DNA from: Sulfurovum sp.
Lineage (GTDB): Bacteria > Campylobacterota > Campylobacteria > Campylobacterales > Sulfurovaceae
Assembly: GCA_024762315.1 (NCBI GenBank)
Contig: JANTHR010000001.1
Location: 1-64,000 of the forward strand
DNA length: 64,000 nt
Reading direction: 5' to 3'
Made by a program: the position numbers and the translations under genes. Of the stretch, positions 1 through 64,000 are shown one piece after another (the stretch's first letter is position 1; every line of letters begins with the position of its first letter). Under the pieces are notes generated by a model. That model searched no databases, was not told where the DNA came from, and was given only the letters and a program-made list of their open reading frames with translations.

Positions 1-13
1 ACATACATTGTCA

Positions 14-89
14 TGGTGGTCGCTACAAGACTCGAACTTGTGACATCTACCTTGTAAGGGTAGCGCTCTACCAACTGAGCTAAGCGACC
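14..89 (-). tRNA. tRNA-Val (anticodon TAC)
   Basis: Read on the minus strand, a complete 76-nt cloverleaf is visible. The acceptor stem is GGTCGCT pairing with AGCGACC, the discriminator is A, and the 3' CCA is genomically encoded (TGG at 14-16). The D arm has GCTC/GAGC, the anticodon stem is CTACC/GGTAG with loop CTTACAA, and the T arm carries TTCGAGT. The loop gives anticodon TAC, which reads GTA valine codons. It lies 6 nt downstream of tRNA-Lys and is probably processed from the same transcript. Confidence 0.97.
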
Positions 90-95
90 AAAAAG

Positions 96-171
96 TGGTG
101 ACCCGTCTAGGATTCGAACCTAGGGCCCATTCCTTAAAAGGGAATTGCTCTACCAACTGAGCTAACGGGTC
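96..171 (-). tRNA. tRNA-Lys (anticodon TTT)
   Basis: A 76-nt cloverleaf on the minus strand. The acceptor stem GACCCGT pairs with ACGGGTC, followed by discriminator A and encoded CCA (TGG at 96-98). The anticodon loop CTTTTAA sits on stem ATTCC/GGAAT, giving TTT for lysine AAA/AAG. The T loop is TTCGAAT. It is the promoter-proximal member of a two-tRNA unit with tRNA-Val. Confidence 0.97.
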
Positions 172-209
172 TCACATTTTTGCACTCATTACTTGAATAA
201 GTGGACGGA

Positions 210-238
210 ATTATAGCTCAGAAACCTTTGATTGTCAA
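210..238 (-). promoter_or_regulatory. Consensus sigma-70 promoter of the tRNA-Lys/tRNA-Val unit
   Basis: On the minus strand TTGACA (plus 233-238) and TATAAT (plus 210-215) are separated by exactly 17 nt. Transcription would start near 203, about 30 nt before tRNA-Lys. Both hexamers match the textbook consensus, unlike the other promoters here, which show only a -10 box. This fits a strong stable-RNA promoter. Confidence 0.9.
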
Positions 239-266
239 GAGATTTTAAGAGTTTTTGAGAAATTAA

Positions 267-749
267 TTAAATTTTTAATACTTGGCTTAATTTCTCAATA
301 GCATATTGTGTAGATTGTTTCTGAACCCTTTCTCTGTCACCTTTGAAATGGCAAAGATCTATCTGTTTATCATCGGGTGTTAAAATACCTATATAGACAG
401 TACCAACAGGTTTGAACTGCGTACCGCCTGTTGGACCGGCTATACCGGAGACCGCAATCGCATAATCGCTTTGTGCCATTTTTTGTATGCCATCAAGCAT
501 TTGTGAAACACACTCTTTGCTCACTGCACCATACTTTTCAAGTACATCCGTTTCGACCCCAAGCCATCGGTGCTTGATCTCATTAGAGTAGGTGACACAA
601 GAGCCGTTCAATACATTTGAAGCTCCGGATATAGCAGTGAATGCCGCTGCAATACGTCCACCGGTGCAGCTTTCTGCAAATGTAATGGTTTGCTTCTTTT
701 GACTAAGTTTTTGAATGATCTTCTCAACATTTTTATAATTTATTTTCAT
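267..749 (-). CDS. pncC: CinA C-terminal domain protein (nicotinamide-nucleotide amidohydrolase family)
   Basis: A 160-residue protein consisting only of the CinA C-terminal domain. Family hallmarks are the AESCTGG motif near residue 26, SNEIKHRWLGV in the middle, and the AVSGIAGPTGG stretch near residue 98. Characterised members deamidate nicotinamide mononucleotide and recycle the pyridine-nucleotide by-product of NAD-dependent DNA ligase. The N-terminal molybdopterin-binding half of classical CinA is missing, but a separate gene of that type lies at 57375-58139, so the two halves are split in this genome. The gene is monocistronic on the minus strand, upstream of the tRNA promoter. Family assignment is firm; the activity is inferred. 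Confidence 0.9.
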   Translation of the reverse strand: MKINYKNVEKIIQKLSQKKQTITFAESCTGGRIAAAFTAISGASNVLNGSCVTYSNEIKHRWLGVETDVLEKYGAVSKECVSQMLDGIQKMAQSDYAIAVSGIAGPTGGTQFKPVGTVYIGILTPDDKQIDLCHFKGDRERVQKQSTQYAIEKLSQVLKI

Positions 750-790
750 TCATATATTGTATCAAAAATTAGTTACTAATTGATTTTGTG

Positions 791-866
791 TTGATGGTGT
801 TGTGAGTGCACAATACGCCACTAAAATGTATTTTTATCCTGTAGGGTGTTGTCTCCTGGCGACACC
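791..866. repeat. REP-like palindromes (family A, copy 1)
   Basis: Two adjacent hairpin-forming stretches. At 800-813 TTGTG pairs with CACAA. At 841-866 GTAGGGTGT opens a stem closing with ACACC at 862-866. The GTAGGGTG head recurs at 9152, 39614 and, inverted, at 9248 and near 40418. No coding frame covers them. They fill most of the 211-base pncC-ileS divergent intergenic space. Confidence 0.5.
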
Positions 867-902
867 AATGTTTAGCACAGTATATTATAATCATCTTTTA
901 GA

Positions 903-908
903 TATAAT
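903..908 (+). promoter_or_regulatory. -10 box upstream of ileS
   Basis: TATAAT at 903-908, 52 nt before the ileS start; no convincing -35 element is visible, as is usual for Campylobacterota housekeeping promoters. Transcription would begin about 914-916, at the first arm of the leader hairpin. Confidence 0.6.
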
Positions 909-912
909 CTCC

Positions 913-957
913 CGATAATATAACACAGGCAAAAGCCTAGACATTAAGGTATTATCG
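913..957 (+). promoter_or_regulatory. Structured ileS leader hairpin
   Basis: Outer arms CGATAATA (913-920) and TATTATCG (950-957) are perfectly complementary. Inside them AGGC (927-930) and GCCT (935-938) pair around AAAA. The ribosome site TAAGG (945-949) lies directly against the 3' arm, and the arm ends 3 nt before the ATG at 961. The fold could therefore gate translation initiation of ileS. No T-box features were recognised. The pairing is seen; the role is inference. Confidence 0.45.
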
Positions 958-960
958 ACA

Positions 961-3717
961 ATGGATTATAAAGACACACTCCTCCTTCCGAAAACCGACT
1001 TCCCAATGCGTGGGAATCTTCCAACCAATGAACCCAAAAAGTATCAGGCATGGTTTGCTTCAGATATCTATGAGCAGATGAAAGAAAAACGTGCAAATGC
1101 TGAAATGTTCACACTGCATGATGGACCTCCTTATGCGAATGGCGATATCCACATCGGCCATGCACTTAACAAAATCCTCAAAGATATTATTTTAAAATAT
1201 AACTATTTTCAGGGGAAAGCTGTGCGCATGACTCCGGGTTGGGACTGTCATGGTCTGCCTATTGAGCAAAAAGTGGAAGAGAAGCTTGGTAAAAGCAAAA
1301 AAGAGGCGATGCCAACTGAGCAATTCAGAGAGCTATGTCGCGAACATGCTGCAAAATTCGTAGGTATCCAAAGGGAGAGCTTTAAAGAATTGGGGATCAT
1401 TGCTGACTGGGAGAATCCTTATGTCACAATGGACTTCAAATTTGAAGCAAATATCTACAAGACGCTATGTGAAGTAGCAAAACGCGGATTGTTGATCGAA
1501 CGACATAAGCCCATTTTCTGGTCATGGGCGGCACGTACAGCGTTGGCTGATGCAGAAGTAGAGTATGAGGATAAAGAGGATTATTCCATCTATGTTCACT
1601 TTGAGTTAAGTGATGCTGCAAAAGAAAAGATCGGTGTAGAAGGTAAAGCCGGACTTGTGATCTGGACAACAACCCCTTGGACACTTCCTGCAAATACCGG
1701 TATAGCACTTAACCCTGATGAGATGTATGTACTTACAGAAGATGGACATATCGTGGCAGAAGCACGTTATGATGCGATGATTGAAGAGGGCGTGGTCTCC
1801 GGACATGCAAGTAGAAAGATAGCAGCAACAGAGCTGGAAGGTCTTTTGGCGATCAACCCGATAAACGGCCGTACATCCAAAGTCGTACTTGGTGACCATG
1901 TACTGATGGATGGTGGTACAGGGTGCGTACATACGGCTCCCGGCCATGGGGAAGATGACTATAAAGTAGGGCTAAAATATGGTCTTGAAGTGATCATGCC
2001 TGTAGATGAGAGAGGATGCTATGATGAGTCTGTAGTAGGATTGAATCTTCTTCCTAATGCCGAATCATTTGTAGGGATGCATATTTTTAAAGCCAACGAG
2101 CCTATTTTGGAACTACTTGGCGACTCCTTACTGAAAATGAGTAAATTCGTTCACTCATACCCACACTGCTGGAGAACAAAGAAACCGCTTATCTACAGGG
2201 CAACGAACCAGTGGTTTATCTCTATCGATGATAAACCCAAAGGCTCAAATGACACATTGAGAGAGTCTGCACTTCATGCCATAGAAGATGTAGATTTCTA
2301 TCCTGCAAGTTCCAAAAACAGACTAAAACCGATGATAGAGGGAAGACCTGACTGGTGTATCTCTCGTCAGCGTTCCTGGGGTGTGCCTATAGCATTCTTT
2401 AGAGTGAAAAGTACGAAAGAAGTCATTTTTGACGCAGATGTGTTAGAACATGTGGCAGCACTTTTTGATATACATGGTGCAGATGCCTGGTACTCTATGT
2501 CTAATGCAGAACTTTTGCCGGAAGGCAGCAAGTATAACCCGGATGACTTAGAAAAGATCTCTGATATCCTGGATGTATGGTTTGATTCTGGTTCTACATG
2601 GAATTCAGTACTAAGCAGTGGCAATTATGATGCAGGGGAATATCCGGCATCTCTTTACATAGAAGGGTCTGACCAGCATAGAGGATGGTTCCAGTCTTCA
2701 TTGTTACTTAGCTCAGCCATAAACCAAATATCACCATACAAAACACTTATCACGCATGGGTTTACTGTGGATGAGAAAGGTGAAAAGATGTCTAAGTCCA
2801 AGGGGAATGTGGTCGCCCCGGATAAGGTCATCAAACAGTTTGGTTCTGAAATCCTGAGACTATGGGTGGCACTGAGTGATTACCAAACAGACTTGAAGAT
2901 CTCTGACGGTATTTTGAAACAGACAGCAGAGCAGTATAGAAAGATACGTAATACTTTCAGATTTTTACTTGCAAACGTAAATGACTTGGAAGCATATGTG
3001 AATGTAGATGAATATGGCGAGTTGGACAGATGGATACTTGCCAAAGCACGCGAAGTCTTTGCCTCAGTGAAAGCGAGTTTTGATGCCTATGATTTCCTTA
3101 GAGGGTTTGCAACGCTCAATCACTTTATCACTAATGAACTTTCCGGTATCTATATGGATATCACCAAAGACAGACTCTACTGTGAAGCTAAAGATTCACA
3201 GACAAGACGTGCCACACAGTCAGCCATGGCACACATAAGTAAAGCGATGCTTGGGCTGGTGGCACCTGTACTTACCTATACTGCAGATGAAATACTTGAA
3301 TATGCTCCGGCACTCTTTAAAGAGGGCATGGAGAATGTCTTTGACCTGGTGTATGCAGAAGTGCCGGAAGTCGAGGCAAGTTTTGATGACGCCATACTTA
3401 TAGATGCACGTGAAAAGTTCTCTGAGGCAATAGATTCACTCAAAAAAGAGAAAATCATCAAAGCTACACTGGAGTTGGAAATAGCAGGAGAGTTGAGTAT
3501 CCTACCTATCAATAATAGTAAAGATCTTGAAGATTGGTTTGTGGTTTCAGCTATGAAAGAAAAGAGTGAAGGTGAACAGGTAGCTTCTTTTGAAGTAGAG
3601 GGGTTAACGTTTACAGTGCATAAAGCAACTGCAGCAAAATGTCCAAGATGTTGGAGATTTACAAGTAGCTCCGAAGCGTGTGTATGTGAGCGCTGTGCTA
3701 AAGTGGTAGGTGCATGA
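961..3717 (+). CDS. ileS: Isoleucine--tRNA ligase
   Basis: A 918-residue class I aminoacyl-tRNA synthetase that charges tRNA-Ile in the cytoplasm. The HIGH signature appears as the HIGH stretch following PPYANGD near residue 65. The KMSKS loop (KMSKSKGN) lies near residue 609. An editing (CP1) domain sits between them, containing the WTTTPWT motif near residue 237. The C-terminus carries a four-cysteine zinc site (CPRCWR ... CERC), marking the bacterial zinc-containing form. Length is typical. It heads an operon with a 42-residue membrane peptide, gatA and guaB. The ATG at 961 follows AAGG by 11 nt. Confidence 0.99.
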
Positions 3718-3718
3718 T

Positions 3719-3847
3719 ATGTTTGACATGACCCAGCCTGTACAACCCGAAGTGATCATAGGTTCGATCATTTTTATATTTGGATTGGTTGGTATCGGGC
3801 TGGCAGTAGTGGCGTATTATAAAAAGAAACAAGATAGACAAGGATAA
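3719..3847 (+). CDS. Small single-pass membrane protein between ileS and gatA
   Basis: A 42-codon frame starts one base after the ileS stop and ends three bases before the gatA TTG. Residues 13-34 (IIGSIIFIFGLVGIGLAVVAYY) form one clear hydrophobic segment, followed by a short basic tail KKKQDRQG, which predicts N-out/C-in topology. An AGGT at about 3708-3711 within ileS could serve as ribosome site. I recall a similarly sized membrane ORF before gatA in C. jejuni, which supports it as real, but no function is known to me. Tight packing suggests translational coupling. Confidence 0.6.
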   Translation: MFDMTQPVQPEVIIGSIIFIFGLVGIGLAVVAYYKKKQDRQG

Positions 3848-3850
3848 TAA

Positions 3851-5194
3851 TTGATTACTTTAAAAGAAGCACTAACGAAATCCAATGAAGAGATGATAGC
3901 CCTTTGTGCCGAGCTTGAAGAGAAAGCAAAAGCCTCTGGGCTTAATGCCTATGTCGGGTTTGAGCGTTCAGGTGCGGGTGTGCCTATCCTCATAAAAGAC
4001 AACATTCAGGTCAAAGGCTGGTCAGTAACATCTGGCTCCAAGATCCTTCAAGGCTACATTGCTCCGTATGAAGCAACAGCGATCAAAAACCTGAAATCAA
4101 AAGGGATGATGGCTTTTGGACGTGCGAATATGGATGAGTTTGCCATGGGGTCAACAACTGAGAGTTCTTTTTACGGTCCGACCAAAAATCCGCATGGTGA
4201 CAATAGAGTCCCCGGCGGATCTTCGGGCGGAAGTGCTGCAGCGGTAGCAGGGGGTATTGCCATTGCGGCACTAGGTTCTGATACCGGCGGGTCTATACGC
4301 CAGCCTGCAGCCTACTGTGGATGTGTGGGAATGAAACCTACTTACGGAAGGGTCAGCCGTTTTGGTTTGGCTGCCTATGCTTCGAGTCTTGACCAGATAG
4401 GCCCTATTACTCAAAATGTAGAAGATGCGGCTATTTTGTATGATGCTATTAAAGGACATGATGACAAAGATTCAACCTCTGCAGACTTTGAGATAGAGGA
4501 TATAGCAAACAACCTTAACCCGGATGTGAAATTGACTGTCGCGGTGATAGATAATCATGTGGCCCAGGCAGACGATGATATTCAAAAGGCATTTGCCGAT
4601 ACAGTTTCCAAGCTTGAAACTGCAGGACATACCATTGTTCATAAAGAGATGGCAAATACGAAGTATGACATTGCAACATACTACATTTTGGCTACGGCAG
4701 AAGCAGCTACGAACCTGGCACGTTATGACGGGGTACGTTACGGTTCGAGGGCTGAATCCAAGACAACGGAAGAACTTTTTTTCAATACAAGGTCAGAAGG
4801 TTTCGGTACAGAAGTAAAAAGACGTATCCTGCTTGGTAACTTCGTACTTTCTTCAGGGTATTATGATGCCTATTATGTGAAAGCACAAAAAGTAAGACAC
4901 CTTATACGTGATGAGTTCAATGCGATCTTTGAAGACGCTGACCTTATTCTTTCTCCTGTAGCACCGTCGGTTGCCCCTAAGATGGGTGCCAACGAGGATC
5001 CGCTTGAGATGTATAAGAGTGATATGTATACACTTGGTGTGAACCTTGCAGGACTTCCAGGCATAAGCTTGCCGGTAGCAAAGAATGATGAAGGTATGCC
5101 TGTAGGATTGCAACTTATTGCTAAAGCTTTTGATGAAAAGACACTTTTTAACGGTGCTGCGAGTATGGAAAAAGCAGTGAATTATACAAAGTAA
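3851..5194 (+). CDS. gatA: Asp-tRNA(Asn)/Glu-tRNA(Gln) amidotransferase subunit A
   Basis: A 447-residue amidase-signature protein that releases ammonia from glutamine so GatB can amidate misacylated Glu-tRNA(Gln) and Asp-tRNA(Asn). The Ser-cisSer-Lys triad is visible: K49 in ILIKDN, S124 in GGSSGGS and S148 in DTGGSIRQP, with the usual spacing of 75 and 24. The start is TTG at 3851, since AAGGAT lies just upstream and no ATG fits. GatB and GatC are not in this window. Position between ileS and guaB matches the order I recall in Campylobacter. Confidence 0.98.
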
Positions 5195-6649
<1,455 letters not shown>

Positions 6650-6675
6650 TTTTTTTCTATAGAAGTCACTTGTGC

Positions 6676-6768
6676 TCTCTCGTTACCACGTTATACGTGG
6701 TAATGCATACTTCAATATATCATACAATTTAAACTTTCTCTCATTACACCTTTCTGAGGCGTAACGAG
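6676..6768. repeat. REP-like palindromes (family B, copies 1 and 2)
   Basis: Copy 1: TTACCACGT (6683-6691) and ACGTGGTAA (6695-6703) form a perfect 9-bp stem with a 3-nt loop, followed by TGCATACTTC. Copy 2 at 6740-6768 runs CTCATTAC to GTAACGAG with an imperfect centre. Both share the CTCRTTAC...GTAA outline with 7663-7690 and, inverted, 7804-7835. They fill the 252-base guaB-lipoprotein gap, which otherwise holds only a -10-like TATACT at 6880-6885. Such palindromes resemble RAYT-associated REP elements, but no RAYT gene is in the window. Confidence 0.6.
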
Positions 6769-6901
6769 AAAAAAGTATATTGACTCCCAAAATTTAAACA
6801 GATAAATGAGCTGCAATATGAGTTAATAGAAGTAATAGTGTGTTAATGCTATTACCTTACAATGCTAAACAATAAATATTATACTGAAACAAGGATATTC
6901 T

Positions 6902-7645
6902 ATGAAATACTTAATCGCACTTTTTTTTGCATTATTGACAACACTTATTGTAGGTTGTGGCGGCAGTGATACCACTGCAATAAGCAATACTGGCAAAACA
7001 GGTACACTCGCACTAAAGCTCAAGGATGCTCCTGGTGATTATGAGGCAGTCTATGTAACAATTAAAGAAGTACAGGTACACCTAAGTGGTGATATACAAG
7101 AAGAAGACAATGAAACTGACGCAGGTGACAATATCATTGAAGAGAACAATACATCTACTATAAGTGAAAACAATGCAACATCTGATGAGACTGTAACAGA
7201 TATCGTTGAAAATGATGTTAACGAAGATCAAAATGACACATTAGATGAAGAGGGATGGAAAGTAGTAGCCGCACCACACAAAACATTTGATCTTTTAGAA
7301 TTACAAAATGGTGTTGAAGCAGTTTTGGGAGAAGAGAACCTTACTGTAGGACATTACACGCAAATGCGCCTCATTTTAGATACTCAAGCTGATGACAGTA
7401 ACAACACACGTGATGAAGCACACCCTTATGGCAATTATATTCTCAAAGAAGGCGATGATACACCACATGCACTCACCGTACCAAGTGCTATGCAAACAGG
7501 TATCAAACTCATTAAAGGCTTCGACATAGAAGAAAATGCAACTACTACACTCACACTTGATTTTGATGCAAAAAAATCCATACACCAAGCAGGGCAGAGT
7601 GGGAAATGGATGATGAAGCCAACGATTAAAATCATACAAGAATAA
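6902..7645 (+). CDS. DUF4382-type lipoprotein with acidic insert
   Basis: A 247-residue predicted lipoprotein. A signal peptide of about 18 residues ends at VGC, followed by GGSD, a lipobox. Residues 29-60 (TLALKLKDAPGDYEAVYVTIKEVQVHL, read in parts) match the start of DUF4382 proteins, and the C-terminal half resumes that fold from about residue 118. Between them lies an Asp/Glu/Asn-rich low-complexity segment (about residues 62-117) with no visible motif. Function unknown; DUF4382 proteins are cell-surface or periplasmic. The gene stands alone, flanked on both sides by palindromic repeats, and its acidic codon content differs from its neighbours. Confidence 0.75.
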   Translation: MKYLIALFFALLTTLIVGCGGSDTTAISNTGKTGTLALKLKDAPGDYEAVYVTIKEVQVHLSGDIQEEDNETDAGDNIIEENNTSTISENNATSDETVTDIVENDVNEDQNDTLDEEGWKVVAAPHKTFDLLELQNGVEAVLGEENLTVGHYTQMRLILDTQADDSNNTRDEAHPYGNYILKEGDDTPHALTVPSAMQTGIKLIKGFDIEENATTTLTLDFDAKKSIHQAGQSGKWMMKPTIKIIQE

Positions 7646-7662
7646 AAGTTAACCTCTTTTTT

Positions 7663-7687
7663 CATTACACCTTTCCAAGGTGTAATG
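7663..7687 (+). terminator. Hairpin behind the DUF4382 lipoprotein (REP-like family B, copy 3)
   Basis: CATTACACCTT (7663-7673) and AAGGTGTAATG (7677-7687) are perfectly complementary over 11 bp with a 3-nt loop, 18 bases after the stop codon. It is followed by CCTACTTC, echoing the CATACTTC after copy 1. There is no T-run, so it may stop transcription weakly or protect the 3' end, as REP elements do. Confidence 0.5.
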
Positions 7688-7803
7688 CCTACTTCACTTC
7701 ACCCTGCAAATAAACCATTATCCACCTCTAGGTGATAACTCACTTTTAGTCTTTCTTGCCATCTTGCAATGGAATACAACTAAATATACATTTTAATTAT
7801 ACG

Positions 7804-7835
7804 ATGCATTACGCCTCAGAGAAACGTAACGAGGA
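7804..7835 (-). repeat. REP-like palindrome (family B, copy 4, inverted)
   Basis: Read on the minus strand this stretch goes from CTCGTTACG through TTTCTCTGAGGC to GTAATGCATC, the same outline as copies 1-3 but in opposite orientation. With copies 1-3 it brackets the DUF4382 gene. It lies about 20 bases upstream of the metY -10 box. Confidence 0.5.
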
Positions 7836-7852
7836 TGCAAGCACTCACAAGC

Positions 7853-7858
7853 TATAAT
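7853..7858 (+). promoter_or_regulatory. -10 box upstream of metY
   Basis: TATAAT at 7853-7858, 29 nt before the metY ATG; ribosome site AAGGA follows at about 7878. No -35 box or SAM-type riboswitch was recognised in the short leader. Confidence 0.5.
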
Positions 7859-7887
7859 TTACAAATATAAGCTAATAAGGAATAATA

Positions 7888-9147
7888 ATGCATGAACAAA
7901 CACTAGCTATCCATGCGGGATATGACAAAGATGCGATGGGGACCATGGCTGTGCCTATTTATCAGACTACAGCGTATGAGTTTAGGAACACGGAACATGC
8001 GGCGAACTTGTTTGCACTCAAAGAGCTTGGGAACATCTATACGAGACTGATGAACCCAACCACTGATGTCTTTGAAAAACGTTTTGCCGCACTTGAAGGA
8101 GGGGCGGCTGCCATAGGGACTGCTTCGGGGATGGCGGCAATTTTTTATGCTATCGCCAATGTGGCCGAGGCTGGAGATAATATTATCGTGGCAAAGCAAG
8201 TCTATGGCGGAACTACGACATTGACTGGGCATACCATTAAGCGTTTTGGTATTGAGACACGCTACTTTGATGTACGTAACCCTTCTGAAATAGAAGCGCT
8301 TGTAGATGGCAAAACAAAGATCATCCTTTTTGAAAGTATTACAAACCCGAGCATAGATGTGGCAGATTTTGATACGATTGTAGCTATTGCCGATAAATAT
8401 GGTATTTTAACTTGTGTAGACAATACGGTAGCCACACCTATTTTATGTAAACCGTTGGAGTATGGGTGTGATCTGACTGTACACTCTGCAAGTAAATATA
8501 CCACAGGACAAGGACTTGCAATTGGAGGTGTGATCGTTGAACGTGAAAATCTGGTGGAGAAGATCAAGGGGAATGCGCGTTATGCACACTTTAATGAACC
8601 TGATGAGAGTTACCATGGGCTGGTCTACACTGATGTACCGCTTCCACTCTTTACATTAAGAACGCGTCTGGCTCTTTTACGTGACTTGGGTGCAGCACCA
8701 AGTCCGTTTAACTCCTGGTTATACATTCAAGGACTTGAAACATTACCGCTTCGTATGAGACAGCACTCTGCTTCAGCACTTGCTATAGCAGAATTTTTGG
8801 AGGCGCATCCAAAGGTAGGGAAGGTGAATTATCCGGGGTTAAAGTCTGATGCGAACTACACATTGGGACAAAAATATTTCAAAGGCGGGCACTCAGGGCT
8901 TCTCTCTTTTGAAGTAGCGGACAAAGAGACCGCACAAAAGATAGCTGACAGTACGGAGATTTTTTCATTGGTGGTAAACATAGGTGACTCTAAGTCCATC
9001 ATCACCCATCCTGCAAGCACTACGCATCAACAACTCTCAGCACAGGAGCTTGAAGATGCAGGAGTTCCGGGTGGGCTTGTCAGGCTAAGTGTGGGACTTG
9101 AAGATACACAGGATCTGATTGATGATCTGAAGAAGGCTTTGGGGTAA
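7888..9147 (+). CDS. metY: O-acetylhomoserine sulfhydrylase
   Basis: A 419-residue Cys/Met-metabolism PLP enzyme that makes homocysteine directly from O-acetylhomoserine and sulfide. The PLP lysine is K203 in SASKYTTGQG. The length of about 420 residues, and residues such as NPTTDVFEKR and the C-terminal HPASTTHQQL followed by VRLSVGLED, favour the MetY subfamily over the shorter cystathionine gamma-synthase. The next plus-strand gene is metX, which supplies its substrate, so the direct sulfhydrylation route is encoded here. The two genes are separated by a REP-like pair and have separate -10 boxes. Confidence 0.95.
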   Translation: MHEQTLAIHAGYDKDAMGTMAVPIYQTTAYEFRNTEHAANLFALKELGNIYTRLMNPTTDVFEKRFAALEGGAAAIGTASGMAAIFYAIANVAEAGDNIIVAKQVYGGTTTLTGHTIKRFGIETRYFDVRNPSEIEALVDGKTKIILFESITNPSIDVADFDTIVAIADKYGILTCVDNTVATPILCKPLEYGCDLTVHSASKYTTGQGLAIGGVIVERENLVEKIKGNARYAHFNEPDESYHGLVYTDVPLPLFTLRTRLALLRDLGAAPSPFNSWLYIQGLETLPLRMRQHSASALAIAEFLEAHPKVGKVNYPGLKSDANYTLGQKYFKGGHSGLLSFEVADKETAQKIADSTEIFSLVVNIGDSKSIITHPASTTHQQLSAQELEDAGVPGGLVRLSVGLEDTQDLIDDLKKALG

Positions 9148-9151
9148 AGGT

Positions 9152-9248
9152 AGGGTGCTGTTGCCACAGCACCACATAATAAAATTTGTATAAAATAAAA
9201 CTTTCGCCGCAAGGGCTGCTAAAAGGTGCAGTGGCAACCGCACCCTAC
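9152..9248. repeat. Inverted pair of REP-like elements (family A, copies 2 and 3)
   Basis: Copy 2: GGTGCTGT (9154-9161) pairs perfectly with ACAGCACC (9166-9173) around TGCC. Copy 3: GGTGCAGT (9225-9232) pairs with ACCGCACC (9237-9244). Copy 2 starts with TAGGG and copy 3 ends with CCCTA, so the two are inverted around a 50-base AT-rich core, like a BIME or a tiny MITE. No frame is coded. The pair fills the metY-metX gap and may terminate metY. Confidence 0.65.
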
Positions 9249-9300
9249 AAGTTTAAATATGATAAAATATTGCAATTAAATTTAAGCATAAAAGTTCCTA

Positions 9301-10395
9301 ATGAAAATCAAAACCAAAACAGCACATTTCAGTTCCCCCCTTTATCTTGAAAGTGGGCGTATCCTGGAGCCGTATGAAATAGCGTATGAGACCTATGGTG
9401 AACTCAATGAGGATAAAAGCAACGCTGTCTTGATCTGTCACGCATTGAGTGGCTCTCATCATGCTGCAGGTGTGTATGAAGGTGAGCAAAAAGCCGGTTG
9501 GTGGGATGGACTTATCGGTGAGGGCAAGGCCATAGATACAAGTAAGTATTTTGTCATCTGTACAAACGTGGTGGGTTCATGCTTTGGCAGCACCGGACCC
9601 ATGAGTGAGAATTATCCCAGTGAAGAGCTTTACAGACTTAGATTTCCTGTTATAACCGTTAAAGATATGATCAGGGCACAAATGCAGTTGCTTTCCTCTT
9701 TGGGTATTTATCACCTTCGAGCGATCGTCGGTGGTTCAATGGGTGGAATGCAGGCACTTCAGTTTGCCGTGGATTATCCGAATCTTGCAGATGACATTAT
9801 CTCTCTTGCAGCAACCTATGCTACAAGGCCATGGACAATAGCTTTCAATAAAGTAGCAGTAGAAGCTATACGGCGAGACCCTCGTTTTGAACATGGTAAC
9901 TATGCAAAAGATGCCTTTAAAGAAGAGGGCCTGGATGGTTTGGCTGTTGGACGCATTGCGGGGCATATCTCCTATTTGGCCCCCGGGTCCATGGATGATA
10001 AATTTGGACGAAACTATGTAAGTAATGATGGGCTTTTTGAACTCTTTGGACGCTACGAGGTTGAGCGTTATATGGAGTACAATACCAATAATTTTTCACG
10101 TATTTTTGATCCACTCTCATACCTCTATATCGTAAAAGCGATCAATACATTTAATCTAAGCAGAGGATATGACTCCCTGCATGATGCCATTTCACGTATA
10201 AAAGCAAATGTCCATTTGATAAGTTTTTCTTCGGATTATCTGTTCTTTCCTTCAGAAATGGAACATATTGCCAAAATGATGAATCGTAACGGGCAACCCT
10301 ATACCTATTTGGAAGTGCAGAGTGATTATGGGCATGATGCCTTTTTGGTTGAGTTGCATAAGTTTGAAGAGAATATAAAAGAGGTACTGCAATGA
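9301..10395 (+). CDS. metX: Homoserine O-acetyltransferase
   Basis: A 364-residue alpha/beta hydrolase that transfers acetyl from acetyl-CoA to homoserine. The nucleophile S146 lies in the elbow GGSMGGMQ. An aspartate near SSDYLFFP and histidine in YGHDAF complete the triad. Early motifs NAVLICHALSGSHH and NVVGSCFGSTGP are characteristic of the MetX family. It feeds MetY upstream. A TAAAAT -10 lies at 9263-9268, behind the REP-like pair. The stop overlaps a short ATG frame leading to xseB. Confidence 0.97.
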   Translation: MKIKTKTAHFSSPLYLESGRILEPYEIAYETYGELNEDKSNAVLICHALSGSHHAAGVYEGEQKAGWWDGLIGEGKAIDTSKYFVICTNVVGSCFGSTGPMSENYPSEELYRLRFPVITVKDMIRAQMQLLSSLGIYHLRAIVGGSMGGMQALQFAVDYPNLADDIISLAATYATRPWTIAFNKVAVEAIRRDPRFEHGNYAKDAFKEEGLDGLAVGRIAGHISYLAPGSMDDKFGRNYVSNDGLFELFGRYEVERYMEYNTNNFSRIFDPLSYLYIVKAINTFNLSRGYDSLHDAISRIKANVHLISFSSDYLFFPSEMEHIAKMMNRNGQPYTYLEVQSDYGHDAFLVELHKFEENIKEVLQ

Positions 10396-10476
10396 AATTG
10401 CCTGAGCTGTTAGGTGAAACTTTGGTAAGAGAAATTAAAGGCAGACTTTGCTCAGCTTTAAAAAAGAGGTATCACA

Positions 10477-10683
10477 ATGAAAAATGAGACATTTGAACAA
10501 AAGTTAGCATATTCAAAAGAATTGCTTGAAAAACTGATGAATCCGGAGATCACGCTTGAAGAGTCTGTGAAACTTTATGAAGAGGGACTTAAAAATATCA
10601 AAGAGGCCCAAAAGCTTATAGAAGAAGCGAAAACGAAGATCACAGTAATAGAACAGGCAAATCAGGTTAGAGAAGAAGAATAA
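10477..10683 (+). CDS. xseB: Exodeoxyribonuclease VII small subunit
   Basis: A 68-residue helical protein with the XseB pattern: FEQKLAYSKELLEKL, then LEESVKLYEEGLKNIKEAQKLIEEA (read in parts). Several XseB subunits bind XseA to form the single-strand-specific exonuclease VII. XseA is not in the window. Length is typical. It sits between metX and the nitrilase-like gene; AAAGAGG at about 10463-10469 serves as ribosome site. A 31-codon frame (10392-10487) overlaps its start. Confidence 0.93.
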   Translation: MKNETFEQKLAYSKELLEKLMNPEITLEESVKLYEEGLKNIKEAQKLIEEAKTKITVIEQANQVREEE

Positions 10684-10734
10684 TGAAATTATCTGGGGCG
10701 ATTCGAAGCTTTAGTGAGAAGAAAGGATGAAGAG

Positions 10735-11556
10735 ATGTCTAAAAAACTGGTCGTAGCCGCACTGCAACTTCCAACACTGGGTATGAATGCAACACGACTG
10801 GAATTCTACCTTAAAAAAGCACATGAGAGAGGGGCAGATGTCATGCTGCTCGGTGAATATGTATTGAACCACTTTTTTAAAGAGTTTGCTACCATGGCAC
10901 CAAGTATGGTCAAGGGCCAAACCAAAAAACATCTTGAGCTTCTTAAAACACTTTCCGTTAAATACAATATTGTGTTTGTTTCCCCTATCATCATTACCAA
11001 AAAAGACGGTTATCATAAAACGATAGTAAAGATCAGCCCTAAAAATACACGATATTATGAGCAGCAGATACTTTTGCCCTATGCGCACTGGGATGAGAAG
11101 AAGTTTTTTGCCAATGAGGTCAAGCCGCTTAAGGATCCTATGACCTTTAATCTTAAAGGATTCAAGATCATAGTCATGGCAGGGTTTGAATTGCATTTTG
11201 ATCCTTTTTGGCAGCGTGTTACCAAGAAGAAGATAGACCTGGTACTGCTTCCAACAGCATCGACATTCGGTTCACACAACAGGTGGCGTGAGATAGTGAA
11301 AACAAAAGCCTTTTTGCATGGCTGCTTCATTTTACGTGCAAACCGCTTGGGTGAGTATAGTGATGATGACGTAAAATGGAAATTTTATGGTGATACGATG
11401 CTGGTCTCTCCCGAAGGTGAAGTGGAAATGATGCTCGAAGATAAGGAGTCCATGCTCGTAGAGGTCATAGACAAAAAAGAAGTGATTGAGCATCGTAAGG
11501 CTTGGGGCTTTGAAAAAGAATTAAAGATACGGGAGGAGTTGAATCATGACGCCTGA
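10735..11556 (+). CDS. Nitrilase-superfamily protein, catalytic residues apparently degenerate
   Basis: A 273-residue carbon-nitrogen hydrolase fold protein. The N-terminal strand VVAALQLPTLG and E41 in LLGEY fit the family glutamate. Where the lysine is expected (YxK-HL region, about 108-112) the sequence reads YYEQQIL. Where the nucleophile cysteine is expected (about 149-150) it reads VMAGFELHF. The only cysteine is far downstream in FLHGCFILRANR. So two of three catalytic residues look lost by eye. GTG at 10714 is in frame, but ATG at 10735 has GAAAGGA at good spacing. It overlaps the following ThiF-like gene by 11 bases. I recall a similar pair in Helicobacter pylori. Enzymatic function is doubtful. 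Confidence 0.85.
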   Translation: MSKKLVVAALQLPTLGMNATRLEFYLKKAHERGADVMLLGEYVLNHFFKEFATMAPSMVKGQTKKHLELLKTLSVKYNIVFVSPIIITKKDGYHKTIVKISPKNTRYYEQQILLPYAHWDEKKFFANEVKPLKDPMTFNLKGFKIIVMAGFELHFDPFWQRVTKKKIDLVLLPTASTFGSHNRWREIVKTKAFLHGCFILRANRLGEYSDDDVKWKFYGDTMLVSPEGEVEMMLEDKESMLVEVIDKKEVIEHRKAWGFEKELKIREELNHDA

Positions 11557-12220
11557 AGCATACTTTAACAGACAGGTTCAACTTTGGGGATCGAAGGTAC
11601 AGCAGAGTCTGCAAGGTAAAAAAATAGCCATTATAGGTGCAGGTGGATTAGGCTGTACATTGGCAATGGCATTGGGTACTTCAGGTATAGGTGAGATCCA
11701 CATGGTGGATTTTGATACCGTTTCCAACCATAATATCCATCGGCAGATCGCGTTTACTTTGGAAGATGAGGGAAAGAATAAAGCCAAGGCCGTGGTTTCT
11801 CTTATGAAAAGTAAAAATCCTTTTCTCAAGGCGATCGCTTTTGATATGAGTTTTGAAGATTTTAAAGAAATGGGAAATGATTATGATCTTATTTTGGATG
11901 CAACAGATAATTTGCCGGTAAGAGAAGAGATAGACAAACATGCAAAAGAGATGAATGCTCCCTGGATATATGCAAGTGTGGAGGAGTTCAACGGACAGGT
12001 CTGTTTTTTTGAGAAGGCGAATTTCCAGGTCTTTAATATCTCCGATCATAAACCCGGAGGTATCGCCGCGCCGATCGTGATGCATATAGGTTCACTGCAG
12101 GCAAATTTGGCACTACGTTATCTTGCAGGACTTTCAGTGCGTAAAGATAAGCTTTATTATCTTTATTTTAATGATAATGGTGAACTGATCACCCAAAAAT
12201 TTGGTATGCCAAAAGCCTAA
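11546..12220 (+). CDS. ThiF/MoeB/HesA-family (E1-like) adenylyltransferase-fold protein
   Basis: A 224-residue E1-like protein. The nucleotide loop GAGGLG is at residues 31-36, preceded by R9 in FNRQVQLWG, the conserved ring-contact arginine segment. Downstream are VDFDTVSNHNIHRQ and LILDATDN, the usual ATP/Mg residues. The paired CxxC zinc motifs of MoeB and ThiF are absent and the C-terminus ends early, making it a compact member. Family members adenylate ubiquitin-like carriers such as MoaD or ThiS; no such carrier gene is adjacent. It overlaps the nitrilase-like gene, so the two are translationally coupled and probably act together. Specific function unknown. Confidence 0.85.
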   Translation: MTPEAYFNRQVQLWGSKVQQSLQGKKIAIIGAGGLGCTLAMALGTSGIGEIHMVDFDTVSNHNIHRQIAFTLEDEGKNKAKAVVSLMKSKNPFLKAIAFDMSFEDFKEMGNDYDLILDATDNLPVREEIDKHAKEMNAPWIYASVEEFNGQVCFFEKANFQVFNISDHKPGGIAAPIVMHIGSLQANLALRYLAGLSVRKDKLYYLYFNDNGELITQKFGMPKA

Positions 12221-12255
12221 TATGATACAATTACAAAATAGAGGAAGGATATAAC

Positions 12256-12591
12256 ATGAAATTAAACCTATTACTTTTTTCAACGTTTGTTTTGCTATTT
12301 ACAGGATGTACACAGGAAACGCAGAACTCTCTTAGTCGTTCACTACAGAACTGGACAGGGACCAATGGTGTGCTTGATGTCTATGCAGGAGATAAACTGA
12401 TCCATAAATTTATCAAGATAGACAAGATCTCTACGGCATATGGTACGAATGATTCTAAGCTAAGGCCTTACCGTTATGGGTATGGGATCGATGATGTTAA
12501 CTTTAACGGTAAAAAAGACCCAGGAGAAAAGAAAGTCTATTTTGAATTCTCTGACTACTCAACATCCTATATATTTTATGAAAGAAACTAA
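12256..12591 (+). CDS. Small putative lipoprotein
   Basis: A 111-residue protein with an N-terminal signal and lipobox FTGC at about residues 17-20. The mature part has a WTGTNGVLDVYAGDKLIHKF segment and a Gly/Tyr/Asp-rich stretch ending in a predicted beta-rich tail. I do not recognise the family. It lies between the ThiF-like gene (35 bases upstream) and ridA (15 bases downstream), with AGGAAGGA before its ATG, so it belongs to the same operon. Confidence 0.75.
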   Translation: MKLNLLLFSTFVLLFTGCTQETQNSLSRSLQNWTGTNGVLDVYAGDKLIHKFIKIDKISTAYGTNDSKLRPYRYGYGIDDVNFNGKKDPGEKKVYFEFSDYSTSYIFYERN

Positions 12592-12606
12592 AGGAGAAAG
12601 TGTTAT

Positions 12607-12996
12607 ATGAAATTTATCGAAACAAAAGATGCGCCCAAAGCTATAGGACCATATTCGCAAGCCATAGAGGCAAATGGACTTGTATATACTTCAGGACAGA
12701 TTGCTTTGATGCCGGACGGTTCTATGGAGACCAGAAGTGTAGAACATCAGACACACCAGGTCATGAAAAATCTTTTTTATGTGCTTGAAGCAGCGGGAGC
12801 ACACTTTAATGATGTGATCAAAACAACTATTTATTTGGCAGATATGAATGATTTTGAAACGGTTAACCATGTGTACTCACATTATTTTGGTACGCATAAA
12901 CCGGCACGTAGTACGGTTGCTGTGAGAACATTGCCTAAAAATGCATTGGTAGAGATAGATTGTATTGCGCTTGCCGGGGCTGATTATAATTTTTAG
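12607..12996 (+). CDS. ridA: RidA-family enamine/imine deaminase
   Basis: A 129-residue YjgF/YER057c/UK114 protein. Hallmarks are IGPYSQAIEANG near the start, the TSGQIALMPDG strand, and the arginine in ARSTVAVRTLPKNALVEID that binds the substrate carboxylate. RidA trimers hydrolyse 2-aminoacrylate and related imines released by PLP enzymes. This is consistent with the nearby PLP enzyme MetY. A strong AAAGGAG ribosome site precedes the ATG. It ends the metX operon. Confidence 0.95.
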   Translation: MKFIETKDAPKAIGPYSQAIEANGLVYTSGQIALMPDGSMETRSVEHQTHQVMKNLFYVLEAAGAHFNDVIKTTIYLADMNDFETVNHVYSHYFGTHKPARSTVAVRTLPKNALVEIDCIALAGADYNF

Positions 12997-13049
12997 AGTA
13001 AATCTTTCAATAGTTTTAGAGTTTAAAAATAAATTAAAATAGTTTTGGG

Positions 13050-13055
13050 TATAAT
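13050..13055 (+). promoter_or_regulatory. -10 box upstream of rplU
   Basis: TATAAT at 13050-13055, followed by CACGAAC, 40 nt before the rplU ATG. Its downstream CACGAAC resembles the CGCGAAAAT seen behind the pyrH and leuD boxes. Confidence 0.6.
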
Positions 13056-13094
13056 CACGAACTTTTTAAAAAACATAGATATAAAGGGTTTGCA

Positions 13095-13400
13095 ATGTAC
13101 GCAATCATTAAAGCAAGTGGGCAACAATTCAAAGTTCAAGAGGGTGATATCATCTGTTTTGACAATATGAATCTCGAGCCTAAAAGTGCAGTAGAATTCA
13201 AAGAAGTTCTTGCATTGGATAACGGTGAATTAACAGTAGGTACTCCTTTCGTAGAGGGTGCAGTTGTTAAAGGTGAAGTGATCAATGAAGGTAGAGATAA
13301 AAAAGTGATCATCTACAAGAAAAGAAGAAGAAAAGATTCAAAACTTAAAAGAGGTTTCAGAAGAGACTTCACAAGAGTTAGAATTACAAAAGTCGCATAA
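13095..13400 (+). CDS. rplU: 50S ribosomal protein L21
   Basis: A 101-residue protein that starts [18 protein letters not shown], the canonical L21 beginning, and ends with the basic [15 protein letters not shown] region that contacts 23S rRNA. Length is typical. It is co-transcribed with rpmA 23 bases downstream, the near-universal L21-L27 pair, and shares the promoter at 13050. Confidence 0.98.
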
Positions 13401-13423
13401 GTATAAAATAGAAGGAGCAAGAT

Positions 13424-13678
13424 ATGGCACACAAGAAAGGTCAAGGATCCACTCAGAATAACCGTGATTCAGCTGGACGTCGTTTAGGTGTTAAAAAATT
13501 TGGTGGTGAAAAAGTTATTCCAGGTAATATTATCATCAGACAAAGAGGAACTAAGGTTCACCCGGGTAACGGTGTAGGTATGGGTAAAGATCATACACTG
13601 TTCGCACTTGTTGAAGGTGTCGTTAAATTTGAAAACAGAACTGCCAGTCAGAAGAAAGTTTCAGTAATACCTGCATAA
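13424..13678 (+). CDS. rpmA: 50S ribosomal protein L27
   Basis: An 84-residue protein starting [20 protein letters not shown], the classical L27 N-terminus that reaches the peptidyl-transferase centre. No cleavable Firmicutes-type extension is present. [12 protein letters not shown] and [10 protein letters not shown] follow as expected. It has a good AAGGAGCAAG ribosome site. A hairpin follows 9 bases after the stop. Confidence 0.98.
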
Positions 13679-13686
13679 CCCTATAT

Positions 13687-13713
13687 CGGATCCAAAAAAC
13701 ACTTTTGGATCCG
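13687..13713 (+). terminator. rpmA terminator
   Basis: CGGATCCAAAA (13687-13697) and TTTTGGATCCG (13703-13713) form a perfect 11-bp stem with loop AACAC, followed by TTTCTCT. This is a plausible intrinsic terminator of rplU-rpmA. A second, all-A/T inverted repeat (13725-13733 with 13743-13751) overlaps the end of the convergent lipoprotein gene. Confidence 0.75.
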
Positions 13714-13746
13714 TTTCTCTCAATAATAAAATTCAGTTACTTAATT

Positions 13747-14040
13747 TTATTCATCCTCAATAACAAGTAGATGTTTACATCTGTTGCGTCCCAGGAACCA
13801 ACCGTTGTTATAATCATTATTGTTTTTGAATAACCAATGAGATTTTTTATATGTTCCTTTGGCAGTTGTGCAACCGTCCTGTATACCTTTTTTATAGTTT
13901 AACGAGAAACCTGTGCCAAAATAGACACCACTGTAATAATAGCCACCTTCATTTTCAGGTACTTGATTGGGGGCACAGGCTGTAAAGAATGGAACAGTAC
14001 CGATCAACAAAATGGTTTTAATTGTTTTTATATAAGACAT
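13747..14040 (-). CDS. Small putative lipoprotein, Tyr/Gly/Asn-rich
   Basis: A 97-residue protein with a signal segment ending at the lipobox FTAC (about residues 19-22). The mature part contains two similar units: YKKGIQDGCTTAKG and YNNGWFLGRNRC, each a Tyr-Gly turn followed by a cysteine. The two cysteines could form a disulfide. I recall this double Y-x-x-G-x-x-x-G/C pattern from other small lipoproteins of unknown function, but cannot name a family. It is convergent with rpmA and divergent from obgE, so it is monocistronic. Confidence 0.7.
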   Translation of the reverse strand: MSYIKTIKTILLIGTVPFFTACAPNQVPENEGGYYYSGVYFGTGFSLNYKKGIQDGCTTAKGTYKKSHWLFKNNNDYNNGWFLGRNRCKHLLVIEDE

Positions 14041-14094
14041 CCAAGTTCCCCTAGTGTAGTTAGAGGAATTATATCAAAATTGCCCTAATTTAGA

Positions 14095-14100
14095 TATAAT
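14095..14100 (+). promoter_or_regulatory. -10 box upstream of obgE
   Basis: TATAAT at 14095-14100, preceded by TTAGA and 66 nt ahead of the obgE ATG. No -35 box stands out. Confidence 0.5.
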
Positions 14101-14165
14101 TCCGTAATTCATTTACCATCATAGTGTTAGAAGATGGTTTTTTATAAGATTTAAAGGTTATAAAT

Positions 14166-15281
14166 ATGTTCGTAGATAGCGTAGAGCTTACAATAAGCTC
14201 AGGTAAAGGAGGGGCGGGTGCCATCTCTTTTTGGACAGAGAAATTTGTTACTAAAGGCGGTCCAGACGGAGGAGACGGCGGTCGTGGCGGTTCTGTCTTT
14301 TTTAAAGTGGACAATAACACCGATACCCTTTCCGCACTTCGTGGCCGAAGATCGATCAAGGCAGAGAACGGTCGTCCCGGTGAAGGGCGTAAGTGTTACG
14401 GTCGTAAAGGACAAGATACTATTATTACCGTGCCGCCAGGTACACAGGTGATAGATATGGAAACAGGGGAAGAATTGCTCGACCTTGTTAAAGAAGGTGA
14501 ATCAGTGCTTTTTCTTGAAGGAGGAAAAGGAGGACTTGGGAACATGCACTTTAAAAGTTCAAGCAACCAAAGACCAACCTACGCACAGCCTGGACTTCCC
14601 GGGATCACAAAACAAGTAAGACTTGAAATGAAACTTATTGCCGATGTAGGACTTGTAGGCTATCCGAATGTGGGAAAATCCACACTGATCTCTACGCTTT
14701 CAAATGCAAGACCGCAAGTAGCAAATTATGAGTTTACCACGCTTACACCAAAACTGGGTGTAGTGCACATAGGGGAGTATGATTCATTTATGATGGCAGA
14801 TATCCCAGGTATCATTGAAGGTGCAAGTGACGGAAGAGGTTTGGGGTTGGAGTTCCTGAAACATATTGAGAGAACAAAGACACTTTTGCTTCTTATAGAT
14901 GCAGCAAACTACAGAGAGATGAAATATCAGTATAAGACACTCTTGGTGGAGTTGCAACGTTACTCTGAAATTTTGGCAACAAGAAAATATGCAGTTGCCA
15001 TTACGAAGATAGATTCACTCTCACAAGATGAAGTCAATGTACTTACAAATACTTTCTTGGCTGATATCAGTTTGGAAGCAAATGATACATTGCACAAGTA
15101 TAAAGCAGATGAAAATTATGTAAGTTACGGATTTAAAACAGATTTTGGTGTGGCACTGCCACAGGATAAACCGCTGTTCGTACTGCCTATCTCTTCTGTA
15201 GCACATTTAAATACAGAGGCATTACGTTATGCTTTAGGTGATTTTGTGAAGCATGTAGAAGAAGAGAATAGGGCAGAATAA
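14166..15281 (+). CDS. obgE: GTPase Obg
   Basis: A 371-residue GTPase acting in late 50S assembly and stringent-response signalling. The glycine-rich Obg fold covers about residues 1-158 ([12 protein letters not shown] and GGKGGLGN). The G domain follows with [11 protein letters not shown] (G1), [12 protein letters not shown] (G3) and TKID (G4). A short acidic C-terminus ends the protein. It lies near rplU-rpmA, as in many bacteria, but here a minus-strand lipoprotein separates them. It is followed by proB after 14 bases. Confidence 0.98.
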
Positions 15282-15295
15282 AAAAAGTAGGATAT

Positions 15296-16057
15296 ATGAA
15301 ACGTATAGTGATCAAAGTAGGCTCCCATGTGCTTACAGAAGATGGTGCCATTGCAAAAGCGCGCATGTTGGCACTGGTGCAGCTCATTGCTGAACTTAAA
15401 GCACATAAATATGATGTGATTCTGGTAAGTTCCGGCGCAGTTGCTGCAGGGTTTACACTGCTTCCTTTAGATAGAGGTTCTGTGGCCAACAAACAAGCCT
15501 TGGCCGCCATAGGTCAACCGCTTCTGCTTAAAATGTATCAGGAGAAGTTTGCTAAGTTCGGTCTGCTCTGTTCTCAGGTACTTTTGAGTGCAGATGTCTT
15601 TGACTCTGCCAAACATATCCAACATGCAAAAGTAGCTATAGATACACTATTGAAGAACGGTGTCATCCCAATCATTAATGAAAATGACACAGTGAGTATT
15701 GAAGAGTTGGTCTTTGGAGACAATGACAGACTCTCTGCACACGTTGCACACTATTTTGATGCGCAACTTTTGATCATTCTTTCAGATATTGATGCTTATT
15801 ATGACAAAGATCCAAACAGATATGATGATGCAAAACGTAGGGCTGTAGTGTCTGAAATTTCAGAAGAAGAACTTAACGCGGAACATACCCCAAACAATGA
15901 ATTTGCTACAGGCGGGATCGTTACCAAATTACAGGCAGCCGACTTTTTGATGCAGCATGGCCGGGAAATGTTTCTTGCATCCGGCTTTGATTTGAGTGAT
16001 GTGAAGTCTTTCCTTGTGGATAAAAAGCATAAGGGTGGGACACTTTTTAAAGCTTAG
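15296..16057 (+). CDS. proB: Glutamate 5-kinase (without PUA domain)
   Basis: A 253-residue amino-acid kinase catalysing the first, feedback-controlled step of proline synthesis. Motifs include [27 protein letters not shown] and [14 protein letters not shown]. The C-terminal PUA domain present in the enzyme of E. coli is absent, as is usual in Campylobacterota. The other proline genes, proC (34906) and proA (35764), lie 19 kb away. Co-transcribed with obgE. Confidence 0.96.
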
Positions 16058-16083
16058 AGGTTTCTGTAACCACAAATAAGGAG

Positions 16084-17835
16084 TCAAAGGCAAACCCTGT
16101 TTCTCCCCGCTCTCTTCGCCTCATATAGTTTGTCATCTGCTTTTTTGAAAACATCTTCTATGTTTTCTGTATTCTTCAGCTTTGCAGATACACCGATACT
16201 GATAGTGATTTTAATCTCAATATCTTCATATTTAAGTGTGGATTTTTCAACGTTGATCCGTATCCTCTCCGCAATCTTTGCAGCTTCGCTTATCGGCAGG
16301 TTGGGTAAAATCACCATAAACTCCTCACCACCGTATCTAACGGCGACATCAACCGTCCGAATCGAATCTGTCAGTATTTCCGCTAATTTTACAAGTACCT
16401 TGTCACCTATGCTATGACCATAATTATCATTGATGTTTTTGAAATGGTCCACATCTATCAACACTACTGAAAACTGGGTTTGAGTCAATTCATTGACAAT
16501 AGTGGCAAGATGACGCCTGTTGTATAGGCTGGTCAAGGCATCCCTTTGTAACTTGTATTCCATCTCGTCTTTGAGTTTTATCAATTCTGAAGTACGATCT
16601 TTGACCCTCTCTTCCAGCCTATTTTCATTCTCTTTTTTTTCAGCAATCAGTTCATTTTGCACCTTGATCACTTCATTAGATTTTTCTTTGATCCTGCCAG
16701 CCAGCAGCATGGTAAATCCTGCAGCCTCAAAAAAGGAAACAGGCATAAAACTATACAGAGCGATATCGCTATAAGGCAGGGTCCCATCGTACACCAGCGC
16801 CATCAATGCAAGTGCAAGCACATTGACAAACATTAGCAAAAAATAGTACTTTGCCACCTTTAAACCTGCATAGCCTACTTTATATGCCGTAAATAGCAGT
16901 ATGGCAAATGCCAAAGGTGCAGCTGTCCCCATGATCTCAAACCAGGAATCAATAGCGATACTCATCATTACGACCAAGAATGCGAAGATGTAGGCCTGAA
17001 TGTTAAGCGGGCGCACCAGGTATGGAGCATACTTTCTGACACGAAGGAACTCTTTGGTAAAAAGAGTTAAAAAGAATATGGACAACGGACCGGATATCTG
17101 CAAAAATTCATAATATTTTACCCAGCCAAAGTCCAGAGCCAGCGTATCGTAGACGATAATGAACAAAACCAGTCCTATGAGATAGGCGCTATAGTAGCCG
17201 AAAATCCGCTCTTTCAAGGAGATAAAGAGATAGCCGTTGATCAATATCGCCATCATCAGTCCGCCCAATACAAAAAGATAGAAGCCGAAGGCCTTTCTTT
17301 GATCTGAATATATTTTTTCCTGATCGGCATAGACAATGAATTTCCCTACCAAACCAATGTTGGTGCGTATCCTGACAAACAACACTTTGGATTCACCCGG
17401 TTTCAGGCGGAGTGCATAAACAGGACTGCTTTGAAATCTGCTTCTTTGCTGTTCTATGTAACTTTTCCAACCAAATTCTGTCGCTTTCCAGGCGGATGCT
17501 TTCTGTTCATAGACCGTAAAATTTCCCATATTGAATCGTTCGAAAAAAAGATAGAATTCTTCTTTTTTACTGCTTTTGTTTTCGATATCGATCCGAAACC
17601 AGACAGGTACTTTCGTATATCCGAGTGTAAATGCGTTATCAAGCTTCTTGCTAAACGGCATTGTGGCAACTTCACTGATATTCTTATCTTCTGATTTATC
17701 GATAAAATAGGTCAGTGTAAAATCGTCATATTTGTTTTCATGATCCGAAAACACAACTTTGGCATAGAGAACGTGCGTAAATATAAATGATACGATCAGT
17801 AAAAATCTGGATATTTTTTTCATTGAATGTGACAT
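16084..17835 (-). CDS. 7TM sensor diguanylate cyclase (7TMR-DISM plus GGDEF)
   Basis: A 583-residue membrane signalling protein. A signal peptide is followed by a periplasmic 7TMR-DISMED2-like domain (about residues 30-165; it includes VPVWFRIDIENKS). Seven hydrophobic segments follow (about 180-385), then a coiled coil (about 390-430). A GGDEF domain closes the protein, with signature RYGGEEFMVILP and substrate motif LIDVDHFKNIND. The GGEEF form is compatible with active c-di-GMP synthesis. No RxxD inhibitory site was noted before the signature. It sits alone on the minus strand between proB and fmt, genes adjacent in C. jejuni as I recall, so it looks like an insertion. Confidence 0.93.
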   Translation of the reverse strand: MSHSMKKISRFLLIVSFIFTHVLYAKVVFSDHENKYDDFTLTYFIDKSEDKNISEVATMPFSKKLDNAFTLGYTKVPVWFRIDIENKSSKKEEFYLFFERFNMGNFTVYEQKASAWKATEFGWKSYIEQQRSRFQSSPVYALRLKPGESKVLFVRIRTNIGLVGKFIVYADQEKIYSDQRKAFGFYLFVLGGLMMAILINGYLFISLKERIFGYYSAYLIGLVLFIIVYDTLALDFGWVKYYEFLQISGPLSIFFLTLFTKEFLRVRKYAPYLVRPLNIQAYIFAFLVVMMSIAIDSWFEIMGTAAPLAFAILLFTAYKVGYAGLKVAKYYFLLMFVNVLALALMALVYDGTLPYSDIALYSFMPVSFFEAAGFTMLLAGRIKEKSNEVIKVQNELIAEKKENENRLEERVKDRTSELIKLKDEMEYKLQRDALTSLYNRRHLATIVNELTQTQFSVVLIDVDHFKNINDNYGHSIGDKVLVKLAEILTDSIRTVDVAVRYGGEEFMVILPNLPISEAAKIAERIRINVEKSTLKYEDIEIKITISIGVSAKLKNTENIEDVFKKADDKLYEAKRAGRNRVCL

Positions 17836-17966
17836 GAGTATAATGCTATCCTATCTAACATTCAATTTAACTTTCGCACATAAACCCAAACATAAAAAAC
17901 TACAAAAATTGTTTGAAAATAAAAAAGAACTCAAAGAGAGAAACAAAAACCATACTCAAAGTGTAA

Positions 17967-18056
17967 GAAAAAGGCTATTCTCAGCATAGGATTGCTAAAG
18001 TGCTGAATATATCGCAACCTGCTGTAAATGGGGTGATTAGGAGGAACAGGAAATGA
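17967..18056 (+). pseudogene. Remnant of a helix-turn-helix regulator
   Basis: An open frame with no start codon, bounded by TAA at 17964 and TGA at 18054. It encodes about 29 residues, including YSQHRIAKVLNISQPAVNGV followed by IRRNRK. This has the spacing of a phage-repressor/plasmid-type HTH: I-A-x-x-L-x-I-S-Q-P-A-V-x-x-V-I. Nothing upstream in this frame supplies the rest of a protein. It is best read as a decayed gene end. The rest of the 251-base gap shows no feature beyond A-rich sequence. Confidence 0.4.
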
Positions 18057-18086
18057 TGAAGTTGAAATTGGGTATTTCGAGGTAGC

Positions 18087-19010
18087 ATGAATCATAGAAA
18101 TAAAATAGTTTACATGGGAACCCCCCATTATGCCAGAGAAATATTGAAAACGCTGATCGATGCGGAAGACATGGATGTCTCTTTGGTGCTTACACAGCCG
18201 GACAGGCCCGTAGGACGAAAAAAAGTCTTGACGCCTCCGCCTGTAAAAGTGTTGGCAGAAGAACATCATATTAAAGTGTTACAACCAAACCGTTTGAGTG
18301 ATGAAGGGATTGAAGAAGCCATAAAAGCTGCGAATCCTGACTTTATTGTTGTTGCGGCATTTGGGCAGCTTTTGCCTAAGTCCATCTTGGATATTGCTCC
18401 GTGTATTAACCTGCATGCATCTCTTCTGCCACAGTACAGAGGGGCTTCACCGGTACAGCAGTCATTACTGAACGGAGATGAGAAAACAGGAGTTACTTCG
18501 ATGTTGATGGAAGAGGGGCTTGATACGGGGGATATCCTTGAAAAGGTAGAGTTCATCATCCCTAAAGAGATGAGACTGCATGCACTCATGCAGCAACTAA
18601 CCATGGATGCGTGCAAACTTACACTTAGTACCATACGAAACTTTGAAACCATTACCCCACAAAAACAGAATGAGAGCCAGGCAACACTTTGTAAAAAGAT
18701 CAAAAAGAGTGACGGAGAGATCGATTTTAATGATACTGCTGCATTGATCTACAATAAATACAGAGCCTTTGAAGGATGGCCCGGTATCTTTGCATCCAAC
18801 GGTACAAAGTTTGATCGTTTGTCGCTAGTGGATACCCAAAGCCAAAACAAGGCAGGTGAGATACTTGCATTTGAAGCCGAAAGTGTGATTGTAGGGTGCA
18901 GTAGAGGTGCACTTAAAATAGAAATATTGCAACCGGCTTCCAAAAAAGCAATGACTGCCAAAGCATACTGTGTAGGAAGGGGGATGAAAGTTGGAGATCG
19001 TATCATTTAA
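18087..19010 (+). CDS. fmt: Methionyl-tRNA formyltransferase
   Basis: A 307-residue enzyme that formylates initiator Met-tRNA from 10-formyl-THF. The formyl-transfer core shows SLLPQYRGASPVQ (near residue 112), with the catalytic Asn in CINLHAS and Asp in EEGLDTGDIL. An OB-like C-terminal domain follows. Length is typical. The first of a four-gene overlapping unit fmt-birA-parA-parB; the gene end overlaps birA by 20 bases. Confidence 0.97.
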   Translation: MNHRNKIVYMGTPHYAREILKTLIDAEDMDVSLVLTQPDRPVGRKKVLTPPPVKVLAEEHHIKVLQPNRLSDEGIEEAIKAANPDFIVVAAFGQLLPKSILDIAPCINLHASLLPQYRGASPVQQSLLNGDEKTGVTSMLMEEGLDTGDILEKVEFIIPKEMRLHALMQQLTMDACKLTLSTIRNFETITPQKQNESQATLCKKIKKSDGEIDFNDTAALIYNKYRAFEGWPGIFASNGTKFDRLSLVDTQSQNKAGEILAFEAESVIVGCSRGALKIEILQPASKKAMTAKAYCVGRGMKVGDRII

Positions 19011-19626
19011 GACCCTTGCTTCTACACAAAAATATTTGATCGAACAACTACATAGAGGCAAGCTTCAAGCCCCTGTTGCTGTGATCACCTCTGAGCAGCA
19101 CAATGGTGTAGGAAGCCGCGATAATGAGTGGTCAGGGGGTGAAGGGAATTTTTTTGCTTCTTTGGCGATCAGATTGGATGAACTTCCTGAAGATCTGCCT
19201 CTCTCATCGGCTTCTATCTATTTTTCTTTTATCATGAAAAAAACATTAGTATCTTTAGGTGAAAACATTTGGTTAAAATGGCCGAATGACTTTTATAAAA
19301 ATGGTGATAAGGTGGGCGGAACGATCACAAAAAAGATAAATAATATTTTAGTGTGTGGAATCGGAATTAACCTGAAAAATTCTCAAAACGGCTACAGAGC
19401 CTTACAGTCCGATATTTCACCCGAATCATTGCTTGAAAATTACCTTTTGGCACTTCAGAAATTTCCAAAATGGAAGCAGATTTTTAGTGAGTATGAGGTA
19501 GAATTTGAATTAAGCAGAAAGTTTTCAGTTCATATTGAAAACTATCAAAAGAGCCTTGCAGACGCATGTTTGCAGCCAGATGGTTCTTTGATCATAGAGG
19601 AAGAGAGGGTGTATAGTTTACGATGA
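18991..19626 (+). CDS. birA: Biotin--[acetyl-CoA-carboxylase] ligase
   Basis: A 211-residue class I biotin protein ligase, without the DNA-binding N-terminal domain of the E. coli repressor form. It shows STQKYL at the start, a biotin-loop relative (NGVGSRDNEW, in place of GRGRRGR), and LKWPNDFYKNGDKVGG with the catalytic lysine region, then CGIGINL. The TTG start at 18991 lies inside fmt with GGAAGGGGG upstream. Loss of the HTH means it should not repress biotin genes. The ATG of parA overlaps its stop. Confidence 0.93.
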   Translation: MEIVSFKTLASTQKYLIEQLHRGKLQAPVAVITSEQHNGVGSRDNEWSGGEGNFFASLAIRLDELPEDLPLSSASIYFSFIMKKTLVSLGENIWLKWPNDFYKNGDKVGGTITKKINNILVCGIGINLKNSQNGYRALQSDISPESLLENYLLALQKFPKWKQIFSEYEVEFELSRKFSVHIENYQKSLADACLQPDGSLIIEEERVYSLR

Positions 19627-20408
19627 GTGAAGTTATAAGTATAGCCAACCAAAAGGGTGGTGTAGGAAAAACAACAACAGCAGTAAACTTGGCAGCTTCT
19701 CTGGCAGAAAGAGGCAAAAAAGTTCTTCTTCTGGATATTGATCCCCAGTCCAATGCAACTACCAGTTTAGGCTTCAGCAGAAGTGACTATGAGTTTAACA
19801 TCTATCATGTGCTGATAGGAAGTAAGAAACTTTCAGAAGTTGTACTGAAAACAAATATTAAAAAACTTGATCTTGTTCCTTCTAGCATCGGCCTGGTCGG
19901 TATAGAGAAAGAATTCTATAATCCTAAGAAAAAAAACAGGGAACTGGTACTTAAAGAGAAGATCAAAGAGATCTCCAAAAAATATGATTTTATTATCATA
20001 GATTCCCCACCGGCTTTGGGTCCTATTACTATCAACGCATTGAGTGCATCAGACTCTGTTATCATTCCTATTCAATGCGAATTTTTTGCACTGGAAGGAT
20101 TGGCGCAACTGCTCAATACGGTAAGTCTTTTAAAGAAAACGATCAACCCTAAGTTAAAGATCAAAGGATTCCTGCCTACGATGTATTCCGGGCAGAATAA
20201 TCTTTCCAAGCAGGTATTGGCTGATCTCTCCCACCATTTTAAAGATAAACTTTTCCATATTAAAAAAGGAAAAGAGTGTATTGTCGTACCGCGAAACGTT
20301 AAAATAGCTGAGAGTCCGAGTTTTGGTAAATCCGTGATACATTATGCAACAGGTTCCAAAGGCTCTATCGCCTATAGGAACCTGGCAACTGTTATAGCGA
20401 GAGGGTAG
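19623..20408 (+). CDS. parA: Chromosome-partitioning ATPase ParA/Soj
   Basis: A 261-residue Walker-type partition ATPase. The deviant Walker A motif KGGVGKTT is at residues 11-18, with the signature lysine. DIDPQSNATTSLG (A') and FIIIDSPPALGP (Walker B) follow. It moves ParB-parS complexes of the replication-origin region. It overlaps birA by 4 bases and is followed by parB after 1 base. No parS-like 16-mer was recognised around it. Confidence 0.97.
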   Translation: MSEVISIANQKGGVGKTTTAVNLAASLAERGKKVLLLDIDPQSNATTSLGFSRSDYEFNIYHVLIGSKKLSEVVLKTNIKKLDLVPSSIGLVGIEKEFYNPKKKNRELVLKEKIKEISKKYDFIIIDSPPALGPITINALSASDSVIIPIQCEFFALEGLAQLLNTVSLLKKTINPKLKIKGFLPTMYSGQNNLSKQVLADLSHHFKDKLFHIKKGKECIVVPRNVKIAESPSFGKSVIHYATGSKGSIAYRNLATVIARG

Positions 20409-20409
20409 C

Positions 20410-21279
20410 ATGGCGTTAGGTAGAGGACTTGGAGACATTCTCTCCGAAGTAGAAGATGCATACGAAAAAGATCTAAACAGTATTGACAGTTTTGAACTTG
20501 AAGCACAGGGGGCACATGTTGAAGATCTTCGTGTTGACAGCATTACTCCCAATCCATTTCAGCCTCGTAAACATTTTGATGAAAAAGCACTTCAAGAGTT
20601 AAGCGCATCAGTAAAAGAGCATGGTTTGCTCCAGCCCATTGTGGTGATAGAAAAGGAAGATGGTTATCTTCTGGTGGCCGGTGAGCGTCGTCTCAGGGCA
20701 CATAAAATTGCAAAACTCACAAAGATCAAGGCTATTGTTGCCAATGTGGATATAGATGAAGCAAGACTTCGCGAACTTGCACTTATTGAAAATATCCAAA
20801 GGGAAAATCTTAATGCCATTGAATTGGCAAATTCTTATGCCGAATTGATAAATGTGCATAAGATCACACATGATGAACTCTCTTCCATCGTACATAAAAG
20901 TCGTTCCCAGATCACCAATACCATGCGACTTTTAAGCCTTTCTGCCTACGCACAGAAACAAGTTGCTTCAGGGAAAATCTCCCAAGGACACGCAAAGATA
21001 TTGGTTGGTCTTGATGATCAAAAACAAAAGGTGGTCATAGATAGTATTATAGGACAAAAACTGAGTGTCCGTGATGCAGAAAAAATGGTTAAAAACCATA
21101 AAGAGAATAAAAGTAAAACAGCTGCTGTATCAAAAAGAAGTATGTTTCTTGAATCTTATGCAGAAGAGATAGAAGCTGCACTTCCGTTTAAGTATAAGCT
21201 TAAAGCAAAAAGTATAGAGATAAGTCTAACTAATGAGAAAGATATACACAACTTCTTAAACTTCTTGAAAAAAGGCTAA
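20410..21279 (+). CDS. parB: Chromosome-partitioning protein ParB/Spo0J
   Basis: A 289-residue ParB. The N-terminus MALGRGLGDIL is the typical ParA-activating segment. NPFQPRKHFD and GERRLRAHKIA mark the CTP-binding ParB/Srx domain (about residues 40-130), with ENIQRENLNAIE. A helix-turn-helix (HDELSSIVHKSRSQITNTMRLL, read in parts) and a C-terminal dimerisation region follow. The downstream gene is the first ATP synthase gene, the order I recall for Campylobacterota. Confidence 0.97.
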   Translation: MALGRGLGDILSEVEDAYEKDLNSIDSFELEAQGAHVEDLRVDSITPNPFQPRKHFDEKALQELSASVKEHGLLQPIVVIEKEDGYLLVAGERRLRAHKIAKLTKIKAIVANVDIDEARLRELALIENIQRENLNAIELANSYAELINVHKITHDELSSIVHKSRSQITNTMRLLSLSAYAQKQVASGKISQGHAKILVGLDDQKQKVVIDSIIGQKLSVRDAEKMVKNHKENKSKTAAVSKRSMFLESYAEEIEAALPFKYKLKAKSIEISLTNEKDIHNFLNFLKKG

Positions 21280-21320
21280 AAAAAGCTTGATTTTTAACCA
21301 GTATTTCATTTCCAAAATGA

Positions 21321-21326
21321 TAAAAT
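21321..21326 (+). promoter_or_regulatory. -10 box upstream of the ATP synthase genes
   Basis: TAAAAT at 21321-21326 in the 73-base parB-atpF' gap, 27 nt before the ATG, with GAGGAG ribosome site between. Weak by sequence but placed correctly. Confidence 0.4.
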
Positions 21327-21352
21327 AATTCGAAATTACACGAGGAGTTTTA

Positions 21353-21775
21353 ATGCTTGACATACATTTACCATTGATGTTGTTCGTCTTGGCTTTGTTT
21401 CTAGCCCTTCTTGTTCTTTTAAATAATATGCTATTTAAGCCCTTGATCAAGTTCATGGACGATAGAGATCACTCTATAGCAAAAGATTTAGAAGCAGCAA
21501 AAGGGCTTAGCGGTAATAGTGATGAACTCAATGCTAAGGCAGATGAAAATATTAGCAATGCTAAAAATGAAGCTGCTGCAATCAGACAGAAAGCGATCGA
21601 TGATGAAAAAACATTGGCTGCAAGTAAGGTCGAAACAAAACAGAGTGAGCTAAACAAAGAGTATGAAAGCTTTGTAGAGAAGTTAGCCTCAGATAAAGAG
21701 AATCTTAAAAATTCTCTTATTTCTCAAATGCCTCTATTTAAAGAGAGCCTCAAAGCTAAGTTTAGCAAACTATAG
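21353..21775 (+). CDS. atpF': F0F1 ATP synthase subunit b'
   Basis: A 140-residue stalk protein. One N-terminal membrane helix (about residues 5-27) is followed by LFKPLIKFMDDRD, the family hinge, then a long charged helix. It pairs with the second b subunit encoded next to form a heterodimeric peripheral stalk. Such b/b' pairs are known from Campylobacterota, cyanobacteria and alphaproteobacteria. GAGGAG precedes the ATG. Confidence 0.93.
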   Translation: MLDIHLPLMLFVLALFLALLVLLNNMLFKPLIKFMDDRDHSIAKDLEAAKGLSGNSDELNAKADENISNAKNEAAAIRQKAIDDEKTLAASKVETKQSELNKEYESFVEKLASDKENLKNSLISQMPLFKESLKAKFSKL

Positions 21776-21787
21776 GAAGGGATGAAG

Positions 21788-22336
21788 ATGAAGAAATTAG
21801 CATTATTCGCTTTACTCATGGTACCCGTTATGCTTTTAGCCAGCGGACATGCCGGTGGTGAAGAGAGTCGATATTTTGCACAAACAGGCCGAGAGAGCGA
21901 CTTTTGGCCAAGAGTGATCAACTTTACTATCTTTGCTGCATTGCTTTACTATTTGATCGCAAATCCGATCAAGAACTTCTTTAAAGACAGAAGAGACAGT
22001 ATCGCGGCACAGCTTAGGGAAATAGAAGAGAAACTTCAAGCAGCGAAAGATGAGAAGAAAGAAGCACAAGCTCGTTTAGACGAAAGTGATAAAAAAGCGG
22101 ATCAGATCATCGAAGATGCAAAAAAAGAGGCAGCTCTTTTAGCACAGAAGATCGCTGAAACAAATGAAAATGAATTGCTTCTTATGGAGAAGCAACTTGA
22201 AGAGAAAATGACTTTGGAAGAGAGAAAAGCTGCAAGAGAAGTAATAGATGAGATATTGAGTGACAATATAACAAATGACGATATCATGCTTGATGAAGCT
22301 AAAGTTGTTGATATTATTTCTAGGAAGGTGGCATAG
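21788..22336 (+). CDS. atpF: F0F1 ATP synthase subunit b
   Basis: A 182-residue b subunit. Unusually for a b subunit it begins with a signal-peptide-like stretch (KKLALFALLMVPVMLLASG), followed by a soluble segment, then the true membrane helix (about residues 43-60, VINFTIFAALLYYLIA) and a long coiled coil. This N-terminal extension is a known trait of Campylobacterota. An ATG at 21782 is in frame, but GGAAGG ends one base before it, so the ATG at 21788 is better placed. Confidence 0.93.
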   Translation: MKKLALFALLMVPVMLLASGHAGGEESRYFAQTGRESDFWPRVINFTIFAALLYYLIANPIKNFFKDRRDSIAAQLREIEEKLQAAKDEKKEAQARLDESDKKADQIIEDAKKEAALLAQKIAETNENELLLMEKQLEEKMTLEERKAAREVIDEILSDNITNDDIMLDEAKVVDIISRKVA

Positions 22337-22338
22337 TT

Positions 22339-22866
22339 ATGGAAGAATTGATCGCTAAAAGATATGCTACAGCACTTTCATCTGTAAGTAAAGATGTTAA
22401 AGGCATTGCAGAAGTACTTAATGTACTGACTGAAGCTATTGGTAATGAAGAGGTTAAAACGATTTTAACTTCTCCAATTGTTTCAAGTCAAAAGAAAACG
22501 GAAATGATTCTCTCTACACTTGGAGATAAAGCGGATACTGTACTTGTAAACTTTATTAAAATCCTGGGTGAGAATAAAAGACTTGATCTTATTCCGGCTA
22601 TTACCAAAGTGCTTAATGCGGACTTGCAAAAAGAATCAAACGAGTACGAAGGTGTTTTAAAGAGTAAAGAGACACTGGGTAAAGATGAATTAAGCAAGCT
22701 ACAGGAAACACTTAAGAAATACACGGGTTCTACGATCAAGTTGACGCAGGAGAAAACAGACCTTGACGGCTTGCGTGTTTCGGTTGATGATTTGGGAATT
22801 GAGGTTAACTTCTCTAAGCAGAGAGTTAAAGAACAACTAATTGATTTCATTAAGAAATCATTATAG
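22339..22866 (+). CDS. atpH: F1 ATP synthase subunit delta
   Basis: A 175-residue delta (OSCP) protein linking F1 to the peripheral stalk. It begins LIAKRYATALSSV and ends with the family C-terminus GLRVSVDDLGIEVNFS-KQRVKEQL. Two bases separate it from atpF. AGGAAGG upstream is the ribosome site. Confidence 0.95.
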   Translation: MEELIAKRYATALSSVSKDVKGIAEVLNVLTEAIGNEEVKTILTSPIVSSQKKTEMILSTLGDKADTVLVNFIKILGENKRLDLIPAITKVLNADLQKESNEYEGVLKSKETLGKDELSKLQETLKKYTGSTIKLTQEKTDLDGLRVSVDDLGIEVNFSKQRVKEQLIDFIKKSL

Positions 22867-22890
22867 TTATCTAAAAGTAAAGGAGAGTCA

Positions 22891-24405
22891 GTGGCAGTAA
22901 AATTGCAAGCAGATGAGATAAGTTCAATCATCAAAGAGAGAATTGAGAACTTTGAGATCGATGTAGATATCAATGAAATAGGAAAAGTAGTAGGTATCGC
23001 GGATGGTATATCAACCGTATACGGTCTTAATAATGTAATGGCAGGTGAAGTTGTAGAGTTTGATAACGGCGCCAAGGGACTGGTATTGAACCTTGAAGAG
23101 GCAAATGTAGGTGTTGTTGTTCTTGGTTCAAGTGCCGGAATTGTAGAAGGCATGAGCGTTAAGAGACTTGGAGAGCTTCTTAAAACACCAGTTGGTGACT
23201 CACTGATGGGTAGAGTTGTTAACCCGCTTGGTGAAGCGATAGACGGCAAAGGTGCGGTTGAAGCAGCAGAGTATAGATTTGTTGAAGAGAAGGCACCCGG
23301 GATCATGGCTAGGAAATCAGTTCATGAGCCACTTCAGACAGGAATCAAAGCGATCGATGCACTTGTACCGGTTGGTAGAGGGCAAAGAGAGCTTATTATT
23401 GGTGACAGACAAACCGGTAAAACAACATTGGCTATCGATACGATCATCAACCAGAAAGGTCAAGATGTTGTATGTATCTATGTTGCTATCGGTCAAAAGC
23501 AGTCAACAGTAGCTGCTACCGTGAAAAAACTTGAAGAACACGGAGCAATGGATTACACTATCGTTGTAAATGCCGGGGCATCTGATTCTTCGGCACTTCA
23601 GTTCCTTGCACCTTATGCTGGTGTAACAATGGCTGAGTACTTCAGAGATAATGGTAGACATGCAGTGATCTTCTATGATGATCTTTCCAAGCATGCGGTT
23701 GCATATAGAGAAATGTCATTGATTCTTAGAAGACCTCCGGGAAGAGAAGCATATCCGGGTGATGTTTTCTATCTTCACTCCAGACTTCTTGAAAGAGCTG
23801 CAAAGCTTTCAGATGAGCTGGGTGCTGGTTCTATTACTGCATTCCCTATTATTGAGACACAAGCTGGCGATGTTGCGGCATATATCCCAACAAATGTTAT
23901 TTCCATTACAGATGGTCAGATCTTCCTTGAAACGGACCTCTTCAACTCAGGTATCAGACCGGCGATCAACGTAGGTCTTTCTGTATCCAGAGTTGGTGGT
24001 GCCGCTCAAATTAAAGCAACTAAACAGGTTTCAGGTACACTGAGACTTGACCTTGCTTCATTTAGAGAGCTTCAAGCCTTTGCACAGTTTGCATCTGACC
24101 TTGATGAGCATACCAGAGGACAACTTGAGCGTGGTCAGAGAATGGTAGAGGTACTTAAACAAGGACCATACGCTCCTGTACCGATCGAAAAACAAGTTGC
24201 TATCATCTTTGCCGGTGCAAATGGATACCTGGATGACATTCCTGCATCTTCAGTAACAAAGTTTGAAGCAGATCTTATGCCGTTTATGGAAGCAAAATAT
24301 GCAAACATCTTAGAGAGTATCAGAAGTGAGAAAAAGATCACTGATGATACAGATGCTGACCTTAGAAAAGCAATAGAAGATTTCAAAGCATCTTTTTCGG
24401 CATAA
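22891..24405 (+). CDS. atpA: F1 ATP synthase subunit alpha
   Basis: A 504-residue alpha subunit of the F1 catalytic hexamer. The nucleotide loop GDRQTGKT lies near residue 169, with [16 protein letters not shown] before it. The arginine finger region is [13 protein letters not shown]. The start is GTG at 22891, behind AAAGGAG. Length is typical. Confidence 0.99.
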
Positions 24406-24417
24406 GAAAGGCTAAAA

Positions 24418-26720
<2,303 letters not shown>

Positions 26721-26743
26721 GCATTAATCTTAAAAGGATCAAT

Positions 26744-27130
26744 ATGGAACTTATGAAGCTAGAGATAGTCACACCCAACGGTGTGATCTTTGATGCTGAA
26801 GTAAAGCAGGTAACGCTGCCGGGGTCAGAAGGTGAATTCGGTGTTTTACCGAAACACGCAACCTTGGTATCGTTACTGGATACAGGTGTGATCGTTATCG
26901 AAAAAGCAGACGGGAGTGAAGTAGCAGTTGCTATTAATTCTGGTTATGTAAAAGTAGATGAAGGAAAAACTACATGTATCGTAGATGGTGCAGTTGCTCT
27001 CTCCGGTGGTGACAGTGACCTTGCTAAAGCACTTGAAGCAGCCAAAGAACTGCTCAAAAGTGCAGAATCCTCTAATACAGCTATTGCATCTGCCGTAGCT
27101 AAAGTAGAGCAAATCGGAAAGTCTTTCTAA
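26744..27130 (+). CDS. atpC: F1 ATP synthase subunit epsilon
   Basis: A 128-residue epsilon subunit. MKLEIVTPNGVIF and LPGSEGEFGVLPKHA identify the N-terminal beta-sandwich, and a two-helix C-terminus follows. It closes the ATP synthase part of the operon. The next gene starts 1 base after its stop, so transcription continues into tolQ. Confidence 0.96.
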   Translation: MELMKLEIVTPNGVIFDAEVKQVTLPGSEGEFGVLPKHATLVSLLDTGVIVIEKADGSEVAVAINSGYVKVDEGKTTCIVDGAVALSGGDSDLAKALEAAKELLKSAESSNTAIASAVAKVEQIGKSF

Positions 27131-27131
27131 G

Positions 27132-27704
27132 TTGGGGTCTCTCCTTGATTATTTCATGGGTAGCAGTGCAATTACTATTTTTGTACTGCTTCTGCTATCT
27201 GTTTATTTTATTGCTACATTCTGGGTATTTTTCGATCGATTCTACATCTTGAATTCACGTATCGCTTCAGAAGCAAAATCACTAAAATCACTCTATACAG
27301 GTCAGTCAAAATCAGTGTCTAGCAACTCACTTATTTTTACTTATCTGAGTCGTGTGAATATCCCTAACAAAGCCATTCTTGAAGCGGCGTCTTCCGATGC
27401 CATCCGCGTTTCCACGAAAGGATTGACATGGCTGTCTATTATTGCATCGACCTCACCTTTCATAGGGCTTTTTGGTACAGTGATCGGGATACTCGAGACT
27501 TTCTCTAGGCTTGGAGCACAGTCCAGTGCTTCTTTGAGTGTGGTGGCTCCTGCTATTTCTGAAGCACTTATTGCTACGGCTGCAGGTATTGCTGTAGCGA
27601 TCTTTGCCTATACCTTTCATCTTATTTTGAAGCGTAAAGCGTATGAACTCTCTTCTCTTCTTGCTTCTCAATCTGAAGTGATCCTCTCTCAGATAGAGGA
27701 GTAA
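27132..27704 (+). CDS. tolQ: TolQ/ExbB-type proton channel protein
   Basis: A 190-residue MotA/TolQ/ExbB protein. Three membrane segments are seen (about residues 10-32, 95-120 and 138-160), with the conserved block APAISEALIATAAGIAVAI. It uses the proton motive force to drive the Tol-Pal complex. Adjacent tolR and tolA-like genes, with tolB-pal 2.8 kb on, favour TolQ over ExbB. TTG at 27132 is the longest start; an ATG at 27156 is possible, and neither has a strong ribosome site. Confidence 0.88.
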   Translation: MGSLLDYFMGSSAITIFVLLLLSVYFIATFWVFFDRFYILNSRIASEAKSLKSLYTGQSKSVSSNSLIFTYLSRVNIPNKAILEAASSDAIRVSTKGLTWLSIIASTSPFIGLFGTVIGILETFSRLGAQSSASLSVVAPAISEALIATAAGIAVAIFAYTFHLILKRKAYELSSLLASQSEVILSQIEE

Positions 27705-27707
27705 TAG

Positions 27708-28094
27708 ATGTTTAGTTGGGATGACAGTCCGGACCTTAACATTACGCCTCTTGTAGATGTGATGCTGGTACTTATGGCTATTTTAATGATCACGGCACCG
27801 ACTATTACTTTTCAGGAACAGATAGATCTTCCTCAGGGCTCCAAGACCGTTAAGGTTACCAAACCGAAAACATTGACTATCCGTATGGATAAAAATCAAA
27901 AGATATATTTGAACAAAGATACCTATGCGCTTGATACGTTTGCAGATGATTTCGTGAATCAGTCCGCAAAGTTCGATAAGAATTCTGAAGTTTACATTCG
28001 TGCAGATGAACAACTCAAATACAAAGATGTAATGTACCTGCTTAAGAGCGTGAAAGCGGCCGGTTTTGAGAAGGTCTCACTTATAACGTTATGA
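27708..28094 (+). CDS. tolR: TolR/ExbD-type protein
   Basis: A 128-residue protein with a single N-terminal membrane helix. The conserved aspartate lies in LNITPLVDVMLVLM, and a small periplasmic domain follows (IYLNKD, VYIRADEQ). It pairs with TolQ as stator of the ion-driven motor. It overlaps the tolA-like gene by 4 bases. Confidence 0.92.
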   Translation: MFSWDDSPDLNITPLVDVMLVLMAILMITAPTITFQEQIDLPQGSKTVKVTKPKTLTIRMDKNQKIYLNKDTYALDTFADDFVNQSAKFDKNSEVYIRADEQLKYKDVMYLLKSVKAAGFEKVSLITL

Positions 28095-28891
28095 TAAAAT
28101 CCTCTAAACTCATATCGGGTCTGTTGGCTTTTACTGTCTATTTTACCGTTATTGGTCTACTGCTTTTCTATTTTAATACACGTGATGAAAAGAAGTCTGT
28201 ACATTATGTAAAAAAAGATGAACATCGCATTCAGGTGGCACTGTCTGCTCCGTCAAAAGACAAAAAAACTAGAGAAAAACCGAAATCAAAACCAAAGCCC
28301 AAACCAAAACCAAAGCCAAAGAGAAAACCTCAAGTCAAGTCCAAACCAAAGCCTAAGAAAGAAGTAAAAAAGAAGATAATTAAAGAGAAGAGAGTAAAAA
28401 AACTTACCAGGAAAAAAGATGAAAATCTTACAAAGCCTAAAAAAAAGCAAACTTTAGACCTTTTCGCAAATATAAAAACACCTAAAAAGAAGAATATCAT
28501 AAAAGTCACGGATGAACCGCAAAAAGTAAGACCTAAAAATAATCTGATCAAAGTATCTGATAAGACAAAAAGTGCAAGTGAACGTATCAGTTCTTCTTTG
28601 AAGATACGCAAAAGCAGTGACAGCGGTGTCGAGAATGCCTATTTTGCAAAAATTGAGGAAAAACTAAAAGGTTGGCCTGCGCAAAGTGAATATGCAGGAG
28701 AAATGGCTAAAGTGTGGTTTAAAGTCCAGCCTAGCGGATCATTTGAATTTAAAGTCATTACGGCTTCAGGCAATGAGTCATTCAATACGGGACTGATAGC
28801 CTATTTGAAACAGCTTCAACGGCTTGGTTTTGGCCGTCACAAAGGTGACAGAGCCTATGAACTTGATGTTGAATTCGTGGCTACAGAATAG
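28091..28891 (+). CDS. tolA: TolA/TonB-like energy-transducing protein
   Basis: A 266-residue envelope-spanning protein. It has one N-terminal membrane helix (about residues 8-27), then a Lys-Pro-rich rod (about 56-95) and a basic linker. The C-terminal domain (about 185-265) reads ENAYFAKIEEKLKGWP and VWFKVQPSGSFEFKVI, similar to TonB/TolA C-termini. With TolQ-R before it and TolB-Pal downstream, the TolA role is the simplest reading, though by sequence alone TonB cannot be excluded. Confidence 0.82.
   Translation: MIKSSKLISGLLAFTVYFTVIGLLLFYFNTRDEKKSVHYVKKDEHRIQVALSAPSKDKKTREKPKSKPKPKPKPKPKRKPQVKSKPKPKKEVKKKIIKEKRVKKLTRKKDENLTKPKKKQTLDLFANIKTPKKKNIIKVTDEPQKVRPKNNLIKVSDKTKSASERISSSLKIRKSSDSGVENAYFAKIEEKLKGWPAQSEYAGEMAKVWFKVQPSGSFEFKVITASGNESFNTGLIAYLKQLQRLGFGRHKGDRAYELDVEFVATE
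28276..28352 (+). repeat. Degenerate Lys-Pro codon repeat in tolA
   Basis: Runs of AAR-CCN units (AAACCA, AAGCCC, AAGCCA) encode alternating Lys-Pro about six times in a row, then looser copies. Such a rod spans periplasm. Short repeats of this kind can vary in copy number by slippage. Confidence 0.7.
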
Positions 28892-28949
28892 TCTAACATA
28901 TAGACTTGATATGAGGTGTCCTTATGTTTATCTTGAGTAATGTTTGTGC

Positions 28950-28955
28950 TATAAT
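28950..28955 (+). promoter_or_regulatory. -10 box upstream of pilT
   Basis: TATAAT at 28950-28955, 25 nt before the pilT ATG, with AAGGAAG between. This suggests pilT is transcribed separately from the tol genes. Confidence 0.5.
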
Positions 28956-28980
28956 AATAAATTGAAGCAAGGAAGAAATA

Positions 28981-30132
28981 ATGGAAAACAAATTGAAAAA
29001 ATATCTGAATTATCTTATCAAGCACAATGGAAGTGATCTGCATTTAAAAGCAGGTTCCAGCGTTCATATGCGTAGGAATGGTGAACTCTTTGCACTCAAA
29101 GGAGAGAGGCTCAGTAATGAAGATATGACAGCAATTGCAAAAGAGATGCTTACCACACCCCAATACAATCAATTGGTTGACAGTAAGGAGTTGGACTGTT
29201 CTTATGCACTGGATGAAACAAAACGATTTAGGGTAAACTTTTTTTATCAGGTAGGCGGACTGAGTGCCGTATTGCGTGCTATTCCTGAAAATATACTTTC
29301 CATAGATGAACTGAATCTTCCCGAAGTGGTGAAGGATCTAGCAGATCTTCAGAGTGGATTGGTGCTTGTTACCGGCGTGACAGGGTCTGGCAAGTCAACA
29401 ACATTGGCAGCCATGCTCGACAGGATAAATCAACGTAAAAGAAAACATATTATCAGCATTGAAGATCCAGTTGAGTACATGCATAAAGAACAGAAGTCTC
29501 TTGTAACTCAGCGTGCCATAGGTACCAATACGCACTCTTTTGCTAACGCTTTACGTTCAGCGCTCAGGGAAGATATTGATATTATATTCATCGGTGAACT
29601 AAGAGATCTGGAGACAATGGAGATCGCCTTGCATGCAGCAAATACGGGACATCTTGTTTTTTCTACATTGCATACACTGGATGCAAAAGAATCCATCAGC
29701 CGGATCATCGGTATGTTCCCCAATGAAGAACAGGAACGTGTTCGAATGACATTGTCATTTGTGCTGGAAGGTGTTATTTCACAAAGGCTGGTTAAAGACA
29801 AAGAAGGGGGAAGGGTCCCCGCAGTTGAAGTGATGAAGGGAACGGCAAGGATCTCGGAATTGATCGCAGAGAAGAGAGACAGCGAAATTCTGGAGGCTAT
29901 AGAAAAAGGTAAAGAGATCTATGGGACACAGTCATTTGACCAGTCTTTATTGGATTTTTACAATAGTGGCAGGATCACACAGGAAGAAGCATTGCGAAAC
30001 GCAACAAGTCCTTCAGATATGAATTTGATGATGCAGGGGATCAGGCAAGCATCAGGACATGAAAATGCAAAAACAGTAAGAAGCAAAAATGCTCGAAAGA
30101 ATTTTTTTGACCTGAAAAAACCTCAAGCCTAA
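28981..30132 (+). CDS. pilT: PilT-type twitching-motility ATPase
   Basis: A 383-residue secretion/retraction ATPase. GSDLHLKAG opens the N-terminal domain. Walker A is GVTGSGKST (about residue 133), the Asp box is EDPVEY, Walker B is IIFIGELRDLETM, and the His box is LVFSTLHTLDA. PilT hexamers retract type IV pili. No other pilus gene is nearby, and the gene sits between tolA and tolB. The LRDLETM motif is the PilT/PilU form of AIRDxETx. Confidence 0.92.
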   Translation: MENKLKKYLNYLIKHNGSDLHLKAGSSVHMRRNGELFALKGERLSNEDMTAIAKEMLTTPQYNQLVDSKELDCSYALDETKRFRVNFFYQVGGLSAVLRAIPENILSIDELNLPEVVKDLADLQSGLVLVTGVTGSGKSTTLAAMLDRINQRKRKHIISIEDPVEYMHKEQKSLVTQRAIGTNTHSFANALRSALREDIDIIFIGELRDLETMEIALHAANTGHLVFSTLHTLDAKESISRIIGMFPNEEQERVRMTLSFVLEGVISQRLVKDKEGGRVPAVEVMKGTARISELIAEKRDSEILEAIEKGKEIYGTQSFDQSLLDFYNSGRITQEEALRNATSPSDMNLMMQGIRQASGHENAKTVRSKNARKNFFDLKKPQA

Positions 30133-30145
30133 TGAAGCAGAAGGC

Positions 30146-30952
30146 TCAATAGAACATTGCAGACATGTATCCGACAACGGATTTAGTCTCACCGGTGGCA
30201 TCGGCACTTGTGCGATAGTCGAGTAATTTTGAAGAGAGTTTAAGTTCTTTTGCTGCAAGAAGCATAGCGTGAAGACCGGTAATCCCACAGGCTTCGCATC
30301 CTTGTTTCAATATTTTGGCATCTATGGTGTCAACAGCCCTCAAGCAACTGAAATCATGTGCTTTTGCCTCCTCCAGAGTATGGAAATGACTGAGATCACT
30401 GCTGATGATAACAGCATTTTCTTTATTGTGCAATAAAGCAAGAATAAGATTTGCCAGCTCTTTTACCGCCATATCACCATAAATAAGTTCTATGACCTTG
30501 GTATGCGGGAAATAGTATTTTATAAATGGCATTTGTACTTCGGTTGAATGTTCTTTGGCATGCGCCTGGGGTTCAAAACCTATGTTGAATTGTTTGGCCA
30601 AGGCAAAAAGGTAGGGGCTGTCTATGGGGATTTCACCACAGGGTGTTTCGTACGCTTCATAATAACTTCCGGAAATACCTTTGAAATAGTAATGGTGACT
30701 CGGACCGATAACGATGATACGTTTGGCTTTTGAGCGTTTGAGGAACTGATAGGCACAGTTTGCCGTGAAACCACTGTAAATATATCCGGCATGCGGAACA
30801 ATAACAGCTTTGGGAATAATATTTTGAATTTCCGGGCTAACGGGTATAGTTTCAAGTTCTTGTTTGAATTTCTCTATGAGGGCTTTGACCTCGGCACACT
30901 CTTTTGGGTAAAAACTCCCTTGAACTGCCGCTTTACGTATATGGGAAGCCAT
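30146..30952 (-). CDS. amrB: AmmeMemoRadiSam system protein B (MEMO1 family)
   Basis: A 268-residue MEMO-like protein related to extradiol dioxygenases. It has AVQGSFYP at the start, AVIVPHAGYIYSG, VIGPSHHYYFKG and AVIISSDLSHFHT, which carry the histidines of the metal-like pocket, plus a conserved cysteine segment CGITGLHAM. An upstream in-frame ATG exists at 30967, but AAGAGA at good spacing supports the ATG at 30952, two bases after the amrA stop. The third member, a radical SAM protein, is not in the window. Molecular function is not established. Confidence 0.9.
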   Translation of the reverse strand: MASHIRKAAVQGSFYPKECAEVKALIEKFKQELETIPVSPEIQNIIPKAVIVPHAGYIYSGFTANCAYQFLKRSKAKRIIVIGPSHHYYFKGISGSYYEAYETPCGEIPIDSPYLFALAKQFNIGFEPQAHAKEHSTEVQMPFIKYYFPHTKVIELIYGDMAVKELANLILALLHNKENAVIISSDLSHFHTLEEAKAHDFSCLRAVDTIDAKILKQGCEACGITGLHAMLLAAKELKLSSKLLDYRTSADATGETKSVVGYMSAMFY

Positions 30953-30953
30953 T

Positions 30954-31508
30954 TTATTTCTCTTCATATTTGGTGACCCGATAGGTTAAGATATCAGGAT
31001 GCAGCTCCAGACAGGATCCGGGTAAATTGGCTTTCATGCATAAACTGGCAAAAAAATCATCAAATCTGGGTAACTGCTCCCAAACTTGAGGTAAGTATGT
31101 TGCCTGATAGGTTTGATACTTGAGTACAACGCCATCTTTATAGGGAACGATCTTCTTTTTTAGGTCATCGATATCTTCATACGGTAACGGTTGGGGCTCA
31201 GAAAGGATTGAAACCTCAATTTTGATATGCTTGAGTTCTTCTGCAGAAAGCGGCTTGAATCTAGGATCGTGCAATGCAGCGGATTGCGCATTGGCAATAA
31301 TATCTTTATAGAGGGGGCGATAGGCTTGAAGACTTCCTATACAACCGCGAAGTTGCTCGTTGGGTTCTGTGTTTATCGTTACAAAAGCTGCTCCGTTCTC
31401 TTTGAGTTGAGGGTACTGTTCCAATGCATTTTCCAGATCAAAATTTACAGGTTGTTCCAATGCAACCAAAATAGCTGCTTTAGCTAAACCAATGATAATA
31501 TCATTCAT
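30954..31508 (-). CDS. amrA: AmmeMemoRadiSam system protein A (AMMECR1 family)
   Basis: A 184-residue AMMECR1-domain protein. The signature LRGCIGSLQAYRPL is at about residues 53-66, with AALHDPRFKPLSAEEL and IEVSILSEP following, all characteristic of the family. AMMECR1 proteins have no agreed activity; fused or adjacent MEMO and radical SAM partners suggest a joint modification reaction. AGGAG precedes the ATG. It is the first gene of a minus-strand pair with amrB and divergent from tolB. Confidence 0.9.
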   Translation of the reverse strand: MNDIIIGLAKAAILVALEQPVNFDLENALEQYPQLKENGAAFVTINTEPNEQLRGCIGSLQAYRPLYKDIIANAQSAALHDPRFKPLSAEELKHIKIEVSILSEPQPLPYEDIDDLKKKIVPYKDGVVLKYQTYQATYLPQVWEQLPRFDDFFASLCMKANLPGSCLELHPDILTYRVTKYEEK

Positions 31509-31673
31509 AGTTAAACTCCTATTTTTACTTTATTAATATATTTTTTTACTTTGCACCAAATTCCCTCTTTATATTTTACCACAATCTGGAAACAGTAATT
31601 GATATTAATTAATGAAGATTTCAACTCAGCCTTGATACAATGCATGATAAAAAGAATAGAACAAGGAATAAAT

Positions 31674-32912
31674 TTGAGATATATTTTACTTTTATTATTA
31701 TCACTTAACCTTTTTGCCGTTGATGCTACACTCAAGATAGAAAAAGATGTTGAGCAGCGTTCGCGCATTGCTCTTGTCGATGCTTCACCTGTTGTCAATG
31801 AAAAATTCTTTAAAATACTGCTCTCAGATCTTAAAATATCCGGGCATTTTTTGGCAGATTCGACCCATTACGAAGGGGATATCAATTCTGATTACCTGCA
31901 GCCTGCATTGAAAAGTAAAGAGTATGTACTGAAGTTTGCATTGACACAACAGGAAGGAACAAAGCTTCTTGTACGTTTGCTGAAGGCTTCGGATGCAACA
32001 GAACTGTTTAAAAAAAGTTATGCCATTCCTACTACGAATAAAGCACCCTTTTTGGCACATAAGGCGATCTCTGATATTAATAATGTACTGAAATATCCGG
32101 ATATCAGCTGGATAAACCGCTATGTGGTCTTTTCGCGTTATACTACACCAAAACACAGTGAGATACTTTTAGCCGATTATACTTTCAATTATAAAAAAGT
32201 GATCATCAGGGGCGGTTTGAATCTCTTTCCCAAATGGGCAGACAAGGATCAAAAGAGTTTTTACTATACTTCTTACACAGGTTTGATACCGACATTGTAT
32301 AAACTCAATATCTATACTGGAGCAAAAGAAAAGATCACTTCTTCAGAAGGGATGCTTGTCTGTTCCGATGTGAGCAGGAACGGTTCCAGGCTTTTGCTTA
32401 CAATGGCACCGCAGGGACAGGCTGATATTTATGAACTTGACCTCTCTTCAGGAGCAAAAACAAGAGTAACGAGATTTAACGGTATAGATGTGAACGGTAA
32501 ATATGTGGATGATGAGAGCCGCATTATATTTGTCTCCAATAGACTTGGGTATGCAAACATCTTTAAAAAGTCCATTCATTCCGCGGCTGTTTCGCAAGTA
32601 GTCTATCATGGGCGCAATAATAACGCCTGTGATGCGCATGGCAATAAAATAGTCTATTCAAGCAGAGAGTCTCAAAATAGTTTCGGCAAGAACACTTTTA
32701 ATCTTTATTTGACATCATCTAACGGATCGGATACAAGGCCGCTTACTACGACCGGTGTCAATCAATTTCCGAGATTTTCTCCTGACGGTTCGGTTATTCT
32801 GTTCATCAAACATAGAGGCTACGGATCTTCCATAGGCTATATCAACCTTGCAAGTCATCAGAGTTTACTGTTCCCGCTAGGTGGGCGAAAGATCCAATCG
32901 ATCGATTGGTAA
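31674..32912 (+). CDS. tolB: Tol-Pal system protein TolB
   Basis: A 412-residue periplasmic beta-propeller protein. The open frame extends back to 31599, but the TTG at 31674 follows AAGGAA and starts a proper signal peptide (RYILLLLLSLNLFAVDA). An N-terminal alpha/beta domain (about residues 20-150) is followed by propeller blades with repeated TSYTG-, SDVSRNG- and FPRFSPDG-type turns. It links Pal at the outer membrane with TolA. pal follows after 21 bases. Confidence 0.95.
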   Translation: MRYILLLLLSLNLFAVDATLKIEKDVEQRSRIALVDASPVVNEKFFKILLSDLKISGHFLADSTHYEGDINSDYLQPALKSKEYVLKFALTQQEGTKLLVRLLKASDATELFKKSYAIPTTNKAPFLAHKAISDINNVLKYPDISWINRYVVFSRYTTPKHSEILLADYTFNYKKVIIRGGLNLFPKWADKDQKSFYYTSYTGLIPTLYKLNIYTGAKEKITSSEGMLVCSDVSRNGSRLLLTMAPQGQADIYELDLSSGAKTRVTRFNGIDVNGKYVDDESRIIFVSNRLGYANIFKKSIHSAAVSQVVYHGRNNNACDAHGNKIVYSSRESQNSFGKNTFNLYLTSSNGSDTRPLTTTGVNQFPRFSPDGSVILFIKHRGYGSSIGYINLASHQSLLFPLGGRKIQSIDW

Positions 32913-32933
32913 ATCAACAAAAAAGGATTTAGA

Positions 32934-33485
32934 ATGATACGAAAAATATTTGTAGCAACAGCAACACTCTCTTTACTGCTTTTAACAGGATGCGGACAGA
33001 CTGCACCGGATCTTGACGGTGTTGATACAGGTAAGAACAATGTTTCTGATGCCACCCAGATAGCAGGTGATACCGTAACCATAGATGAAAATAAATATGG
33101 GAATCAAAACACTGCAGACAGTGCAAATGGCGGAAAATATAACAGTAGCAGTGACGGTTTCCAGAGTATTTATTTTGCATTCGGTGATTACACTATAGCT
33201 CCGGGCATGGAAGATCATATTTCAAAGAATGTGAACGTCATTAACAGTGCCGGAGCCTCCAGAATAAAAATAGAAGGTAACTGTGATGAATTCGGAACAG
33301 ATGAATACAACTATGCCCTGGGACTCAAAAGGGCAAAAGCGGTGAAAGACAGTCTTGCAGCACAAGGCATAGCTGCAAACAGAATGCTCATCGTCAGTTT
33401 TGGAGAAAGCAACCCTGTGTGCAGTTCTCCTACGGACAGCTGTTATGAAAGAAACAGAAGAGTGGACCTTCGTTTGGTGAAGTAG
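32934..33485 (+). CDS. pal: Peptidoglycan-associated lipoprotein
   Basis: A 183-residue lipoprotein. The lipobox is LTGC at about residues 17-20. A Gly/Asn/Asp-rich linker leads to an OmpA-like domain (from about residue 78): IYFAFGDYTI, IEGNCDEFGTDEYNYALGLKRA and SFGESNPVC. The Asp and Arg residues that bind meso-diaminopimelate are present in the GTDEYN and RNRRVDL segments. It anchors the outer membrane to peptidoglycan. Confidence 0.97.
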   Translation: MIRKIFVATATLSLLLLTGCGQTAPDLDGVDTGKNNVSDATQIAGDTVTIDENKYGNQNTADSANGGKYNSSSDGFQSIYFAFGDYTIAPGMEDHISKNVNVINSAGASRIKIEGNCDEFGTDEYNYALGLKRAKAVKDSLAAQGIAANRMLIVSFGESNPVCSSPTDSCYERNRRVDLRLVK

Positions 33486-33492
33486 GGTAGAA

Positions 33493-34305
33493 ATGGATCA
33501 AAACTATTTGCGTCATATATTCTTAGCTTTGGCATTGAGTTCTGTTGCACTTTTGGCAGAACCCTCAGTTTACGGGTATAACAATTTAAATAGCGGTTCT
33601 ATGCAAGGGTTGAGTACTGCAGAAAAAATGATCGTTAAGAACAGAAAGAACATAGCTTCTTTGAAACGTAAACTTGCTCAACAAGAAGAGAGAATAGACG
33701 GTTTGACCTCTATTATAGAAGGGTTGAATGCAGCTATTGCTGAATTGAAAGAAGGCGGTGTTTCAAGTTCCGGTGGGGGAGATAATAATACTGCTCTGCT
33801 TAAAGAACTTGGTACTATGATAGATAAGATCAATGAGAATTATGTAAGTAAAGCAGAGCTGAAAAAAGCGTTAAAAGGCAAGTATGTGCCTTCTCCAAAA
33901 AACGCTGAAACAAAGATTGAATCCAAAAAGTCACTTGAAAGCGAACCCACTTCAAAACTCTATAGAGAAGGGGTAAGGCTTTTTGTAAAGAAGCGTTATG
34001 ATGAGGCGAAGAAAAGATTTTCGATCACCGACACAAAGGGGTATAAACCGGCTGCTTCGAACTACTATCTTGGAGAGATAGCCTATTATACCGGGAAGTA
34101 TGAAGATGCAATATTCTACTTTAAAAAAAGTGCAGGTCTGTATGATCAGGCAACCTACATTGATACACTCCTGCTGCATACAGCTGTCTCTTTGGAAAAG
34201 AGTGGAGATAAAGCACAGGCAAGAGTTTTTTATGAGAATATCATAGAGAATTATGACGGTAAAAAGTCTGCAAAGATCGCAAGACAAAAGTTAAAGAAAC
34301 TATAA
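33493..34305 (+). CDS. cpoB: Tol-Pal coordinator CpoB (YbgF)
   Basis: A 270-residue periplasmic protein with a signal peptide (about 22 residues). A coiled coil follows (about 48-85, KNRKNIASLKRKLAQQEERI in parts), then tetratricopeptide repeats (about 150-268) with RLFVKKRYDEAKKRF and YYLGEIAYYTGKYEDAI. CpoB tunes peptidoglycan synthesis during constriction in E. coli. It follows pal after 7 bases. The stop runs directly into the next ATG (TAAATG). Confidence 0.93.
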   Translation: MDQNYLRHIFLALALSSVALLAEPSVYGYNNLNSGSMQGLSTAEKMIVKNRKNIASLKRKLAQQEERIDGLTSIIEGLNAAIAELKEGGVSSSGGGDNNTALLKELGTMIDKINENYVSKAELKKALKGKYVPSPKNAETKIESKKSLESEPTSKLYREGVRLFVKKRYDEAKKRFSITDTKGYKPAASNYYLGEIAYYTGKYEDAIFYFKKSAGLYDQATYIDTLLLHTAVSLEKSGDKAQARVFYENIIENYDGKKSAKIARQKLKKL

Positions 34306-34890
34306 ATGTCCATATTTAAATCCATACCTTTAACTCTGCTGTTTGTTGTCACTGTATTGTTTTCAGAAGAGGGAGTGCTAAAAGAATTGACCCATGAGCT
34401 TATTCCTACGTCAAAAACGGTTTTTGAAGTCATAGATCTTGTGACGGACGATGTGAGAACGGTCGATCTGACAGGGAAAGATTTTATTGTGGTCTCCGTG
34501 CGTGAAAAAGGAAGTGACGGACGTTTTTACGCAGTAGACAAAGATGGTACAGTATGGTGGAGTGGGCCTGTTACATCCGGTGCGCCTGAATTTAGAAGCC
34601 CGTCAGGTGTTTTTTCCATCATAAACAAGAAACGTCACTATATGTCCAAAGCATACCCCGATGAAAGCGGTGTAAACAATATGGATTATATGATGATGTT
34701 CACACGTTTTGGGCATGCACTACATAAAGGCAGCATAGACTGGATGTCTCATGGCTGTATCCATATTGATCCCAAAGATGTACCGGTGATATACCGGTGG
34801 TCAAGATATGGTATGCCGGTCGTGATAACAAGGCATACCTACATGCCTTTTGCAAAAGAGGATCTCAGAAAGATCTATCTAAGACGGTAG
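34306..34890 (+). CDS. L,D-transpeptidase (YkuD family)
   Basis: A 194-residue exported protein. A signal peptide covers about 20 residues. The catalytic motif reads HALHKGSIDWMSHGCIHI, matching the HxxG...SHGC pattern with the nucleophile cysteine near residue 151. No peptidoglycan-binding domain is attached. Such enzymes form 3-3 crosslinks or attach proteins to peptidoglycan. The gene abuts cpoB without a gap, so it is co-expressed with Tol-Pal. The substrate is unknown. Confidence 0.85.
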   Translation: MSIFKSIPLTLLFVVTVLFSEEGVLKELTHELIPTSKTVFEVIDLVTDDVRTVDLTGKDFIVVSVREKGSDGRFYAVDKDGTVWWSGPVTSGAPEFRSPSGVFSIINKKRHYMSKAYPDESGVNNMDYMMMFTRFGHALHKGSIDWMSHGCIHIDPKDVPVIYRWSRYGMPVVITRHTYMPFAKEDLRKIYLRR

Positions 34891-34908
34891 GAGAGTGACA
34901 GTCTCCTA
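34888..34908. terminator. Bidirectional hairpin containing both stop codons of convergent genes
   Basis: TAGGAGA (34888-34894) and TCTCCTA (34902-34908) form a perfect 7-bp stem with a 7-nt loop. The 5' arm begins with the TAG of the L,D-transpeptidase gene, and the 3' arm ends with the complement of the proC TAG. No T-run follows on either strand, so termination strength is uncertain. Confidence 0.5.
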
Positions 34909-35670
34909 GTCCCCCAGTTCTTTAGCCTTTTTATAAGCTTCTTCTATGGCATCCATGCAGGCGGCCCGAACATTACCTTCTTCCAATGCACCGTAGCCTG
35001 CAGCCGTGGTTCCACCTGGACTCATGACATTGTCTTTCAGGAGTGCAGGGTGTATTTCCTGTATAAGTGAGCCAAAACCGTTGAAGAGACCTTTCATGGT
35101 TGTCATGGCATCTTCTCTTTTAAGCCCCTGTTTTACCGCACCGTCTACCAATGCTTCTGCGATGAGTGCCAAGTAAGCAGGACCGCTTCCTGCAAGGGCA
35201 GTGGCAATGTCTATCTCTTTTTCACTCTCCAGCCATAGGGTATCGCCTACGGCATTAAAGAGGACTTTTGCTTCTTTTTGGAACCGGTGATCTCCCGTGA
35301 GTGTGGTGATGGAAGCCCCTATTGTTGCTGCAAGGTTTGGCATGGCTCTGACGGTTGCTTTGGTCTTGATGTGTTTTTTGAGTTTCTCCAGCGTTACTCC
35401 GGCAAGTACCGAGAACATCACTTTGGCTTTTCCTTTAAGTTGCTTTCCCACTTCTTCAACATTTCCCGGTTTTACACACAGAAGCAGGGTCTTGTCTGTA
35501 ATATCAAAATGATCAAGAAGATATTTTTCTATTTTTATCCCAAGTTGCTTTTCAAAAGCATCCAGTTTTTCCATGTCTCTGCCTACAACCTCAATGTTGT
35601 ATTTGCCTTTAAGGCCCTGAGCAATGCTCAATCCCATATTGCCGTTACCTATAAATGTGATAGTCTGCAT
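34906..35670 (-). CDS. proC: Pyrroline-5-carboxylate reductase
   Basis: A 254-residue NAD(P)H-dependent reductase making proline from pyrroline-5-carboxylate. The Rossmann start is FIGNGNMGLSIAQGL. VRAMPNLAATIGAS and the C-terminal signature KDNVMSPGGTTAAGYGALEE are conserved. It is divergent from proA, the preceding step, across a 93-base region with back-to-back -10 boxes. The length is slightly short but complete. Confidence 0.97.
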   Translation of the reverse strand: MQTITFIGNGNMGLSIAQGLKGKYNIEVVGRDMEKLDAFEKQLGIKIEKYLLDHFDITDKTLLLCVKPGNVEEVGKQLKGKAKVMFSVLAGVTLEKLKKHIKTKATVRAMPNLAATIGASITTLTGDHRFQKEAKVLFNAVGDTLWLESEKEIDIATALAGSGPAYLALIAEALVDGAVKQGLKREDAMTTMKGLFNGFGSLIQEIHPALLKDNVMSPGGTTAAGYGALEEGNVRAACMDAIEEAYKKAKELGD

Positions 35671-35701
35671 ATTTTGAACTCACTTAGATTAAATTGGATA
35701 G

Positions 35702-35734
35702 ATTATAACATTATTAGGGTTTATTTGCTAAAAT
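35702..35734. promoter_or_regulatory. Divergent -10 boxes of proC and proA
   Basis: On the minus strand TATAAT (plus 35702-35707) faces proC. On the plus strand TAAAAT (35729-35734, in TTTGCTAAAATAG) faces proA. The boxes are 22 bases apart, so transcription from the two promoters would overlap. This could couple the two proline genes. Confidence 0.5.
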
Positions 35735-35763
35735 AGCTGCAATTACTGATGAGGATAACATAG

Positions 35764-36996
35764 ATGGAAGCATTTTTACAGGAAGCTAAAGCTTCAAGCA
35801 GGGTACTCTCAACACTTAGTGGCACAGAAAAAAACAGAATATTAAGAGAAATGGCTCAGGCTTTGCGTAACAATAGACAAGAGATACTTCAGGCAAACAG
35901 CCTGGATATGGCAGATGCCGAAACAAACAATCTGACAGCAGCGCTCAAAGACAGGCTGCTTTTAGATGAAAGCCGTATAGAGGGAATGGCTGTAGCCATA
36001 GAAGAGATAGCCGCACTCAAAGAACCTATAGGGAAAGTCCTGGATGGCTGGTATGCAGATGCAGGGTTTAAGATAGAAAAAGTCTCTGTGCCTATCGGGG
36101 TGATAGGGGTCATTTATGAGTCACGCCCGAATGTCACTGCAGATGTGGGTGCCCTTTGTTTTAAAAGTGGCAATGTGGCCATACTCAAAGGCGGGAAAGA
36201 GGCAGAAAATTCAAATAGAGCCATAGCACAGGTATTGCAAGGTGTTCTTGAAGCCCATGATTTACCCAAAGGCGCTGTTGGTTTGTTGCCAGACTCATCA
36301 CGAGAGGGTGTGGCCAAGCTTATCAAGCAGGATGCCTATGTAGACCTTATCGTACCACGAGGAGGTGAAGCACTCATTAAATATGTCTCTTCCAATGCTA
36401 CGGTACCGGTGGTCAAACATGACAAAGGGCTTTGCCATACCTATATAGATGAAGATGCAGATTTTGAGAAAGCGTTAGCTGTCGCAGTCAATGCAAAGTG
36501 TCGCCGTACAGGAATTTGTGGTGCACTGGAAACCTTGCTGGTAGATGAAGCGATAGCAGCAGAGATACTTCCAGCTCTTAAGGAAGCCTATGACGCACAA
36601 GGTACAGAAGTCAGAGGCTGCGAAAAGACACAAGCCATCATAAATGTCAATGCTGCAACTGTGGAGGACTATCGTACAGAGTATTTGGAGAACATATTGG
36701 CCATTAAAGTGGTTGAGGGCGTAGAAGGTGCCATTGGACATATTGAGCAGTATGGCTCGCAACACTCTGAGGCAATCATCACTGAAAACTATACTACAGC
36801 GGAACATTTTTTAAATGCAGTAGATGCTGCCTGTGTCTATCTCAATGCCTCTACACAGTTTACAGACGGCGGAGAGTTCGGGTTTGGTGCGGAAGTGGGC
36901 ATCAGTACCAACAAACTCCATGCCAGAGGACCTATGGGAGTGAGTGAGCTGACGACTTATAAATATAAAATCTATGGCTCGGGACAAGTAAGATAA
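35764..36996 (+). CDS. proA: Glutamate-5-semialdehyde dehydrogenase
   Basis: A 410-residue NADP-dependent enzyme that reduces glutamyl phosphate to the semialdehyde. The catalytic cysteine lies in KCRRTGICGALETLLVD (near residue 252). VIYESRPNVTAD and the C-terminal GEFGFGAEVGISTNKLHARGP (read in parts) are ProA signatures. With proB at 15296 and proC adjacent, the whole glutamate-to-proline route is in the window. Confidence 0.98.
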   Translation: MEAFLQEAKASSRVLSTLSGTEKNRILREMAQALRNNRQEILQANSLDMADAETNNLTAALKDRLLLDESRIEGMAVAIEEIAALKEPIGKVLDGWYADAGFKIEKVSVPIGVIGVIYESRPNVTADVGALCFKSGNVAILKGGKEAENSNRAIAQVLQGVLEAHDLPKGAVGLLPDSSREGVAKLIKQDAYVDLIVPRGGEALIKYVSSNATVPVVKHDKGLCHTYIDEDADFEKALAVAVNAKCRRTGICGALETLLVDEAIAAEILPALKEAYDAQGTEVRGCEKTQAIINVNAATVEDYRTEYLENILAIKVVEGVEGAIGHIEQYGSQHSEAIITENYTTAEHFLNAVDAACVYLNASTQFTDGGEFGFGAEVGISTNKLHARGPMGVSELTTYKYKIYGSGQVR

Positions 36997-37013
36997 AATA
37001 AAGCTTTATTAGC

Positions 37014-37019
37014 TAAAAT
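37014..37019 (+). promoter_or_regulatory. -10 box upstream of slyD
   Basis: TAAAAT at 37014-37019 within TTAGCTAAAATTAGG, 28 nt before the slyD ATG. It resembles the proA box (TTTGCTAAAATAG). Confidence 0.4.
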
Positions 37020-37046
37020 TAGGCAAATTTAACACATAGGAATATT

Positions 37047-37559
37047 ATGAAAATTGAAAACGAAAATAGCGTAGTTGCTATCGAATATGAAGTAAAAGAA
37101 GCAGGATCAAGTGAAATAGTAGATACTAACAAAGGCGCACAGCCATTAGAGTTCATTACAGGTAAAGGACACATCATTCCAGGTTTGGAGAATGCGCTTG
37201 CAGGTATGTCTAAAGGTGAAAGTGCGGATATTATGGTAAAAGCAGCAGAAGCATACGGAGAAGTCAATCCTGAAGCACAGCAAACATTGCCGATAGAGCA
37301 GTTTGAAGGTGTTGATCTGAAAGAGGGTATGACACTGTATGGTCAAGGTGAAGATGGTCAAACAGTTCAAGTAACAGTGACTTCATTTAACGACAAAGAG
37401 GTAAATGTAGACTTCAACCACCCATTGGCCGGTAAGGACCTTATGTTCTCTGTTACTGTTGTTGATGCAAGAGAAGCAACTGCCGATGAAGCAGCTTCCG
37501 GTCAAGTTGGCGGAGGAGAAGAGCATTGTGGCAGCGGAAATTGTGGCTGTAGTCACTAA
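37047..37559 (+). CDS. slyD: FKBP-type peptidyl-prolyl isomerase SlyD
   Basis: A 170-residue SlyD. FKBP halves (VAIEYEVKEAG and GLENALAGMSKGE) flank the IF chaperone domain (about residues 65-130). The C-terminal tail EEHCGSGNCGCSH is Cys/His-rich, a metal-binding tail as in Ni-handling SlyD. It acts as cytoplasmic chaperone, often in hydrogenase maturation. slyD followed by fabD matches what I recall in C. jejuni, but two extra genes intervene here. Confidence 0.95.
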   Translation: MKIENENSVVAIEYEVKEAGSSEIVDTNKGAQPLEFITGKGHIIPGLENALAGMSKGESADIMVKAAEAYGEVNPEAQQTLPIEQFEGVDLKEGMTLYGQGEDGQTVQVTVTSFNDKEVNVDFNHPLAGKDLMFSVTVVDAREATADEAASGQVGGGEEHCGSGNCGCSH

Positions 37560-37631
37560 TCTTTTGTCCGATTTAGTATCATCTTTGCACAAAAGATCGG
37601 TGCTTCATTCGGTCACTTACTGCAAAGTAAG
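37559..37631 (+). terminator. Weak hairpins behind slyD
   Basis: ATCTTTTGT (37559-37567) pairs with ACAAAAGAT (37589-37597) around a 21-nt loop. CTTACT (37616-37621) pairs with AGTAAG (37626-37631) around GCAA. Neither is followed by a T-run. The rest of the 205-base gap up to the nuclease gene shows no further feature. Confidence 0.3.
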
Positions 37632-37764
37632 CTCCCTTTCTGCACACCAACCTTTTACACAAACCTAATACTAACTCAAACAAAATATTGAATGCCTAAA
37701 TAGTGAATCTATGACAATCTGACATGTTTTTCTCTCTCTTTGATTTTTCAAACTATAATACACT

Positions 37765-38262
37765 ATGCAAAATTATTCAACACTTCAGATACAGTCTATA
37801 GCCATACTTGTTATTTTTCTTCTTTATTTTCTATATAAACTAAGAGTACTTTTTAAAAAGCTAAGAAACAAAAGTCTGCTTGAACGTAACAGAACACTTA
37901 AGAAACTCAAACGCCTTTCCTGGGATGATTTTGAGCTTTTGTGTATGGAACTGTTTTCTAAAAAGGGCTGGAAGGTTCTTGGTAATGAGAAGAAAGGTGC
38001 TGACGGCGGAGTGGACATTTGGATGAAAAAGCGCTCTTTTACAAAAAAAAATATCTCTGCCATAGTGCAGTGCAAACGCTATGATGATGCGATGGTAACC
38101 ATAAAAGTCGTGAGGGAGATGTACGGGTTGATGTATGAATATGAAGTAGATAAAGCCTATGTCGTTACGACAAGCCGATTTACAAAAGAGTGTTACAGAT
38201 TTGTCGAAAATAAAAATATGGTTCTGATAGATGGAGAGGCTTTAGTGAAAATGATCAACTAA
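37765..38262 (+). CDS. Membrane-anchored Mrr-type restriction-endonuclease-fold protein
   Basis: A 165-residue protein. An N-terminal membrane helix (about residues 9-27) is followed by a basic linker. The Mrr-cat-like core then shows [19 protein letters not shown], the acidic [10 protein letters not shown] and AIVQCKRY, that is, the D...QxK motif of PD-(D/E)xK nucleases. All three catalytic positions seem intact. [11 protein letters not shown] follows, as in Mrr proteins. No methylase is adjacent, so a classical restriction pair is unlikely; substrate and purpose are unknown. It ends convergent with rubredoxin, overlapping by 4 bases. Confidence 0.85.
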
Positions 38263-38429
38263 TCCTCTTCATACACCTCAAAATCCTCTTTACCTACGCC
38301 ACAATCCGGACATTCCCAATCGTCAGGGATATCCTCAAACGGTGTTCCCGGAGCTATGCCGCTGTCAGGATCACCCACTGCAGGGTCATAAATATATTCA
38401 CATACGCTACAAATGTATTTTTGGCTCAT
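38259..38429 (-). CDS. Rubredoxin
   Basis: A 56-residue minus-strand frame. Two iron-binding pairs are clear: CSVC (residues 7-10) and CPDC (residues 40-43). Between them lie [17 protein letters not shown] and [14 protein letters not shown], the canonical rubredoxin core. It is a small electron carrier with a single iron, often supplying oxygen- or peroxide-reducing enzymes. AAGGAT lies 8 bases before the ATG. Length is typical. Its stop overlaps the end of the Mrr-like gene on the other strand. Confidence 0.96.
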
Positions 38430-38501
38430 TATATATCCTTTTTAAAAATATACTTATACAGAGTGTAATCTGTGTTGAATTTGAGTGTAATCTTAACATG
38501 G

Positions 38502-38507
38502 TAAAAT
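38502..38507 (+). promoter_or_regulatory. -10 box upstream of fabD
   Basis: TAAAAT at 38502-38507, 33 nt before the chosen fabD start and after the rubredoxin start on the opposite strand. Its presence supports the shorter fabD start. Confidence 0.4.
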
Positions 38508-38539
38508 ACGATACTTATTTTACTTCAAAGGGACACCGT

Positions 38540-39478
38540 ATGTCGATCAAATGTGCATTTTTATTTCCGGGGCAAGGTTCACAAGCTGTCGGAATGGGAC
38601 AAGACTTTTTTAACAACTCTGATGTAGCAAAGCAAATGGTAGCAGATGCCAGCGCTAGAACAGGTATAGACTTTGAGAAACTTCTTTTTACACAGAATGA
38701 TGATCTTGAAAAAACAGAATTCACGCAACCGGCTATTTTGCTTGTATCTGCCATAGCATACAAGTTGTTTGAAGACGAGATGCCAATCAAGCCTGTGTAT
38801 GCTTTGGGTCACTCTTTGGGAGAATTTTCTGCACTGGTAAGTGTGGGTGCTTTGGATGCCATAGATGCAGTAGAGTTGGTTAACCTTCGCGGTAAGCTGA
38901 TGGCTGAGGCGTGTGCAGGTCAGGATGTGGGGATGCTGGTATCACTCGGTCTTGATGACAAAACAGTCGAAGATATTTGTGCGGCACAAAGAGAAGCAGG
39001 GATGAAAGTCTGGCCGGTGAACTACAATGCAGAGGGGCAGATAGTTATCGCAGGGATCAAGCCTGATCTTGAAAAGCTTGAGCCTATTTTGAAAGAAGCA
39101 AAAGCAAGACGTGCAATGCTTCTTAACATGTCTGTAGCATCTCACTGTCCGCTGCTTGAGAGTGCGGTTGCTCCTTTAGCCGAGAAACTGACAGAAGTGC
39201 TGAAAGATGAGTTTATTGCACCGGTGATCTCAAATGTAACAGCAAAAGGTTACAGCAGTAAAGCTGAGGCACTGGATCTTCTTCCTAAGCAGTTGGTATC
39301 ACCTGTACTGTATAAGCAGTCTATTGCTGATTTTGATGATAGTGTGGACTGTTATGTTGAGTTTGGTCATGGTGGGGTGCTTAAAGGGTTAAATCGTCGG
39401 GCTACGAAAAAGCCTCATTTTGTGGTTTCTGATATGGCTTCGTTGGAAGCTGCAATTTCTGCTATTAAAGAATTGTAA
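38540..39478 (+). CDS. fabD: Malonyl-CoA--ACP transacylase
   Basis: A 312-residue enzyme that loads malonyl groups on ACP for fatty-acid synthesis. CAFLFPGQGSQAVGMG is the family start, and the nucleophile serine lies in ALGHSLGEFSAL. The open frame reaches back to 38342, but those 66 extra codons have no similarity to the family and run antisense to rubredoxin. The ATG at 38540 has AAAGGGA at proper spacing. Length then matches the family. Confidence 0.97.
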   Translation: MSIKCAFLFPGQGSQAVGMGQDFFNNSDVAKQMVADASARTGIDFEKLLFTQNDDLEKTEFTQPAILLVSAIAYKLFEDEMPIKPVYALGHSLGEFSALVSVGALDAIDAVELVNLRGKLMAEACAGQDVGMLVSLGLDDKTVEDICAAQREAGMKVWPVNYNAEGQIVIAGIKPDLEKLEPILKEAKARRAMLLNMSVASHCPLLESAVAPLAEKLTEVLKDEFIAPVISNVTAKGYSSKAEALDLLPKQLVSPVLYKQSIADFDDSVDCYVEFGHGGVLKGLNRRATKKPHFVVSDMASLEAAISAIKEL

Positions 39479-39488
39479 TAGCTTCTTT

Positions 39489-39510
39489 TTCCCATCTGTT
39501 CCGGTGGGAA
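39489..39510 (+). terminator. Hairpin behind fabD
   Basis: TTCCCATC (39489-39496) and GGTGGGAA (39503-39510) pair with one T-G wobble around TGTTCC, 10 bases after the fabD stop. TTAATATG follows, a poor T-run. Modest terminator, or another REP-like core. Confidence 0.4.
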
Positions 39511-39594
39511 TTAATATGTGAATTGTTTTTTTGGTTTATTTTAATTCCTTATGAGGTGATTGTGATGGTGTTTACAATCTTGCTAGAGACAAGA

Positions 39595-39637
39595 CACGCC
39601 TTGCGTGATTAATGTAGGGTGCGTTTGCCAACGCACC
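39595..39637 (+). repeat. REP-like palindrome (family A, copy 4) before mtnN
   Basis: GTAGGGTGCGTT (39614-39625) followed by TGCC and AACGCACC (39630-39637): the GGTGCGTT/AACGCACC stem is a perfect 8 bp. A small CACGC-CTT-GCGTG hairpin (39595-39607) precedes it. It ends just before the AAAAAGGA ribosome site of mtnN. Confidence 0.6.
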
Positions 39638-39650
39638 AAAAAGGATTGAT

Positions 39651-40340
39651 GTGAAAATAGCTATTATGGGTGCGATGCCTGAAGAGGTGGAGCCGATTGT
39701 CGCCAAGCTGGATAACTTGAATGTTGTGGAATATGCTGAAAACAAGTACTATGAGGGGAGTTATCACGGTCATGAGGTGGTTGTAGCTTATTCGAAAATA
39801 GGAAAGGTATTTGCAACGCTCACTGCAACGATCCTCATAGAGAAGTTCGGTTGTGACACTTTGCTTTTCTCAGGTGTGGCAGGTGCAATATCTCCTGATC
39901 TTAAAGTAGGTGATCTTATCATCGCTAAGAGTCTGTGTCAGCATGATTTGGACATTACGGCTTTTGGCCACCCTTACGGGTATGTTCCCGAAGGTGAAGT
40001 GTATGTGGCTTCGGATGAGAAATTGAGAGAGGTGGCAAAGCAGGTTGCTTCACAAAAAGGATTAACACTTAAAGAGGGCATCATCGCCACGGGTGATCAG
40101 TTTGTGGCAAATGAAGAACGTAAGCACTGGATAGGTGAGACATTTAAAGCAGATGCTTTGGAGATGGAAGGTGCAGCGGTTGCTGTAGTCTGTTCAGCCT
40201 TGAATGTGCCGTTCTTTGTCTTACGTGCCATCTCTGATGCAGCAGATATGGATGCAGGATTTGATTTTGATAAATTTTTGGAGTCTTCTGCAAAGATCAG
40301 TGCTGATTTTATCCTCTCAATGGTGGAAGAGATACAATAA
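39651..40340 (+). CDS. mtnN: 5'-methylthioadenosine/S-adenosylhomocysteine nucleosidase
   Basis: A 229-residue nucleosidase cleaving MTA, SAH and deoxyadenosine; in Campylobacterota also aminofutalosine for menaquinone. IAIMGAMPEEV starts the family. LLFSGVAGAI and the catalytic acid segment ALEMEGAAVAVVC, then FVLRAISDAAD with the catalytic Asp, are all present. The start is GTG at 39651 behind AAAAAGGA. Downstream lies ttcA-like; the order fabD-mtnN-ttcA-like matches C. jejuni as I recall. Confidence 0.96.
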   Translation: MKIAIMGAMPEEVEPIVAKLDNLNVVEYAENKYYEGSYHGHEVVVAYSKIGKVFATLTATILIEKFGCDTLLFSGVAGAISPDLKVGDLIIAKSLCQHDLDITAFGHPYGYVPEGEVYVASDEKLREVAKQVASQKGLTLKEGIIATGDQFVANEERKHWIGETFKADALEMEGAAVAVVCSALNVPFFVLRAISDAADMDAGFDFDKFLESSAKISADFILSMVEEIQ

Positions 40341-40345
40341 TTTCG

Positions 40346-40418
40346 CAGCATGTTGTCCCCTCGCAACATGCTGTAATATCATGCATAATTTTGGTGTTGT
40401 GAGGGCGCAGCATCCTAC
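40346..40418. repeat. REP-like palindromes (family A, divergent copy 5) between mtnN and ttcA-like
   Basis: CAGCATGTTG (40346-40355) and CAACATGCTG (40364-40373) form a perfect 10-bp stem around 8 nt. A second stretch (40393-40418) runs GGTGTTGTGAGGGCGC to GCATCCTAC, ending with the inverted family A head (GTAGGATGC on the minus strand). Together they fill the 90-base gap. Confidence 0.5.
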
Positions 40419-40430
40419 AAAGAGAGAAAA

Positions 40431-41225
40431 GTGGAAAAAAGAAGAGAACAAAGTAAAACCATTCCCATGAGTAAAAAACTCCTCAAGGTCATAGGCAAGA
40501 CCAATGCCGAGTTCAGACTCATCGGTGAGGGCGATAAAGTACTTGTCGGGCTTAGCGGAGGTAAAGACTCACTGGCTTTAGTACATGCGCTTAAACATGT
40601 ACAAAGACATGCACCCTTTAAATTCGAATTTGAAGCCTGTACCGTTAAGTATGGAATGCCGGATGAGCATTATGAGTTTTTGAGTAAGCATTGTGAAGAG
40701 TACGGCATCAAACATACGGTGTACGATACCAATATCTTTGAGATCTCCCATGATACGATTCGTGAAAATTCTTCATTTTGTTCATATTTCTCCCGCATGA
40801 GAAGGGGAGCGCTCTATACCTTCGCAGAAGAAGGCGGCTTTAACAAAGTAGCACTGGGGCACCACTTCGATGACACAGTAGAGAGTTTCTTTATGAACAT
40901 GTTCTACAATGGAACCATGAGAGCCTTGGCTCCCATCTACAAAACAGGCAGAGGTTTCCACCTCATTCGCCCACTCATCCAAGCCAGAGAATCACAGCTT
41001 CGTGCTTTTGCTGAAGAGAATAACCTACAGGTCATTGGTGATGAAGCCTGTCCTGCGATGTTAAAAGATGTCAAAATGCCTCATGCCAGAGCCTCTACCA
41101 AAGTATGGCTGGCAGAACTTGAAAAAGAGAATAAAGACGTGTTTAAAATGTTCAAGGCTTCTTTCAAACACATTCATGATGATACATTTTTAGACCCTGA
41201 ACGTTGGGATAGGGATGATATTTGA
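40431..41225 (+). CDS. TtcA-like tRNA thiolation/PP-loop protein
   Basis: A 264-residue adenine-nucleotide alpha-hydrolase. The PP-loop is SGGKDS (residues 42-47). FSRMRRGALY and ALGHHFDDTVESFFMNMFYNG (read in parts) match TtcA, the enzyme for 2-thiocytidine at tRNA position 32. TtcA holds an iron-sulfur cluster through CxxC plus a distal Cys. Here C117 is kept, but the second position is F120; a distal Cys is found in EACPAM. So one ligand appears missing. The start is GTG at 40431 with AGAGAG upstream; ATG at 40467 has no ribosome site. It overlaps rluD by 4 bases. Confidence 0.85.
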   Translation: MEKRREQSKTIPMSKKLLKVIGKTNAEFRLIGEGDKVLVGLSGGKDSLALVHALKHVQRHAPFKFEFEACTVKYGMPDEHYEFLSKHCEEYGIKHTVYDTNIFEISHDTIRENSSFCSYFSRMRRGALYTFAEEGGFNKVALGHHFDDTVESFFMNMFYNGTMRALAPIYKTGRGFHLIRPLIQARESQLRAFAEENNLQVIGDEACPAMLKDVKMPHARASTKVWLAELEKENKDVFKMFKASFKHIHDDTFLDPERWDRDDI

Positions 41226-42181
41226 ACCGTAAGCAATTTGTATCTGCCTCTTCTGGGCGTATAGACAAGATCCTGGCTTATGAACTCAATGTCAGCCGCA
41301 ATCAAGTAGAAAAACTCATCAAAGACGGTCTTGTGTCTGTCAATGGAAAAGTTGTCACCAAGACCAGCTTTAAAGTCTCAGAAGATGATGAGATAGCCTA
41401 TGAGTTCAAAGAAGCAGAGAAACGCGAGCCTGTGGAAGTGGATTTTGATGTTGAGGTGTTGTATGAGGATGAGTATCTGCTTGTAGTCAACAAACCTAGT
41501 GGATTGGTTGTCCATCCCGCTCCTTCGGTTAAAGAGCCTACACTTGTGGACTGGCTTATTAAAAAAGGTATTTCTCTCTCTACTATCTCCGGGGAAGAGC
41601 GGCATGGGATCGTACACCGTATAGACAAAGAAACTACAGGTGCATTGGTGATCGCAAAAGACAACAAGACCCATGAAGAACTAAGTAAACAGTTGCAGGA
41701 CAAAAGTATGGGGCGCTACTATTTGGCACTCATAGACCATCCTTTAAAAGAGGATGTACTGGTGGACAGGCCCATAGGACGCAACCCGAAGAACAGGCTC
41801 AAAATGGATGTCGTACCTCATGGGAAACCTGCCAAAACAGCCTTTAAAAAGCTTTTGACCTCTGCGTATGATGTGGAACTCATCGCTGCAAAACTCTTTA
41901 CGGGAAGAACCCATCAGATTCGCGTGCATCTAAACACTTTGGGGCGGCATATCCTGGGTGATGATTTATATGGCTTTAAGACCAAAAGAGATAAAATTCC
42001 AAGAGTTTATCTGCATGCATATCTATTATATTTGACACACCCGGTAAGTGGTAAGAAAATGGAGTTCACCGCTCCTCTTTTTGATGATATGACAACATTT
42101 ATGACAAAATATTTTGATCAAGGCGAAATCAATGAAAAAATCGATCCTCTTACTCTGGGTTCCGGCTTTACTGCTGTTTAA
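41222..42181 (+). CDS. rluD: RluA/RluD-family rRNA pseudouridine synthase
   Basis: A 319-residue enzyme. An S4 RNA-binding domain (about residues 10-65, NQVEKLIKDGLVSVNGK) is followed by the catalytic domain with VHRIDKETTGALVIAKD, which carries the catalytic aspartate. FTGRTHQIRVHL is the second conserved motif. The target is probably 23S rRNA, but RluC versus RluD specificity cannot be decided by eye. TTG start at 41222. The last 50 bases overlap the following lipoprotein gene. Confidence 0.93.
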   Translation: MNRKQFVSASSGRIDKILAYELNVSRNQVEKLIKDGLVSVNGKVVTKTSFKVSEDDEIAYEFKEAEKREPVEVDFDVEVLYEDEYLLVVNKPSGLVVHPAPSVKEPTLVDWLIKKGISLSTISGEERHGIVHRIDKETTGALVIAKDNKTHEELSKQLQDKSMGRYYLALIDHPLKEDVLVDRPIGRNPKNRLKMDVVPHGKPAKTAFKKLLTSAYDVELIAAKLFTGRTHQIRVHLNTLGRHILGDDLYGFKTKRDKIPRVYLHAYLLYLTHPVSGKKMEFTAPLFDDMTTFMTKYFDQGEINEKIDPLTLGSGFTAV

Positions 42182-42806
42182 TGGCTGTGCGGGCATTAAA
42201 GGGCTGCTTATTTATGATAAAAATCCTACACTCCCGACCATCACTAAAGTTAGGGCACTGCCTACGATGAGTTCAGTAGGTTTCGAATGGAAAAAAATAG
42301 AAGATAAAAGAGTGCATGGCATAAATATCTATAGAGGCTCTCCATCTGATAGATTTGGTACGGATCAGGGTTTTAAACGTATTGGAACGGTAGGAAACCG
42401 CTATGGTACACATTTTGTAGATACACATGTGAAGCCAAATACAACCTATCTTTATACTTTCACTACTTTTTACATGGGTGAAGAATCAAATCACGGTGCT
42501 ATCCTAAAAGTAAAAACACGCCCGCCTTTTGCAGGGGTTTCATTTGTGCAAGCCTATAAAGTTGCACCGGGTGTTGTAAAACTTCTTTGGAGGCCGCACC
42601 CGAGTGAGAGGGTCAACGCCTACATTATAGAACGTTCGGTCAATGGCGGAAAGTGGAAATATGTAGCACAGGTCGAAGGGCAATTGATGGCTGAGTATAT
42701 TGACAGCTTCATTCATACCGGCGGTACGTATGCATATCGTGTTATTGCAAAAAGTTATGACGGCATTAGATCCAAACCAAGCCAAGTTACACGTATTTCA
42801 TTCTAA
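42132..42806 (+). CDS. Fibronectin type III-domain lipoprotein, FlpA-like
   Basis: A 224-residue outer-membrane lipoprotein candidate. A signal peptide ends with the lipobox FNGC. Two FN3-type domains follow, about residues 38-122 (LPTITKVRALPTMSSVGFEW in parts; TYLYTFTTFYMGEES) and 128-224 (VKLLWRPH; YAYRVIAKSYDG). By order (rluD-this-trmB) it corresponds to C. jejuni Cj1279c/FlpA, a fibronectin-binding adhesin, as I recall. In a free-living species the ligand must be something else. The ATG at 42132 has AAGGCG upstream; the frame extends to a TTG at 42114. Confidence 0.85.
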   Translation: MKKSILLLWVPALLLFNGCAGIKGLLIYDKNPTLPTITKVRALPTMSSVGFEWKKIEDKRVHGINIYRGSPSDRFGTDQGFKRIGTVGNRYGTHFVDTHVKPNTTYLYTFTTFYMGEESNHGAILKVKTRPPFAGVSFVQAYKVAPGVVKLLWRPHPSERVNAYIIERSVNGGKWKYVAQVEGQLMAEYIDSFIHTGGTYAYRVIAKSYDGIRSKPSQVTRISF

Positions 42807-42820
42807 CAGGACAATTGCGA

Positions 42821-43990
42821 ATGCCACATTTAAAAGTTACTCCGTTCGACAGTTCTGCCATAGAGCACAAGATCCTCCAAAGTGATATCATTACTTTTAG
42901 AGCAAAGGCTTTGAAGGGTGGTGATGAACTCCTGGGGGTGGAGCATGGCGGGGAAGAATTTTTGCTTCAGATCAAACCTGATGAAAAAGCAACCCTTGTT
43001 AAATACGACAAAGTGACCAGACCCCTGAAAGTCAATCTTTTAAAAGAAGCACTGGACCAAGTCTCCAAAGATCTGGAGCTTGAGATAGAGAGTTCAAACA
43101 TCGCCATCTCGAATAGCAAACCGACACTCTCTTCTGAGTATTTTAAGAAAATAGAAGATTTTGAGCATATTACTTCCCCAAAAGAAAAGATCTCTGTTGA
43201 GGTAGGGTTTGGGTCGGGAAGACATCTGCTCCATCAGGCAAAGAAGAATCCGGATACACTTTTTATAGGGCTTGAGATACATACGCCTTCAGCACAACAG
43301 GTGCTCAAACAGATAGAACTGCAGGAACTGGATAACATCTGGGTGGTGAATTATGATGCAAGACTCTTTTTGGAAATGCTCCCTTCCAATGTCTGTGAAC
43401 AGATATTTGTTCATTTTCCAGTCCCCTGGGACAAGAAGCCGCATCGCCGTGTCATTAGTCCCTCTTTTCTGGATGAGAGCATACGTGTGCTTAGAAAGGG
43501 AGGACGTCTGGAGCTTCGAACAGACAGTGATAAATACTTCTGGTATTCGCTGGAGACTTTCTTTTCTGTGCCTAAAACAGAGGTAGAAATACGAAAGAAC
43601 GAAGCTTTGGAAGTGACCAGTAAGTACGAAGCAAGATGGCGTAGACAGGAGAAAGATATCTATGATGTCTATGTTAAATGCGGAGAAAATTCAGAACCTA
43701 AAGTATTGAACATAGATTTTAATTTTAATATTGTAAAATATAGAAAAGGTTTGGAAGAAACTTTACCCAAAAAAGCACTTGTCTTTGATGGATACTTTGT
43801 GCACTTTGAACGTATGTATAAAACAGGGAACGAAAAACTCCTTATTAAATGTGCATTCGGAAGTTTTGACAGACCTGAACATAAATATATTTTGATAGAA
43901 GAGAACAGTTGCAGATACTTTGTCTCACCTCCTGTGAAGACTACGGTCAACTATGAAGCACATCAAAAAATAATGGAACTTTTATCTTAA
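42821..43990 (+). CDS. trmB: tRNA (guanine-N7)-methyltransferase, long form
   Basis: A 389-residue protein. The SAM-binding TrmB core begins near residue 125 with ISVEVGFGSGRHLL. FIGLEIHTPSAQQV, IFVHFPVPWDKKPHRR and RLELRTDSDKYF follow, the usual motifs for m7G46 formation. N- and C-terminal extensions of over 100 residues each make it much longer than the E. coli enzyme (about 240), which is typical of Campylobacterota. ATG at 42821 follows AGGA by 9 bases; TTG at 42815 is less likely. Confidence 0.94.
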   Translation: MPHLKVTPFDSSAIEHKILQSDIITFRAKALKGGDELLGVEHGGEEFLLQIKPDEKATLVKYDKVTRPLKVNLLKEALDQVSKDLELEIESSNIAISNSKPTLSSEYFKKIEDFEHITSPKEKISVEVGFGSGRHLLHQAKKNPDTLFIGLEIHTPSAQQVLKQIELQELDNIWVVNYDARLFLEMLPSNVCEQIFVHFPVPWDKKPHRRVISPSFLDESIRVLRKGGRLELRTDSDKYFWYSLETFFSVPKTEVEIRKNEALEVTSKYEARWRRQEKDIYDVYVKCGENSEPKVLNIDFNFNIVKYRKGLEETLPKKALVFDGYFVHFERMYKTGNEKLLIKCAFGSFDRPEHKYILIEENSCRYFVSPPVKTTVNYEAHQKIMELLS

Positions 43991-44002
43991 AGGAAATCTA
44001 GG

Positions 44003-44677
44003 ATGTCTAATGTAATCAATGCTTCACATATCACTCTTGCGTATGACAATGGTGAAAAAGAGATCATTAAAGATGCAAGTTTCAGCATTAAAAAAGGGGA
44101 GTTCGTTTTTATTACCGGACCCAGTGGTTCAGGTAAGTCGACACTCCTTAAAGCACTTTACGGTGCATTGAAGCCTACGGAAGGTAGCCTTGTAGTAGGT
44201 GGTTTGGACCTGGCTAGTGTTGGACAGAGTAAACTGCAGGAGTTAAGGACGCATTTAGGGATCATCTTTCAGGACTATAAACTGGTCAATGAGTGGACGG
44301 TGGCCAAAAATGTGGTACTTCCTCTGATGATAGCGGGGTATTCTGTAGATGTTCAGAATACACAGGCGCAACGACTGCTTAAACATGTCAAACTTTCAGA
44401 ACATGCAGACAAATATCCGTTGGAACTTAGCGGTGGAGAGCAACAGCGGGTGGGTGTGGCTAGAGCATTGTCCAAAAACCCGGTAGTTATTTTGGCAGAT
44501 GAGCCTACAGGAAACCTGGATGACTACTCGTCCAATGTGATCTGGGACCTCATGGAGAATGCCTGTCAGCAGCTCGATACAACCGTATTGGTGGTAACAC
44601 ACAAGATCCCGACGATCTTCTCTTTGCCTTATAGACATTTTATTATAGAAAGCAAGGGTGTGTATGAAGTTCATTAA
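44003..44677 (+). CDS. ftsE: Cell-division ATP-binding protein FtsE
   Basis: A 224-residue ABC ATPase. Walker [10 protein letters not shown], signature [15 protein letters not shown], Walker [13 protein letters not shown] and the H-loop VVTHK are intact. FtsEX does not transport; it transmits ATP cycling across the membrane to switch on septal peptidoglycan hydrolysis through an EnvC-type activator, which is encoded two genes downstream. It overlaps ftsX by 20 bases. Confidence 0.95.
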
Positions 44678-45479
44678 AAACCATCTTATGTTCATTTTGC
44701 CCTTGATGGCTATTTTGCTTGGTATAGAGTTCTACCTTGTTTTTGACCGTACAACGAATTCCTATGAAAAAGGTCTTAAGGAGGGCTACTCTATGCTTGT
44801 AGTCACCAATAAACCTATGGAACTCTCTGTATTTAAAGCACTTAACAGGCACATTAGCAATGCCCAGAAGATCAAAAGAGAGAGCATTGTCTCAGAGATA
44901 GCAAAAGGCGTAAGTAAAAGCAGCAGTAAAGAGATACTGGCATCTTTACCGTATTTTTATAACGTGGGATTGGATTCCTATCTCAGTACATCCGGACTCA
45001 ACAAGATAAAAGCAGATCTTGAGGCAGACAAGAACATTAAAAAGGTTGAGACCTTCGGAAGCAGTTACAGTTCGAGTTATAGACTCTTTTCATTTATCAA
45101 GTTCACATTGAAACTCTTCATTGTATTTATGGGGGTAGTGAGTCTTTTTCTTATTATCAAACAGATGGAAATATGGAAATACGCACATAAAGAGCGTATG
45201 CAGGTGATGGAGATATTCGGTGCACCATTGATGTTGCGGTCCGGGGTGCTCTTTAAGGTGGCTATTGCAGACGCTTTTATCGCTACGCTTCTGACTTCTG
45301 CGATCTTCCTATATGTGAAGTTCCAATGGGCAGCCAACAGCGGTATTGATGTGATGATGGAAAATCAGGAAGAGCTCTTCAGATTAAGTGATATCGCTAT
45401 TCTTTTAAGTTCAGCACTGCTTATTGTCGTTATTGCAGTCTACTCGGTAGTCTTTTCGAGTAAGGGAGTAGAGGAGTGA
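44658..45479 (+). CDS. ftsX: Cell-division protein FtsX
   Basis: A 273-residue permease-like protein. Four membrane helices are visible: one near the N-terminus (about 8-28), one at about 148-170, one at about 205-228 and one at about 245-266. The periplasmic loop between the first two helices is the expected EnvC-binding region. It overlaps ftsE by 20 bases and the following gene by 4, so the three are coupled. Confidence 0.9.
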   Translation: MCMKFIKNHLMFILPLMAILLGIEFYLVFDRTTNSYEKGLKEGYSMLVVTNKPMELSVFKALNRHISNAQKIKRESIVSEIAKGVSKSSSKEILASLPYFYNVGLDSYLSTSGLNKIKADLEADKNIKKVETFGSSYSSSYRLFSFIKFTLKLFIVFMGVVSLFLIIKQMEIWKYAHKERMQVMEIFGAPLMLRSGVLFKVAIADAFIATLLTSAIFLYVKFQWAANSGIDVMMENQEELFRLSDIAILLSSALLIVVIAVYSVVFSSKGVEE

Positions 45480-46843
45480 GATCCTTCATATTCTCTTGTT
45501 TTGTAGTCATCGGGCTGCTGCAAGGTGCAACAACTGTAACGAAGATAAAGGATTCCAGAAAGAATCTTTCCAGTACTGTATTGAAGAAGAAACAGGCGAG
45601 CAGACAACTGGAGAAAATAGCAAAAGATATTCGGGCTGCAGAGAAGGATATTGCCTATCTTGAAAAAAAAATAGAAGAACTCGGTCGTGATCAGAATAAA
45701 ACAGAAGAAGAATACAAAGCATTAAAGCAGGAGCTGAAAAAGTCAAAAGAGGATTTTGAAAATACAAATAGGCAACTGAAGCGAAAACACAAAGCATTCA
45801 TCTCTTTACTCTCTGAGCAGTTCTCAGTGATCTTCGCTATGGAACAGGCGCATGAACCAACACGGAAATCCATTATTGCCCAGGAGGTCTATAAGGCCTA
45901 TAAGAAGCATAACGCAAAAGTCTTGGCCACGTTGAGATCAGAGATCATTACGCTTAAAAAGCGGAAAGAAGATAAGCTTTATTTGCACAATAAAACAAAA
46001 AATCGGATCAAAAGGATCATTAAAAAAAGAGAATCCTATGCACAGAAGAAATTAGCCAAAAAGAAACTGCTTGAAAAGCTTGCCAAAGATGAAGAGAAAT
46101 ATAATGCTATCCTTGAAAAGATCGTCGATAAGCAAAATTCGCTTCGTGCAACACTTGCAAAACTCAATATATTACATAAACAGGAAGTGGAAGAAGCCCG
46201 TAAACAGGCTGAAGCCAGAAAAAAGGCAATACGTCTTGAAAGAGAGCGTAAAAAACGTTTAAGAAAAGCCAAAGCACTGGCACGTGCAAAAGCAAGAAAA
46301 GCAAAAGAGGCATTGCGCAAGGCAAAAACAAAAGAAGCCAGAAAGAAAGCGCGTTTGGCTGCAAAAGAGGCAGAAAAAGAGCGAAAAAGAGTTTACAAGG
46401 AGAGTGAAAAAGTAAGAAATATCAACTCTTCTTATCATAAATCAAAGGTTTATGCTTACAGAGGCGGGAAAACCATTTCTCCAATCCCCGGGGCAAGGCT
46501 TATCAAAAAGTTCGGTACTTATGTCGACCCTATTTATAAGATCAAGATCTTTAATGAGTCCATCACGCTAAAGGCACCCTCATCCAATGCAAAAGTGAAG
46601 AATGTACTTAATGGAAAAGTGGTTTTTGCAGGGAATAGCAGCATGCTTGGAAAAGTGGTTGTTGTCGCACACAGCGGAAAAATACATACGGTCTATGCCG
46701 GACTTTCCAAGATCGCACCCACCATTCGTGTAGGAAGTAAGATACGCAAGGGGTATGTGGTTGGAAAAGTAGCAAGCAAGTTGATGTTCCAAGCAACGAA
46801 GAATTCCAAGCATATCAATCCTTTGAAGTTGATACAGATCTGA
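45476..46843 (+). CDS. EnvC-like murein-hydrolase activator with degenerate LytM domain
   Basis: A 455-residue exported protein. A signal peptide of about 18 residues is followed by a long Lys/Arg/Glu/Ala-rich coiled coil (about 25-320). The C-terminal M23/LytM-like domain (about 340-455) shows IPGARLIKKFGTY and VVVVAHSGKIHTVYAGL. The zinc ligands look lost: the first H-x3-D is absent and the final HxH reads YAGL. This is the state of EnvC, which activates amidases instead of cutting itself. Start GTG at 45476. With ftsEX before it and amidases downstream, the activator role is likely. Confidence 0.88.
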   Translation: MRSFIFSCFVVIGLLQGATTVTKIKDSRKNLSSTVLKKKQASRQLEKIAKDIRAAEKDIAYLEKKIEELGRDQNKTEEEYKALKQELKKSKEDFENTNRQLKRKHKAFISLLSEQFSVIFAMEQAHEPTRKSIIAQEVYKAYKKHNAKVLATLRSEIITLKKRKEDKLYLHNKTKNRIKRIIKKRESYAQKKLAKKKLLEKLAKDEEKYNAILEKIVDKQNSLRATLAKLNILHKQEVEEARKQAEARKKAIRLERERKKRLRKAKALARAKARKAKEALRKAKTKEARKKARLAAKEAEKERKRVYKESEKVRNINSSYHKSKVYAYRGGKTISPIPGARLIKKFGTYVDPIYKIKIFNESITLKAPSSNAKVKNVLNGKVVFAGNSSMLGKVVVVAHSGKIHTVYAGLSKIAPTIRVGSKIRKGYVVGKVASKLMFQATKNSKHINPLKLIQI

Positions 46844-46871
46844 CTTAAACCCCTCCTAAACCTCTTTTGGA

Positions 46872-46877
46872 TATAAT
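46872..46877 (+). promoter_or_regulatory. -10 box upstream of pyrH
   Basis: TATAAT at 46872-46877, followed by CGCGAAAAT, 27 nt before the pyrH GTG. The same 14 bases TATAATCGCGAAAA occur before leuD. Confidence 0.6.
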
Positions 46878-46888
46878 CGCGAAAATAA

Positions 46889-47611
<723 letters not shown>

Positions 47612-47635
47612 TAAAGTTAGATTTAAAGGAAAAAA

Positions 47636-47842
47636 ATGAGAACAGAAAAATTAACTGCAAAAGCACTGGAAAAAGTAAATTTTGACAAATACCTTTTGGC
47701 AAATGCTGTAGGGAAAAGGGCTGAAAAAATAGCCAATGGTGCCCAGCCGTTACTTGATACCGATACAACCGGGATGAAATATTCGGATATAGCGCTTCAA
47801 GAAATCGCTGAAGGTAAAATCATTGTAAGTATAGAAGGCTAA
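47636..47842 (+). CDS. rpoZ: RNA polymerase subunit omega
   Basis: A 68-residue omega protein: LTAKALEKVNFDKYLLANAV, then AEKIANGAQPL and the segment IALQEIAEGKI. Omega helps assemble RNA polymerase and forms part of the ppGpp site. It is placed immediately before spoT, the ppGpp gene, as in many bacteria. AAAGGA precedes the ATG. Confidence 0.93.
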   Translation: MRTEKLTAKALEKVNFDKYLLANAVGKRAEKIANGAQPLLDTDTTGMKYSDIALQEIAEGKIIVSIEG

Positions 47843-47848
47843 GAACCT

Positions 47849-50002
47849 TTGAATGCTTTTTTATCAAAAGCCAAAGAGATACGTACAGTAGAAGAAGCTG
47901 TAGCCTTTCTATGGGAACAAGTTCCTTCTCCTCTCCCTGAAACAAAGAAATCCCTTGAACTTGCTTTGATCGCACATGACGGTCAAAAACGTAAAAGCGG
48001 CGAACCCTATATCGTGCACCCGATCCTGGTTGCGGCCATCACGGCAGCTTTCTCCAATGATGAAACTATGATACAAGCAGCACTGCTTCATGATGTGGTA
48101 GAAGATACCAGTTTTGATATTGAAGACCTGGAACGTGAGTTTGGTAATGATGTCGCGCATTTGGTCGAAGGACTCACGAAGATTGTTGAGATACGCGACG
48201 AAGAGCTGGCCCCGTCAGGTTCTGATGAGAGACTTATCAATTCTGCACTTAGCTTTCGAAAGATGCTGGTGGCCTCTATTAAGGATGTTCGTGTATTGGT
48301 GATTAAACTTTGTGACAGACTGCATAATATGCTTACTTTGGATGCTTTGAGTCCTGCCAAACAAAAACGTATTGCTGAAGAGACACTGGTGGTATATGCT
48401 CCCATTGCTCATAGGCTTGGTATTTCACGTTTAAAAAACCAGCTTGAAGATCTGAGCTTTTACTATATCTATCCGGAAGATTATAAGAAGATAGATGATT
48501 ATATGCAATCAAATGCACAGAATATGCAGTTCAAACTTAATGCATTCATCCAAAAAGTAAAAAAATCCATGATGCAAAATGGTTTTGATGAAGATGAATT
48601 TGATATTTTCGGGAGGGTGAAGCATTACTACTCTATCTATATAAAAATGCATCGAAAAGGGATAAGCATAGAAGAGGTGTTGGATCTTCTAGCCATACGT
48701 ATCATAGTGAATGAGCCCATTGAGTGCTATAAGGTGTTGGGACTTATGCACTTAGGGTTTACCCCTTTGATCTCACGTTTTAAAGATTATATTGCAGTAC
48801 CCAAAGAGAATGGATATAAAACTATTCATACAACACTTTTTGATGAAGAAGGTATTGTCGAAGCACAGATACGAACAGAGCAAATGCATAGACTTGCAGA
48901 ATATGGAGTGGCGGCACACTGGAAATATAAAGATGGCGGGGATGGCGTGAACCTGGAATGGCTAGAGAGTCTGCATTATCAAAATGAGTCTGTTGAAGAA
49001 TTTTATGAACTTGCGAAGAGTGATCTTTTCTCTGAAGATATTACGGTATTTTCTCCTAAAGGGGACTACTATACGCTTCCAAAAGGCTCAACAGCACTGG
49101 ATTTTGCCTATGCTATCCACTCAGAAGTAGGGAGAAATGCTATAGATGCAATGGTCAATAAACATAATGTTTCTCTTTTGACCGTACTGAAAAATGGTGA
49201 TATTGTCAGGATCATAAAAGATGATAAAGTGCACCTGCACTGTTCCTGGCTGGATACAGTCAAGACCTCCAAAGCCAAAGAAGGTATAAGAAGTGACTGT
49301 CGTGCACGCATTAAAGAGTCAGATACTTTGAGTGCTTACAATATATTGGCAACACTCTTTTCTCAAAATAGTATGGCAATCAAAGAATTGATAAAAGTAT
49401 TGGGGCTGGAAGAGAGTATTTATAAACTTCCAAGCCAGTTGGATTATTATAAAGACGTGATACATAAAGTAGCAGAGTATACAGGAGCGAAAGAAGTGCG
49501 TTTCTGGGAGCTGCTCAAGCGGGGGTATAAAAAGCCAAAGATCAAAGAAATAGAACATTTTAAGTTCTTTACGAACAGGCCTTTGGATGGTGTAGAGTTC
49601 GATTATTGCTGTCATCCTAAGGTTGGTGATCAGATCGTTGCATTTTATAAGGACAGTAAGGTTATTATACATCATAAATTATGCAAAAAGGCCTATGAGA
49701 AGATTGTGGCCGGGGAGCCAATGCTCTTTGTAAGTTGGAGTATGACAAAACTTTCACGATATCGTTTAACGATCAGTTTACAGAACAAAAAAGGTATATT
49801 GGCAGACTTGTTGGCAAAGCTTTCTGAGCTGGATCTGAATGTTATCAGTATAGAGCTTGGTATTCAAAGTTCCGAAAGTGCGGAATATTGTCAGATAGAA
49901 GTTGAAAGCAATGAGCCCAAAAAGAGTTTGCTTGCAGAAAAGATCTCACAAAAATTCAAACTGGCAGAGATGATCAGTCTGGATGATGCATATAACAAAT
50001 AG
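47849..50002 (+). CDS. spoT: Bifunctional (p)ppGpp synthetase/hydrolase
   Basis: A 717-residue Rel/Spo protein. The HD hydrolase domain (about residues 35-190) has HPILVAAI and HDVVEDT. The synthetase domain (about 230-345) has VKHYYSIYIKMHRKG and KDYIAVPKENGYKTIHTTLF. A TGS domain (about 390-450; ITVFSPKGDYYTLPKG) and an ACT domain (last 75 residues) close it. Both activities look intact, as expected for the only long Rel in Campylobacterota. The start is TTG at 47849, seven bases after rpoZ; no good ATG alternative. Confidence 0.97.
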   Translation: MNAFLSKAKEIRTVEEAVAFLWEQVPSPLPETKKSLELALIAHDGQKRKSGEPYIVHPILVAAITAAFSNDETMIQAALLHDVVEDTSFDIEDLEREFGNDVAHLVEGLTKIVEIRDEELAPSGSDERLINSALSFRKMLVASIKDVRVLVIKLCDRLHNMLTLDALSPAKQKRIAEETLVVYAPIAHRLGISRLKNQLEDLSFYYIYPEDYKKIDDYMQSNAQNMQFKLNAFIQKVKKSMMQNGFDEDEFDIFGRVKHYYSIYIKMHRKGISIEEVLDLLAIRIIVNEPIECYKVLGLMHLGFTPLISRFKDYIAVPKENGYKTIHTTLFDEEGIVEAQIRTEQMHRLAEYGVAAHWKYKDGGDGVNLEWLESLHYQNESVEEFYELAKSDLFSEDITVFSPKGDYYTLPKGSTALDFAYAIHSEVGRNAIDAMVNKHNVSLLTVLKNGDIVRIIKDDKVHLHCSWLDTVKTSKAKEGIRSDCRARIKESDTLSAYNILATLFSQNSMAIKELIKVLGLEESIYKLPSQLDYYKDVIHKVAEYTGAKEVRFWELLKRGYKKPKIKEIEHFKFFTNRPLDGVEFDYCCHPKVGDQIVAFYKDSKVIIHHKLCKKAYEKIVAGEPMLFVSWSMTKLSRYRLTISLQNKKGILADLLAKLSELDLNVISIELGIQSSESAEYCQIEVESNEPKKSLLAEKISQKFKLAEMISLDDAYNK

Positions 50003-50020
50003 TAGGGGATAAGAAAAAAC

Positions 50021-51223
50021 ATGTCAATTCAAAAAGCGTTGGAAGAGATAAACAGAGGTACAGCCGAAGTTATAGATATGGAACGTATTGAAAAATTGGT
50101 TTCAAAATATTATGAAGATGGTACAACATATACCGTTAAAGCAGGGTTTGATCCCACCGGTGCAGACCTGCACCTCGGACATACCGTACTTCTTCAAAAG
50201 TTAAGGGCTTTTCAGAACCATGGTGGACGCATACAGCTTCTTATTGGTGACTTTACGGCAATGATCGGTGATCCTACCGGAAAGAGTGAAACAAGGAAAA
50301 TTCTTGATAGAAGTACGATCCTTGAGAATGCACAAACCTACCAGGATCAGGTTTTTAACATTCTCGATGAGAGTAAAACGGATGTGGTATTCAACTCGGC
50401 CTGGCTTGATGCATTGGGTGCTGCGGGTATGGTTTCTTTAACAACGACTTTTAATGTGGCACGTATGCTGGAGCGTGATGATTTTGAAAAACGCTATAAA
50501 AGTGGACAGAGTATTTCTATTTCTGAATTTATTTATCCTCTGCTTCAAGGATATGATTCTGTAGAACTTGAAAGCGATATCGAGATCGGTGGTACAGACC
50601 AGAAATTCAACTTGCTTATGGGAAGGTTTCTTCAACGTGCCTATGAAATAGGCAAAGAACAGGCAGTATTGATGATGCCTATCCTGGAGGGGCTTGACGG
50701 GGTTCAGAAAATGAGTAAATCTTTGAACAATTACATTGGAATCACGGAAGACCCAAAAGATATCTATGCGAAGACACTCTCCATCTCTGATGAGCTGATG
50801 TGGCGATATTATGAGCTCTTGAGTGAAAAATCACTTGAAGAGATCGCCAAGATGAAAGAAAATGTCCAAAATGGTATGCTTCATCCTAAAATCGCCAAAG
50901 AGAATCTGGCTCTTGAATTGGTTACAAGGTTCTATAATGAAGAGTTGGCTACACTAGCTAAAGCAGAATTCGATAATGTCTTTAAAGCGAACAAGCTTCC
51001 TTCTGATATGAATGAAGTAGAAGCAGAAGAGGGGATATGGATATGTAAAGCTCTTGTCGATGCAGGTATCGAGCCTTCTACATCCCAGGCAAGAAGAGAC
51101 ATTAAACAGGGTGCAGTAAAGATAGATCAGGCGAAGGTCACTGATGAAAAACTGAATCTTGATTCTGGTGAATATATCTTGCAAGTGGGAAAAAGAAAAT
51201 TTGCAAAAGTGAAGGTTGGATAA
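50021..51223 (+). CDS. tyrS: Tyrosine--tRNA ligase
   Basis: A 400-residue class I synthetase of the TyrRS-II type. The HIGH-like motif is HLGHT in GADLHLGHTV; the second signature is KMSKS in VQKMSKSLNN. An S4 RNA-binding domain ends the protein. Its start follows GGGGAT. The stop overlaps the following gene by 1 base. Confidence 0.98.
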   Translation: MSIQKALEEINRGTAEVIDMERIEKLVSKYYEDGTTYTVKAGFDPTGADLHLGHTVLLQKLRAFQNHGGRIQLLIGDFTAMIGDPTGKSETRKILDRSTILENAQTYQDQVFNILDESKTDVVFNSAWLDALGAAGMVSLTTTFNVARMLERDDFEKRYKSGQSISISEFIYPLLQGYDSVELESDIEIGGTDQKFNLLMGRFLQRAYEIGKEQAVLMMPILEGLDGVQKMSKSLNNYIGITEDPKDIYAKTLSISDELMWRYYELLSEKSLEEIAKMKENVQNGMLHPKIAKENLALELVTRFYNEELATLAKAEFDNVFKANKLPSDMNEVEAEEGIWICKALVDAGIEPSTSQARRDIKQGAVKIDQAKVTDEKLNLDSGEYILQVGKRKFAKVKVG

Positions 51224-52332
51224 TGAGGTTTAAATCTTTTAAGATCGGAAAATATATTATTGAAAAGCCTATTATCCAGGGTGGTATGGGTGTCGGTATT
51301 TCTTGGGATCAATTGGCAGGTTCTGTCTCCAAAGAGGGGGGACTGGGTGTGATCTCTGCTGTCGGTACCGGTGTATATAAAAAGAGAAAATATCTTCACG
51401 ACAATGAGATGGTAGGCAAAGAACACAGACCTCTTGAAGCGATCAATTTTTATTCTTATGAGGCGCTTGAGCATATTTTTGAAAATGCGAGAAAGATATG
51501 TGGAGACAAGCCGTTGGCAGCAAACGTACTGTATGCACAGAGTGAATATGACCGTGTGGTTCAAGATGCCTGTAAGGCAGGTGCAAATATAATCATTACC
51601 GGGGCAGGCCTGCCTTTGACCATGCCTGAAGCAGCCAAAGATTATCCTGATGTGGCATTGGTGCCTATTGTTTCAACGGCCAAAGCACTAAGAATTTTAT
51701 GTCGACGCTGGAAAAAAACACACAACAGGCTTCCGGATGCTGTGATCGTGGAAGGACCGCTAAGCGGCGGACATCAGGGTTTCAAGTATGAGGAATGTTT
51801 CCTCCCCGAGAATCAACTTGAAGCTATATTGCCTCCGGTTGTAGAAGAAGCAAAAAACTGGGGATCAATGCCTATTATTGCGGCAGGCGGTGTATGGAAT
51901 CATGATGACATTGTTAAAATGATGGAACTCGGTGCTGATGCAGTACAGATGGGAACACGCTTCATAGGTACGGCAGAGTGTGATGCAAGTCAAACCTTTA
52001 AAGAAGTGATTATAGGGGCAAAAGAAGAAGATATAAAACTTTTCAAGTCACCTGTAGGCTATCCGGCACGCGGTGTAAAGACAAAGCTTCATGAAAGCAT
52101 AGAAAAAGGTACGGCACCCAAAGTGGCCTGTATCTCCAATTGTGTGACTCCCTGTCACCGCGGAGAAGAAGCGAAAATAGTAGGATACTGTATTGCTGAC
52201 AGACTTACAGATGCGTATGACGGGCTTATTGATACCGGACTCTTTTTTACTGGGGCGAACGGCTACCGTCTAAAGGAGATCATTACCGTTAAAAAGCTTA
52301 TGCATAAGCTGATGGAAGGAGAAGATAAATAA
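51223..52332 (+). CDS. Nitronate monooxygenase/FabK-type flavoprotein
   Basis: A 369-residue FMN TIM-barrel protein. IIQGGMGVGISWDQLAG opens the barrel, and GADAVQMGTRFIGTAEC and PVGYPARGVKT mark the FMN-phosphate site. ISNCVTPCHRG near the C-terminus has a Cys pair. Such proteins are annotated as nitronate monooxygenase or enoyl-ACP reductase II; by eye the two cannot be separated. It overlaps tyrS by 1 base, an order I recall in C. jejuni. Confidence 0.85.
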   Translation: MRFKSFKIGKYIIEKPIIQGGMGVGISWDQLAGSVSKEGGLGVISAVGTGVYKKRKYLHDNEMVGKEHRPLEAINFYSYEALEHIFENARKICGDKPLAANVLYAQSEYDRVVQDACKAGANIIITGAGLPLTMPEAAKDYPDVALVPIVSTAKALRILCRRWKKTHNRLPDAVIVEGPLSGGHQGFKYEECFLPENQLEAILPPVVEEAKNWGSMPIIAAGGVWNHDDIVKMMELGADAVQMGTRFIGTAECDASQTFKEVIIGAKEEDIKLFKSPVGYPARGVKTKLHESIEKGTAPKVACISNCVTPCHRGEEAKIVGYCIADRLTDAYDGLIDTGLFFTGANGYRLKEIITVKKLMHKLMEGEDK

Positions 52333-52333
52333 A

Positions 52334-53542
52334 GTGAAGTTTCTCAAGATATTTCTTTTATTTATACTTGGATCAACATTTCTTTTTTCTTCAGTTACAC
52401 TTTTAAAAAAAGTGGAGTTACAAAAGGGCGAATTGCGATTAGAGTTCGACCGGTCGTACGATAAAAAACAGATCAGGCACTTTACGTTGAAAAACCCCTA
52501 TAGGGAAGTTTTTGATATTAAAAATACCCATTTGGCCAATTCGAAAGTCGGTAAAAATCTCAAAAGTTCCCATTGCAGATCACTCAGGGTCGCACAATAT
52601 AAAAAAAACGTGGTCAGAGTGGTGATCGAGACAGGAAGATCCTATGCTTGCACTCCGTATAAACCTCTGTTTGCTTATAGATCCTATCATATACCTTTAC
52701 CCAAATTCACTATTGATAACACAAAAAAATATAGTAAGAAACGATATAAAAAAACTAAAAAAGTAAAGAAAACAGAGAGAAAGAGTAAAAAAGAACAAGC
52801 GTATCTTGTTGATACAAACAAAGCAAAGTCATTCAAATATCGTAAAAATGAACTTATTGTGATAGATGCAGGACATGGAGGACATGATACCGGTGCCATA
52901 AGTGGCGGCAAAAGAGAAAAAGACCTTGTTCTGCAAATAGCAAAGAGACTTGAGAAGCAGCTTAAAAGACGGGGATACTCCGTCTATATGACACGCAAGA
53001 AGGACAGGTTCTTAAAGCTTCCGCAGCGTACACGCATTGCAGATCAAAAAGATGCAAAAGTGTTCATCTCTATTCATGCGAACTCTGTACCTAAACGAAG
53101 CAGAAATAGAGTACATGGTGTGGAGACCTTCTTTTTACAGACAACAAGAAATGCCAAATCACAGCGTATTGCGGCAAGAGAGAACAGGGCAGTGTTAAAA
53201 GGTGCAGGAAGCAAGTTGAGCAAACGGGTCATTATTGATTCCGTACTTAACGGTCCTAAGATCGTACAGTCCAACAAACTGGCGATAGATGTGCAAAGAC
53301 GGATCATGACAAACCTGCACAGTCGTTACAAGGGTGTTCGCGACGGTGGTGTAAGACATGCACCCTTTTGGGTACTCGTAGGTGCCAGCAGACCATCCAT
53401 ACTTGTAGAAGTAGGATATATCTCTCATCCTCTTGAACGTAAAAGACTGTTCACGCCGCAGTATCAGAAACTTATTGCCAAAGGTATTGCAGAGGGTATA
53501 GACAGTTATTTGATCAATAGAAGAAAAGAAATAGATTTTTAG
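52334..53542 (+). CDS. N-acetylmuramoyl-L-alanine amidase with AMIN-like domain (AmiC type)
   Basis: A 402-residue exported zinc amidase. A signal peptide (about 20 residues) is followed by an AMIN-like targeting domain (about 25-125; LRLEFDRSYDKKQIRHFTL) and a Lys/Arg-rich linker. Amidase_3 starts near 173: VIDAGHGGHDTGA, the zinc Glu in REKD, FISIHANS and catalytic Glu in SILVEVGYIS. The regulatory insert near SKRVIIDSVLNGP is what EnvC-type activators act on. GTG start at 52334. The next gene is a truncated paralogue. Confidence 0.94.
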   Translation: MKFLKIFLLFILGSTFLFSSVTLLKKVELQKGELRLEFDRSYDKKQIRHFTLKNPYREVFDIKNTHLANSKVGKNLKSSHCRSLRVAQYKKNVVRVVIETGRSYACTPYKPLFAYRSYHIPLPKFTIDNTKKYSKKRYKKTKKVKKTERKSKKEQAYLVDTNKAKSFKYRKNELIVIDAGHGGHDTGAISGGKREKDLVLQIAKRLEKQLKRRGYSVYMTRKKDRFLKLPQRTRIADQKDAKVFISIHANSVPKRSRNRVHGVETFFLQTTRNAKSQRIAARENRAVLKGAGSKLSKRVIIDSVLNGPKIVQSNKLAIDVQRRIMTNLHSRYKGVRDGGVRHAPFWVLVGASRPSILVEVGYISHPLERKRLFTPQYQKLIAKGIAEGIDSYLINRRKEIDF

Positions 53543-53549
53543 GGTACAC

Positions 53550-54320
53550 ATGATAAGAATAATATGGGCGACAATTGTAGTTTTTATGCTGGCAGGGTGC
53601 AGTGGACCTTCGGCAGACAGATCGGATGCACTTGTGGTGATCGATGCAGGACACGGCGGACATGATTGTGGTGCTTTATGCGGAGGAAAGCAGGAGAAAG
53701 ACCTTGTGCTTCAAATTACTAAAAAGCTTCAGAAAGAGTTTAAAAAACAAGGCTATAAAGTCTATCTTACAAGAGGGAATGACAGATTCCTGAAGTTAGG
53801 ACAGCGTACAAGGATTGCAGATAGAAAAAATGCTGATCTTTTCATCTCCATTCATGCCAATGCTATAGCTCAAAAGAGCCGTTTTGAAGCTGTAGAGGGT
53901 GTAGAGACCTACTTTTTACAAAAGACAAGAGATGCCAGATCGCAACGTATTGCTGCCAAAGAGAATGCTGCAGTTCTGCAAGGCACCGATGCTTTAAGCA
54001 AGAATGTCATTATTGATTCTGTCCTCAATGGGCCCAAGATCATTGAGTCAAACAAACTTGCCATTGATGTACAGAGACATATTATGAAGAGTCTCAAGCA
54101 GGGATATGGGGATGTCAAAAACGGTGGAGCAAAACCGGCACCTTTTTATGTGCTTGTAGGTGCGAGCAGGCCTTCTATTCTTGTAGAAGTAGGGTATATT
54201 ACCAACACGAAAGAACGTGAGCGACTGTTTACATCAAACTATCAAAAGAAAATTGCACAAGGTATTGTTAAAGGTGCAGACCATTATTTGGATAATCGTA
54301 AAAGGGAAATGGGATTTTGA
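53550..54320 (+). CDS. Lipoprotein N-acetylmuramoyl-L-alanine amidase, paralogue without AMIN domain
   Basis: A 256-residue amidase, closely similar to the catalytic half of its upstream neighbour: VIDAGHGGHDCGA, QEKDLVLQI, RFLKLGQRTRIAD, FISIHANA, IIDSVLNGPKI and PSILVEVGYIT. Instead of a signal peptide and AMIN domain it begins with a lipobox, LAGC at about residues 14-17, and a short linker. So it should sit on a membrane. All zinc and catalytic residues are kept. AGGG precedes its ATG, 7 bases after the first amidase. A tandem duplication followed by change of the N-terminus is the simplest explanation. Confidence 0.92.
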   Translation: MIRIIWATIVVFMLAGCSGPSADRSDALVVIDAGHGGHDCGALCGGKQEKDLVLQITKKLQKEFKKQGYKVYLTRGNDRFLKLGQRTRIADRKNADLFISIHANAIAQKSRFEAVEGVETYFLQKTRDARSQRIAAKENAAVLQGTDALSKNVIIDSVLNGPKIIESNKLAIDVQRHIMKSLKQGYGDVKNGGAKPAPFYVLVGASRPSILVEVGYITNTKERERLFTSNYQKKIAQGIVKGADHYLDNRKREMGF

Positions 54321-54332
54321 TTTATTGGAACA

Positions 54333-54407
54333 CTGCTAGAGCGAAGCTCTGGCAGTTACGCTGACGCTGAGTTTCCTTCAGCAGGAAGCTCAAGTGACTA
54401 GTCACTT
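54333..54407. terminator. Array of three hairpins between convergent amidase and ppa genes
   Basis: First: CTGCTAGAGC/GCTCTGGCAG around GAA (54333-54355, one wobble). Second: GAGTTTCCT/AGGAAGCTC around TCAGC (54370-54392, one mismatch). Third: AAGTGACTAGTCACTT (54392-54407), a perfect 16-base palindrome. They fill the 89-base gap between convergent genes and could end transcription from both sides. No T-runs. Confidence 0.5.
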
Positions 54408-54409
54408 AA

Positions 54410-54928
54410 TTATTTGTAGTTTTTGATCGCTTTTTCCAGTATCTCTGTTGCAGCTTTTTTATCTTTGAATCCAGATACTTTTACCCATTTGTTCGGCTCA
54501 AGCATTTTGTAGGTTTCAAAAAAGTTCTTGATGCGGTTAAGTGTGGCTTCTGGAATATCGGAAAGGTCCTGGATATTTGCATAAGTCGGGTCTATCTTCT
54601 CGGTTGGTACTGCAAGAAGTTTTTCATCTCCGCCTGATTCATCTTCAGTCATGAGAACACCAACAAGTCTACATTTGATGTATGAACCTGCTTGAAGGGT
54701 ATAGTCACAAAGCACAAGAATGTCTGCCGGGTCACCATCGTCAGAAAGTGTATTGGCTACAAAACCGTAGTTAGCTGGATAATGGACAGCTGAGTAGAGT
54801 ACTCTGTCTACTGCAATACCACCCGCCTCTTTGTCGAACTCATATTTAATGTTTGAATTCAATGGTACTTCTATGATCGCTTTTACTGCATCCGGGCAAT
54901 CGCCGTGTCCGATTTTACTAATATCCAT
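54410..54928 (-). CDS. ppa: Inorganic pyrophosphatase
   Basis: A 172-residue family I pyrophosphatase hydrolysing PPi to phosphate. IIEVPLNSNIKYEFDKE is the substrate start; YPANYGFVANTLSDDGDPADILVL contains the metal-binding Asp cluster (read in parts), and EDESGGDEKLLAVP follows. Length is typical. Monocistronic on the minus strand, ending at the hairpin array. Confidence 0.98.
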   Translation of the reverse strand: MDISKIGHGDCPDAVKAIIEVPLNSNIKYEFDKEAGGIAVDRVLYSAVHYPANYGFVANTLSDDGDPADILVLCDYTLQAGSYIKCRLVGVLMTEDESGGDEKLLAVPTEKIDPTYANIQDLSDIPEATLNRIKNFFETYKMLEPNKWVKVSGFKDKKAATEILEKAIKNYK

Positions 54929-55036
54929 AAGGTTACTCCATTTGGTTAAATTTAGAGAAGTTTAACATAAGTATCATAAAGAGTTTATCAAAACATGATA
55001 CTATAGTTAGATTATTTTTTGATAAAGGGAATGTGT

Positions 55037-55552
55037 ATGAAAAAAGTACTTTCAATCGTTGCTTTGCTCTTAAGCAGCCATCTTTTAGCTGTAGAGTTGG
55101 GTAAGGTTCCAAGCACTGTGATCTTGGATGGGAAAAATGGCTCAAAGTTAGATGGCAGTGCCTGGAAGTCAAGTATGTTAAAAGGCAAAGTTTATATACT
55201 CTTTTATGTAGACCCTGACAAAAGAGACGTGAACAATGCACTTGCCGATGCACTCAAAGCAAAGAATTTTGATAGAAAAAAATACACCCCGGTCGCCGTT
55301 ATCAACCTTGCTGCAAGTTGGCTGCCCAATGCTATTTTAGAGGCAAAACTCAAAGAGAAACAAAAAAAATTCCCAGATACATTGTATGTCAAAGACAAAA
55401 AGAAGGTATTGGTCAAAGAGTGGAATTTGGCAGATGATAATTCAGATATTCTTATTTTTGATAAAAAAGGCAAGGTTATCTATCAAAAATTTGGAAAAGT
55501 TTCTGATACTGAGATACCTCAAGTGATCGCACTGATCCAAAAGCATTTATAA
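55037..55552 (+). CDS. YtfJ-like periplasmic thioredoxin-fold protein
   Basis: A 171-residue exported protein. The signal peptide MKKVLSIVALLLSSHLLA covers 18 residues. VILDGKNGSKLDG and GKVYILFYVDPDKRDVNNAL place it in the YtfJ family, a thioredoxin-like fold, but there is no CxxC pair (no cysteine at all in the mature chain). Its function is not known. The frame extends to a TTG at 55019, but AAAGGGA is correctly placed for ATG 55037. Its end overlaps the DTW gene by 6 bases (convergent). Confidence 0.82.
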   Translation: MKKVLSIVALLLSSHLLAVELGKVPSTVILDGKNGSKLDGSAWKSSMLKGKVYILFYVDPDKRDVNNALADALKAKNFDRKKYTPVAVINLAASWLPNAILEAKLKEKQKKFPDTLYVKDKKKVLVKEWNLADDNSDILIFDKKGKVIYQKFGKVSDTEIPQVIALIQKHL

Positions 55553-56182
55553 GTTGCATGAGAGTTGATACTCCACCATCTTTTCAAAAGGGCGCAAAAA
55601 TGTCTGGAGACTCTCTTGGCTTAATGCTTCAATGTTGTGATGATCCAGAAGTTCGAGTACACACAAAGTAGACTCCATGGTACTGAGGCAGTACTCCTTT
55701 GGCTGCTGTTTAAAACGAAAATTTGAAGACTTCTCATGTGTAAAACTTATTTTAGGCAAGGCATCAAGATTGCTACTTCCCCTAAGCATGGCACGTGAAC
55801 ATGGCCATGTGGCATCTATGAGAAAGATGATGTTGTTCTTACCTTCTTTGGCAATGGATTCTTCATTTAGGTTGATGCTTGCATCTGATGGATAGAGGAC
55901 ATAACAGCTGTTGTTCTTATCATTGATCAGTGCATTGATGCTCACATGCTGTGTAAAATCAATACCTACATGGATCTCGGAGTTCTTCAAGGAGAGATTG
56001 GTGAAGTGTCCTGTACCATTTTTTGTTTTTTTGAACTCTTTGGGGTGCATCAGTATAATAAATCGCGTCTTTGTATCAAGTGGGGTGATATAGTCACACA
56101 TGCAGGTACACTTGGGTCTATGGCAGGTATAGCATACGGCTCTGTTTTCTTGACTCGTGTGCTTTCTTTTTGATCTATACAT
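55547..56182 (-). CDS. DTW-domain protein (tRNA acp3U transferase family)
   Basis: A 211-residue protein. An N-terminal cysteine cluster CYTCHRPKCTCMC resembles a zinc knuckle. FIILMHPKEFKKTKNGTG and the core IIFLIDATWPCSRAML carry the DTW-type signature (here D-A-T-W), and LSTMESTLCVLELL closes the domain. Members such as TapT/TuaA attach aminocarboxypropyl to uridine 47 of tRNA. It is the last gene of the rpoD minus-strand group, sharing 1 base with the MFS gene. Confidence 0.88.
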   Translation of the reverse strand: MYRSKRKHTSQENRAVCYTCHRPKCTCMCDYITPLDTKTRFIILMHPKEFKKTKNGTGHFTNLSLKNSEIHVGIDFTQHVSINALINDKNNSCYVLYPSDASINLNEESIAKEGKNNIIFLIDATWPCSRAMLRGSSNLDALPKISFTHEKSSNFRFKQQPKEYCLSTMESTLCVLELLDHHNIEALSQESLQTFLRPFEKMVEYQLSCNL

Positions 56183-57366
56183 TAATAATACCGCTTCTTA
56201 AACCAGAGATAATAGACTGCTGTAAGTATGAACCCGACACCTAATATAGCGGTAATAGCTTCCAGGCTCAACCCCCATTTGGATGCATACCCTATGAAGA
56301 GTGCCGTGGCAACATTGGAGAGCATAAAGAACATATCGTTATAGGAGATGATTCTTCCCATGTAGTGACTGTCTGTCTCTTCTTGTATGAGAAGATAGGT
56401 GTATGACCAGAGCGTAGTGATGAAAAATCCGGTAACAAAGAGACCTATGAGGGCAAGATAGAAATTGTACTCAAGCCGTGCCCAAAGTATGATAGCAAGG
56501 CCTTGTAAAACAAAAAAGTAATGCAGATTCTCTTTGGAGATGACCTTGGAGATAATAAAAGGCCCTATCATCAGCCCTATGGCTCTTGTGGCATTCATCC
56601 AGCCGATGGCAAGCGGTACTGCTATGAGTGTTTTATATTCAAAATCAGCCAGTAGGGTTATGAGTGCATCAAAGCTGGTAAGACCGATGCTTGCATGGAG
56701 TAAAATAAGGTGCAATATTTTCTTTTGTGATACAAGATAGCTGAATCCATCTTTGAACATCTGCCAATGGGAGTCAGTATGGGTTTTTTGTTCAAGTGAA
56801 AGTTGAAGCCCCAGTAAGAGTACTACTGCAACAGAGTAAAGCATAGCATCTATCATATAGGCCGCATCAAACCCAATATAATATGTGGCGATACCACCTG
56901 CTGCCATACCTGCTGCATAACAGAGTGACCAGATAATAGAGTGTATTTCATTGGTATTTTTGAGCATCTGTCCGTTAACAAGCTTGGGAAAGAGACTCAT
57001 TTCTGCTGAAAAGAGCATGGATGCAGCAGAAGAGCGTATAAAAATGAGTAGCATTAAGATCCATAGATAATCCAGCGAGTCAATAAAGATGAACCCTAGG
57101 GTCATACTGATCTCTGTAAGCAACAGTATGAGCATCAGTTTTTTAAAGGGTATTTTGTCTATGACAGTACCGATGATGGGTGCCAGAACGACGGCAGGCA
57201 GCATGGCCATCGCAGAGGTCATCGCTATAGTGATCTCATCTGCTCTAAAATGGACGATCATGGAAAAAATAGCTACTTGAGAAAACCATGTCCCAAAATA
57301 GGAGATAAGCTGGATCAGTGAGAGTCTTCTAATGACGGGGTGTTTAAGAGTTTCGCGGTAGGTCAT
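56182..57366 (-). CDS. MFS transporter
   Basis: A 394-residue polytopic protein with about 12 hydrophobic segments. The loop after helix 2 (APIIGTVIDKIPFKKLML) is the MFS motif A region. It fits the small group of MFS proteins near the MdtH/DHA-like and enterobactin-exporter families, but no substrate can be assigned. It lies between the cinA-N gene and the DTW gene, both on the same strand. Confidence 0.85.
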   Translation of the reverse strand: MTYRETLKHPVIRRLSLIQLISYFGTWFSQVAIFSMIVHFRADEITIAMTSAMAMLPAVVLAPIIGTVIDKIPFKKLMLILLLTEISMTLGFIFIDSLDYLWILMLLIFIRSSAASMLFSAEMSLFPKLVNGQMLKNTNEIHSIIWSLCYAAGMAAGGIATYYIGFDAAYMIDAMLYSVAVVLLLGLQLSLEQKTHTDSHWQMFKDGFSYLVSQKKILHLILLHASIGLTSFDALITLLADFEYKTLIAVPLAIGWMNATRAIGLMIGPFIISKVISKENLHYFFVLQGLAIILWARLEYNFYLALIGLFVTGFFITTLWSYTYLLIQEETDSHYMGRIISYNDMFFMLSNVATALFIGYASKWGLSLEAITAILGVGFILTAVYYLWFKKRYY

Positions 57367-57374
57367 AAGCAGGG

Positions 57375-58139
57375 TTAGTTGCTTCTGTCTTCACGAGTAT
57401 AGGTGATCTTATATAATTCAAGATAATCTGTAAACATCTTAAATGCCTGGCGTGCCTGTATTTCATCATGTGAGGCAACGGAGATGCTCACTTCCCATGA
57501 TGCAAGGTCTGCCTCATCCTTTAGTTTGGGCAGGGAGGAGAATTCTACCTCTTTTGGCATCTGTTCCATCACTTTTATCAGTGTACTCTCTTTTGTTTGG
57601 GCAGTGAGTGTATGCCTATAGTAAACTCTTTTTGTAGGGACAAGTCTGTTAATGATCTCTTCTACCATAGGATGGCTCATTTCAGGAAAGCCAGGCATAA
57701 AAAAGTAACGCTCATCCAAAGAAAAAGCAGGCATGTCATTGACAGGGTTATAGAGTAGACTCGCACCTTTTGGCAGCTGGGCCATTTTTATGGAGTGAGG
57801 GTAGGCTTTCTCTCCCAGTTTCTTTTCTATGATCTCTTTTGCCTCTTCATGTACCGGAAGGCTACCGTCCCTAAGAGCAATAGCTGCACATTTACGCGTG
57901 TAGTCATCAGGGGTTGAACCTATGCCGCCAAATGAAAAAAGCACAGGATTTGGTTGCGAGGCGATAAATTTGAGGGTTTGAACAATGAGTGCAGGATCAT
58001 CTTCTATGATGAAAGAAGCAGAGAGTTTGTACCCTTTGGCGGCCAAAGCTTTGGTCACAAAGTCAAAGTGTGCATCTTCTCTTCGGCGGTTGAGTATCTC
58101 AGTCCCGATGATGAGGGCAAAGAAGTGAGGAGAAGACAA
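57375..58139 (-). CDS. CinA N-terminal/molybdopterin-binding-domain protein
   Basis: A 254-residue protein. FALIIGTEILNRRRED starts the MoCF-BD fold, and LFSFGGIGSTPDDYTRKC carries the loop that in MoaB/MogA binds the pterin (GGxGxTPDD). YFFMPGFPEMSHPM matches the CinA follow-up segment. The C-terminal CinA domain is absent; a stand-alone version is the pncC gene at 267. It begins 5 bases after rpoD (minus strand). Pterin binding is uncertain; COG1058-type pyrophosphatase is the other option. Confidence 0.88.
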   Translation of the reverse strand: MSSPHFFALIIGTEILNRRREDAHFDFVTKALAAKGYKLSASFIIEDDPALIVQTLKFIASQPNPVLFSFGGIGSTPDDYTRKCAAIALRDGSLPVHEEAKEIIEKKLGEKAYPHSIKMAQLPKGASLLYNPVNDMPAFSLDERYFFMPGFPEMSHPMVEEIINRLVPTKRVYYRHTLTAQTKESTLIKVMEQMPKEVEFSSLPKLKDEADLASWEVSISVASHDEIQARQAFKMFTDYLELYKITYTREDRSN

Positions 58140-58143
58140 AGTC

Positions 58144-59988
58144 TTACTCTTCGATATAATTTTTAAGTTTACGTCCTACCTTAGGGTGTTTGAGCTTTTT
58201 GATCGCTGAGGATTCTATTTGTCTTACTCTCTCACGAGTGACTGAAAGCTCTTTACCGATCTCTTCGAGGGTTCTGTCACTTTCATCTTCAAGCAGACCG
58301 AAACGCATACGAATAACTGCTTTTTCTCTCTCGTTGAGTTGGTCAAGTACTTCGTCTATCTGGTTGTTGAGGTCATCTTTGAGTACCACATCTGTAGGGC
58401 TGAGTGTGGTCTTGTCTTCGATGAAGTCACCAAATCTACCATCATCTTCATCTCCGACCGGAGTCTCAAGAGAAACTGGCTCTTTCGTGATCTTGATGAC
58501 GTTCTTCACTTTATCTACTGAGAGTCCAACTTCTTCAGCAATGGTCTCAAGATCCGGTTCTTTTCCTGTCTCCTGAAGGTGTTTTCTAATGATCTTGTTG
58601 ATACGGTTGATCGTCTCTATCATATGGATAGGGATACGGATCGTCCTGGCCTGATCTGCAATAGCACGGGAAATTGCCTGACGGATCCACCATGTGGCAT
58701 AGGTTGAAAATTTATATCCTTTTTCGTATTCAAATTTATCAACCGCCTTCATAAGGCCGATGTTTCCTTCCTGAATAAGATCAAGGAACGGCAGTCCTCT
58801 GTTCGTATAACGTTTAGCGATAGAGACGACCAGTCTAAGGTTTGACTTTGCCATACGTGTTTTGGCGATTTCACTTTTGGCTTTACCTTGACGGATCTGG
58901 TCCAATATCTCCTGGAGTTTCTCTTCGCTAAGGTCAAAACCACCCTTGCTCGCTTCTCTGGTCTCAAAAAGTTTTTTGATCTCTACATACGTACTTACCA
59001 TGGTTGTTTCAGGTACGGCATCGATGATATCCTCTTTATCCATATTGATGATATTATCGAGGATCCTCTGGTGGTTTTCTCTAAGTGTCTCGTTAAAAAG
59101 CGGAAGTTTATATTCCAGTCTTTTCAGCTCTTTGTCAAAACTGTCATCGGAGGTAAGTGCGGTTTCCATTGCTTTTACCAGTTCGTTGATAAGTTTAGAG
59201 GTAGGTCCCAAGTTAAGAAGGGCAGCTTTAAGCTGTTCTTTTTTAAACGCGATCTTAAGGCGTTCCTGAAGTATTTTAACTGGGTCTTTTTCTTCTTTCA
59301 TGAAAGTATCAAGTTCATCGCGGGATTTCATCCATTCTTTTTTGGCCTTTTCAAGTCTTTTAAAACTCTCTATGACCTGTTTGACCCTCTTATTATCTTT
59401 GGGTGCACCTGTTTCACCTTCTGTCTCATCACCCTCTTCTTGGTCTGCATCACCTTTATCATCTTCAAAACTTTTAAAGAGTTCCTTTACGCGTCTTTCA
59501 CGGTTAAGCAAAGGCTCTTTATAATTTAAGATATATCCTATAAGGTAAGGAACAGAACAGATAGCATCGATAATGATATCTTCACCCTCTTCGATACGCA
59601 TAGAAAGGTCAACCTCTTCTTCTTTGGTCAGAAGCGGTATTTTGCCCATTTCTCGCAGATACATCCTTACAGGAGAGTCGGAACGGCTCCACTCCAGAAG
59701 TTCTTTTTCTTTTTGAAGATCGAATTCATCTTCTGAACCGCCCTCTGCAAGTTTTTTTCTTGTGTCTTCTCTTTTTTTTGTCTCTTTGGCCGTAAGATAT
59801 TTTGCATATTCCGAAGCAGAGATGATTTCGACTTTGGCATCTGATGCCAGCTTATAGATCTTTTTGACCTGAGCAGCAGTAGGTTGTTTGCTAAACTCTT
59901 TGGCAATATTTTCAAGAGTAACGACATCGCCCTTTTTTTTGGACTTAAATAATTCTTCTATTTTTTTCATACTGTCTTTTGCTGCCAT
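58144..59988 (-). CDS. rpoD: RNA polymerase primary sigma factor (sigma-70)
   Basis: A 614-residue sigma factor. Region 1.1 (about residues 5-60) is followed by [21 protein letters not shown] (1.2, read in parts) and a long non-conserved charged insert (about 170-330). Region 2 shows [35 protein letters not shown] and [10 protein letters not shown]; region 3 has HMIETINR; region 4 has [20 protein letters not shown]. Length is typical. It is read from its own -10 at 60039-60044 and heads a four-gene minus-strand operon. Confidence 0.98.
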
Positions 59989-60038
59989 TGAAATCCTTGA
60001 TTGTGTGAGGCGAAAAACCTCAGATATAATTAAGGTGG

Positions 60039-60044
60039 ATTATA
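60039..60044 (-). promoter_or_regulatory. -10 box of rpoD
   Basis: On the minus strand GGTATAATCC: TATAAT at plus 60039-60044, about 50 nt before the rpoD ATG. A small hairpin (GAGG TTTTTCG CCTC) follows in the leader at about 60005-60022. Confidence 0.5.
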
Positions 60045-60097
60045 CCGAAATTTTATTAATTTTGGGTATTAAATTTGTTAAATTTTGTTTTTTTGGT

Positions 60098-60103
60098 TAT
60101 AAT
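60098..60103 (+). promoter_or_regulatory. -10 box of leuD-leuB
   Basis: TATAAT at 60098-60103 followed by CGCGAAAAT, 46 nt before the leuD TTG. Shares TATAATCGCGAAAA with the pyrH promoter. Confidence 0.6.
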
Positions 60104-60148
60104 CGCGAAAATTTTTATAAGGGTTATTCCCTGATCAAAGGATAAACT

Positions 60149-60643
60149 TTGCAAGGTAAAGTTTGGAAATTCGGTGACAATATCGATACAGATCTGATCA
60201 TCGCAGCAAGATATCTTAATACAAGTGAGCCAAAAGAGTTGGCAAAACATGTAATGGAAGATGCAGATCCTGAATTTGTTTCTAAAATGAGTGAAGGCGA
60301 TATCATCGTAGCAGGTGAGAATTTTGGTTGTGGTTCTAGCCGTGAGCATGCACCTATTGCATTGAAAGCAGCAGGGATCAATGCAGTCATTGCCCCGACA
60401 TTTGCACGTATTTTTTACAGGAATGCATTCAATATGGGGCTTCCTATCTTTGAACTTAAAGAGGCTTCAGAGATCAATGAAGGAGATACAGTAAGAATAG
60501 ATATGGATGCCGGTGAGATCATTAACGTGACACAAGCCAAAACATATAAATTCACTCCGATCCCTGAATTCATGCAGGAACTTGTCAACGCAGGCGGACT
60601 CATAGAGTTTGCCAAAAATGAAATCAAAGCAGGAGCCAAATAA
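60149..60643 (+). CDS. leuD: 3-isopropylmalate dehydratase small subunit
   Basis: A 164-residue swivel subunit of isopropylmalate isomerase. [21 protein letters not shown] is the start (read in parts); [25 protein letters not shown] (in parts) carries the substrate-binding SSRE loop. The short, HacB-like form is usual in this phylum. TTG at 60149 with AAAGGAT is the only fitting start. Its stop overlaps leuB by 1 base. LeuC is not in the window. Confidence 0.96.
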
Positions 60644-61710
60644 TGAAGAGTTATAGAATAGGTGTAATTAAAGGTGACGGGATCGGTCCGGAGATCGTTG
60701 ATGAAGCCATTAAAGTACTTGATGCGGTTTCCGTTACCCAAGGTTTCAACCTAAAATACGAAGAGATGCTTCTTGGCGGTGCAGCGATAGATGAGACCGG
60801 TGTTCCCCTGCCTGAGGAGACAATACAGGGGGTAAAGAAGTGCGATGCCGTGCTTTTTGGTGCGATAGGCGGACCGAAATGGGATAACCTTGAGAGGCAT
60901 TTACGTCCTGAAACGGGATTGTTGGGACTGCGTAAAGAGATGGGAACCTTTGCCAACCTCAGACCGGCAATAGTCTATGATGAACTGGTCAATGCTTCAA
61001 GTTTGAAACCGGCAGTGATCCAGGGCGTGGATATCATGGTAGTACGTGAATTGACTGGCGGTATCTATTTCGGTCAGCCAAGAGAACTTCATGAAGACAA
61101 AGCATTCAATACGATGATTTATACAAGGGAAGAGGTAAAGCGTATTGCTGTTGTCGCATTTGACATTGCTATGAAACGTGATAAGCGTATCTGTTCTGTA
61201 GATAAAGCCAATGTACTGGAAGTAAGCCAGTTCTGGAGAGAGATCGTTGAAGAGGTTGCCAAAGATTACCCTGAAGTGGAACTCTCTCACATGTATGTTG
61301 ACAATGCAGCGATGCAGCTTATCCGTGATCCTAAACAGTTTGACGTGATATTGACAGGAAATATCTTTGGAGACATACTTTCAGATGCAGCATCAATGCT
61401 TTCGGGTTCTATCGGATTATTGCCTAGTGCAAGTACGGGTAAAGGAGTCGGTTTGTTCGAACCTATCCACGGTTCTGCACCGGACATTGCCGGACAGGGG
61501 ATCGCCAACCCGCTAGCGACCATTTCAAGTGCCAGTATGATGCTGCGTTATGCACTAGGTGAGAATGAAGCAGCAGATAAGATCGATGAAGCGATCAAAA
61601 AAGCTTTAGCTGAAGGATATAGAACCGGTGATATCGGTGATTATGATGCTAAAGAAATTTGTACGTGTACCGAGATAGGTGACATTATTGCCGATTATGC
61701 AAGCAAGTAA
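60643..61710 (+). CDS. leuB: 3-isopropylmalate dehydrogenase
   Basis: A 355-residue NAD-dependent beta-decarboxylating dehydrogenase of leucine synthesis. [16 protein letters not shown] opens the fold, [11 protein letters not shown] and [12 protein letters not shown] carry the catalytic Tyr/Lys environment, and [25 protein letters not shown] (in parts) plus [14 protein letters not shown] bind metal and NAD. Coupled to leuD. Confidence 0.98.
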
Positions 61711-61713
61711 ATC

Positions 61714-61742
61714 ATAATACAGTGTAAACCGCACTGTATTAT
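61714..61742 (+). terminator. Hairpin between leuB and the nucleotidyltransferase gene
   Basis: ATAATACAGTG (61714-61724) and CACTGTATTAT (61732-61742) are perfectly complementary over 11 bp with a 7-nt loop, starting 4 bases after the leuB stop. The T-run is missing. It may reduce read-through or act as a boundary of mRNA decay; AATAAAGG follows as the next ribosome site. Confidence 0.55.
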
Positions 61743-61756
61743 AATAAAGGGATACT

Positions 61757-62905
61757 ATGCCCACGATCAAACCTTTTCCAAATTTTTTTGCTCCTACCAA
61801 TGCCAATACACTTCAAAATATCCAAACCGTAACAGACTATCTAAAAAAGCACTATGGTGCCAAATGTTATGTTGTCGGCGGTGCAGTGCGTGATCGTCTG
61901 CTGGGACGGGAGTGCAATGATTATGACATAGAGTGTTTTGGCATCTCTGTAGAAGATTTTGAAAGTGCGATGCATTATTTGGGTGCGCAGGGAGTAGGGA
62001 AAAGCTTTTTTGTCTATAAGTATAGAGATATAGACTTTTCTCTCCCTCGTATAGAGAAGAAAACAGGCGTAGGGCATAAGGGCTTTGAAGTCTCTTTGGC
62101 AAGAGATGAGAAGGAGGCTTCCCGAAGGCGTGATTTTACGATCAATACTTTGATGTACGATATTGAAAACGAAGAGATAGCGGACTTTTGGCGGGGCTTG
62201 GAGGATCTACAGAATAAAGTACTGCGCGTAGTAGATAAAGACTCTTTCATAGAAGACAGCCTCCGCGTACTTCGTGCGATGCAGTTTGCTGCCCGTCTCG
62301 GATTCAAAGTTGATGAAGCCACCTGCAGGCTCTGTCAGAGTATCAAGCTTGAGGATCTACCTAAAGAGCGTATATTTAAAGAGTTTGAGAAGATGTTCGG
62401 GGCTTCGTATCTGCATTACGGACTCTACTATCTCTTTGCACTGAGCATTGCAAAAAAACTTTTCAATGAAAGTATGGACAAACGCACGTTTATTGGTTTA
62501 AGCAGACTTCTGCAAAAAAGCAAAAAAAATTTCGTAGATAAACTGAGACCCTATTATTTTCTTTTTATCTGTAGAAGCTATTTTCAAACCGATATCAATG
62601 AAATACTCGGAAGACTGGGCGCACCGGGCAGTTATTACAAAAAAGTAGCCAACGCTGCATTACCCCTAGAGGTAAGCCCTTCTTTTGTTGCTACGCAGGC
62701 ATTAAAAGAGGGAATCGTAGAATATGTTGGCAATTACCATCCCGATGTCATTAGACTTGCAAAAGAAATGGATGTATGGGACAAACCTTTTAACAGAGGT
62801 ATTACGCCTGCACAGTTAATGGAAGAAGGGTTTAGCGGTAAAGCATTGGGTGAAGAGCTTGAAAGAAGAACAGCTCAGACCATAAAAGAGTTGAAAGAAA
62901 AATAG
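61757..62905 (+). CDS. cca: CCA tRNA nucleotidyltransferase/poly(A) polymerase family protein
   Basis: A 382-residue class II nucleotidyltransferase. CYVVGGAVRDRLLGRECNDYDIE (in parts) holds the GG and DxD motifs, and SRRRDFTINTLMYD is motif B. FIEDSLRVLRAMQFAARLGF binds the primer. No HD domain is present. Class II enzymes repair or add CCA, or polyadenylate RNA; CCA repair is the likely role because the tRNAs seen here encode their CCA. Confidence 0.92.
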   Translation: MPTIKPFPNFFAPTNANTLQNIQTVTDYLKKHYGAKCYVVGGAVRDRLLGRECNDYDIECFGISVEDFESAMHYLGAQGVGKSFFVYKYRDIDFSLPRIEKKTGVGHKGFEVSLARDEKEASRRRDFTINTLMYDIENEEIADFWRGLEDLQNKVLRVVDKDSFIEDSLRVLRAMQFAARLGFKVDEATCRLCQSIKLEDLPKERIFKEFEKMFGASYLHYGLYYLFALSIAKKLFNESMDKRTFIGLSRLLQKSKKNFVDKLRPYYFLFICRSYFQTDINEILGRLGAPGSYYKKVANAALPLEVSPSFVATQALKEGIVEYVGNYHPDVIRLAKEMDVWDKPFNRGITPAQLMEEGFSGKALGEELERRTAQTIKELKEK

Positions 62906-62906
62906 G

Positions 62907-62912
62907 TATAAT
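62907..62912 (+). promoter_or_regulatory. -10 box upstream of purU
   Basis: TATAAT at 62907-62912, 73 nt before the purU ATG, directly behind the preceding stop codon. Confidence 0.45.
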
Positions 62913-62984
62913 TTTATGCAAGGGGACATGGGTTGGATTTTATAAATGAAATTCAAGTTGTGTCGTCAATCAAAAAGGTGACAG

Positions 62985-63821
62985 ATGGAAAAAAGAGCAA
63001 GGGTTTTGATCGATTGTGAAGATGCAAAAGGATTGGTATATAAGATCTCAAAAATTTTTTATGACAGAGGTTTGAATATTGACAATAATCGTGAATTCGT
63101 AGATAAAGAGCATGGAAGGTTTTTTATGCGTACGGTAGTGTCAGGGGTGTTCGATCTAGAAGAGTTGCTTGAAGAGCTTAAGACAGTCACACCGGCTGAT
63201 GCACATATTAGAGTGATCGAACCTAAAGATAAGAAGATCATTCTTATGGCTACCAAAGAGTCACATGCACTTGGTGATATTCTTATTCGTCATGCAGATG
63301 GTGAACTGGGTGCGGAGATAGCCTGTGTTATTGCCAATCATGATGACCTGGAAAGACTTGTACGTAGATTTGATATTCCTTTCTTCCATATACCTGCGGA
63401 CGGCATGAGCAGAGAAGAACATGAGGGGTATATCATGAAACTCATCAATGAACTTGAGTTTGATTATATCGTTCTTGCAAAATATATGCGTATTTTAACC
63501 CCAACATTTGTAAGAGCCTATGAACAGAAGATCATTAATATCCATCATTCTTTCCTTCCTGCATTCATAGGAGCGAATCCTTATAAGCAAGCCTTTGACA
63601 GAGGTGTGAAGATCATCGGTGCAACGGCACATTATGTAACAAATGATCTGGATGAAGGTCCGATCATCGCGCAAGATGTCATCCCTGTGAACCATCGTTT
63701 CTCATGGAAAGATATGCAAAGGGCAGGACGAGACGGAGAGAAGATCGTACTCTCCCGTGCGTTGGCTTTAGTGTTGCAGGACAGAGTTTTTGTCAATGGG
63801 AATAAAACGGTGATATTTTAA
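62985..63821 (+). CDS. purU: Formyltetrahydrofolate deformylase
   Basis: A 278-residue enzyme that releases formate from 10-formyl-THF to balance one-carbon pools. An ACT regulatory domain (residues 5-80; RVLIDCEDAKGLVYKIS) precedes a formyltransferase-type domain. NIHHSFLPAFIGANPYKQA holds the catalytic Asn/His, and GATAHYVTNDLDEGPIIAQD the Asp. GTGACAG is a weak ribosome site. It is followed directly by trmL (TAA then ATG). Confidence 0.96.
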   Translation: MEKRARVLIDCEDAKGLVYKISKIFYDRGLNIDNNREFVDKEHGRFFMRTVVSGVFDLEELLEELKTVTPADAHIRVIEPKDKKIILMATKESHALGDILIRHADGELGAEIACVIANHDDLERLVRRFDIPFFHIPADGMSREEHEGYIMKLINELEFDYIVLAKYMRILTPTFVRAYEQKIINIHHSFLPAFIGANPYKQAFDRGVKIIGATAHYVTNDLDEGPIIAQDVIPVNHRFSWKDMQRAGRDGEKIVLSRALALVLQDRVFVNGNKTVIF

Positions 63822-64000
63822 ATGTTCAATATTGTATTGGTAGAACCGCAGATCCCCCAAAATACAGGAACCATAGGAAGACTCTGCGTGAATCTCGGTG
63901 CCACACTGCACCTCGTAAAACCCCTTGGCTTTGACATAGACGATAAAGCAGTCAAGCGTGCAGGCTTGGACTACTGGAAGCATCTAGACCTGATAGTGTG
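63822..64000 (+). CDS. trmL: tRNA (cytidine(34)-2'-O)-methyltransferase, 5' part
   Basis: The first 59 codons, cut by the window end. [20 protein letters not shown] is the SPOUT-family start typical of TrmL, followed by [24 protein letters not shown] (in parts). TrmL methylates the wobble ribose in tRNA-Leu isoacceptors. It starts immediately after the purU stop, without an intervening base. Confidence 0.93.

What the first reader, a model, noticed from the sequence alone, without database searches (positions are those of the whole stretch)
10735..12220. Nitrilase-fold protein lacking two catalytic residues, translationally coupled to a compact E1-like protein
Seen: by eye the family glutamate is kept (E41), but the expected lysine position reads Q in YYEQQIL and the nucleophile cysteine position reads A/G in VMAGFEL; the only cysteine is elsewhere. 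The gene overlaps a ThiF/MoeB-like gene lacking CxxC zinc motifs by 11 bases, with no ubiquitin-like carrier beside it. Established: nitrilases need Glu-Lys-Cys; E1-like proteins adenylate carrier C-termini. Inference: the pair may be a two-part system in which the pseudo-nitrilase binds a ligand or protein instead of cutting an amide. I recall a similar pair in Helicobacter pylori (HP0755/HP0757), so it would be ancient in the phylum, and its function is not described to my knowledge. Of everything in the window this is the best candidate for an undescribed system.
Basis: partly seen in the sequence, partly recalled or inferred. Interest (0 to 1): 0.72.

Follow-up and report, generated by a model that had tools for sequence, protein, structure and literature searches.

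The report
Dead nitrilase beside cofactor-pathway E1 enzyme
A protein shaped like an amide-cutting enzyme but missing its cutting residues really is encoded next to a small ubiquitin-activating-type enzyme, but the neighbour looks like the cell's ordinary activator for making molybdenum cofactor and vitamin B1, and the dead enzyme is a separate, phylum-wide family whose job is unknown.

Summary
The nitrilase-fold protein (10735-11556) keeps Glu41 but has Gln at the lysine site and Gly at the cysteine site. In 47 aligned family members Lys and Cys are never seen there. Its C. jejuni orthologue, CJ1056C, has a solved structure (PDB 9wpn/9wpo).

The 'two-part system' reading does not hold. In 200 sampled Campylobacterota genomes the two genes occur independently (57 with both, 56.1 expected; Fisher p = 0.78): 127 have the nitrilase without this E1, 4 the reverse. 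They are adjacent in 44 of the 57. The steadier neighbour of the nitrilase is xseB, directly upstream in 55 of 58 genomes.

The E1 folds like E. coli ThiF and MoeB and keeps the adenylation residues. In this genome it is the only E1 besides a TcdA-like one, while MoaD and ThiS are encoded elsewhere. It is most likely the MoeB/ThiF activity. The recalled HP0755/HP0757 pair matches, in a Helicobacter-like genome, a TcdA-like E1 and an intact nitrilase.

What remains open is the function of the dead nitrilase and why it stays with xseB.

The parts
10477..10683 (+). xseB, exonuclease VII small subunit; the steadiest upstream neighbour of the pseudo-nitrilase in the loci examined
   Evidence: PF02609 1.9e-12, TIGR01280 above its cut-off; directly upstream of the nitrilase in 55 of 58 genomes. 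In the window itself 51 bases separate it from the ATG of the nitrilase gene (30 from the GTG).
10735..11556 (+). nitrilase-fold protein without catalytic Lys and Cys; orthologue of C. jejuni CJ1056C
   Evidence: PF00795; 9wpn 242.8 bits; model pLDDT 93.6, Z 39.4 to 9wpo
10855..10857 (+). codon of Glu41, the kept family glutamate
   Evidence: 47 of 47 family members
11017..11019 (+). codon of Lys95, invariant in this family, where AguB has Asn of the NS motif
   Evidence: 47 of 47; alignment with 5h8i
11062..11064 (+). codon of Gln110 at the catalytic lysine position
   Evidence: never Lys in 47
11182..11184 (+). codon of Gly150 at the nucleophile cysteine position
   Evidence: never Cys in 47
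11546..12220 (+). compact ThiF/MoeB-type E1 (adenylyltransferase) without CxxC zinc motifs
   Evidence: PF00899 6.4e-44; model pLDDT 94.4; Z 31.1 to E. coli ThiF and 30.2 to MoeB; adenylation residues invariant in 30 of 30

Best explanation
Two separate proteins share one operon-like run of genes. The E1-like protein is the cell's MoeB/ThiF-type adenylyltransferase: it binds ATP and adenylates the C-terminal Gly-Gly of MoaD (Mo cofactor) and of ThiS (thiamin), both encoded elsewhere in the genome. The nitrilase-like protein is the Campylobacterota CJ1056C family: a nitrilase fold that lost the lysine and the nucleophilic cysteine, so it cannot cut amides by the family mechanism. It keeps both active-site glutamates and has invariant Lys95, Arg183 and Arg201, so I infer that it binds a small, probably anionic ligand as a sensor or scaffold, and that it is made from the same message as xseB. 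Shown: residues, folds, distribution, gene order. Inferred: MoaD and ThiS as substrates, ligand binding, the shared message, and that the E1 adjacency is operon inheritance.
For: E1: the closest folds are ThiF, ThiS-ThiF and MoeB-MoaD. In 19 of 42 genomes that I chose to examine, single-contig ones included (G058, G163, G036, G074, G191, G122, G134, G004), compact-clade E1s are the only E1s over the Pfam cut-off besides TcdA-like ones, and all 19 have at least two ThiS/MoaD-family carriers over the cut-off. The 13 of 42 without the compact E1 have a CxxC MoeB-type E1 (8) or another type (5, in 4 of them near ThiS), so all 42 keep some non-TcdA E1. One MoaD ending PPVCGG and one ThiS ending FVGGG, FVAGG or FTGGG were read in 16 of those 19; the own genome has both carriers too, its ThiS ending APVCGG. 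Nitrilase: Lys and Cys absent in 47 of 47, Glu41 and Glu121 present in 47 of 47. No association with the E1: 57 both, 4 E1 only, 127 nitrilase only, 12 neither, Fisher p = 0.78. xseB upstream in 55 of 58 genomes, also in changed surroundings (L285, L140).
Against: No reaction was tested. Adjacency of the two genes in 44 of the 57 genomes that have both, often with overlapping frames, is compatible with a functional link. The E1 misses the curated ThiF and MoeB cut-offs. G019 has a canonical E1 but no carrier was found there by PF02597, so E1 and carrier presence do not match in every genome. Ligand binding rests on conserved charges alone; I could not inspect side-chain geometry. xseB survives in 14 of 16 genomes that lack the nitrilase, and in the window xseB and the nitrilase gene do not overlap.
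Confidence: 0.68

Rival explanations
1. One reading: the pseudo-nitrilase and the E1 form a dedicated two-part system in which the nitrilase presents a ligand or protein to the E1.
For: Adjacent, same strand, in 44 of 57 genomes that have both and in 54 of the 72 closest named loci with room downstream (52 in the script's 0-200 base bin plus two that overlap by 7 bases).
Against: Presence is not associated (Fisher p = 0.78). 127 of 200 genomes have the nitrilase without this E1, 4 the E1 without the nitrilase. In G044 the E1 directly follows xseB with the nitrilase gone. In 16 of the 72 loci no E1 was found in the flank held, in 2 it lies 1.0 and 2.3 kb away. The E1 has carriers elsewhere in the genome.
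Confidence: 0.1
2. The nitrilase-like protein is still an enzyme with changed chemistry, for example with Lys95 taking over from the lost lysine.
For: Lys95, Glu41, Glu121, Arg183, Arg201, Trp119 and Trp184 are invariant in 47 of 47, which is more than a pure scaffold would seem to need.
Against: No conserved cysteine in any column (the best column has Cys in 18 of 47) and no other obvious nucleophile; Gly at the nucleophile site in 46 of 47.
Confidence: 0.15
3. The pseudo-nitrilase works with XseB, as an accessory or regulator of exonuclease VII.
For: xseB directly upstream in 55 of 58 genomes, mostly overlapping or abutting frames (37 of 42 measured gaps), and in changed surroundings such as ubiE-like, xseB, nitrilase, serS-like and xseB, nitrilase, murA-like. 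An XseA-family match in 42 of 42 genomes.
Against: xseB persists in 14 of 16 genomes without the nitrilase; no fusion protein found in the loci searched; in the window the two genes are 30-51 bases apart.
Confidence: 0.12
4. The compact E1 activates an unknown peptide or protein rather than MoaD or ThiS.
For: At least three genomes keep both a ThiS-adjacent E1 and the compact E1 (G194, G020, G152), so at least one of the two has a separate job.
Against: In those genomes MoaD still needs an activator, and in 19 of 42 genomes there is no other non-TcdA E1 although two carriers exist.
Confidence: 0.1

Closest known systems
CJ1056C of Campylobacter jejuni (PDB 9wpn, 9wpo)
   Same: Orthologue: 43% identity over 259 residues, Z 39.4, rmsd 1.2; same Gln and Gly replacements visible in its sequence
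   Different: In the Campylobacter-type loci seen (L098, L103) the gene is followed by a murC-like gene, with no compact E1
N-carbamoylputrescine amidase AguB (Medicago 5h8i) and the H. pylori G27 carbon-nitrogen hydrolase 6mg6
   Same: Fold, Z about 29-30; family glutamate and the NRxG / FYG motifs
   Different: Lys and Cys replaced; extra invariant Lys95 and Arg201
E. coli ThiF and MoeB
   Same: Fold (Z 31.1 and 30.2); GxGGxG and the Asp, Asn, Arg, Gln, Lys residues of the adenylation site are invariant (their roles are recalled)
   Different: No CxxC zinc motifs, shorter crossover region, and one E1 for what looks like two carriers
TcdA-like E1 (own genome C13)
   Same: ThiF fold
   Different: Separate clade, support 100/99; much lower score to the compact profile (60 against 371 bits)

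Membership tests
Nitrilase superfamily, as fold | Nitrilase fold over the full length | tested here: met
   Z 28-39 to many nitrilases
Nitrilase superfamily, as active amidase | Catalytic Glu-Lys-Cys | tested here: not met
   Lys to Gln110, Cys to Gly150; 0 of 47 family members keep either
CJ1056C family of Campylobacterota | Full-length orthology with the Gln/Gly replacements | tested here: met
ThiF/MoeB adenylyltransferases | ThiF fold with complete ATP and adenylation residues | tested here: met
ThiF/MoeB adenylyltransferases | Curated equivalog score of ThiF or MoeB | tested here: not met
   TIGR02356 127.3 against cut-off 275.25, TIGR02355 99.4 against 376.55
ThiF/MoeB adenylyltransferases | Two CxxC zinc motifs of canonical members | tested here: not met
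   0 of 21 compact rows
ThiF/MoeB adenylyltransferases | Carriers ending in Gly-Gly in the same genome | tested here: met
   MoaD beside MoaE- and MoeA-like genes, ThiS beside ThiG- and ThiC-like genes (PF02597; ORFs, neighbours named by my reading)
ThiF/MoeB adenylyltransferases | Adenylates MoaD or ThiS | not testable with these tools
   needs an assay
TcdA (tRNA ct6A) E1 | Groups with the TcdA clade | tested here: not met
   compact clade separate, 100/98; the tree warns that long branches between groups meet
Wolinella HcyS/HcyF/HcyD homocysteine pathway (recalled) | A third, dedicated carrier (HcyS) | tested here: not met
   own genome has two PF02597 hits only, one beside MoaE, one beside ThiG

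The most novel reading that the evidence does not exclude
xseB and the dead nitrilase are a phylum-wide two-gene unit: the pseudo-nitrilase, with a rebuilt charged pocket, binds an anionic metabolite or nucleotide and tunes exonuclease VII assembly or activity in Campylobacterota.
Probability: 0.12. Interest if true: 0.6.

Novelty: new member of a known kind. Interest (0 to 1): 0.34.

Why it matters
It corrects a likely mis-annotation in two directions: the nitrilase-like gene should not be called an amidase, and the small E1 should be considered the MoeB/ThiF of these genomes although it fails the curated ThiF and MoeB cut-offs. It also points to an unexplained, conserved neighbourhood of a dead nitrilase with xseB across a phylum that (as I recall) includes human pathogens and deep-sea sulfur oxidisers.

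Tried and rejected
Carrier tails co-adapted to the E1 type: rejected. MoaD ends PVCGG and ThiS usually FVGGG whether the genome has the compact, canonical or Campylobacter-type E1. In one search, 60 carrier loci were read; 58 gave a tail ending in GG, L177 and L185 gave none and were dropped.

Wolinella Hcy methionine pathway: suggested by metY and metX upstream (7888-9147, 9301-10395). Rejected for this genome for lack of a third carrier. One search found no paper on it in the held library.

Fusion proteins of XseB, nitrilase and E1: none in the frames of the loci held.

Promoter and terminator scan of 9000-13200: counts at or below the shuffled mean (7 against 10.3, 2 against 2.7), so no help on transcript borders.

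Literature: HP0757 (two papers, passages in gene lists seen); Cj1056c (one paper, passage seen, which lists it as a putative carbon-nitrogen hydrolase with expression modulated at low pH); 9WPN/9WPO (one unrelated paper, listing only); pseudoenzyme or nitrilase terms with Campylobacter (one paper on pseudo-receivers, listing only; none); HP1481 (none); xseB with carbon-nitrogen hydrolase (none); Cj1057c, HP1482, Cj1056 (two papers; passage seen, where Cj1057c is a 'putative coiled-coil protein'). No bioRxiv or most subscription papers are in that library, so a paper on the CJ1056C structure may exist. HP1481, HP1482 and Cj1057c as locus tags of the orthologue and xseB are recalled.

Samples and rows left out: the neighbourhoods and the 42 genomes were chosen by me, not at random. 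One search used 47 of 49 nitrilases of the cluster (L075, L100 left out), one search used 30 of 31 E1s (L075 left out), one search used 21 of those 31. Orthologue sets use E of about 1e-39 (E1) and 1e-40 (nitrilase), read by eye; six of the 61 E1 genomes are a divergent family (f4, 38-44% identity), none with the E1 beside the nitrilase. Adjacency 44 of 57 was counted by eye from coordinates (same strand, within 250 bases). The first-start rule for ORFs can lengthen genes, so some overlaps are upper estimates. TcdA-like E1s were assigned by score band and length; four were checked in the tree. A complex prediction was not possible, as a joined sequence is not a window protein.

Full report
Observation. 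The window encodes, on the plus strand, xseB (10477-10683), a nitrilase-fold protein (10735-11556) and a small ThiF-fold protein (11546-12220); the last two overlap by 11 bases. Pfam assigns Exonuc_VII_S, CN_hydrolase and ThiF. Against AguB of Medicago, Gln110 sits on the catalytic lysine and Gly150 on the nucleophile cysteine. A profile alignment to Lys- and Cys-bearing nitrilases of the phylum gives the same columns (7 rows, one a 32-aa fragment), and the own genome's other nitrilase reads ICFELRF where this protein reads AGFELHF. Among 47 family members Glu41 is invariant, the lysine site is Gln 42, Ala 4, Ser 1, and the cysteine site is Gly 46, Ala 1. A second glutamate (Glu121), Lys95, Arg183, Trp184, Arg201 and Trp119 are invariant too. 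The protein has one cysteine, Cys197, whose column holds Cys in 18 of 47.

Identity of the nitrilase. The nearest solved structure is CJ1056C of Campylobacter jejuni (9wpn, 9wpo, released 2025-10-08), 242.8 bits. My AlphaFold2 model (mean pLDDT 93.6) matches it at Z 39.4, rmsd 1.2 over 259 residues, well above the next nitrilases at Z about 30. A match at E of 1e-40 or better was counted in 184 of 200 sampled Campylobacterota genomes. In Helicobacter-like G019 the orthologue lies in the order ubiE-like, xseB, nitrilase, serS-like; these gene names are my reading of the sequences.

The recalled pair HP0755/HP0757. In G019 a stretch with the order fliD-like, fliS-like, 79-aa ORF, 219-aa E1, 67-aa acidic ORF, 292-aa nitrilase fits the H. 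pylori order as I recall it. That E1 falls in the TcdA clade and that nitrilase has Glu, Lys (YRKMHIP) and Cys (MVCWDQW). Two papers that list HP0757 call it a beta-alanine synthetase homolog and an N-carbamoylputrescine amidase (passages). So it is not the window pair.

Identity of the E1. By sequence it is nearest to MoeB (4e-21) and ThiF (7.6e-21) of E. coli, the best TcdA structure scoring 4.5e-10. Its model (pLDDT 94.4) matches E. coli ThiF at Z 31.1, ThiS-ThiF at 30.8 and MoeB-MoaD at 30.2. Arg9, Gln10, the GxGGxG loop, Asp55, Asp57, Asn63, Arg66, Gln67, Lys79, Asp118, Asp121 and Asn122 are invariant in 30 of 30. No compact row has a CxxC (0 of 21) while canonical MoeB-type rows have two (11 of 11), and the compact E1s form one group, support 100/98 (the tree warns that long branches between groups meet). 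It misses the curated ThiF and MoeB cut-offs.

Role of the E1. The own genome (99.71% complete, 132 contigs) has only two E1s over the Pfam cut-off: this one and a TcdA-like one on C13. It encodes MoaD beside MoaE- and MoeA-like genes (C3) and ThiS beside ThiG-, ThiO- and ThiC-like genes (C72), with no ThiF or MoeB there. Among 42 chosen genomes, 19 have compact-clade E1s as their only E1s besides TcdA-like ones, and all 19 have at least two carriers over the cut-off; eight of them are single-contig genomes, so an assembly gap is not the reason. TcdA-like was assigned by score band and length; four were checked in the tree. Of the 13 genomes without the compact E1, 8 have a canonical CxxC E1 and 5 another type, near ThiS in 4 of the 5 (not in G012). 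In G194, G020 and G152 a separate E1 lies beside ThiS and the compact E1 is kept, which fits a MoaD role. One genome, G019, has a canonical E1 but no carrier found by PF02597.

Are the two genes a system? In the 200 genomes: both 57, E1 only 4, nitrilase only 127, neither 12; expected both 56.1; Fisher p = 0.78. Where both occur they are adjacent in 44 of 57; the 13 others include two of the window's own family (G177, G196). In the 80 closest named loci (mostly labelled Sulfurovum), 72 have room downstream; 52 have the E1 within 200 bases, two more (L203, L277) overlap by 7 bases, two have it 1.0 and 2.3 kb away and 16 show none in the flank held. In G044 the E1 follows xseB after 10 bases and the nitrilase is gone. 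So the adjacency is real and often tight, but neither gene needs the other.

The steadier neighbour. xseB lies directly upstream of the nitrilase in 55 of 58 genomes of my neighbourhood set and in 76 of 78 named loci with room (the exceptions are L111, L115, L284 and L260, L264). Of 42 xseB-nitrilase gaps measured, 37 are zero or negative; the window's is not (30 bases from the GTG, 51 from the ATG). Upstream of the pair lie metX, guaB, ubiE-like or other genes, and downstream E1, murC-, aminotransferase-, murA- or serS-like genes (names mostly my reading), so the pair has kept together in changed surroundings. Against a functional need: xseB is present in 14 of 16 genomes that lack the nitrilase; in two (G062, G082) neither was found. 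An XseA-family match is present in 42 of 42.

Verdict. The dead-nitrilase observation is correct, the family has a solved structure but no function that I could find in the held library, and the E1 is best explained as an ordinary cofactor-pathway adenylyltransferase in compact form. On this evidence the pair is not an undescribed two-part system.

Noticed in passing
window 10477-10683 with 10735-11556: xseB is the most constant neighbour of the dead nitrilase in the loci examined, also where the surroundings differ.
   Followed up: partly
L296:6070-7786: In a Helicobacter-like genome a TcdA-like E1 and an intact AguB-like nitrilase lie together around a 67-aa very acidic ORF: a second, unrelated E1-nitrilase neighbourhood.
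   Followed up: partly
L130:5178-5378: The own genome's ThiS ends APVCGG, like MoaD, whereas ThiS of most relatives read ends FVGGG.
   Followed up: partly
L135:3265-5893: In G167 a ThiS-like carrier (76 aa) and an E1 (223 aa) overlap by 4 bases, behind a 575-aa protein that looks like an aldehyde ferredoxin oxidoreductase (my reading of the sequence).
   Followed up: no
L089, L090, L091: Family f6 genomes G044, G122 and G134 keep the compact E1 but show no orthologue of the dead nitrilase; in G044 the E1 closes up to xseB.
   Followed up: yes
window 12256-12591: A 111-aa lipoprotein-like ORF without Pfam match at E 0.1 follows the E1; relatives in three other fetched loci, of the same family (cluster 18).
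   Followed up: no
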